NCBI GenBank assembly: GCA_020353215.1
Contig: CP070692.1
Coordinates: 352,933-386,073 of the forward strand
Reading direction: 5' to 3'
Origin: Deltaproteobacteria bacterium
Lineage (GTDB): Bacteria > Desulfobacterota > Syntrophobacteria > BM002
DNA length: 33,141 nt
Below the pieces are notes generated by a model. It did no database searches and was not told the origin of the DNA. It was given only the letters and a program-made list of their open reading frames with translations. Shown here piece by piece: positions 1 to 33,141 of the stretch (within the stretch, counting starts at the first letter, position 1; the number at the start of each line of letters is the position of its first letter). A program made the translations under genes and the position numbers.

Positions 1-389
1 ACCAAGTCAAGAGCGTGTTGGAGTCGGCTCCGATGGCAACAGTTTGCGACCTATTTCAAAGGTTCAACCTTTCCTGCCTCACCGTGGTGAATTCCAAGGG
101 AAAGCTGGTGGGAGTCATTACTTTTCACGATATCGCTGGCGCCGCTCTGGAGGAGGAGTTGTCTTTCCTGCTCATTGCGAAAGACATGGCCAATACCCAG
201 GTTGAGAAGGTCATGCCCAGCGATACCCTGAATCTGGCTCTGGCGAAGATGGAAGCTGAAAAAGTGAGTGAATTGCCGGTGGTTGCAGATGACGGCTCGG
301 GAAGACTCCTCGGACTAATCTTAGAAAAAGACGTGGTTGCCACTTACGAGCGTGAGCTACGGGAGCGATGGCTGGAAGATAGAATCTGA
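1..389 (+). CDS. CBS-domain pair, C-terminal end of a probable ClC chloride channel (5' truncated by window)
   Basis: The reading frame is open from the left edge and ends at 389, so the gene starts outside the window. The visible ~129 residues form two CBS motifs, each with the typical 'G.L.GVI...D' pattern (KLVGVITFHDI, then RLLGLILEKDV). CBS pairs usually bind adenosine nucleotides and gate an attached domain. The closest relative I can see is the C-terminus of the ClC protein at 4345-6123: both contain 'A[KR]D[ML]AN' between the two CBS halves and a matching 'ELPVV' stretch. I therefore infer a second ClC-CBS protein, but the membrane part is not visible; a stand-alone CBS protein is possible. 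A GTG at 15 is in frame but lies inside the first CBS motif and is probably not the start. Confidence 0.75.
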   Translation, partial: QVKSVLESAPMATVCDLFQRFNLSCLTVVNSKGKLVGVITFHDIAGAALEEELSFLLIAKDMANTQVEKVMPSDTLNLALAKMEAEKVSELPVVADDGSGRLLGLILEKDVVATYERELRERWLEDRI

Positions 390-568
390 ACCAGTTTTCA
401 GCAGGCTGCCAGCAGCTTGCAGCAAGATCAAAAGAGGTGAAGAGATGTCCAAGATTGCCGAACGAATCATATAAACTTAAATTCAGCTCTTCGATCTTTC
501 CCATCTCATGATGGTTGAAAGCTGAAGGCTGGAAGCTTTAGAGTTCACGAAGGGAGATCCAGGCAGCA

Positions 569-1987
569 ATGGCCGATTCCCGCAAGAGTAGAATCGCCAG
601 CCGATCCAACCTCCAGGCGGCCAACTTTTTCGTTGTGATCTTGGTGGTTTTGACGCTTGCGTTTATTCTGCTGCTCTACACGGGTATGGTCTCGACTCGG
701 AAAAGCCTGGATACACTGAGCCAGAGCCAGACGGTGTCAGATGATGTGGTGGCGAACTTGGAACAGCACTACCAACGAGAGCGGACTGTTGACCTGGTGC
801 TGATCGTGGTGTCGGTCACGATGGGAGTTGCCCTTTTTATCATTTACCGCTATTTGGTTCGCGTTACCGAGACACTGCGGGAAGTCCGTACCATCGATCG
901 CGATATTCTGAACAGTATCACCCGGGGCATTGTCACGGTTAATCTACAGGGAGAGATCACCTCCTGTAATCGTGCGTTTGAAGAGATACTCAAACTGAAC
1001 TCTGAAAAGGTCGTCGGCGGTTTCCCGGAAGAGGTCTTCTCTAAAGATGATCCTCTTTGTCTGTTGTTGCAAGAATCCATTGTGGGGGAGGCTCGACCGC
1101 AGGACCGAGATCTGCCGTATACTCTGAGTAGCGGTACAATCATACCCCTGAGGGTCACAACATTTGCACTCGAGAATGAACTGGGGCAGAGGGTTGGTGG
1201 GATTCTCCTGGTTAAAGATATGACCGAGATCCGAAAGATGGAGGAGCGGATCCAGCGAGCCTCGAGATTGGCTGCGCTGGGTCAACTAACCCAGCGGTTG
1301 GTTCATGAGATTCGCAATCCGCTTAGCGCCATGGATATCAACCTTCAACTCCTTAGAGAAAGGTTGGATACAGGGAGCAACGATCCAGAGATTGGGCGCT
1401 ACCTAAACATTATTACCACTGAAACACGCCGGCTCAATGAGGTGTTGCGTGATGCCCAAATGTTTGCCCAACCCCAACCACCGGCCATGGAAACCATCGA
1501 TCTGCATGAAGTCATCCGCCAGGTCTTATTGCTCATCGACAAGGAAGCGATCATTAAGGGAGTAGAGATCGCCGATAACCTGAATGCCGAACAGAGTCTC
1601 GTTCTGGGCGACACGGACCAGTTGAAACAGGTCTTTATCAATCTGTTCAAAAACAGTATTGAGGCAATGGCTGGGGGTGGGAAAATGGAGGTGATCTCCA
1701 GGAATGGCGCCCAAGGAAAGATTGTGGGGCTCGAACTGGTGGATACAGGCAGCGGCATTCCCATGTCCAATTTTCAGCGGATCTTCGACCCCTATTTCAC
1801 CACCAAGAAAAAAGGCACGGGCCTTGGACTGAGTGTTGTCCATAATATCATTACCCAACATGGAGGAAGCATTGATGTAAGCAGTTGGCTGGGTGAGGGA
1901 ACTATCTTCAGCATCATTATGCCCGTTGCTGCTCGCGAGGAGCAGGAGAGTGGAGACGCAAAGACCGAGAATTCTCATCGTAGATGA
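569..1987 (+). CDS. PAS-domain sensor histidine kinase (NtrB/ZraS-like)
   Basis: A 472-residue membrane sensor kinase. Two hydrophobic segments (about residues 19-40 and 74-93) enclose a short ~33-residue external loop, so sensing is probably in or near the membrane or through the cytoplasmic PAS domain (about 110-220). The catalytic core is complete: H-box HEIRNPLSAMD with His246, N-box with Asn362 (NLFKNSIEAM), G1 box DTGSGIP (392-398), F-box FDPYFTT and G2 box GTGLGL (416-421). It should autophosphorylate His246 and pass phosphate to the regulator encoded immediately downstream, whose probable start overlaps this gene by 38 bases. The ~180-base gap before it holds no recognisable gene. The ligand is unknown; the chloride-channel neighbours suggest an ionic, pH or envelope signal, which is inference. 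Confidence 0.93.
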   Translation: MADSRKSRIASRSNLQAANFFVVILVVLTLAFILLLYTGMVSTRKSLDTLSQSQTVSDDVVANLEQHYQRERTVDLVLIVVSVTMGVALFIIYRYLVRVTETLREVRTIDRDILNSITRGIVTVNLQGEITSCNRAFEEILKLNSEKVVGGFPEEVFSKDDPLCLLLQESIVGEARPQDRDLPYTLSSGTIIPLRVTTFALENELGQRVGGILLVKDMTEIRKMEERIQRASRLAALGQLTQRLVHEIRNPLSAMDINLQLLRERLDTGSNDPEIGRYLNIITTETRRLNEVLRDAQMFAQPQPPAMETIDLHEVIRQVLLLIDKEAIIKGVEIADNLNAEQSLVLGDTDQLKQVFINLFKNSIEAMAGGGKMEVISRNGAQGKIVGLELVDTGSGIPMSNFQRIFDPYFTTKKKGTGLGLSVVHNIITQHGGSIDVSSWLGEGTIFSIIMPVAAREEQESGDAKTENSHRR

Positions 1988-3308
1988 TGAGCCAAACATA
2001 CGCCAGGGTCTTGCCGAGGCTTTGCACGGCCAGGGTTACGAGATCGAACAAGCTTCCAGCGGGGAGGCGGCCCTGGAACTGCTCCAGTCAAGCCCATTCC
2101 ATTTGGTGCTGCTGGATCTAGTCATGGAAGAGATGGACGGGATCGACGTCTTGCGAGAGGTGAACCGGCAATACCCCAAGACCGAAGTGGTGATCATCAC
2201 AGCTCACGGGACCATCGAAACGGCGGTGATGGCGCTGAAGGAAGGCGCCTATGATTATCTCACCAAACCTATCAATGTGAAGCGATTTCGCTCCTACGTG
2301 CACAATATTCTCCGGAGCCAGGAATTGGAGGAGGAAAACCGGCAATTGCGGGAACAGCTGCGCACCAGGCAAGAATATGGTCAGATAGTAGGCCGCAGCG
2401 AAAAACTTCTGACAATTCTCGAGATGATCGAACAGTTGGCGCCTACGGATGTCACCATCCTCATCGAAGGCGAGAGTGGTACCGGCAAGGAGTTGGTGGC
2501 ACACGCCATTCACCAAAAGAGCGGTCGAGGCCATCAACCTTTCATATCGGTAAACTGCGGAGCTCTGCCCAAGGAGCTGATCGGCAGCGAGCTTTTCGGC
2601 CATGAGAAGGGCGCTTTTACCGGTGCTGCGCAACAGAAACAGGGACGTTTCGAGCTGGCTCACCGGGGTACCCTCTTTCTGGACGAGATTGCAGAGATGG
2701 ATTTGGAAGCCCAGGTGACGTTGCTTCGTATCTTGGAAGAAGGAAAGTTTCGCCGCGTAGGCGGTACCCGCGAGGTGGAGGTGAGTGTTAGGGTTATTGC
2801 CGCTACCAATAAGAGCCTTGAAGAACAGGTCGAGAAGAGGCGATTCCGGAATGACCTCTACTACCGCCTCAATGTGGTTCGGATGAGTCTTCCCCCGCTT
2901 AGACAACGTCGCGAGGACATCCAACTTCTAGCGCATCACTTTCTTGGAACCTTCTGCGCCAAGTATCATAAGCCTGGCCTCAAATTTTCACCCGAGGTGA
3001 CGGCCCGATTCGTCGAGTACGAATGGCCGGGCAATATCAGGCAGTTGAAGAATTGTATTGAGCGTACGGTAATTTTGGAGCGCGGCACAGAAATTGGCCT
3101 CGACTTGTTGCAGGAGCTGGTCGACAGGGAATCTCAAGTGGTTGCGGAATCCGGAATCTTGGTAGGACAATCCTTGGCAGAAATGGAAAAAGAAATGATT
3201 CGGCAAACCCTTGAGCACACTGGTGGCCATCGAAAGCGGACCGCACAGGTGTTGGGAATCAGTGAGCGGGATCTCTATTACAAGCTCAAGAAGTACCGAC
3301 TCAAGTGA
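1950..3308 (+). CDS. NtrC-family sigma-54-dependent response regulator
   Basis: A 452-residue enhancer-binding protein with three domains. The receiver domain (about 1-120) has the acidic pair in VDDEP, phosphoacceptor Asp56 (LLDLVM), Thr84 and Lys106. The AAA+ domain (about 140-375) has Walker A GESGTGKE, the sigma-54 contact motif GAFTGA and Walker B GTLFLDEI. The C-terminal Fis-type helix-turn-helix follows ([20 protein letters not shown]). The start is taken as GTG at 1950: an AGGAG lies 7 bases upstream and the protein then begins [14 protein letters not shown], the normal distance from a receiver start; an upstream ATG at 1893 would add 19 residues that fit no domain. It overlaps the kinase gene, so the two should be co-translated. 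Two palindromes and a sigma-54 promoter lie just downstream, making the EIIA-ClC pair the likely target. Confidence 0.95.
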
Positions 3309-3315
3309 TGAGGAA

Positions 3316-3386
3316 ACGGTAAGCAGTGAGCGGTAAGCTGTCAGCAGTAAGCGGTAAGCGGTAAACCGTAAGCGGTGAGCGGTAAG
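3316..3386 (+). repeat. degenerate AGCGGTAAGC micro-repeat
   Basis: Downstream of the regulator gene the DNA is built from imperfect repeats of about 7-10 bases of the type GGTAAGC / GGTGAGC / AGCAGTAAGC. The same family of repeats recurs on the other strand at 20205-20254 and in weaker form at 28037-28080. It lies between genes and has no coding potential. Confidence 0.7.
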
Positions 3387-3486
3387 ACTCGCGATGAATA
3401 ATAGATGCCCAGTGACTAGAGGCAAGTTAGACTCCATGCTCCTCGCGCCATGCCCCATGCTGTGAGCGTGGACACTGTCCCTCGGT

Positions 3487-3501
3487 CTGCAAATTCTGCA
3501 G
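3487..3501. promoter_or_regulatory. Upstream activator palindrome 1 (distal)
   Basis: CTGCAAATTCTGCAG is an inverted repeat with one mismatch (CTGCAAA / TCTGCAG), closely matching the perfect site at 3576-3590. Its centre lies 89 bases upstream of the centre of that site. The pair has the layout of enhancer sites for an NtrC-type activator; assignment to the regulator encoded at 1950-3308 is inference. Confidence 0.6.
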
Positions 3502-3573
3502 ATATATTAAGATATTGATATAGCGGAAAAATATATGACATATCAAACTCGCTCTTTTCATCGAAGAACCGAA

Positions 3574-3592
3574 AACTGCAAACTTTGCAGTT
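3574..3592. promoter_or_regulatory. Upstream activator palindrome 2 (proximal)
   Basis: AACTGCAAA-C-TTTGCAGTT is a perfect 19-base palindrome around a central C at 3583. It lies about 104 bases upstream of the -24 element of the sigma-54 promoter, a standard distance for an enhancer-binding-protein site. The DNA between it and the promoter is AT-rich. Confidence 0.65.
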
Positions 3593-3684
3593 GGAAATTT
3601 TCGCTTTTTTCTATTTCTCTCCGATCATCCTTGTAACTTAATGTGATCATTGGATAAAATCTTCTCACCGGAAGCAATGCATCC

Positions 3685-3701
3685 GTGGCACCATCTTTGC
3701 T
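3685..3701 (+). promoter_or_regulatory. Sigma-54 (-24/-12) promoter
   Basis: TGGCAC at 3686-3691 and TTGC at 3697-3700 are separated by five bases and followed by T, which fits the conserved sigma-54 pattern TGGCAC-N5-TTGCW. It lies about 50 bases upstream of the EIIA-like gene at 3752 and in the same direction. The NtrC-type regulator next door and the two palindromes upstream support it strongly. Confidence 0.85.
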
Positions 3702-3751
3702 AACCTAATCAGTGGACATTATCTAGAGCACTGAATCGCAAGGAGAAGAAC

Positions 3752-4288
3752 ATGCAACTTGGACAATTTCTGGATCGGGAGCACGTGATTCTGGACATTC
3801 AGAGTCAGGAGCGTTTCGCCTCTCTAGAGGAGATCATCGAGCGCGTTACCACGGATGGATATCTGCGAAACAAGGTCAAGGCGCTCGACGAACTGATCGA
3901 GCGGGAGCAACTGGCAACTACCGCCGTTGGTGGCGGTATCGCCATCCCCCATGTTTTCACAGATGAGGCAAATCGACCTTTACTGGTCATGGCACGATCG
4001 AAAGCCGGGGTGGCATTCGAATCACTGGATGGCAATCCGGTGCACCTGATCTTCGTGGCCTTGGCCCCGCGCAAAGATAAGGATCTGTTCATTAACATTC
4101 TCTACCACCTGGCACGGTTCCTCAAGGTGAAGGAGAACTTCGATGACCTGCTGGAAGCAGAGGAAGTCACAGACGTACTGGCAGTGATGGCCAGGGCCAA
4201 GGACAACCTCCTTTCTGAGAAGTTGAAACGGTTAGTGAAAGATGAGGTTTATCCATACCGGCTCCCCGGAACAACCACCTCGAGTTGA
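3752..4288 (+). CDS. PTS EIIA type-2 (PtsN-like) regulatory protein
   Basis: A 178-residue protein with the fold signature of the fructose/nitrogen-type phosphotransferase EIIA domain. The stretch EREQLATTAVGGGIAIPH carries the phosphorylatable histidine (His67) in the usual 'AIPH' setting. The domain spans about residues 1-150; a short charged tail follows. No EIIB or EIIC domain is attached and no sugar transporter is adjacent, so a regulatory role is more likely than sugar uptake. AAGGAGAAG lies just upstream of the ATG. It is the first gene after the sigma-54 promoter and is followed after 56 bases by a ClC channel gene, suggesting that it modulates that channel or reports phosphotransfer state to it; this link is inference. 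Confidence 0.88.
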   Translation: MQLGQFLDREHVILDIQSQERFASLEEIIERVTTDGYLRNKVKALDELIEREQLATTAVGGGIAIPHVFTDEANRPLLVMARSKAGVAFESLDGNPVHLIFVALAPRKDKDLFINILYHLARFLKVKENFDDLLEAEEVTDVLAVMARAKDNLLSEKLKRLVKDEVYPYRLPGTTTSS

Positions 4289-4344
4289 TTGTTCTCTGGA
4301 TCCCTTTTGGTCCAGTTTCTTGCTGAAATGAGGATTAAATACTA

Positions 4345-6123
4345 ATGAAGCCTTCGGCCAGCGCGGGCGTTGTTCGTTCTCTTCGGAATCGGTTGCTCGG
4401 GTTCTTTCGCCGCTATCAGCTGAGCGATCAGACTTTCCTAATTATTGTCGCAGTGATAGTGGGATTTTTGGGCGGCCTGGGAAGTATCTTCTTCGAATGG
4501 ATGATCGAATTTGGTCAGCACTTCTTCTTTGACATTTTTCCACGGCTGGTGGGAAATCCCAAATGGCTGGTGATCATAATTCCTGCCTTTGGCGCTGTTT
4601 TTCTAGCTCCGCTCATTTACTTCTTTCCCGTTGAGGCCAAGAGCGACGGCGTGCCTGCCACGATGCAAGCCGTAGCCCTAAAGGGCGGAATCATTAAAGT
4701 GCGCACCTTTATCACTCGTATGCTGGCTTCTGCCATTACCCTTGGCTCCGGCGGCTCTGCCGGTAAAGAGGGTCCCATCATTCAGATTGGCGCCTCCATT
4801 GGCTCTGCAGTTGGTCAGTTTTTCAAGGTTTCGGGCGAACGTATGCGGGTCTTGGTGGGCTGTGGGGCTGCGGCCGGCCTCGCTGCCATATTTAATGCTC
4901 CCATCGCCGGGGTGCTTTTTGCGCTGGAGGTAGTTCTCGGAGAATTCAACCTACATAGTTTCAGTCCCATCGTTATCTCTTCCGTGGTGGCCACAGCTGT
5001 AAGCCGAGCATGGTTGGTGGATGGTGCAGCCTTGAAGCTCCCGCCCTACGAACTGTTTAGTTACTGGGAAATTGGCTTCTATGCCATACTTGGCATTGCT
5101 GCCGGTGTCGTCTCTGTGTGCTTTACCAAGGCCTTGCATGGGGCTGAAAAGCTATTTGAGCGTCATGCTCCGGTTAAAACCCATTGGCAACCAATACTAG
5201 GGGGATTGGTTGTGGGAATGATCGGCTTCGTCTTTCCTCAAATTCTCGGTTGTGCATATACACCCATCCTCGAGGCCATTCAAGGTAATTTTCTGTGGCA
5301 TACCCTGCTGGCCCTGCTTGGACTCAAAATAATCGCTACCGCTTTTACCCTTGGTTCCGGAGGCTCCGGCGGGATTCTCTACCCATGTCTGTTTATGGGT
5401 GCTGCGCTCGGAGGCATTTTGGGGTACGCCTTTAATATCTTGGCACCCGGGATCGCCCCTGCCGCAGGGGGTTATGCCCTGGTCGGGATGGGCGCGGTGC
5501 TGGGAGCTGCTGTCCAGGCCCCAATGGCCGCGATCATGATGGGATTTGAGTTGACCAGCAGTTATTCGGTTATCCTTCCACTGATGACCGCCTGTGTTTT
5601 GGCCACTGTGGTTCACCGCCGGCTGATGCATCACTCCATCTATACCCAGGCATTGATCGATCGGGGTATTGACATATCTGCTGGACGGGAAATGGGAATC
5701 TTGACCACATTGACTGTGGGTGACGTCATGATTCGTCAGGTGCCGAAAATTCCCGGCAACCTGCCCTACAAGGAAGTTTTGCGGCTCTGTCTCAAGGGGC
5801 AGGGTAATTACCTCTATACCACAGACGAGCGAGACAACCTCGAAGGAGTCATCTCGTTTCAGGATCTGAAGGAGTTCGTTTACGACGATCAGCTCCAGAA
5901 TCTAGTTTACGCCCGGGATCTGGCGAATCGTGATGTGGTTTATGTTACTCCGGATGAGACCCTCGCATCCTCCCTGAACAAGTTCAGCTACATCGACATG
6001 GAGGAGCTTCCAGTGGTGGTGAGAAATGATGGTAATCCCCGCTTGGAAGGCATCATCACTCGAAGCGAACTCATGAGGATATATCGAAAGGAAATGCTGA
6101 AGCGAGTCATGATTGGACAGTAG
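4345..6123 (+). CDS. ClC-family chloride channel/transporter with C-terminal CBS pair
   Basis: A 592-residue membrane protein of the ClC family. The membrane domain covers about residues 25-440 and a CBS pair about 455-590. Signature elements: GSGGSAGKEGP (134-144) with the gating glutamate Glu142, GSGGSGGILYP (337-347), and Tyr433 in SIYTQAL. Two positions are unusual by my alignment with the E. coli transporter. The first motif, normally GSGIP, reads SDGVP (100-104), putting Asp101 where the central anion-binding serine sits. The internal proton-pathway glutamate (Glu203 in E. coli) is Val196, as in many true channels. A passive channel or altered selectivity is therefore possible. It is probably co-transcribed with the EIIA-like gene from the sigma-54 promoter. 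The CBS pair probably senses nucleotides. Confidence 0.93.
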   Translation: MKPSASAGVVRSLRNRLLGFFRRYQLSDQTFLIIVAVIVGFLGGLGSIFFEWMIEFGQHFFFDIFPRLVGNPKWLVIIIPAFGAVFLAPLIYFFPVEAKSDGVPATMQAVALKGGIIKVRTFITRMLASAITLGSGGSAGKEGPIIQIGASIGSAVGQFFKVSGERMRVLVGCGAAAGLAAIFNAPIAGVLFALEVVLGEFNLHSFSPIVISSVVATAVSRAWLVDGAALKLPPYELFSYWEIGFYAILGIAAGVVSVCFTKALHGAEKLFERHAPVKTHWQPILGGLVVGMIGFVFPQILGCAYTPILEAIQGNFLWHTLLALLGLKIIATAFTLGSGGSGGILYPCLFMGAALGGILGYAFNILAPGIAPAAGGYALVGMGAVLGAAVQAPMAAIMMGFELTSSYSVILPLMTACVLATVVHRRLMHHSIYTQALIDRGIDISAGREMGILTTLTVGDVMIRQVPKIPGNLPYKEVLRLCLKGQGNYLYTTDERDNLEGVISFQDLKEFVYDDQLQNLVYARDLANRDVVYVTPDETLASSLNKFSYIDMEELPVVVRNDGNPRLEGIITRSELMRIYRKEMLKRVMIGQ

Positions 6124-6186
6124 CCGACGGTCACGCGACAAAAGCTTCAGATCCCTTATTTGAGCGTTTATGGTGCTTCGCACCCG

Positions 6187-6225
6187 CCCTTCAACAGGCT
6201 CAGGACCCTGAGCGAAGCCGAAGGG
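6187..6225 (+). repeat. Hairpin repeat with GCTCAGG/CCTGAGC core
   Basis: CCCTTC (6187-6192) pairs with GAAGGG (6220-6225), and inside it GCTCAGG (6198-6204) pairs with CCTGAGC (6207-6213). This resembles the widespread 'CCCTTCGACAGGCTCAGG' extragenic palindrome found in many genomes (recalled, not searched). It lies 63 bases after the ClC stop codon and could act as a weak transcript end, but there is no T-run. Confidence 0.6.
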
Positions 6226-6258
6226 TCCAAAGGGAGGATAATTTATTGACGCGACAGA

Positions 6259-6282
6259 CATTCATGAATTATCCGGGCTAGG
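6259..6282 (+). repeat. Dispersed palindromic repeat, copy A
   Basis: Begins CATTCATGAATTATCCGG and continues GCTAGG. It matches the reverse complement of 15831-15853 at nearly every position and is related to 13661-13683, 15968-15977 and 16009-16034. The left part contains the palindrome ATTCATGAAT. Confidence 0.6.
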
Positions 6283-6718
6283 AAAGAGTGGTGCTCTCTC
6301 AAAGGCGTAAAAGTTACTGAGTTGAGAGCGCTTCGTTCCGCAGATCTTGTCCAGACCCATAAGGGTTCCTACAAGGGGCACCCCATGAGTCTCCACAACC
6401 CGTATCTCTATCTCTCCGAAAACGTTCCAATAACTCGTCATGGTGACTTGAGGGCCCAAACCAAGATAACGCGTTGTGCTCATGGATGGTTGAGTTCTCT
6501 CCTCGCGAGTGTCACCAAGTCCGACCACAGGAGTCTCTTGTCAGTCTTCCCTGGAGCCATCACATGGAAAAGCGCCCGAAGATGTCCGAGCAGAACGAAC
6601 TGGTTGCCACCGCTCCCAGCCTAAAATTCCATCATTCGCAAAGGAACCTGCTTTATGCACTCCATTGGGAACTGACCTGACCCCTGAGGGGGAGATAAGA
6701 TCAAACTACAAATAGAAA

Positions 6719-6952
6719 GTGAAGGGAAGAAATGTCAGACGAAAACTGGTTAATCGGGATTTTGGCTCGGCAAGGAAGACTGAAAACAAAGCCAGAGGCG
6801 GCTATCTGCTGCGTTATACCAATGCACCTTGCGTTATAGCTGAACCGTTCTTCATTGATAACGATGAAGATTTGGCCAAGGCAAATGAGGACCTGGCAGG
6901 TCTAGCGGCGGTCTATGCTACCGCCATCGATCCAATGGCTCTGGCCGTTTAA
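6719..6952 (+). pseudogene. C-terminal fragment of an N-acetylmuramoyl-L-alanine amidase
   Basis: The frame contains GGYLLRYTNAPCVIAEPFF followed by IDNDEDL, which matches the end of bacterial and phage zinc amidases that cleave the peptide side chain from peptidoglycan. The 'EPFFIDN' box is typical of this family. The rest of the enzyme (the zinc-binding histidine and glutamate region) is absent: upstream sequence in this frame has no family similarity and the possible GTG start lacks a clear ribosome site. I read it as a remnant left by deletion. It lies 167 bases before the unknown three-gene operon, so it may mark an old insertion or phage boundary. A short genuine protein is less likely. 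Confidence 0.6.
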
Positions 6953-7119
6953 ACAGGTCCCCTGGGAAGACAACGTGGCTTAAATCATTTGCCTATTGTT
7001 GTGTTTCGGCCGGGCATACAGAAAAAGCTCGAAGTTTGAGGTCGTACCAAACTAGCACCTTCCGCGTGACATGCGGTTGGGTCACGGGTTTTACCGGCAA
7101 CTAGGTTCGGAGGTTTGAA

Positions 7120-8277
7120 ATGGAATGGCTCGAGGCGGGTTTAGCATTTGCTGTCATTATGATGGTTTTTTCAACAATGGTGTCAGTCATCATTGAAACC
7201 GGACATCGTTTCATGCGTATTCGGGAGAAAGGGCTTCAGAAGCTCATTGGCCAAGTCTATGAAGATGTGATATGGCCGCGCCTTTCTAATCATTTAGATG
7301 AGAAAAAGGCATCAGCCAACGATTTTGTAAAGCGGATGACGTCCACGAGGTTTCTGCCTGTCTTAAAGGGCGCTACCGGCTTAAAGACATATCTCTACAG
7401 AGCTGTAAACGCCGAACAGTTAAAGAGTCTGAGCACACTTGAGTTCATTGAGCGTCTGGCTGAGACGCCTGCGGGACGTGGTCTTGTGAGCGAAGCGGAG
7501 AGACGAGGTAGGAAGTATCTCGAAACCTTTCTGCAAGACCTGGCAAGCAAATATGAAGACTTTGGTGAAGGTGCGACAGAGTATTTCAAGCGTCGCGCTC
7601 GATTAATGTCAGTACTCGTCGCTATTGGTCTGGCTTTTTCGTTAAACGTAAATGCCATTCATTTGTTCAAGTCGTTTTTAGTGGATAAGAAGGCCCGCGA
7701 AGCCATAATCGAGCAGGGTAACTCAGTGGCTGCGGGATTGAAGGAACAGGAAGCGGCCCTTCAGGAGCTTATTGAAGCCGGTGGCAAGGACAAGGAAAAG
7801 AATATTGAAGAGATCGCAAAGAATGCGCGAGAACTTCGTGAAACGGCGAAGGCACTTTCGGCAACAGGCATTCCCATCGGCTGGGATACTGCGCCATGGA
7901 ATGGACCAGCGTGGGGAGAGAAAAAGGATAGTGACAATACGACCCTCCCGGATGCTGGAAATGCTTGGTTGCTGTTGACGTGGGGGGGGTCAGTTCTGTT
8001 GGCCGGTCTGTTTATCGGCTTGGGTGGACCATTCTGGTTTGACACCTATCGCAAGTTGTCGGCTATGACCGGAATGCTTAGGGGCTTCCAAACCCCGGTG
8101 CAACAAGCAAAAGAACAGGAACAGATGCGTCGCACCGAATCTAGAGATGAAACCAAGCCGGAGACCAAAATCGTTGCAATCTTCGAAACCGCCGCAAAAG
8201 CTCGTGCACTTAGCGATCTTCGGGGGCGGGTTCTGTTAACACCAGAGGGGAAGATAGAAAAAGGAGGCATTTTATGA
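7120..8277 (+). CDS. Membrane protein of unknown function with coiled coil (first gene of three-gene operon)
   Basis: A 385-residue protein I do not recognise by name. Hydrophobic segments lie at about 5-25, 160-184 and 281-303. A charged, glutamate-rich, probably coiled-coil stretch (about 188-248) separates the second and third. The conserved-looking motif GIPIGWDTAPW (250-260) precedes the last membrane segment, which ends in GLGGPFWFDTYRKL. A charged tail follows. GGAGG lies a few bases before the ATG, so the start is well supported. The stop overlaps the next start in an ATGA arrangement, so the two proteins are probably made in equal amounts. Topology and the partner genes suggest the inner-membrane anchor of an envelope complex; this is inference. 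Confidence 0.85.
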   Translation: MEWLEAGLAFAVIMMVFSTMVSVIIETGHRFMRIREKGLQKLIGQVYEDVIWPRLSNHLDEKKASANDFVKRMTSTRFLPVLKGATGLKTYLYRAVNAEQLKSLSTLEFIERLAETPAGRGLVSEAERRGRKYLETFLQDLASKYEDFGEGATEYFKRRARLMSVLVAIGLAFSLNVNAIHLFKSFLVDKKAREAIIEQGNSVAAGLKEQEAALQELIEAGGKDKEKNIEEIAKNARELRETAKALSATGIPIGWDTAPWNGPAWGEKKDSDNTTLPDAGNAWLLLTWGGSVLLAGLFIGLGGPFWFDTYRKLSAMTGMLRGFQTPVQQAKEQEQMRRTESRDETKPETKIVAIFETAAKARALSDLRGRVLLTPEGKIEKGGIL

Positions 8278-10088
8278 ATCCAGCGCTTATCTCATTTGGT
8301 ATTCAATCCGTTATTCGCTTAGGGCGTGTCACTAATGATGCTTTGGATCAATGGGCACGGGACGGCGAAGCGATTTTGCCAGAGATCAATGAGCCTAATT
8401 TCAACCGCGAAGTGTTCGTCAACGGTTTCTTCAACAAACCAGAGAACAACCCATTTGTGGTGGGCGACGCTGCACAATACGCGGAGTATTGGGACGACCC
8501 TGCTGTAAAACCGGACAAAACAGCTATCGACGCGCTTTTCACAGCGGCGATCAAGATCGGTGGGGAACAAGAGGTTGATGTCAATCGAGGGCTAGCGCCT
8601 GGAGGAGCCATCCTCATCAAGCAATGGGATCCAGCGCAAAGCCCGTTAAGCCCTTGGGCACGAATCATCCTAAGCGCAGGTGATATCGCACTGGAGTATG
8701 TTGCAGTAAATCCATCCATCCTTGACGGTGACGGTAATGGTCAAAAGCTCATTTCGGCGTATGCCAAAAATCTGAGTGACATCTTACCAGACGATGGCAG
8801 CTTCGGTGTTAAAGAAAACTTCGCGCAACGATTAACCGGTGCGTTCCTGCGCGCAGGACTAGAAACCATTAGCCAGAATCACGAATTGTTGGTCTCCGAG
8901 AAACACCTGCAAGAATTGATCTCGTCATCAGTGAAGCCATTGGTGCAGGCACTGCCAAATAGCATCACGGAACAGCTGAAGTGGGGGGAAATCGCTGATG
9001 CAATCATGGGTCCCGCGGCTAGCGCTGCATTGCAGACTGTTGCCCGACATCAGACGGCATTCCTCGGTGAAGACTTTGACCCTAACAGAGCACTGGGTGC
9101 TGTGACCCAAGCATTGTTCTTGGAAGCCGCCGGAAATGGCCTGAGGGATAAGTTGACCCCGGAAGGTTTGCTTGGTCTATACAGGGCAGCCCTGGGTGTC
9201 GCAGCGGAGCGGCCTCAGCTGTTTCTGGGTGACGGACAATGTCCTCAAGATGAGTTCGCCCGGGAATTATTTTCGAAGTTCGCTGACGTGCTGAGTGAAT
9301 CACCTCCGCCCTTTGATGGCGAAGTTGGTATCGCCCTAGCGAGTGCTGCATTAGGGGCAGTGGGAAATAACATTCATCGTTTCGTGGACGACAGCGATCC
9401 TTGGGAACAGACCGCCGCCGAGATGGTGAGTTTCCTCACCACAAAGTTCAAAAACGCTTTAGACACCAATGAGAATCTCGGAAGCGTATTTTCGAAGTCA
9501 CAATTGATCGAGTTAGGTCGCACTTTGCTTTCCCGTGTAGCCGAAACACCTGAGATGATCTTGGGTTCGGGTAACCAAGCCTGGGAGGGGGTGTTGACCG
9601 CGGTTGCCACCGCCATGAAGGAAGATACCAACCTTCTACTCACAGGAGACGACTGGCTTGAAATCGCCAAAGTTGCGGCTGAAGAAGCAGCAACCAATCC
9701 AGTTAGGCTGTTTAGATTAAACCCGGCCAATCCTGGGGATGTTCTGGCAGCGAAACTGATCAGCGTTATTCTAAAGTCAGCCGGGGCTATCATCGAGACA
9801 CCAGAGCTTCAAGGTAAAACGGTTCTTTTCGGCAAGACGCTGAGAGAAGCGATCATCATCGTGCTTCGCGCGACCTCAGGCAACTCACAGGCAGCACAAG
9901 AACACCTCGAAAAGATCGAGAAGTTGACCACAAACCTCAACGGGTTCGTCGCCACAAACCACCTCCAGTATGGCAACAAAGAATGGTTGCGCTTGTTCCG
10001 GATCTTGCTGAGCCCACTGCTTGAGGGGAAAGGTATTCCCGACCTTACTGCAGAAACCGCGAACGAACTTCTTCAAGGAGGCTCCTAA
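8274..10088 (+). CDS. Large helical-repeat protein of unknown function (second gene of operon)
   Basis: A 604-residue protein with no signal peptide or membrane segment. It appears to be mostly alpha-helical and internally repetitive. Units of the form 'LhxxhLxxhAexPxhhLg....l..hhxxhhxxl' recur at about 129-167, 188-224, 301-340, 413-450 and 495-532 (compare AALGVAAERPQLFLG with TLLSRVAETPEMILG). Such repeats usually build a solenoid scaffold. GGAGG precedes the ATG, which overlaps the previous stop by four bases; the stop overlaps the next ATG by one base. I know no family name for it. The tight coupling argues that it physically works with the membrane protein and lipoprotein on either side. 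Confidence 0.85.
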   Translation: MNPALISFGIQSVIRLGRVTNDALDQWARDGEAILPEINEPNFNREVFVNGFFNKPENNPFVVGDAAQYAEYWDDPAVKPDKTAIDALFTAAIKIGGEQEVDVNRGLAPGGAILIKQWDPAQSPLSPWARIILSAGDIALEYVAVNPSILDGDGNGQKLISAYAKNLSDILPDDGSFGVKENFAQRLTGAFLRAGLETISQNHELLVSEKHLQELISSSVKPLVQALPNSITEQLKWGEIADAIMGPAASAALQTVARHQTAFLGEDFDPNRALGAVTQALFLEAAGNGLRDKLTPEGLLGLYRAALGVAAERPQLFLGDGQCPQDEFARELFSKFADVLSESPPPFDGEVGIALASAALGAVGNNIHRFVDDSDPWEQTAAEMVSFLTTKFKNALDTNENLGSVFSKSQLIELGRTLLSRVAETPEMILGSGNQAWEGVLTAVATAMKEDTNLLLTGDDWLEIAKVAAEEAATNPVRLFRLNPANPGDVLAAKLISVILKSAGAIIETPELQGKTVLFGKTLREAIIIVLRATSGNSQAAQEHLEKIEKLTTNLNGFVATNHLQYGNKEWLRLFRILLSPLLEGKGIPDLTAETANELLQGGS

Positions 10089-10882
10089 TGAAAAAGCAGA
10101 TCTTACACCGTTTGGCAACTATCGTTCTGGTGCTCAGCCTCTCAGGATGCACTGCCTTTCGACTCCGTGACGCCAACGAGCAGCTAACAAGCTATTACTA
10201 TGCCAAACAGCAAGCTACGCAGAATAGCGATTATCTCATGCGGGAAAGCGTCAAATCGTCTCTTGGATCACTTGCCACCGATGCGGCAGAACAGGCAGAA
10301 AGAGAAAAAAACGTGCTCAACCAGATTGCTTTTTACCGAGTTGCAAGCACCGCGGCTTGGCAAGCTGGTAATCCTAATGTTGTCTCTCATGCCGAAGCTG
10401 GCAAGAAATTGTGCACTGATAGAAACTTTAACCGTGCGCCAAGGGACTGCGGCATGTTGCTTGTGATCCCATTTTTTGCGGGCGTCGACGAAACAACGGA
10501 CAGATTCAACGAGTTGCAGGCTGAAGTAACCGCAGCGCCGGCGGATGAAAGAGCATCCCACGCACAAGCTACAGAAAAGGTCTTCGCCGATTATAGAGCT
10601 GGTTTGACGTCGATTTTGACGCAACGTCTCAAACTTGCTAACAGTGCCGCGCACCCGGACCTTCTGGAAGCTGTTGACCAAAATACAGGCAAGCTCCTAT
10701 GCACCCTTATAGAGATTGATGCTGTCGGATTAATCGCCACAGCCAGAGGTGATGTAGCAAGAGCTGTATGCGAAGTGCATAAACTTAAAGTAAGCGCCTT
10801 CGATGCCGGGCTCAATCAATCTTCTGCAGACTGTCTGCCGGAAAGCAAGGATAAGCTCGTCAAGCCGCAAGGGTGCCCTTGA
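10088..10882 (+). CDS. Lipoprotein of unknown function (third gene of operon)
   Basis: A 264-residue protein with a classical lipoprotein signal: positive N-terminus, hydrophobic core and lipobox LSGC with Cys21 as the lipidated residue. Residues after Cys21 (Thr, Ala) do not give an inner-membrane retention signal, so outer-membrane anchoring is likely. The mature part looks helical, with alanine/glutamate-rich stretches (about 60-80 and 165-190) and several cysteines that could form disulfides in the periplasm. AAGGAGG lies before the ATG and the start overlaps the preceding stop (TAATG). I do not recognise a family. Together with the two genes before it, the set could span inner membrane, cytoplasm and outer membrane. 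Confidence 0.85.
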   Translation: MKKQILHRLATIVLVLSLSGCTAFRLRDANEQLTSYYYAKQQATQNSDYLMRESVKSSLGSLATDAAEQAEREKNVLNQIAFYRVASTAAWQAGNPNVVSHAEAGKKLCTDRNFNRAPRDCGMLLVIPFFAGVDETTDRFNELQAEVTAAPADERASHAQATEKVFADYRAGLTSILTQRLKLANSAAHPDLLEAVDQNTGKLLCTLIEIDAVGLIATARGDVARAVCEVHKLKVSAFDAGLNQSSADCLPESKDKLVKPQGCP

Positions 10883-10945
10883 AAGGAAAAGTTATCGTTC
10901 GAGACCGCTTTACGGCCAAAAAGAGCAATATAGGCAGACGCATTA

Positions 10946-11100
10946 ATGGCGAGAGATATTCGGCACTATATTCCAGGATATATCTGGTACCTAACTCATC
11001 GCTGCCAGTGAAAAAAAGGGACATCTGTGAAATATATACATTCCAGGCGGGATATTGGCCGATGGGAGGTCTGCAGCGTGAAGGCTGAGAAAGCTCTGCG
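10946..11100 (+). pseudogene. Remnant of a REP-associated (IS200-like) transposase
   Basis: Translation from ATG 10946 reads MARDIRHYIPGYIWYLTHRC, very similar to the N-terminus of REP-associated tyrosine transposases ('R.YIPG..W..THRC..R.FL'). It meets a TGA stop at 11009 after 21 codons. The following bases give weak similarity in another frame (KKRDIC) and then lose it. The HUH histidines and catalytic tyrosine are missing, so it is a dead fragment. It fits with the scattered extragenic palindromes in this window. Confidence 0.6.
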
Positions 11101-11106
11101 AGAGAA

Positions 11107-11592
11107 TCAAGCCGAGACGCCGAGGATTTCAAATGCACAGGCGACCGCTTCTTGAGCAGTATTCATGTATTGGACTCTCTCGAGATTGGGGATGGTTCGG
11201 AGGCCAATGACCGGCTTACCGATTTTCAAGGCGTGACCAATTTCGGAAAGAGTGCCAGAACCTCCGGCCACTGCGACAAGAGCGTCGGCAGTATGGGCGA
11301 TGATGACGTTGCGAGCGTGCCCCATATCCGTGGCTATTGGTATTCTGATGTAAGGATTGGCGTGGTGGATTGAGGGACCCGGGAGGATCCCTACCGTAAG
11401 CCCGCCCTCCCTGGCGGCGCCCTCGGCAGCCGCCTCCATGACGCCACCAAGGCCGCCGCAAACCAGAACAGCATCTCGCCTGGCAATTTCCTGACCGACC
11501 TCGAGGGCGATTTTGTGAATGGGGCCAGCGCACTGTCCGGAACCGATCACCCCTATTATCGGACGGCGTGGAGTCACGAGTCTTCCTTCCAA
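11107..11592 (-). CDS. LOG/TIGR00725-like Rossmann-fold protein
   Basis: A 161-residue protein of the 'lysine decarboxylase-like' (LOG) superfamily, short subgroup. It starts with a Rossmann-type IGVIGSGQC and carries the family motif [14 protein letters not shown] and the later [10 protein letters not shown], corresponding to the PGGxGTxxE motif. Relatives cleave nucleotide monophosphates (cytokinin-type phosphoribohydrolases), but the substrate of this subgroup is not established, so a precise activity should not be assigned. The ATG at 11592 lies inside the 3' end of pcm; a GTG at 11577 would also keep the whole domain. The overlap with pcm implies co-transcription. Confidence 0.85.
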
Positions 11593-12221
11593 CCGTGCTT
11601 GCCAAGCAGATTAACGAAACGGCACCCGCCAAGGTCCGTCTTCTTGAGACCTGTTTCTTCTCGAGCAATTCTAAGAAGTGATTGGGTATAGCGGTCACCC
11701 ACGGGGATGACCAGTCTGCCGCCCACGGGTAGTTGATCCACTAGGGGCTGGGGCACATCGGGAGATCCTGCAGTTACAATGATGCCCTCGAAAGGGGCCT
11801 CGTCCTTCCAACCGGAGGTGCCATCGCCCACTTTGAGAACCACGTTGAGATACCCTAGTTGGTCGAGGATTCGTCTTGCCTTTACCGACAATGAACGGAT
11901 ACGCTCAATGGAATAGATTTTTTCCGCCAACTCTGCTAGGATTGCTGTCTGATATCCAGAGCCAGTTCCGATCTCCAACACCTTCTCCCGCCCTTTGAGT
12001 TCCAGGGCTTCGGTCATCAGAGCAACCATGTAAGGCTGAGAGATGGTCTGTTTTTCACCGATGGGAAGTGGGTGATCACTGTAGGCCTGGTTAACGAGAG
12101 CTTCTTCCACAAAGCGATGGCGAGCCACATTGCGCATGGCCTCCAAGACCCGGGCATCATTGATGCCCCGGCTTACAAGCTGGCTTTCCACCATGCGATT
12201 ACGAGCGGCGGCAAACTCCAT
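11574..12221 (-). CDS. pcm: Protein-L-isoaspartate O-methyltransferase
   Basis: A 215-residue enzyme that uses S-adenosylmethionine to methylate isoaspartyl residues in aged proteins so that they can be repaired. The N-terminal [12 protein letters not shown], the [15 protein letters not shown] segment (55-69) and the SAM-binding motif [12 protein letters not shown] (81-92) are all typical of the family, and length is normal. ATG at 12221 is preceded by AAGGAGATG. It is cytoplasmic and overlaps the LOG-like gene downstream. The opposite-strand gene at 12278 is divergent, so the 56 bases between them must hold both starts. Confidence 0.95.
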
Positions 12222-12277
12222 GCATCTCCTTTCAAAACAAGGCCGTCACCAAGACCATAGCTGAAAATAGATTAGCC

Positions 12278-12784
12278 GTGAATAACTTGTCAACGCAAAA
12301 CTCAGTGAAAACCAGTGACCACAATGGACTGCTGCGCGCTGTCGGTCGCTGCAGCAGATCTTTGAGTTTGCTTCTATGCAGTTTACTTATGTTGCTATCT
12401 TTTTGTACCCCCCTGTCCCACAGGGAAGAGAGTGTTCCAAACCGACCGGTGACCAAGGCTTTTAAAGCCAGACCTGACGTGCTCAGAAAAGCAGTTGAGA
12501 GGGCACTGGTCAACAAGAACTACGGCTTGGAGACCGAGAGGAGCACCTTTGAGCATGTTGAGACCGGATGGCTCCGGGACGGCCGGTATCGCAGTATAGT
12601 TAAGGGCGACATCAGACCAATCAACAGGGAGCGGACCGAGCTCACCCTGACCATAATCGTTGAGAAGAAGTCGCTGGGAAAGGAGGTCTGGAATCCCTGG
12701 GACGAGGTGGGGATAGACACGTACGATCAGTTGATGGGTGACGTGGAAATGGAGATCTACCGTGTCCTCTACGACGGTGACTAA
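12278..12784 (+). CDS. Small putative secreted/lipoprotein, function unknown
   Basis: A 168-residue protein. A hydrophobic segment (about 29-42, LSLLLCSLLMLLSF) ends in a cysteine (Cys43), followed by a polar mature part with alternating charged residues and a WNPWDE motif. The cysteine has phenylalanine at -1, which is a poor lipobox, so lipid attachment is uncertain. The GTG start at 12278 is weakly supported; later starts would destroy the signal sequence. I recognise no family with confidence. The 3' end overlaps the likely start of the nucleotidyltransferase gene by 23 bases, suggesting one transcript. Confidence 0.65.
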   Translation: MNNLSTQNSVKTSDHNGLLRAVGRCSRSLSLLLCSLLMLLSFCTPLSHREESVPNRPVTKAFKARPDVLRKAVERALVNKNYGLETERSTFEHVETGWLRDGRYRSIVKGDIRPINRERTELTLTIIVEKKSLGKEVWNPWDEVGIDTYDQLMGDVEMEIYRVLYDGD

Positions 12785-13613
12785 GGCCGTCATACCTGCT
12801 GCGGGTTTGGGAACCAGGGTACGAGGCGTAGCCGGCGACCTGCCCAAAGAGCTGTTGACCGTGGCAGCAAAACCTCTGATCGTCCACGCGATAGAGAGAT
12901 TGGCTGCCAGTGGCATTCGCAAGATCGCCGTGGTCATCAGTCCTCAAAAGGAGAATATCCGCCGCTTTCTTCTGGGTGAGCCCCCCGACTTCCTTGCTCC
13001 CCAGTTAGATACCCACCTAAAAGTACTTCTTAGGGCTTGCCAATTTACTTTCCTGATCCAGCCCAGGCCGGATGGCGTGGCTGATGCGGTCAGTCTTTGC
13101 CGGGAATTCGTCGATAATGATCCGTTCGCTCTCGTGATGCCGGACAACATCTTACTAGATGGACTTCCGGTTGAGGCGCAGTTGCTACCCTTTTTTTTCA
13201 AACATCCCCAGGATATGGTCGGAGCCATTCGAGTGGGTGCAGGCGAGGCTTCACGGTTCGGTAATGTGGGCGTTTTGGAGGCAGAATCACTGCCCGGCGA
13301 ATCTGAGAGACTATTCCGCGTTACCCGTAGTTCAGAAAAGAATGAAGGAACTTTGCAGGTGGAGACGGGCAAGACTGTACTTAAGAATTTTGGTGGAGGT
13401 ATTTACCTGCCACATTACTTCGACTACATCGAACAGTGGCGTCGCCAAGCTACGGGAGAAGTGGACGATGTTCCGGTTATACAGGCTATTGTCAGAGAAA
13501 AGGGCTTGCTGGCAGTAGTGCTTGAGGGTAATGGTTTTGACGTGGGCAATACCGCGGGCTACTGGGCTGCAAAGCTGCATAGCGAGAGCAAACACCCCCT
13601 CCGAGGAGGCTGA
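12762..13613 (+). CDS. GalU-like NDP-sugar pyrophosphorylase (nucleotidyltransferase)
   Basis: A ~283-residue nucleotidyltransferase of the UTP-glucose-1-phosphate uridylyltransferase type. The N-terminal motif AVIPAAGLGTR binds the nucleotide, the following DLPKELLTVAAKPLI matches the 'PKEMLPVVDKPLI' block of GalU, and ALVMPDNIL gives the metal-binding aspartate. GalU makes UDP-glucose for surface polysaccharides; the exact sugar here cannot be read. Start choice: GTG 12762 has GGAG seven bases upstream; GTG 12738 and GTG 12777 are in frame but lack good sites. It overlaps the preceding small secreted-protein gene. Length is close to the normal ~290 residues. Confidence 0.82.
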   Translation: MSSTTVTKAVIPAAGLGTRVRGVAGDLPKELLTVAAKPLIVHAIERLAASGIRKIAVVISPQKENIRRFLLGEPPDFLAPQLDTHLKVLLRACQFTFLIQPRPDGVADAVSLCREFVDNDPFALVMPDNILLDGLPVEAQLLPFFFKHPQDMVGAIRVGAGEASRFGNVGVLEAESLPGESERLFRVTRSSEKNEGTLQVETGKTVLKNFGGGIYLPHYFDYIEQWRRQATGEVDDVPVIQAIVREKGLLAVVLEGNGFDVGNTAGYWAAKLHSESKHPLRGG

Positions 13614-13660
13614 TGAAGGGGGCTGGCGCACCTTTTCTGCCCTCTATTCTTTCCCTCTCA

Positions 13661-13683
13661 CTAGTCCGCATATTTCACGAATT
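13661..13683 (-). repeat. Dispersed palindromic repeat, copy C
   Basis: On the minus strand it reads AATTCGTGAAATATGCGG followed by ACTAG, matching copies A and B apart from a few substitutions. It lies 75 bases past the stop of the orphan 676-residue gene, in the same orientation as copy B at that gene's other end. Confidence 0.55.
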
Positions 13684-13757
13684 ATCTGCTGCGACAAGCG
13701 GGTTCCCAGTTTCATGGTCTGGCCACGGGAATTCACGAAACATTCGGGCCAGCCCAC

Positions 13758-15788
13758 TTAGAGCAAATTCGCCAGTGAGGCGTACTCCTGCCAGAGCGCT
13801 TTCAGGTCAGCGAACGAATCCTTTGCCGTTGGTTCCTTTCCTTCCGAAAAGCCAAGCCGCTCCAAGGCGAGCTGGCGAAGGGTGTTGCGATAGAAAGCGC
13901 CAAAAGCGACCGGGCCGTCTGAAGTGATCAGAACAGGGGCGTGTCTTTCCGTCTGCATCAACGGGCCGGCCAGTGGGGCAACCTGGGTGCCAAAATAGAG
14001 GAATGGAAGGTTGTCCTTCCAGGAAGAGTCATACTCCAGCGGGGTAAGAAAACTCTCAGGTCTTTGGGACAGAAGCGTGTCAAGAGGGATCGGGTTATGG
14101 GCTCGATGCAGGGCTTGCAGGGCAAAAAGCTTAACCTTGGAGGCACGAGTGAGAATGGTTCGCAGAGGAGCCGCGGCAGTTTCACCCTCGTTGGCAAACA
14201 CTCCCAGGCCCAGGAACGGGTTTCGTTGCCGCCAGCGGTCCATTGCCAGCTTTAGGCTGGGCTGAGAGGCTTTGGCAGTGTCATCTATCAAGAGAAATAA
14301 CGGGGCATGGCCTACACTATCCGTCAGTTGCACAAAGAGGGAAAGGTACTCGAGATCATGATCCCGCTGGGAGGAAATGAAAAACTTGTCGACAATCGGT
14401 AGAATGAAATAAGAAAGTCGTCTAGTCCGGAGCCATTCTTCCCCGACAACAAGAAGACTCCAAAGTAGGCTGAGGAAAGAGTCATGTTTTTTTTTCTTGT
14501 CCTGGTACCAGGAAAGAACGTCTTGCAAACGATTGCGGCATACGGCTGGCGAATCAAAAGTAATACTCAGACCTTTACCTCGGTTTAGGCAGTGGTAGTC
14601 CTCATCATTCAGCAGTTCCCTTCCTTGGTTGAACAGAGATTTCCACTCATTCAGGGGAAGTTCATTCAGAATCAAGGCGACTCGCAAAGCCCAGAGACTT
14701 TTCAGCAGCCGTGGCCGAACCAGACGTCGACTCCAGAGACGGAACAGGTAATCGACGTGGACGTTTCGTCGATTGTCAGTGGGAAACTCCGGTGATTGGC
14801 ACGGATGAGATAGATTGCCGGCAAAGAGTTCTTGCGTGGAGCTGACATCTTTGGCAAACTTTGCAGCGCTCACTTCCGGGACCTGCTGGGGGAAGGCGGG
14901 AACTCCCCAAGCGGTGGCTGCCCCGAAGCTGGCGTTGTGGAGTGTAAGCACCACCCTTTTTGTTCGCTTGCTCACCTCCATGGCCAGCTTGGCCACTTCT
15001 GTGAGTTCGTTGGCCTGGTACGAGATCAGTCGTTCCAGATAGGCGATTTCTTCCGGTGTCCGTTCACCCCAAGAGAAAATTCGAAGCGCTGTTTCTGATC
15101 CCGCGCACACAGCTCGACGAAAAGAGGAACTCAAAACTGATGGTTGTCCAGCTCTGACAACCGCAAGCATTTCCCGCCATTTCCGCAGGACACCACTAGG
15201 AGAATACCGGTTGACCTTTTCAATCGCCTCATAGATCTGGCCAGGGGAAACACCGGGTGTTAAGAGAAGGCGACGTCTTAGTCCGGGTGTGAGAGAGTAG
15301 CGGAGACGGCGAGTGAGTTTGGATATGAGACTCGCACGGGCGGTTGGCTGCCACGGCGCCGAAGAGTCCATCGCCACCTCTTTCATTGACCGCGAGCGAC
15401 CCTTGAGCGCAACCTGTAGGACTGTGGCCATGAACTGGCAATTCTGAGGGGATTCTGAAGAGGAAACAAGTTCTGCAACTAACCGATACAGGGTGGGATC
15501 GTGGTACCAACCATGTGGCAACCAATAAGGAAGCCAGCGAAGAAGACGGCGAAAGTGAGACAGCTCATCTTCCACTGGAGGAGTGAAAAGCAAAACTCGA
15601 ACCGCTCGGCGCACCGTGCCCGATCCGTGTACAAGGCCCTGTCCCAAACGAGTTAGTTCATTGCGCCCGTCTGAATTGTTCTTCTCGAACAGACTCCGGG
15701 CGCAGTCAGCAAGCTGAGGTGAGTGTCGTTCCAGAGTCAGTAAAAAAGGACGGAGCGGTTCTGGATCGTTGAAACGCCATATGTCCAT
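13758..15788 (-). CDS. Orphan protein of unknown function, about 676 aa
   Basis: A long unbroken frame with no family I recognise. It has no signal peptide and no clear membrane segment; hydrophobic patches around SLLWSLLVVGEEW look like buried helices. It is rich in Arg, Leu and Ser, with many RR/KK pairs, a feature of some nucleic-acid-binding proteins, but no catalytic motif stands out. A reading frame could begin at 15848, but its first residues (MKYPGW) are encoded by a copy of a dispersed repeat, so I prefer ATG 15788 (MDIWRFNDPEP), which has GAAGGG upstream. It is alone on its strand, between copies of the same repeat at 13661 and 15831, suggesting acquisition by transfer. Confidence 0.7.
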   Translation of the reverse strand: MDIWRFNDPEPLRPFLLTLERHSPQLADCARSLFEKNNSDGRNELTRLGQGLVHGSGTVRRAVRVLLFTPPVEDELSHFRRLLRWLPYWLPHGWYHDPTLYRLVAELVSSSESPQNCQFMATVLQVALKGRSRSMKEVAMDSSAPWQPTARASLISKLTRRLRYSLTPGLRRRLLLTPGVSPGQIYEAIEKVNRYSPSGVLRKWREMLAVVRAGQPSVLSSSFRRAVCAGSETALRIFSWGERTPEEIAYLERLISYQANELTEVAKLAMEVSKRTKRVVLTLHNASFGAATAWGVPAFPQQVPEVSAAKFAKDVSSTQELFAGNLSHPCQSPEFPTDNRRNVHVDYLFRLWSRRLVRPRLLKSLWALRVALILNELPLNEWKSLFNQGRELLNDEDYHCLNRGKGLSITFDSPAVCRNRLQDVLSWYQDKKKKHDSFLSLLWSLLVVGEEWLRTRRLSYFILPIVDKFFISSQRDHDLEYLSLFVQLTDSVGHAPLFLLIDDTAKASQPSLKLAMDRWRQRNPFLGLGVFANEGETAAAPLRTILTRASKVKLFALQALHRAHNPIPLDTLLSQRPESFLTPLEYDSSWKDNLPFLYFGTQVAPLAGPLMQTERHAPVLITSDGPVAFGAFYRNTLRQLALERLGFSEGKEPTAKDSFADLKALWQEYASLANLL

Positions 15789-15830
15789 GGAGGACACCCT
15801 TCGATCACGAGCAAAAGTCTTGATACTGGA

Positions 15831-15853
15831 CCAGCCCGGATATTTCATGAATG
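15831..15853 (-). repeat. Dispersed palindromic repeat, copy B
   Basis: On the minus strand it reads CATTCATGAAATATCCGG followed by GCTGG, almost identical to copy A at 6259-6282. It overlaps a possible but unlikely upstream start of the orphan gene. Confidence 0.6.
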
Positions 15854-15911
15854 GCGTACTGCGACCACGGATATGGCCGTCCTTCCCCAGGGCAGGTCGG
15901 CAAGGTTAGGG

Positions 15912-15939
15912 TTTACATACTTGGAAGTTGCATTATATT
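15912..15939 (+). promoter_or_regulatory. Possible sigma-70 promoter for the HtrA gene
   Basis: TTTACA (15912-15917) and TATATT (15934-15939) are separated by 16 bases and point towards the HtrA gene, leaving a leader of about 235 bases. This is a pattern match only. Confidence 0.35.
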
Positions 15940-15966
15940 AGGAGCATCTCAGAAGAATAGCAAGAA

Positions 15967-16034
15967 TCCTAGCCCGGAAAGATGCTCACATTCGTGGTCG
16001 GAGCAGCCAATTCGTGAATTATACGCGGCATAGG
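15967..16034. repeat. Dispersed palindromic repeat, inverted pair D/E
   Basis: CCTAGCCCGGA (15967-15977) matches the reverse complement of the right end of copy A, and AATTCGTGAATTAT (about 16009-16022) followed by an altered GCGGCATAGG matches its left-to-right form. The two face each other across about 30 bases, as in a small MITE-like or REP doublet. Confidence 0.45.
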
Positions 16035-16181
16035 GAACTTTGGATTCATCCTGGTGTCTAAAGGCAGATAGTACAGAAAGATGGGAGCCAGGCGCTGCGG
16101 GCGCGCACCGGCACGCTCCGCGTGGGTAGAGCAAGGCTCGGGTGGGGAACGGCCACCTGGCTAACGCGGAAAGGAGTTGAC

Positions 16182-17654
16182 ATGGTAAAGAGAAATCCAA
16201 GAGGCGGTCATTCCAACCTGCAGAGGGGTGGTGTGGCTTTTGGGATGCTGGTGCTCTTACTTGTGATCGCACCGATGCTTCAAGAAGGTGTCCGAGCGGC
16301 GGAGAAGTCGGTAAAACCCTATCCACATGCACCTGTATCCTTCACCGAGCTCGTAGAACAGGTAAAGGAGGTGGTGGTCAACATATCCACAACCAAGATC
16401 ATAAGACGGGAGGCCACGCCGCATCCCTTTGGTCCGAGGGGACCATTTCGCGATTTTTTTGGCGACGAGTTCTTTGACAGGTTTTTTGGACAAATTCCCA
16501 GGGAACGTAAACAGCGTAGCCTCGGCTCCGGATTTATCATCGACCCGGAAGCGGGCTTTGTTCTGACTAACAACCACGTGGTCGCCAATGCCGACGAGAT
16601 CACAGTACGATTAGAGAACGGCAAGGAGTTCGACGCCGATGTGGTGGGGCGGGACCCCAAGACGGATCTGGCCCTGATCAGAACAAAAACGACTCTTGCG
16701 ACACCAAACAGGGCACCGCTGGGGGACTCGGATAAGTCTCAGATCGGGGAGTGGGTCATGGCAATAGGCAACCCCTTCGGTTTGGAGCGGACAGTGACTG
16801 TGGGTATTCTCAGTGCCAAGGGCAGGGTGATCGGCGCTGGACCGTACGATGATTTTCTCCAGACTGATGCCGCCATAAACCCCGGCAATAGTGGTGGACC
16901 TCTTTTCAACATGAGGGGAGAGGTGATCGGGATCAATACTGCCATCGTAGCTTCGGGACAAGGCATTGGCTTTGCCATACCCATTAACGTTGCCAAGGAA
17001 TTGTTGCCGCAGCTGAAGGAGGGCAAAGTAGTTCGTGGTTGGCTTGGAGTGAGCATCCAGGAAGTGACGCCGGAGATTGCCAATTCATTCAATTTGAAAG
17101 AGGCAAAGGGGGCTTTGGTTGCAAATGTTTTTGCCGATTCACCCGCAGAAAAGGGAGGAATCAAACATGGAGACATAATCATCGCCTTTGGTGGAAAAGA
17201 GGTTACTTCTCACCACGAATTGAGCAGAATAGTAGGTAATACGAAACCGGACAAACGAGTCAAAGTAAAGATTATAAGGGGAAAGAAGACCAAAACGCTT
17301 ACGGTTAAATTGGGGACGATGCCTGATGAGTTTCCGCCGACCGCCAAATCAACCACCGTGGAACTCGGTCTGTCCGTTCAGACATTGACTCCGGAGTTGG
17401 CAGAGCGGTTCGAATGGTCCAGAGACGAACAAGGTGTCATTGTTACGGCAATAGAACCCGGATCTCCGGGAGCGGAGGCAAGTCCTGCTCTACGTCGCGG
17501 CGATCTCATCAAGGAGATAGACCACAAGCCGGTGAAAACGGTGTCTGACTATACGCGACTAGTCACAGAAGCCAAAGGACAGGATTCCCTGCTGCTTTTC
17601 GTCAGAAGAGGCGATCGAACCTTCTACGTGACCGTAGAACAGAAGTCCGAGTAA
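16182..17654 (+). CDS. HtrA/DegP-type periplasmic serine protease
   Basis: A 490-residue serine protease/chaperone for misfolded envelope proteins. The N-terminus is a signal sequence (hydrophobic 18-32, followed by ...EGVRAAEK, with probable cleavage after residue 39 or 40). The trypsin-like domain has the triad His132 (TNNHVVANADE), Asp162 (DPKTDLALI) and Ser237 (NPGNSGGP). Two PDZ domains follow (about 285-375 and 390-480). ATG 16182 is chosen because AAAGGAG lies upstream and the signal sequence begins there; an in-frame start at 16122 would bury it. A possible promoter is at 15912. Hsp20 lies downstream after 400 bases, giving a small protein-quality-control neighbourhood with Pcm at 11574. 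Confidence 0.95.
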   Translation: MVKRNPRGGHSNLQRGGVAFGMLVLLLVIAPMLQEGVRAAEKSVKPYPHAPVSFTELVEQVKEVVVNISTTKIIRREATPHPFGPRGPFRDFFGDEFFDRFFGQIPRERKQRSLGSGFIIDPEAGFVLTNNHVVANADEITVRLENGKEFDADVVGRDPKTDLALIRTKTTLATPNRAPLGDSDKSQIGEWVMAIGNPFGLERTVTVGILSAKGRVIGAGPYDDFLQTDAAINPGNSGGPLFNMRGEVIGINTAIVASGQGIGFAIPINVAKELLPQLKEGKVVRGWLGVSIQEVTPEIANSFNLKEAKGALVANVFADSPAEKGGIKHGDIIIAFGGKEVTSHHELSRIVGNTKPDKRVKVKIIRGKKTKTLTVKLGTMPDEFPPTAKSTTVELGLSVQTLTPELAERFEWSRDEQGVIVTAIEPGSPGAEASPALRRGDLIKEIDHKPVKTVSDYTRLVTEAKGQDSLLLFVRRGDRTFYVTVEQKSE

Positions 17655-17980
17655 ACACGAGACGGGGATTGCGCAAGAATCTGCAGGTAGGCTGCCTGCG
17701 AAGTTCTGCTGTTCGATGGTCGTTATTCAATACCCGCTCGAATTGAATTTACCTCTAAGCTAGCCTTTATGGCCATGAGGGGGCGGGCCGAAGCCAGGAG
17801 TTGAGTCTGGTATGCGGCCCTGTCCCCTTCTTTTTGTGTCCTCTCATCCCAGCTCCGGTTCACGACGGAAAGGGGCATCCGCAGCCAATGGAAGATCGAG
17901 GTGTCGAAGTAACGGCGCAGTGAAACATTTAAGTTTAACACTATGTTTTTAAAGATAAAATATAAAAAGACGTTACACCT
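17655..17980. other. Intergenic stretch without a recognisable gene
   Basis: A small stem (GCAGG...CCTGC, about 17682-17700) just after the HtrA stop lacks a T-run. Short open frames on the minus strand carry no motif. I see nothing else until the AT-rich region upstream of Hsp20. Confidence 0.5.
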
Positions 17981-17981
17981 C

Positions 17982-18009
17982 TTGACCTCCAGGAAACGAT
18001 GATTAAATT
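17982..18009 (+). promoter_or_regulatory. Possible sigma-70 promoter for Hsp20
   Basis: TTGACC (17982-17987) and TAAATT (18004-18009) have 16 bases between them, in AT-rich DNA about 50 bases before the Hsp20 ATG. It does not fit the heat-shock sigma-32 consensus well. Confidence 0.4.
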
Positions 18010-18060
18010 ATTTACAAATAAATTTGATCACATGAAAACTGGATTAAGGAGGTAAGAACA

Positions 18061-18504
18061 ATGTTTGAGTTAATACCATGGAGAAACTACAGAGCGTCCC
18101 TTGTTCGACCTAGGAAAGACCTGTTCGACTGGGTTTTCAACGAAGTCGAGGTGCCACGTATCTGGGAAACCGAGAGGGAGTGGGTACCGGCATTCGATGT
18201 CTCCGAGACTGAGAGTGAAATAATCGTCAGGGCAGAGCTTCCTGGTATGGATGTAGCGGACATTGATATTACCCTCACCGATGGGCTGCTCACCTTAAAA
18301 GGGGAAAAGAAGCAGGAGAAGGAGGACGAACGGGAAAACTACCACAGATTGGAAAGACGGTACGGGTCCTTTTCCAGGACGCTGGCTCTGCCGAAGGTGG
18401 TGAAAGCAGAGGCCATCGACGCCAGTTACAAAGACGGCGTCCTCACCGTGACTTTACCCAAAGGTGACGAGCACAAGCCTAAGAAGATCGAGGTGAAGAG
18501 CTGA
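18061..18504 (+). CDS. Hsp20 family small heat-shock protein
   Basis: A 147-residue holdase chaperone that keeps unfolding proteins soluble without ATP. The alpha-crystallin domain runs from about residue 40 (PAFDVSETESEIIVRAELPG) to about 140, and contains the YGSFSRTLALP segment and the conserved GVLTVTLPK (the A-x-x-n-GVL motif). The C-terminal tail KPKKIEV contains an Ile-x-Val of the type used for oligomer contacts. GGAGG lies upstream of the ATG. A perfect 7-bp hairpin (18521-18537) follows the stop codon. It is probably co-transcribed with the small membrane protein at 18620. Confidence 0.95.
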   Translation: MFELIPWRNYRASLVRPRKDLFDWVFNEVEVPRIWETEREWVPAFDVSETESEIIVRAELPGMDVADIDITLTDGLLTLKGEKKQEKEDERENYHRLERRYGSFSRTLALPKVVKAEAIDASYKDGVLTVTLPKGDEHKPKKIEVKS

Positions 18505-18520
18505 TCGGGCTCAAGCCGCG

Positions 18521-18537
18521 GCCAGATTAGATCTGGC
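18521..18537 (+). other. Hairpin after Hsp20
   Basis: GCCAGAT-tag-ATCTGGC forms a perfect seven-base-pair stem 17 bases after the Hsp20 stop. There is no T-run, so it is more likely an mRNA-stability or processing hairpin than a terminator. Confidence 0.45.
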
Positions 18538-18619
18538 GACTTGGATGGGAACGGGCGTGTCTTGTGAGAGATAAGATGCGCCCACCCCAACCGGATAACG
18601 ACCCAAGAGGCGAAAAGCA

Positions 18620-18880
18620 ATGAGGGAGTCGATGAAAGGTTTTTCTCTGTATATACCTGGAATTATCTTTATTATACTTGGTTTGCTCGTAGTGCTTTTT
18701 CCCATGCTGCTGGTGGGCTTATTTTCAGCCATCCTTATTCTGTTGGGCATTGCGGGTATTTCTTTGGGCCATCGGTTGAGAAGAACTCAGAGACATACTG
18801 GATCGACTATGGACCGGGAATATGTCGGCCCGGCTACGGCAGGATGGGGGCAGCGTATCTTCGTCCATCGTCGGTGGTAA
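18620..18880 (+). CDS. Small membrane protein (DUF3096/HdeD-like)
   Basis: An 86-residue protein with two closely packed hydrophobic helices (about 9-28 and 31-49: LYIPGIIFIILGLLVVLF and then LVGLFSAILILLG) and a basic, polar tail. The pattern recalls small two-helix stress membrane proteins such as DUF3096 or one half of HdeD; the match is by shape, not by a diagnostic motif. ATG 18620 and ATG 18632 are both possible; neither has a strong ribosome site. It lies between Hsp20 and a strong terminator, so it probably ends the Hsp20 transcript. Confidence 0.65.
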   Translation: MRESMKGFSLYIPGIIFIILGLLVVLFPMLLVGLFSAILILLGIAGISLGHRLRRTQRHTGSTMDREYVGPATAGWGQRIFVHRRW

Positions 18881-18925
18881 CATTTAGCCAGAATCCAAAC
18901 CGGTCTTGCCGGTATGGTCAATATA

Positions 18926-18966
18926 GAAAAAACCCCACCAGCTTTTCCGGCTGGTGGGGTTTTTTA
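18926..18966. terminator. Strong bidirectional intrinsic terminator
   Basis: CCCCACCAGC (18933-18942) pairs perfectly with GCTGGTGGGG (18950-18959) across a seven-base loop. T6 follows on the plus strand, and the A-run before the stem gives a T-run on the minus strand. It ends the Hsp20 unit from the left and the molybdopterin-binding gene from the right. Confidence 0.92.
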
Positions 18967-19025
18967 CCACGGCCTGCCAGAATGTTCCGACCTTTGGTCG
19001 GGGACGAATGGCGAGCGGGGTCTTA

Positions 19026-20063
19026 TCAGACGGTGCTTCCCTTGCCGAAGGGGCAGTGTGGATAGACGCACTCGTCGCAATCAAGGCACAAGCCCCCATG
19101 ACCCATGAAAGCGAGCTCGGCTTTGCCAACCCGCTCCCCCGCAAGGATTCTGGGAAGAACCAGATCCAGCACCGTGATTTGGTGATAGAGTCCGCAGGCG
19201 GGCACTCCAAGAAGTGATACGTCCCCCAGGTATGCCACCAGAAACATGGAGCCGGGAAGAGCAGGGGCACCATAGTGCATCTCATCTGCTCCGGCCAGTC
19301 GAATCCCCTGTCGGGTGACATCGTCCGGGTCTACACTCATCCCACCGCTCAAAAGGAGCAGATCGCAGCCCCTGTTTCGCTGGGAGCAGATCAGCCGAGC
19401 GATCGCTTCTGAATCATCCGGGGCAAAGTCCATGGCCACTACCTCTGAGCCCAACGCTTGCACCTTTTCAGTGAGAATGGGAGCAAAGCGATCCTCGATG
19501 AGACCGTGGTAGACTTCGTTTCCGGTGATTGTCACACCCACCTTGGCACTCCGCAACGGCCGAACACGAAGAACTGCTCCATTCTGCCGAGCTATGGCGG
19601 CAGCACGCTCAATGGGAGCGCGTTTCATCACCAACGGGATGGCCCTGGTTCCGGCCACCAGATCCCCCTCTTTCACCAGGGTGTGGTTGTGAAGGGTGGC
19701 GCACATGACCTCGTCCACCATGTTGAAAGCAGCAAGTGCGGCTACGTCTACTGCGAGCAAGCCGTCTAGTCCTGCAAGCAGACTGATCTTTCCCTCACGT
19801 GGACCATCCGTCCAGACAATCCCATCTCCGGCCAACGCTGTGGCCAGGATAACCGCCGCCTCGTTCTCGTGAATTTCATCCTCGGCCAGATCAATGACGT
19901 AGAGGTGGTTTTTCCCCAACCGCTGAAGATGGCAAAGGTCGACTTCACATACAGTGTGTCCCCTTCTGAAAGCAGGACCCTTGAATTCACCCGGACGAAT
20001 CTCGGTGATATCGTGGGCCAGTTTGTGGCCTACAGCGTCTTTGAGGTCCAAAGTTTTCAACAC
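19026..20063 (-). CDS. Molybdopterin-binding (MoeA/MogA-like) protein with four-cysteine tail
   Basis: A 345-residue protein with a molybdopterin-binding (MoCF) domain in its second half: VGVTITGNEVYHG (about 182-194) and LLLLSGGMSVDPDDVT (about 235-250) match the G-N-E-v and S-G-G-x-S-x-G-x-x-D blocks of MoeA/MogA. The first half resembles the N-terminal part of MoeA-type proteins from anaerobes. The last 20 residues hold Cys326, Cys329, Cys332 and Cys337 (C-x2-C-x2-C-x4-C), a likely metal or Fe-S site absent from canonical MoeA. The GTG start at 20063 has GGAG nine bases upstream. It follows FmdE on the same strand, so both probably serve molybdenum or tungsten cofactor handling. Confidence 0.85.
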   Translation of the reverse strand: MLKTLDLKDAVGHKLAHDITEIRPGEFKGPAFRRGHTVCEVDLCHLQRLGKNHLYVIDLAEDEIHENEAAVILATALAGDGIVWTDGPREGKISLLAGLDGLLAVDVAALAAFNMVDEVMCATLHNHTLVKEGDLVAGTRAIPLVMKRAPIERAAAIARQNGAVLRVRPLRSAKVGVTITGNEVYHGLIEDRFAPILTEKVQALGSEVVAMDFAPDDSEAIARLICSQRNRGCDLLLLSGGMSVDPDDVTRQGIRLAGADEMHYGAPALPGSMFLVAYLGDVSLLGVPACGLYHQITVLDLVLPRILAGERVGKAELAFMGHGGLCLDCDECVYPHCPFGKGSTV

Positions 20064-20204
20064 TGGGCTGTCTCCTATGGCAATTAGCTCTCATCCCGCG
20101 ACAAAGGCGAGACAGGAGGTCGGGCGAAAAGCCCATTGAGCCCTTGAAGCTATTCCCTGTCTTGCTCGTCTCCGTCGTCTCGCGGTATACTTATGCCTGA
20201 AGCC

Positions 20205-20254
20205 TACTGCTCACCACTTACCGTTCACTGTTTACTGCCTGCTGCTTGCTGTCA
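20205..20254 (-). repeat. Micro-repeat overlapping the 3' end of FmdE
   Basis: On the minus strand the sequence is made of AGCAAGCAGCAGGCAGTAAACAG- and GGTAAGTGGTGAGC-type units, the same family as at 3316-3386. It encodes the last ~11 residues of FmdE (SKQQAVNSER and stop), so the repeat has grown into, or replaced, the gene's end. Confidence 0.6.
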
Positions 20255-20880
20255 GGCGGCACTGGGGCCAAATCCATGTCGGGCCAACTAACCTCCTTGG
20301 CATCACTAAAATATGCGCCCTGTCCACAGGGACGACAAAGGATGTCTCCCTCCACCACCACTTCACGCTGATCCCGAACCACCTGGCCGCAACTGGTGCA
20401 AGAGACCTTGCGCCGGGTAGGCCCGGGTAGGTCGAAGTCGCTGAGCGAAACCTGGACCCGTTGAACCCGGAACAAAACGGAATCCGGCATTCGGCGGTAA
20501 GCTTCCAGTTGCTGCCGGTATTTCTCGGTAACCTCCGGAGCATAGACAAAGGCAAGATCTCGGGCTTCCTCAGTGGAAAGCACCCGGTAGGCTTTATCCG
20601 TTTCCAGGTTGACGAAGGTGGCGGCCATGATGCCATAGTCCATAAATTTGAGCGAGCGTCGCCCCAACTTAGCTCCGGTCACGTGGGCAACTGCATCTGC
20701 GATGCAACGGTCCATCTCCACATAGACAATGAGCTTTTTTATCTGGTGGCGACTGCTCGGATCGTCAAGGCCAATGAGGCGACTGCCCAGTATGGCCATC
20801 CGAACGCCCACCACCTGCCCTGGACAGAGATGACCGTGAGCCTCAGCAGAAGTTGTCAAGAGCTCTTCGAATGACTTCAT
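20218..20880 (-). CDS. FmdE family protein with C-terminal zinc ribbon
   Basis: A 220-residue protein of the FmdE (formylmethanofuran dehydrogenase subunit E) family, common in sulfate reducers and methanogens and thought to act around molybdenum/tungsten formate or formylmethanofuran enzymes. The N-terminal motif HGHLCPG gives candidate ligands His15, His17 and Cys19; MDRCIADAV with Cys59 and KLGRRSLKFMDYG are also typical. A treble-clef type zinc site is formed by Cys161/Cys164 and Cys182/Cys185. ATG 20880 is chosen because AGGAGG lies seven bases upstream; a start at 20904 would add eight residues. The C-terminal tail is repeat-encoded. A palindrome and a terminator-like hairpin lie upstream, suggesting control by a metal-responsive repressor. 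Confidence 0.9.
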   Translation of the reverse strand: MKSFEELLTTSAEAHGHLCPGQVVGVRMAILGSRLIGLDDPSSRHQIKKLIVYVEMDRCIADAVAHVTGAKLGRRSLKFMDYGIMAATFVNLETDKAYRVLSTEEARDLAFVYAPEVTEKYRQQLEAYRRMPDSVLFRVQRVQVSLSDFDLPGPTRRKVSCTSCGQVVRDQREVVVEGDILCRPCGQGAYFSDAKEVSWPDMDLAPVPPDSKQQAVNSER

Positions 20881-20933
20881 GAAAATTTCCTCCTGAGGCC
20901 TCAAACCTGGCTACCGTGTTTCCCAAATGCATT

Positions 20934-20965
20934 GCTTGCTTATGTTAAAATTAACATAAGCAAGC
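20934..20965. promoter_or_regulatory. 32-bp perfect palindrome upstream of FmdE (probable operator)
   Basis: GCTTGCTTATGTTAA and its exact reverse complement TTAACATAAGCAAGC are separated by two bases. It lies 54 bases upstream of the FmdE start and likely overlaps its promoter. The overall shape (long arms, AT centre) resembles ModE-type molybdate-responsive operators, which would fit the genes, but the exact consensus is not matched from memory. There is no T-run directly after it. Confidence 0.7.
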
Positions 20966-20969
20966 CGGT

Positions 20970-20994
20970 AAAAAAGAGAGGCTCCTAACCTCTC
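20970..20994 (-). terminator. Intrinsic terminator on the minus strand upstream of FmdE
   Basis: On the minus strand GAGAGG-ttaggag-CCTCTC is followed by TTTTTT. No minus-strand gene lies within 570 bases upstream, so it either shields the FmdE promoter from read-through or works as an attenuator in a longer FmdE leader. Confidence 0.6.
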
Positions 20995-21289
20995 GAGATG
21001 ATAATTTTGGGGGAGAACTCCCTGTCGCTTCTACTGAGACACAATCAAATCCTGTTCCTCCAGGGTGATGATTTTACCAGCTTTTCCCCTAGCATTACCA
21101 CAGATTCGTTCTTACGTCTTGTTAATCTTATAATATTCTGACCCGCCAGCTTCAACCCGGGCGTTCCTGGCAACGATAGAGAATACGGCCCCAGGGGACC
21201 AGGTTTTGGATACCCCTAAGAGGGCTGGTTTCGCAAACTGGCATCAAGGAAGATTCCAGGCCAACGTCCTCGCGTCGCTTTGGGAGTCG

Positions 21290-21510
21290 GTGTCCCGAGT
21301 CGTTGGTTATATCAAGGGCAAAAGCGCCATTCACATCGCAAGGGCGTATGCTGGCGACGGGCGTAGCTTCGTAGGTCAGAATTTCTGGGCCAGAGGTTAC
21401 TACCTATCAACGACAGGTCGAGACGAGGAGACCATCCGCAGCTACATCAAAACCAAGAAGAGATGGACCGACAAAACGTTGGACCAACGGAGAACTAAGC
21501 CAATGGCTAC
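21290..21510 (+). pseudogene. C-terminal remnant of an IS200/IS605-family TnpA transposase
   Basis: The frame from about 21290 encodes VSRVVGYIKGKSAIHIARAY, followed by FVGQNFWARGYY and GRDEETIRSYI, which are the conserved C-terminal blocks of Y1 (IS200) transposases, including the helix carrying the catalytic tyrosine region. The N-terminal half with the HUH motif is absent and the flanking codons do not match the family. It is a truncated, inactive copy. It ends just before the promoter of the XRE regulator, so insertion or decay may have shaped that promoter. Confidence 0.72.
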
Positions 21511-21528
21511 GCGAGAACAAAAATGGAC

Positions 21529-21556
21529 TTTACAATGGACCACATTGTGGTATGAT
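21529..21556 (+). promoter_or_regulatory. Sigma-70 promoter with overlapping palindrome
   Basis: TTTACA (21529-21534) and TATGAT (21551-21556) are separated by 16 bases. Between them lies the palindrome CCACA-T-TGTGG (21540-21550), abutting the -10 element. It precedes the XRE regulator gene by 25 bases; self-repression through this site is a reasonable inference. Confidence 0.6.
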
Positions 21557-21580
21557 CAATAAAAAATGAGGAGAGACTCG

Positions 21581-21958
21581 GTGGACAACAAGGAATTTGC
21601 AGAAATACGTCACCGATTGGGAAAATCTCAACGGGAGATGGGTCAACTTCTGGCTGTCTCCGTGAAGGCCATACAGAGTTTCGAGCAAGGGTGGCGAAAC
21701 ATTCCGGCGCATGTGGAAAGGCATATACTGTTCCTCTTGGCCATGAAGAAATCTGGAACAGAGGGCACACCCTGCTGGGTCATTCAGAATTGTCCGACGG
21801 ATTTGAAAGAAAAGTGTCCCGCTTGGGAATTCAAGAGCGGACATCTCTGTTGGTTTATCAACGGGACCATATGTCAGGGAGAAGTTCAAAGAAACTGGCA
21901 GAGTAAGATGGACACATGCCGCAGGTGCAAAGTCTTCAATTCAGCATTTGCCCTTTAG
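21581..21958 (+). CDS. XRE-type helix-turn-helix regulator with cysteine/tryptophan-rich domain
   Basis: A 125-residue protein. Residues 4-55 form an XRE helix-turn-helix (EIRHRLGKSQREMGQLLAVS). The C-terminal part is a compact cysteine domain with Cys65-Trp, Cys71, Cys79-Pro-Ala-Trp, Cys90-Trp, Cys98 and a final CxxC at 113/116, resembling the 'two-CW' domain seen in anaerobes. It probably binds a metal or an Fe-S centre and could act as a redox or metal sensor for the DNA-binding part. GTG 21581 is chosen since AGGAG lies about eight bases upstream; an ATG at 21566 overlaps that site. It is a single-gene unit next to an IS200 remnant; its targets are unknown. Confidence 0.85.
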   Translation: MDNKEFAEIRHRLGKSQREMGQLLAVSVKAIQSFEQGWRNIPAHVERHILFLLAMKKSGTEGTPCWVIQNCPTDLKEKCPAWEFKSGHLCWFINGTICQGEVQRNWQSKMDTCRRCKVFNSAFAL

Positions 21959-22057
21959 GAGGCGCTTTTCGCCAAATCTCTCGCGGGGTCCGTCAACATC
22001 CGACCGGATCCAATCATTACCACCATCCCGTCATCTCAGAGCCCCAATTGTCAACGA

Positions 22058-22390
22058 CTATGCTTTCTCAATCAGCACCCTCCAGTGGTCGCCGAACCTT
22101 TCCTGATCTAATACTCGGTGCCCTTCACCTTGAACCGACTCGGGTACGTTTCTGATCGGATCCCCATCGTCCAGAAGGATTTCCAGAGTTTCCCCTGATT
22201 TCATTCGGTATCGAAAACCTGCTCCTCCCCCGCGCAGCGGGATCTTCGATGGGCCCGGATGCTTCATTTCCGATCGTTTTCCCAACATCTCCAGGACTCC
22301 AGCAGACTGGCGCGGGAAGGAAAGAGACTGAAGGTCCCCTCTGGGGACAGCTGAAAGAGGGTTCTGTTGGACTAAATGTTTTGCTTTCTT
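22058..22390 (-). pseudogene. TusA-like sulfur-carrier remnant
   Basis: The last ~55 codons read like the C-terminal half of a TusA/SirA-family sulfur carrier (MKSGETLEILLDDGDPIRN, then GHRVLDQERFGDHWRVLIEK). Upstream, DLQSLSFPRQSAGVLEML resembles the TusA 'D.rgLsCP.P...l..L' block, but the sulfur-carrying cysteine is phenylalanine and about 25 extra residues separate the two blocks. There is no start codon or ribosome site after the UbiD stop; the only ATG lies within UbiD. I read it as a decayed gene once co-transcribed with UbiD. A divergent functional domain cannot be excluded. Confidence 0.45.
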
Positions 22391-22400
22391 GGTGGAACCG

Positions 22401-24242
22401 TTAAATAATCCCGTGCAAGGGTTCGCCTGGACCACCCAGGGCGTCGACACTCTTTTCTATCTCAGGATCAGCTTCCAAGGGGGGAGCGTGGTACGTTTTC
22501 AACCGGGCGTCGATGATCAAAGATCCTCTGCATCCCCAATGCTTGCAATGAGTAAACGCACCGACTCCGTAAATATCGGTGGCTGGATCTGAACGGGTAA
22601 ACGTGACCCATAAGAAGTCGTCCCAGGACCTGGCAGTAAATTCCGCGTCGTCTGCCACCACAATCAGGGGGAATTCGGCAAGTCCCGTGGATCGTTCCAG
22701 AAAAACTCCCAGTTCTTGCATGAGTGGGTCATCTTCGTCCCTCCCTCGTTCATGGGAAGGGCCTTGGAGAACTACCACACCCGGTGCGAAAAGCAGCGGT
22801 CTACTGAAGCCGCTGGGCAGGGAGAAATCCGCCGGAAGTTCAGTGCCCAGCTCTCTCAGTTTTTCTCCAGCCACTGCCAGAACCAGCTTGGAACCTTGAT
22901 TCAAGCTGATGCCGGAATAGTCCAGAGTGTCCATTGTGGTGCGGGTAATAAAGTGCAGGTTTTTCTCCCAGTCTGCCCTTTCAAGTATGTGAGTGAAAAA
23001 ATGAGGTATATCATGGGTGCTCAACCCGGGATCGTCTTCCTTGGCACAAATAAGCACGTACTTGGCCAGTGAAGTCTGGCTGGTACCCAAAAGGGACAGT
23101 CCGCAGGTAATGATTTCCTGTGGTTCTCTGTTTTCAGCATAAGGCACGTAGCGTTCGCTGCCTACGGCTAAAAGAAGAGGATGCACCCCGGATGCATCCA
23201 CAGCACGGACTTCATGCACGCCACTAAACACAGTGGGTATCAGAGCTGCTGCGAGTTGCTGGATGAAGGTCCCGAAGACGGTGTCCTCCTGGGGCGGTCG
23301 GCCCACCGTGGTAAAGGGCCAGACAGCGTTCTCGCGATGATAAACTGTTTCCACCCTCAGCACCGGGAAATCGTGCACAAGGCTGTAGTAGCCCAAATGA
23401 TCTCCAAAAGGACCTTCGGGCAGTAGTTGTTTCGGTTCAATAGTTCCGGTGATACAAAAATCGGCCTCTGCGAGAATGGGAGGCCCGTTGGTTCTGGCAA
23501 TCATGGGTATCCTGTGTCCGCCAAGAACCCCGGCAAAGAAGATCTCGGCGATACCCTCCGGCAGAGGCATGATTGCGGCTATGGTCATTGCTGGCGGCCC
23601 TCCAATGAAGACATTGACCCTGAGGGGAACGTCCGCATGGATGGCTTGGGCATGGTGGTAACCAATACCCCGATGGATTTGGTAGTGCAGCCCGACTTCT
23701 TCGTTGGGTTTAAACTTCTGCCCCGAGAGCTGTACCCGGTACATGCCCAGATTGGAATGAGCGAATCCCGGCTTGTTAACGCTTTCAGTATAGACCTGAG
23801 GCAAGGTGACATAACCGCCCCCGTCCAGCGGCCATGATCTAAGTTGCGGCAGACTGACGATCTTGGTTTGTCCTGCGAGCACTGGACCTGTGCTCACATT
23901 CTTGGGCAGCGCATTCCAGAGGGCCTTGGGCACCCCTTTGAGCTCCCACGGACGTTTCAGCACTTCGAACGGATCCACCTTGAGTTTTACCAGTCGTTCT
24001 ATTGTCTTTATGGTGTCACGAAAGATAAACTGGTTTCTCTCAGAGGTGCCAAAGATATTCCCTGCCATTGGAAAGGAGCAGCCCTTCACATTGGTAAATA
24101 GCAGGGCCGGGCCCTGCGCCTGAAATACACGACGCTGTATCGCCCCAATCTCAAGGTTCGGATCAACCTCCCGGGAAATACGAATCAACTCCCTACGCGA
24201 CTCTAATTCTGCAAGGCATTGGGCGAGGTTTCGATAACCCAT
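22401..24242 (-). CDS. UbiD-family decarboxylase
   Basis: A 613-residue member of the UbiD (de)carboxylases, which use prenylated FMN to add or remove carboxyl groups on aromatic or unsaturated acids. Typical segments are the N-terminal LAELESRRELIRISREVDP, RVNVFIGGPPAM, the active-site block PEGPFGDHLGYYS with the conserved glutamate, and the later VDASGVHPLLLAVG. Length is somewhat above the ~490 of E. coli UbiD, as in anaerobic aromatic-acid decarboxylases. ATG 24242 has GGAGA eight bases upstream; a start at 24299 lacks one. No UbiX is in the window, so the cofactor must come from elsewhere. The substrate cannot be read from sequence. Confidence 0.9.
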   Translation of the reverse strand: MGYRNLAQCLAELESRRELIRISREVDPNLEIGAIQRRVFQAQGPALLFTNVKGCSFPMAGNIFGTSERNQFIFRDTIKTIERLVKLKVDPFEVLKRPWELKGVPKALWNALPKNVSTGPVLAGQTKIVSLPQLRSWPLDGGGYVTLPQVYTESVNKPGFAHSNLGMYRVQLSGQKFKPNEEVGLHYQIHRGIGYHHAQAIHADVPLRVNVFIGGPPAMTIAAIMPLPEGIAEIFFAGVLGGHRIPMIARTNGPPILAEADFCITGTIEPKQLLPEGPFGDHLGYYSLVHDFPVLRVETVYHRENAVWPFTTVGRPPQEDTVFGTFIQQLAAALIPTVFSGVHEVRAVDASGVHPLLLAVGSERYVPYAENREPQEIITCGLSLLGTSQTSLAKYVLICAKEDDPGLSTHDIPHFFTHILERADWEKNLHFITRTTMDTLDYSGISLNQGSKLVLAVAGEKLRELGTELPADFSLPSGFSRPLLFAPGVVVLQGPSHERGRDEDDPLMQELGVFLERSTGLAEFPLIVVADDAEFTARSWDDFLWVTFTRSDPATDIYGVGAFTHCKHWGCRGSLIIDARLKTYHAPPLEADPEIEKSVDALGGPGEPLHGII

Positions 24243-24299
24243 TTCTTTGCTCTCCTTTGTACTTTTTCCCTTAGGCCGGTTCCGGTATTCCATGAACAT

Positions 24300-24908
24300 T
24301 TTATTTCGCGAGAAACTACAATAATGGTCTTACCCCTTTTTTGCATAAGATTCCATAGGGTATTGAGAGTCCATAAGGACACAATTCTTGACCCAGACCA
24401 GCGAACACAGTCCCAGTCCCCATTTAGCGGGACTCCTAGAAGCTTCAGAAGCGGAACTGGATGGTAGTAGCGAGCTAGGTGAGTTGGTGTAGGCCAAGAT
24501 CCGGTTTTGGGCGAGGGCTTGGGGTGGAGGCTCCGGGAATCCGGATCCTAACTTGTTCCTTGCTTACCCTTGTCGTTTTCAAATGTTACGGATGATCATA
24601 GAGGTTGAAACACATGTGGGGAATCCGTTGACTAAGTAATTGAACTCAAGTTGGTTTCATCAAGATCACGCCAATGGTAGTCTTTGTGGTGAAGGTCGCC
24701 TGGAACTAGCCTCCGGCGGGGTTAGATGGGACAGCGCAAAGGTGTTGAATTGTTTAGATCCAGTACGGTCATTCCTGGTCTACTAAACTGTGCCCTCAAC
24801 AAACGACATGTTATCTGTGTACGATTTCCAAACACACGTATCAGCTTGGACCCTTTGAACAGTATAGTCGCGCCAATCAACGAAACCAGGTCCACTAGCC
24901 CGAATTCT
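24300..24908. other. Intergenic stretch with no recognised gene
   Basis: About 600 bases between UbiD and LarE, both on the minus strand. The short open frames on either strand show no motif, ribosome site or codon bias. A small inverted repeat (AGTCCC...GGGACT, around 24411-24432) is the only structure noticed. Confidence 0.55.
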
Positions 24909-25742
24909 TCACTTTACCCTTAATTGCTCGGTGGTTAGCGTTTCGTTCATGCTGCCTGTGCGATATCCTTCCAGATCCAGAGCAACGTATTTGTACCCCA
25001 GGGATTTGAAGTGGACGATGATTTTCTCACGGAGGTTGTCTTCCCAGAGGAGAGCCAACTCTTTTTTCCCTAGCTCTATGCGCGCCATGGTATCGTGGTG
25101 ACGTACTCTAAATTCTCGCATCCCCGATTTCCAGAGAAAACCTTCGGCAGCTTCAATTTGCCGCAGGTCTTCCCTAGTTATTTTAGTGTGATAAGGGAAA
25201 CGGCTGGACAAGCAAGCAAAGGACGGTTTGTCCCAGGTTGGTAGGTCGAGCATCTTAGAAAGTGTACGAATCTCCTCTTTGCCCAATCCTGTCTCTTCCA
25301 AAGGGCTGCGGACGCCAAGTTCACTTGCAGCCTTGCGCCCGGGTCTGAAATCCCCGACATCGTCTCCATTGCTTCCATCGAAGACCCAGGAAATGTCGCG
25401 ATCAATCGCTATTTGGTTCAGCTTTGAAAAGAGTTCGGTTTTGCACAAAAAACACCTGTTGGGCGGATTGTCTTTAAATCCTGGGACCTCCAGTTCCATC
25501 GAGTCGATAATCAGGTGTTCCGCACCAAGAAGACGAGCCAGGGATACGGCTTCCTGCAACTCACGATCTGGAAAGGTTTCGGAACGCGCGGTCACCGCCA
25601 GAGCATTCTTCCCCAAGAGGTCCACGCATACTCTCAAGAGAAAGGTGCTGTCCACCCCCCCTGAAAAGGCAATGACTGCACTTGCCGACTCAGCAATGAT
25701 GTGGCGAAGGCGATCGTATTTCTGCTGAAGCATCTTCTGCAT
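24909..25742 (-). CDS. larE: LarE-type ATP-dependent sulfur transferase
   Basis: A 277-residue PP-loop enzyme. SGGVDS (27-32) is the ATP-pyrophosphatase loop that adenylates the substrate. LarE inserts sulfur into a pyridinium dicarboxylate to build the nickel-pincer cofactor of lactate racemase. The family's sulfur-donating cysteine is in KPSFACLSSRFPY (Cys177). Two additional cysteines form CFLC (97/100), giving C-x2-C-x76-C, the arrangement of LarE proteins reported to hold a [4Fe-4S] cluster instead of sacrificing their own cysteine. ATG 25742 has GGAG eight bases upstream; an earlier start at 25775 has no site. LarB and LarC are not in the window. The PP-loop family has other members, but the C-terminal region fits LarE. 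Confidence 0.88.
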   Translation of the reverse strand: MQKMLQQKYDRLRHIIAESASAVIAFSGGVDSTFLLRVCVDLLGKNALAVTARSETFPDRELQEAVSLARLLGAEHLIIDSMELEVPGFKDNPPNRCFLCKTELFSKLNQIAIDRDISWVFDGSNGDDVGDFRPGRKAASELGVRSPLEETGLGKEEIRTLSKMLDLPTWDKPSFACLSSRFPYHTKITREDLRQIEAAEGFLWKSGMREFRVRHHDTMARIELGKKELALLWEDNLREKIIVHFKSLGYKYVALDLEGYRTGSMNETLTTEQLRVK

Positions 25743-25879
25743 CAATTCACTCCGATCATTAAGCCCAACTCCCACGTGTGGGCCTGGTCAGAAATTAGTG
25801 GTTCGGCTTGGGAGTATATCATGGAACAATTTAAGCCTTGAAATCTGAATGCAACGAAAGGCTTCAATCCCTGGAGTAA

Positions 25880-26110
25880 GCGAAAATAAACTGCCGATTA
25901 TTCGGGGATTTCTCCAGTGATGGTCGGGAGATGATCGGTCAGCTCCGGGACAACCTGTACGATCTATCCCCAGACCATAAGAGGATAGTCATCCAATCCA
26001 TGGCAGCCGGCAAGATCAGACTGCCATGGAGCAACGTGTTTGAATCCTCGGACAACCTTAAGGAGTTTGCAGTTGTCCCATTTAGACTCACCCTCAACCA
26101 ACCATCCTAA
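25880..26110 (+). pseudogene. Short unidentified coding remnant
   Basis: The plus strand is open for 76 codons and ends with TAA at 26108. It reads like real protein: GQLRDNLYDLSPDHKRIVIQ, AGKIRLPWSNVFESSDNLKE, then FAVVPFRLTLNQPS. The first in-frame ATG (25931) has no spaced ribosome site. The composition (amphipathic start, tidy C-terminus) suggests the last part of a larger gene rather than chance. I do not recognise the family. Confidence 0.4.
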
Positions 26111-26181
26111 AACGGTTTATCTCGGAAGGTAAGTTGGCGTTATTAGAAAAAGATTCTAGTGACCATCCTGGGGCTCAGAAA

Positions 26182-26589
26182 TTAGAAGATGATCTGCACT
26201 GCTTCATAAGGACAGGTGGGCAGACACAGTTCGCAAGCGATACACTTGTCCTCGTTAAAAGAAACCCGCATTTGTTCTCTTTCCACCGAAAGTGCCCCTG
26301 TGGGGCAGATGGACGTGCAGGCGGTGCATTCGATGCAACGCTCTTCGCTCCATTGAACGTTCTGGGCCAGAGGTTTGACCTCCACCCCAAGATCGGATGC
26401 GTACTTGAGGCCTGCGTCCAGATTCTTCTTACTGCCACTGACTTCAACCACCAGTCTACCCCGTTCCCTGGGCGTAACCCGGGCCCTGAGAATGTTCACC
26501 TTTAGCTTATGATCTGTTATCAGCTGGTAGGTAAGGGGCTGTTCGATCAAATTTGGTGGGAAATTGAACACAAGTCGTTTTGTTGCCAT
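26182..26589 (-). CDS. NIL-domain ferredoxin, partner of DUF39 homocysteine synthase
   Basis: A 135-residue protein with an N-terminal NIL domain (about 1-75; a small ACT-like fold) and two [4Fe-4S] clusters: Cys85/88/91/95 and Cys116/119/122/126, each ending in CP. In methanogens and many anaerobes this protein is encoded beside a DUF39 protein, and the pair converts aspartate semialdehyde and sulfide to homocysteine; the ferredoxin half supplies electrons. GGAGG lies upstream of the ATG, and the DUF39 gene ends 90 bases before it on the same strand. The function here rests on that known pairing. Confidence 0.92.
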   Translation of the reverse strand: MATKRLVFNFPPNLIEQPLTYQLITDHKLKVNILRARVTPRERGRLVVEVSGSKKNLDAGLKYASDLGVEVKPLAQNVQWSEERCIECTACTSICPTGALSVEREQMRVSFNEDKCIACELCLPTCPYEAVQIIF

Positions 26590-26679
26590 TGGATGCCTCC
26601 AAAGTGAATGCAGGTTGGGAAACCATATGTTCCGGTCGTTATTTCAGGTCAACTGTTCAGCAGTATTTCAGTATTGCAT

Positions 26680-27909
26680 CTAGTTCACTGCCACCTTATT
26701 GTTGTTGACAATTGGCCTTTCATTCAGGGGTTTGAACTGAACTCCTGAATCCGCCGAAGGCAGCGGCGCCACCGGCTCACTCAGGAGGAAAGAACCGGTC
26801 TCAACCCAATCCTTGAGAATTCCGGCGACCTCCCTGGCGCGAGCATAGGAAGAAAGCCCGGCAGTGGGTATTTCTTTGCCGTTAACCGTAACGGAACCTG
26901 ACTTGAGCTGGGCGTAGCTGACCTCACCGAGGCTGCCGGGAACACACTTCGGATAGGCTTCGCTGTAATCCACCACCTGGGCGACGATGTCTGCGTCCGT
27001 GACTGTGGTGAAGCGCAGTGTTTCCTCGTCCAGAATGGGGATGGGGATACCGATCCCCACGGCAAGGGTGACGCCGTAGCCAACAAAAGAGGCGCCCCGA
27101 AGCCAGCGATTGCTCATCTGTTTCAAATCGCCCATCAGTGCAAGGGTCCCGGCGCCCATACGAGGAACACCTTGCTCGGTTCGTGGTACTGAGGGATTGT
27201 GTTGGGTGCCCCTTTCCACTACGTAACCAATGCCGCCGCCAAGAAAGATACGGGTTCCCACTCCAATGGTGCGGTAAAAGGGATCGTTGAGCAGCGGGCT
27301 GAGCTGGCCAGCACTGCAGTAGGTTGCGTTTCGCAGTTCAGGGTGAAGTACGCCCATGTAAGTGTGTATAATACGGTCTGATAAATTCACCGCCACATTA
27401 TAGTTCTGGTACGCATTACGCGTATTGAACAGCACGGCTTCGTTCATATCCTCGAGTCTGATCCAGGTCTCGAGCTTGCGGCGGGGATAACAGTCGGTGC
27501 CGTAAGCCCGGGCCACCAGCCTCACGTCTTTGCCTGCCACCAGATCTTCAATCAAGTGGCCACCGCCGTAGGGAAATTTCCCCGGATAGATTTTATTTCT
27601 TGGATCGTCGTCAGGAATTGCTGTGGCCCCAACCAGAAAATCCACCGCAGCAAAGCCGGTATATACTGGCACATCGTTCAGGGTAACCTGTCCACCGCCC
27701 AACTTGATTCGGGGGTTGGCATGACCAGGATTGAAGTAAGCTCCGGATGAGCACATTGGGGCGAAGGTGCCGGTGGTAACCAGATCCACCTCGGCTGCGG
27801 CTTTCTTTACGCCCTTCTTCTTGACAACGTCAATTATCTCTTCTGCGGTATAGACAACCGCCTTTCCTTTCTTAATCTTCTCATTGATTTCTTGGATGGT
27901 CTTTGCCAT
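26680..27909 (-). CDS. DUF39 homocysteine biosynthesis protein (aspartate semialdehyde sulfurtransferase)
   Basis: A 409-residue DUF39 (HcyS-type) protein. The N-terminal TIQEINEKIKKGKAVVYTAEE, the TTGTFAPMCSSGAYFN segment (about 46-61) with a conserved cysteine, and GTRIFLGGGIGYVVERGTQH are family hallmarks. It is thought to take sulfide and aspartate semialdehyde to homocysteine, replacing the usual MetA/MetX-MetB/MetY route. AGGAGG precedes the ATG. It forms an operon with the NIL-ferredoxin at 26182. The upstream leader contains a 20-codon cysteine-rich frame (27936-27998), so expression may respond to cysteine supply. CysK lies just upstream on the same strand. Confidence 0.92.
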   Translation of the reverse strand: MAKTIQEINEKIKKGKAVVYTAEEIIDVVKKKGVKKAAAEVDLVTTGTFAPMCSSGAYFNPGHANPRIKLGGGQVTLNDVPVYTGFAAVDFLVGATAIPDDDPRNKIYPGKFPYGGGHLIEDLVAGKDVRLVARAYGTDCYPRRKLETWIRLEDMNEAVLFNTRNAYQNYNVAVNLSDRIIHTYMGVLHPELRNATYCSAGQLSPLLNDPFYRTIGVGTRIFLGGGIGYVVERGTQHNPSVPRTEQGVPRMGAGTLALMGDLKQMSNRWLRGASFVGYGVTLAVGIGIPIPILDEETLRFTTVTDADIVAQVVDYSEAYPKCVPGSLGEVSYAQLKSGSVTVNGKEIPTAGLSSYARAREVAGILKDWVETGSFLLSEPVAPLPSADSGVQFKPLNERPIVNNNKVAVN

Positions 27910-27935
27910 GAAATTCCTCCTTTGTTCTCTCCCAC

Positions 27936-27998
27936 TTAATTGGTCTCACAACTCCTCGAACAGCAGACAGACCCCTCTCGGGGCAAGCCATTATCCAT
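27936..27998 (-). CDS. Cysteine-rich leader peptide upstream of DUF39 (putative attenuator uORF)
   Basis: ATG 27998 opens a 20-codon frame ending at TAA 27936-27938. Three of its 20 residues are cysteine, in VCCSRSC near the 3' end. It lies 26 bases before the DUF39 start, preceded at 28007-28019 by GAAAGGGGGTGGT, whose GGGGGTG can pair with the ribosomal anti-Shine-Dalgarno. Its first half contains a CCCC-gaga-GGGG hairpin. A ribosome stalled at the Cys codons during cysteine starvation would sit just before the DUF39 ribosome site. Chance is possible for so short a frame, but a second such frame precedes cysE behind the same 13 bases. Confidence 0.6.
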   Translation of the reverse strand: MDNGLPREGSVCCSRSCETN

Positions 27999-28006
27999 AA
28001 CACAAG

Positions 28007-28019
28007 ACCACCCCCTTTC
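28007..28019 (-). promoter_or_regulatory. Shared 13-base leader element (copy 2)
   Basis: GAAAGGGGGTGGT on the minus strand, identical to 30272-30284. It ends eight bases before the ATG of the DUF39 leader peptide and probably serves as its ribosome-binding site. Confidence 0.55.
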
Positions 28020-28036
28020 GTCGTGTAAGGTGGAAT

Positions 28037-28080
28037 GTAAGCAGTCAGCAGCAAACAGTAGAAACTGCTCAGTGCTCACC
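28037..28080 (+). repeat. Weak micro-repeat between CysK and DUF39
   Basis: GTAAGCAGTCAGCAGCAAACAG and related units resemble the repeats at 3316 and 20205. It lies between the CysK stop and the DUF39 leader. Confidence 0.45.
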
Positions 28081-28091
28081 CAAATACTGGC

Positions 28092-29006
28092 TCACTGCCA
28101 CGTACTGATGTACCTTTCACCTGTACTGGGCAGCACCACGACTACTGTTTTCCCGCGGTTCTCGTCCCGTTGGGCGACCCGAAGGGCTGCCCAGACAGCA
28201 GCGCCACTGGAGATTCCGGCGAGAATCCCTTCCTCTCTGGCCAACCGGGCCGCTGTCTCTTCTGCATCCTGTGTTTGAACCTGGATAATCTCATCCACTA
28301 ATTCCAGCCGTAGCACGGCCGGCACAAACCCGGCCCCGATTCCCTGGATTTTGTGAGGTCCAGGTTGGCCGCCGGAAAGCACCGGTGAGTCGGCTGGCTC
28401 CACAGCAATGGCCTTGAAAGACGGCTTTTTGGGCTTAATGACTTCGGCAACGCCGGTAATGGTACCACCGGTTCCAACCCCGGCTACGAGGATGTCCACG
28501 CCCCCATCGGTGCCATCCCAGATCTCCAGCGCTGTAGTCTCCCGATGCACTTGAGGGTTGGCCGGATTGGCAAACTGGTCCGGTAGATGAGCTCCAGGGG
28601 AGGCGGCCAGCAGTTCTTCCGCCTTGCGGATCGCTCCCTTCATACCCTCGGTCCCAGGGGTGAGCACCAGTTCTGCGCCCAATCGCGTCAGGAGCTTACG
28701 CCTTTCCACGCTCATGGTTTCGGGCATGGTCAAAATCAGCCGATAGCCTTTACTGGCCGCCACCATAGCAAGGGCGATGCCAGTGTTGCCGCTTGTGGGC
28801 TCGATGATAGTTCCTCCGGGCTCCAACTTGCCAGCAACCTCGGCTGCTTCAATCATGCTCCGACCGATTCGGTCTTTTACGCTCCCCAGAGGATTGAAAA
28901 ACTCCAGTTTCGCCAGAATCTGCACACCGGAACCGCCAGCCTTATTCTTTAAACGAACCATGGGAGTGTTCCCAATGGTATAGCGGATATCTGTGTTGAT
29001 ATTCAT
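28092..29006 (-). CDS. cysK: Cysteine synthase A (O-acetylserine sulfhydrylase)
   Basis: A 304-residue PLP enzyme that makes cysteine from O-acetylserine and sulfide. Lys44 in [11 protein letters not shown] binds PLP; PTSGNTG (70-76) is the substrate loop; [18 protein letters not shown] binds the phosphate of PLP. Length and motifs are standard for the CysK/CysM fold; the split between CysK and CysM is not certain, but the neighbouring cysE favours CysK. GAGGTGA lies just before the ATG. The CysE gene ends six bases upstream, so the two form one operon, making a complete serine-to-cysteine route. Confidence 0.95.
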
Positions 29007-29012
29007 AAGCGC

Positions 29013-30002
29013 TCACCTCGCCTTCACTTCGGGTTCCGCCTTCTTGTAGATCAGTTTAGGCGGGGCCAAAAAGACCTTGGTATCTGGAGGCACAGAGCGG
29101 GTAATCCAAACACTTCCACCTATAACTGAACCAGCACCGATTACAGTCTCACCACCCAGTATTGTTGCACCGGCATAAATAGTCACATCGTCTTCGATGG
29201 TGGGATGCCGTTTGGCATACCGCAGTTGTTCCACCTCTTCTTTGGGAAGGGAGAGGGCACCCAGGGTCACTCCCTGATAGATCCGCACCCGCTCGCCAAT
29301 GGTAGTGGTTTCCCCTATGACCACTCCGGTGCCATGGTCAATGAAGAAACTGGAATCAATGTCGGCCCCTGGATGGATATCGATTCCGGTGACACTATGG
29401 GCGTACTCTGACATCATCCGCGGCAGCAAAGGTATCTCTTGCGACCAGAGTTGGTGAGCGATCCGGTGTATGGTAATTGCCATTACTCCCGGGTAACTGA
29501 GTACCACCTCATCGATGGTCTTGGCGGCTGGATCCCCGTCGTAGGCAGCCTGAACGTCAGTGGTCAGAATCTTCCGCAATTCCGGCAAATGCTCCAGAAA
29601 CCGGACAGCTTCGCGCTGGCCACGTTCTTGACAATGGGTGCATACCAACATATAGCGCTGGCAATCGTGTCGAATGCTAAGGGCAATGTCTTCAGAGAGA
29701 ATCTCGAAGAGCCGGTTCACCTCAGTACCGACAAAGTATTTCAACTGATTGGAGTCGAGCGGCTGACCGTTGTTGAAATATCCGGGATAGAGCAAACGTC
29801 TGGTTCGCTGAATGATTTCCACAGTGTTTTCCATTGATGGTATGATCTCTGCGTCCACATGAGCGAACAAGCCGGGATCTCGACTCGAGGCAACCAATTC
29901 GTCGATGACAGCAGGAAGCTGATCGCGAATCTGAGTAGTGGTTTCGAAGGCTAAACGGCAGGCCTCTGTTTCCTTATTATAAGACTGGTGTGCTGAGCTC
30001 AT
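29013..30002 (-). CDS. cysE: Serine O-acetyltransferase
   Basis: A 329-residue CysE/EpsC-type enzyme that transfers acetyl from acetyl-CoA to serine. The C-terminal left-handed beta-helix has the hexapeptide pattern and the catalytic histidine in [15 protein letters not shown] (His223), with IDIHPGADI just before. The first ~165 residues form a longer helical N-terminal domain, as in the plant/anaerobe-type enzymes (about 310-330 residues). ATG 30002 is chosen because AGGAAG lies upstream and residues before it, though open to 30188, do not fit the family. It is the first gene of cysE-cysK and is preceded by a strong promoter, a ~300-base leader and a cysteine-rich upstream frame. Confidence 0.93.
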
Positions 30003-30020
30003 GGCTTCCTTCCATTCCCT

Positions 30021-30050
30021 GCAGGCGCATAAGATAGCACGCCTGCGCCT
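30021..30050 (-). promoter_or_regulatory. Mutually exclusive hairpins just before cysE
   Basis: GCAGGCG/CGCCTGC (30040-30046 with 30021-30027) and AGGCGCA/TGCGCCT (30044-30050 with 30023-30029) are alternative seven-pair stems using overlapping bases. They lie between the leader peptide and the cysE ribosome site. Such competing folds are typical of attenuators, but no T-run follows, so control would be of translation. Confidence 0.45.
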
Positions 30051-30112
30051 ATGCGTCTGCGCTGATGTTGGTCCTGATTCCTGTAGGAACTTGACAAGAC
30101 AGGCGGCGGGTA

Positions 30113-30262
30113 TTAGGCGGCGGGCGGGTCGGAGGCTGGTGATCGCAAGGGCGGTGAACCGGTTCTTCTGGCCATCGGACGCAACCATCGGCCGTAGCCG
30201 CTATCCCCGTCGGTTAGGTAGACACGACAACAACAGCCCATGTCGTCCTCGCACATGACCAT
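30113..30262 (-). CDS. Polycysteine leader peptide upstream of cysE (putative attenuator uORF)
   Basis: A 49-codon frame ending at TAA 30113-30115. It begins [15 protein letters not shown], with three consecutive TGT codons (30227-30235) after an earlier TGC. It sits behind GAAAGGGGGTGGT (30272-30284), nine bases before the ATG; an in-frame GTG at 30268 is an alternative start. The frame lies 110 bases before cysE within a ~300-base leader of a strong promoter. Polycysteine upstream frames acting as cysteine-responsive attenuators are known in mycobacteria; I know of no such case in this lineage. Low cysteine would stall ribosomes at the Cys triplet and refold the leader. Confidence 0.65.
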
Positions 30263-30271
30263 ATCCACGTC

Positions 30272-30284
30272 ACCACCCCCTTTC
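30272..30284 (-). promoter_or_regulatory. Shared 13-base leader element (copy 1)
   Basis: GAAAGGGGGTGGT on the minus strand, exactly as at 28007-28019. It probably acts as ribosome-binding site of the polycysteine leader peptide. Confidence 0.55.
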
Positions 30285-30313
30285 ATTATCATATTCGTTC
30301 AGTAGAGTAATGT

Positions 30314-30341
30314 AGTATAACACCAAAAAGCATGATGTCAA
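30314..30341 (-). promoter_or_regulatory. Sigma-70 promoter for cysE-cysK
   Basis: On the minus strand TTGACA (30336-30341), 16 bases, then TATACT (30314-30319). Both hexamers are near perfect. Transcription would start near 30307, about 305 bases before cysE and about 45 bases before the leader peptide. Confidence 0.8.
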
Positions 30342-30499
30342 GTCAAGGTTTCTTTCCAGGATTTTCCCCAAAAAGGACATGGGCCCGGGCAGAGGGGCAG
30401 GCTGCTCCACAACGAGCAATTTTGCGCCATTTTATGGCAATGTCCCGGTTAAGAAAGTGCCAAATCTTCATGCAGGCGTTAGCCGGGCTGAGATAGGCA

Positions 30500-30847
30500 A
30501 AGGCAGGTTGCTCAGATGCTCGTTGTTTCGCAGTCGTCACCTCTGCTTTTTTTGGTGTCTTTTTAGTCGGTGGCAATTCCATAGGCGCAAAGTTGTTCGC
30601 CTCGGTGGTGGGAGCATTCATGTACTTTGCCACCCTTACGGAAGTACCGATTCCGCAGGGCCTCCTTGGAGCTGGTATGGGGAAAGGGCCTGCACTGGCC
30701 TTGCGTCTCGCTGGACCAGCACTGAGTTTGCCTAACATGTTGGTGATTCGGAGTGTAATGGGTACCAAAAAGACACTGGTTTTCGTGTGCCTGGTTGTGG
30801 TGATGTCCACGATGGGTGGGCTCATTTTTGGAAACTTTTTGTCCTAG
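30500..30847 (+). pseudogene. C-terminal remnant of a COG0701-type permease
   Basis: The frame ending at 30847 encodes membrane segments of the predicted permease family: AVVTSAFFGVFLVGGNSIG, GAFMYFATLTEVPIPQGLLG, GPALSLPNMLVIRSVMGTKK, then a last helix. The 'ATLTEVPI..GLL..GM' block is diagnostic. A TAG stop interrupts this frame at about 30492, and upstream sequence shows no family similarity in any frame, so roughly the first half of the gene is gone. Relatives are usually paired with a redox-active thioredoxin-like protein, and one is intact at 31024. A TTG at 30593 could start a short product, but it would cut through a membrane helix. Confidence 0.65.
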
Positions 30848-30873
30848 TGCCTAAAATTGGCTATTAAACGTAG

Positions 30874-30890
30874 GGTGGGCACTGCCCACC
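30874..30890. repeat. GGTGGGC/GCCCACC hairpin
   Basis: GGTGGGC-act-GCCCACC, a perfect seven-pair stem 27 bases after the permease stop. The sequence 'TAGGGTGGGCACTGCCCACC' is a common extragenic element in many genomes (recalled, not searched). It has no T-run. Degenerate GGTGAATGG and GACGCGGGGACACG-like units follow up to 30990. Confidence 0.5.
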
Positions 30891-31023
30891 ATCCAGGTTA
30901 ACGTGGAATGAGGAATGCAGAATGGTGAATGGGCGGTGAATAGTCTGGGGAGCGACGCGGTGACGCGGGGACACGAAGTCACGGCGATCCCACTGCCGAA
31001 TGCCTAAGAGAGGAGGTTGAGCC

Positions 31024-31257
31024 ATGGAAATCAAAGTACTGGGTCCTGGTTGCCCAAAATGTCATACCTCGGAGAAAAACGCCAGGGAGGCGGTGGAGGA
31101 ACTCGGTCTCAATGCCAGAGTCACCAAAATTACGGACCTGAACGACATAGCTGATCACGGTATATTCATAACCCCAGGCTTGGTTGTGGACGGGGAGGTC
31201 AAAGTGGCGGGTAAAGTGGTCAGTAAGAACGAGATCAAGCGAATCCTTTCCAGATAG
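31024..31257 (+). CDS. Redox-active thioredoxin-like protein (MTH895/TM0996 family)
   Basis: A 77-residue small thioredoxin-fold protein with the active-site motif GPGCPKC (Cys10/Cys13) and the cis-proline segment FITPGLVVDGEVKVAGKV. This family is repeatedly found beside COG0701 permeases, as here, and is thought to reduce a substrate or regulate the permease, possibly in arsenic or metal handling. GAGAGGAGG precedes the ATG. Since the permease gene upstream is broken, this gene may now be an orphan or may serve a permease elsewhere. Confidence 0.9.
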   Translation: MEIKVLGPGCPKCHTSEKNAREAVEELGLNARVTKITDLNDIADHGIFITPGLVVDGEVKVAGKVVSKNEIKRILSR

Positions 31258-31327
31258 GCGGGTCGCAAGAGTCAAGTGAAGGGTGTCCATCGATCACCAA
31301 CTGATGCTGCGAAGCGGCTCTTGAGGG

Positions 31328-31627
31328 TCATTCCACAGCGCGCGGGGTCTCGAGCAAACGCACGCCTGCTCCGATTGGTTTCTTTCTTGCCGCGTTCGTG
31401 TCAATGCTCGACCATACCACCTGGCCTCGTGCGCGCTTGCTGCCGGAAGGAAGCAAGAAAGTCAACCATAGTGTTTCGTGGGCTCGAAGCGGCTGCCGGC
31501 AAGAAATGAATGCGCCTTTCTCCCCAACGTTGACGGTTTTCCCGCTCACCAGACCAGCAGCAGTCAGCACCGAAACTGGCCAACTGCAATCAATTCTAGG
31601 GTGTATACGTCTCTCCTTCTTCTTCAC
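31328..31627 (-). CDS. PilZ domain protein
   Basis: A 99-residue single-domain PilZ protein. It begins with ERRIHPR, the R-x-x-x-R type loop that holds cyclic di-GMP, followed by a beta-barrel with TVNVGEKGAFIS, matching the D/N-x-S-x-x-G second motif (here N-V-G-E-K-G, with Gly instead of Ser). It should bind cyclic di-GMP and act on an unknown partner. Another PilZ gene lies at 32077 on the same strand, with a lipoprotein gene between them. The weakened second motif may lower affinity. Confidence 0.85.
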   Translation of the reverse strand: MKKKERRIHPRIDCSWPVSVLTAAGLVSGKTVNVGEKGAFISCRQPLRAHETLWLTFLLPSGSKRARGQVVWSSIDTNAARKKPIGAGVRLLETPRAVE

Positions 31628-31720
31628 TTACTGAACCTCTCCTGGAAGCATTATCAACGCAAAGCGTCAGTGTCGCAAGATCGAGCAGTCACATGTATTC
31701 CCACGATGGTGGTGTCAGAG

Positions 31721-32035
31721 TCAGTTGATTTCTTGTTCCAGCAGTCGGATTGTCGCCTCATACCGTTCAATCCACATGCTATCCCAACCGTTGGTGTTCT
31801 TGCTGGCGCAACGTTCAGGATATCTAATGCACTGTCGGTGAAGGTATCTTGCCTCTTGCAGCCAAATGACAGCTTGTTCCTTAGTGGCTGTGGAAGGGAC
31901 CGGCGTCCTCGCGGTGGCACACCCGCCGAGGAGGACCAAGGCAACGGCAATAACCAGTGTCCAAAACGTGGATATCTCAATCATGCCCAGCTTCACGCCC
32001 AATACGGCAACCCGAGCTTGCCCTCGATGATTCAT
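31721..32035 (-). CDS. Small lipoprotein
   Basis: A 104-residue protein with signal sequence and lipobox: FWTLVIAVALVLLGGC, lipidated cysteine about residue 38. The mature part is short, helical and charged (EQAVIWLQEARYLHRQC), ending in an ERYEATIRLLEQEIN helix. ATG 32035 has AGGAGA seven bases upstream; ATG 31984 would give a shorter signal with a weak site. No family name is known to me. It lies between two PilZ genes, so it may belong to a cyclic di-GMP-controlled surface function. Confidence 0.75.
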   Translation of the reverse strand: MNHRGQARVAVLGVKLGMIEISTFWTLVIAVALVLLGGCATARTPVPSTATKEQAVIWLQEARYLHRQCIRYPERCASKNTNGWDSMWIERYEATIRLLEQEIN

Positions 32036-32076
32036 GCTGTTTCTCCTCTTTGCGAACCTCGTGATTGCCAGGGAAT

Positions 32077-32397
32077 TCAAGAGCCAATCAAACGTTCTAT
32101 CTTGTACTTTTCCTTGAAACCAATGGCCATTCCAGCTGAGTCAGTTCGCACTACTTTCCCACTCAGTTTTATTAGACTCTGCAGACCCGTCAATTTCCTA
32201 ACGATTTGATTGCCCATGGTCACGGTGACTCGAACAGGGGTATCTTCAGCCAGTGGCTCCCTGGTGTGGAAGTATGCACCATCAGCAGATATGTTGAACG
32301 TCACGAGATTCTGAATTCGCTTCTTACCCTTGATCAACACCTCGACTTCTGCGGGTAGTTTTAGAAAGAATCTTTCGAGTCTGCGACGATCGTTCAT
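32077..32397 (-). CDS. PilZ domain protein
   Basis: A 106-residue PilZ protein. The N-terminus MNDRRRLERFFLKLPAEVEV has the arginine-rich cyclic di-GMP loop, and NISADGAYFHT is a good N-x-S-x-x-G motif. Later strands (LSGKVVRTDSAGMAIGFKE) complete the barrel. ATG 32397 has GGAG upstream (11 bases) and an AAGG closer by; the frame continues upstream to 32601 without domain similarity. It is better conserved than the second PilZ gene at 31328 and is probably in the same transcript as the lipoprotein. Confidence 0.87.
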   Translation of the reverse strand: MNDRRRLERFFLKLPAEVEVLIKGKKRIQNLVTFNISADGAYFHTREPLAEDTPVRVTVTMGNQIVRKLTGLQSLIKLSGKVVRTDSAGMAIGFKEKYKIERLIGS

Positions 32398-32943
32398 ATC
32401 CTTATCATCTCCTGCTTCCCTGTTTACACTCCCTCCCCACACTTGGGATCTGCTGCAGGGTAGGGGATGAACCCGAGCTAATTTGGATAACTCCGTTACC
32501 AGTTGAACCCCAATATTGCTTTGTGGAAAAAGCTCTACTACTTTCGTATGACTCCTCGATAAACATTGGCGTCCTGTGAGTACTACTTTGGTACTGTCCA
32601 ATTTCTATTTCGGACAGGGGATAACCTGTAGCAAGATTACAAAAATACCTATAATCATTAGTTTTATTGTCATACATCTGGCGAGAAATACAATAGGTGG
32701 CGAGTACTGAATTCTTCGTATTTTGAACTCAGAAATGGATTAGATTCTGTCTGATGGGCCTAGGTCTATAGTAGTATGTGAGCAGTACTTTAGTATGAGA
32801 GGGTCAATCATGCGGCGGGGACAACATAATTTCATTTGAAGCCAGAGCAACAGGTCCTCCGAACCTGGCTGCTATGCTGGGTAAAAGGTTCATGCCTGGA
32901 ATGGCAGAGAACGAGCGCGAGCATGGCCACGCAGCGGACCCGC
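32398..32943. other. Intergenic stretch with no recognised gene
   Basis: About 545 bases, AT-rich in the middle (about 32640-32720). It must hold the promoter of the PilZ unit. A cyclic di-GMP riboswitch was considered but its conserved bases are not evident. The open frame at 32405-32677 has no motif. Confidence 0.5.
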
Positions 32944-33141
32944 CTAACCTTTTTCCAATCTGACATTCATCGGCACCCTTAATTCCCCTGTATCAGCAAC
33001 GTCTGTTTTGATTACCAGGGTGTCAGTGACCCCGACTCTACCGGCCGGCATCCTTTCCAACAAGGGGGTGACCTTAACCCTGTGTCTGCTCGCGATCTCT
33101 CCAGCAGGTGGGGTGGAGCTGACGCTGAAGAATTCAGTATC
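32944..33141 (-). CDS. C-terminal end of a DUF1573-like beta-sandwich protein (5' truncated by window)
   Basis: The minus strand is open from the right edge for 65 codons to TAG at 32944-32946. It reads ...VKVTPLLERMPAGRVGVTDT-LVIKTDVADTGELRVPMNVR.., the 'PL....P.G.....L.I.T.......i.vPv.g' pattern of DUF1573/Ig-like periplasmic proteins in Bacteroidetes, Planctomycetes and Desulfobacterota. The start lies beyond the window, so length, signal peptide and partners cannot be seen. Confidence 0.65.
   Translation of the reverse strand, partial: DTEFFSVSSTPPAGEIASRHRVKVTPLLERMPAGRVGVTDTLVIKTDVADTGELRVPMNVRLEKG

Follow-up and report, generated by a model that had tools for sequence, protein, structure and literature searches.

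A conserved cysteine-codon leader frame upstream of cysE–cysK in uncultured Desulfobacterota, a candidate ribosome-mediated attenuator

Results

The cysE operon and its leader frame

The window, i.e., the whole stretch of 33,141 nucleotides that was analysed, carries on its minus strand the genes cysE and cysK, followed by a gene for an HcyBio protein and an adjoining ferredoxin gene (Table 1). In the relatives, cysK also follows cysE and HcyBio is the third gene, as far as the contigs reach. Because HcyBio comes after cysE–cysK in the relatives too, the leader upstream of cysE may control cysteine and homocysteine synthesis alike.

The sequence-only reading had placed a Cys-rich leader frame behind a strong promoter and 110 bases ahead of the cysteine genes. 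Read on the minus strand, the frame, its coordinates and its Cys codons were all found as claimed, the promoter is close to consensus (Table 1), and the distance from the end of the frame to the cysE ATG (30002) is indeed 110 bases. The alignment of the relatives also shows TTGAC and an A/T-rich −10 region at the equivalent place. The GTG start, with GAAAGGGGGTGGTGAC on its 5′ side, is the start that is kept in the relatives, and this Shine-Dalgarno sequence (SD) is nearly invariant in the alignment. The upstream start at 30292, which a mechanical open reading frame call had returned, was rejected in favor of this conserved, SD-bearing GTG. The 16S tail pattern containing the anti-SD was not found in the genome, where the rRNA match is partial, and the strength of the leader SD was therefore judged against the general CCUCC tail. 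About 45 nt separate the −10 hexamer of the predicted promoter from the GTG, and together with the strong SD this distance indicates that the frame is not leaderless. The frame is 45–47 codons long in ten relatives and 51 codons long in the window genome.

Table 1. Coordinates of the features of the leader and the operon in the window
Feature	Position	Strand	Remarks
Sigma-70-type promoter, TTGACA-N16-TATACT	30341–30314	minus	Matches the consensus at 11 of 12 bases; −10 hexamer preceded by TG
Extended SD of the leader frame	30269–30284	minus	GAAAGGGGGTGGTGAC; AAAGGAGGTGATCC in L017
Leader reading frame	30268–30113	minus	GTG start, 51 codons and TAA
Stem P1, 5′ strand (SD through start codon)	30264–30279	minus	
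Inner stem P2, 5′ strand	30256–30262	minus	ATGGTCA
Cys codon 6 (TGC)	30251–30253	minus	7 of the 11 genomes have Cys, the others Ser or Arg
Acidic run, codons 7–9 (E D D)	30242–30250	minus	Acidic in 11 of 11 genomes
Cys run, codons 12–14 (TGT TGT TGT)	30227–30235	minus	TGT/TGC swaps in relatives
Inner stem P2, 3′ strand	30169–30174	minus	TGGCCA
Stem P1, 3′ strand, inside the leader frame	30148–30157	minus	TCACCGCCCT; pairs with the leader SD
C-rich, G-poor, Rho-site-like stretch across the leader frame end	30098–30157	minus	C minus G = 0.35 over 60 nt
cysE, serine O-acetyltransferase (hexapeptide-repeat type)	29013–30002	minus	PF00132 over cut-off; SATase_N sub-threshold
cysK, cysteine synthase	28092–29006	minus	PF00291, 2.4e-74
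HcyBio protein, sulfur incorporation in homocysteine synthesis	26680–27909	minus	PF01837, 3e-150
NIL-domain ferredoxin, adjoins HcyBio	26182–26589	minus	

The leader frame accompanies cysE in a single clade

When cysE was sought in 98 relatives, it was found in 10 members of the family (the window genome and a partial contig included) and in G013, a genome from a different family of this class. The leader frame lies 5′ of cysE in all 11 of these cysE-bearing clade genomes. The 67 bases from the SD through the Cys run were turned into a sequence model, which matched strongly (E below 1e-13) once and only once in every one of the 11 genomes, always at cysE, and had no strong match in the remaining 45 of the 56 genomes of the class. 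Among these 45 are all three family genomes where cysE was not found, and the leader was absent from them. In a phylum sample of 297 genomes, the model matched two family members only. The sub-threshold matches that were inspected, among them an EHL-MREDD frame, belonged to other coding genes or were chance similarities.

Among 80 records, mostly of Desulfobacterota, no Cys-rich frame was found at the leader position of the other cysE loci; the Cys-frame matches that did arise there are unrelated frames, and the one at L071 is a contig-end artefact. The named relatives are metagenome-assembled genomes (MAGs) called Deltaproteobacteria bacterium and Syntrophobacteria bacterium, indicating that the group bearing the leader consists of uncultured Desulfobacterota.

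Cys codons and selection along the frame

The triplet TGYTGYTGY occurs twice in the window, and 2.35 occurrences were expected from shuffling. A TGT triplet by itself is thus no proof, and the case rests on comparison. Across the 11 genomes, Cys is found at codon 12 in all, at codon 13 in 10 and at codon 14 in eight. Codon 12 is invariant as an amino acid, with TGT and TGC interchanged there. The run contains at least two consecutive Cys residues in 10 of the 11 genomes and three to five in eight. It is reduced to CC in G008, to CC.C in G002 and to a single Cys (SCRRS) in the leader L015 of G003 (contig C217), in which the GTG start is also gone; the L015 leader is possibly decaying, or its start has shifted to the ATG of codon 3. 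In addition, Met is present at codons 3, 5 and 10 in 11 of 11 genomes, and the acidity of codons 7–9 is kept in these genomes through synonymous and Glu/Asp changes.

The differences at codon positions 1, 2 and 3 among the 11 genomes were 0.10, 0.02 and 0.24 for codons 2–10, and 0.32, 0.19 and 0.45 for codons 11–15. The corresponding values were 0.54, 0.49 and 0.51 for codons 16–30, and 0.49, 0.41 and 0.46 for codons 31–45. Codon-position bias is thus confined to codons 2–15, and codons 16–47 have neither bias nor conserved residues. Since the bias is present at the start and missing in codons 16–30, only the start of the leader appears to be selected as a peptide, and codons 2–10 (MVMxEDDM) are, judged from these substitution patterns, under coding selection.

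The later part of the frame is nevertheless kept open. In codons 16–45 of the 11 genomes, no stop codon occurs in the leader frame, compared to 11 in one and 10 in the other of the two alternative frames, and the leader frame ends at codon 46–48 in 10 of the 11 genomes. Because the frame is open and yet its peptide is unselected, passage of the ribosome through the later codons is seemingly what is meant, whatever the product. This pattern is the presumptive signature of a leader whose translation, and not its product, matters.

The sequence-only reading had proposed that the Cys codons, and not the rest of the frame, should be conserved among the relatives. The comparison largely bears this out: the frame and the Cys codons are kept and codons 16–47 are free in the 11 genomes, but the conservation of MVMxEDDM equals or exceeds that of the Cys run, which has shrunk in the three genomes named above.

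The leader SD can pair with distal codons

The SD and the start codon of the leader are complementary to codons 35–42 of the same frame, forming the predicted stem P1 with the inner stem P2. The P1 duplex in the window has an energy of −23.2 kcal/mol, and values as low were reached in five of 200 codon shuffles. The best partner of the SD and start within the leader lies at +102 to +105 in nine of the 11 genomes, at −22 to −26 kcal/mol, and the pairing beats the codon shuffles in 10 of 11 genomes (0 to 5 of 200 reach it). In L017, the leader of G013, the P1 pairing was not supported against codon shuffles. For the P1/P2 structure as a whole, 84% of the alignment cells can pair, compared to 37–51% when the strands are slid. 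Most changes in P1 affect one strand only (GU for GC or AU), and compensatory covariation amounts to one pair, as the 5′ strand is nearly invariant. The loop of P1/P2 is not conserved, and the 5′ block is strongly conserved.

A C-rich stretch at the end of the frame

Only 0.02% of the 60-nt stretches in the window are as extreme as the C-rich stretch that crosses the end of the leader frame. A C-rich bubble is present at a similar place in all 11 genomes, with C minus G at 0.25 to 0.35; stretches of at least 0.25 account for 0.9% of the window sequence, and by chance one would be expected in about 15% of segments of leader size. Part of the C-rich stretch precedes the stop codon and would be covered by translating ribosomes. 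The genome contains a rho gene. When the full leader was folded, the C residues were more paired with the 5′ arm free, which is the direction that Rho-dependent attenuation would require; this change is slight as long as cysE is untranscribed. Another folding test of the exposure of the stretch was inconsistent. Because more RNA always offers more partners and this other test was inconsistent, the predicted change in exposure of the putative Rho site is weak.

No intrinsic terminator was found in the window, and the T runs of the relatives are scattered, with no common terminator. In L017 (contig C287 of G013), AGGGCC...GGTCCT followed by ATCTTTTTT, about 20–60 bases 5′ of cysE, resembles an intrinsic terminator. 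This leader, for which stem P1 is not supported, may use a classical attenuator instead.

Discussion

We favor the reading that the leader is a cis-acting, ribosome-mediated cysteine attenuator of the cysE–cysK–HcyBio operon, because Cys codons stand before cysteine genes, third-position changes keep Cys, the ribosome-binding site is strong, and the later frame is open and unselected. From the sequence comparison, we would put the probability of this reading at roughly 0.7. Rho as its effector is a more tentative proposal, for which we would give somewhat less than even odds. We infer that the leader is translated, that ribosomes stall on it and in which direction the operon responds.

In the proposed mechanism, the unusually strong SD would load ribosomes onto the leader frame. 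With ample Cys-tRNA, the ribosome would cross the Cys run and reach the stop near codon 47; on passing codons 32–42, it would open stem P1/P2, and the C-rich stretch near the stop would remain accessible, leading to an early end of transcription, probably via Rho. With scarce Cys-tRNA, the ribosome would halt at codons 12–15. If codon 12 occupied the A site, the rear edge of the ribosome would lie at about +16, assuming a footprint of about 30 bases. P1/P2 could form behind the halted ribosome, because the 5′ strand of the stem (−11 to +13) lies just upstream of that edge. Once closed, the stem would shut out new ribosomes and partly tie up the C-rich stretch, and the cys genes would be transcribed.

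Acidic early residues can pause or destabilise ribosomes (PMC11282234, PMC9718836). It is conceivable, although we regard it as a long shot, that the acidic run of codons 7–9 pauses or destabilises the ribosome at the hungry Cys codons, such that shortage would lead to drop-off and not to a simple stall, and that the freed leader would lock its own SD with codons 35–42 and hide the Rho site. If this were true, a single leader would combine mgtL-type ribosome destabilisation with hungry-codon sensing.

Several other readings of the locus were weighed against the attenuator described above. Translational attenuation as in mycobacteria, in which a ribosome stalled at the Cys run would prevent a structure from masking the cysE ribosome-binding site, would fit the lack of a recognisable intrinsic terminator and the hairpin immediately 5′ of the cysE SD in several relatives, and it operates with Cys-rich sORFs in mycobacteria according to the summaries in PMC13236596 and PMC9094748. 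However, for most of the 11 leaders the predicted accessibility of the cysE ribosome-binding site is near-constant between the free, the stalled and the finished state, and we consider this version unlikely. A small acidic protein rich in Cys, encoded by the frame and acting by itself, e.g., in metal or thiol binding, would account for the coding selection on codons 2–15, but not for codons 16–47, where that selection gives way to free change; moreover, the number of Cys residues varies and the frame was never found away from cysE in the class genomes searched, making such a protein highly improbable.

A metabolite-sensing RNA, i.e., a riboswitch residing in the 5′ block and the stems with the frame as an incidental feature, also has little in its favor, even though the long stem P1/P2 and the 5′ block are conserved. 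The block changes mostly at third codon positions with the peptide kept, the stem loop varies, and covariance models of the Rfam families (riboswitches, T-boxes and leaders) gave no match at two thresholds, even at E 5; we regard this reading as very hard to sustain. Finally, the expected number of about two TGY triplets in the window would suit a reading frame that arose by chance, but conservation in 11 genomes, third-position bias and the frame being kept open refute it, leaving this explanation with virtually no credibility.

The trp, his and leu attenuators of enterobacteria likewise have a short leader in which codons for the amino acid being made stand in a row, whereas their intrinsic terminator and U run were not found here. 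For trpL, pairing of the leader SD with a distal segment has been reported. The poly-cysteine leaderless sORFs of mycobacteria, the subject of Canestrari et al. in 2020, are reportedly subject to translational attenuation.

Cys leaders in mycobacteria were first predicted by Seliverstov et al. in 2005, when a Rho-dependent mechanism was also suggested for cys leaders (PMC1262725), and were later reportedly shown by Canestrari 2020, as cited in PMC9094748 and PMC13236596. The leader described here shares with those sORFs a short frame with a Cys run 5′ of cysteine genes, no obvious terminator and a presumed role as a stalling sensor. In contrast to their leaderless frames with the Cys run near the stop codon, it has an extremely strong SD, a Cys run near the start and about 32 further unselected codons, as well as acidic codons ahead of the Cys codons and a stem closing its own SD. 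The uORFC-8-2 predicted before cysS in Rhodobacterales is also a candidate ribosome-mediated attenuator, with tandem Cys codons at its positions 14–15 (PMC8632094). This uORF stands in front of cysS and carries an intrinsic terminator and U run, whereas the present leader precedes cysE–cysK, has no terminator that could be found, and differs in its peptide and structure.

For mgtL–mgtA of enterobacteria, the likeness is in the early acidic residues of the leader peptide, and it is established that full translation of the leader keeps the Rho site open, while early ribosome loss closes it (as described in PMC11282234). However, mgtL senses Mg2+ via ribosome drop-off and not an amino acid via hungry codons, and Rho control of the present operon is presumptive.

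The leader thus resembles the mycobacterial sORFs and uORFC-8-2 in its working, yet lacks defining features of each. New here are the pairing of the SD and start with codons 35–42, followed by the Rho-site-like stretch, with no intrinsic terminator found, and an operon continuing into homocysteine synthesis. The sequence-only reading had suggested that a Cys attenuator would be new for a Desulfobacterota-like genome, with such leaders described in mycobacteria. The former part stands in the open-licence literature, in which no description of a Cys leader was found for Desulfobacterota; the latter is too narrow, as Cys leaders are known beyond mycobacteria, namely that of Rhodobacterales cysS.

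If the proposed attenuator is real, it would extend cysteine-codon attenuation, reported to date in Actinobacteria and Rhodobacterales, to sulfur-cycle Desulfobacterota, and would link it to an operon that includes the anaerobic route to homocysteine, in a group represented here by MAGs alone. It also would add a design whose leader masks its own ribosome-binding site and where ribosome passage, rather than a terminator hairpin, is seemingly selected, providing a compact test case for Rho-dependent attenuation by an amino acid.

Directly 5′ of the cysE promoter, at 30350–30546 (both strands), lies a dispersed repeat of about 150–190 bases, with some 40 copies in the genome at 76–93% identity. 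It has an inverted pair that includes ACAACGAGCA/TGCTCGTTGT and may represent a MITE-like or a structured element. Beyond it, positions 30593–30847 on the plus strand encode an ArsP-type permease of which the last quarter is present (PF03773 positions 215–293 of 294). This is probably a remnant, because the gene lacks its 5′ part where it meets the repeat and the cysE leader. Further along, a small thioredoxin-like protein with a CPKC motif (PF13192) is encoded at 31024–31257 on the plus strand, divergent from the cys operon.
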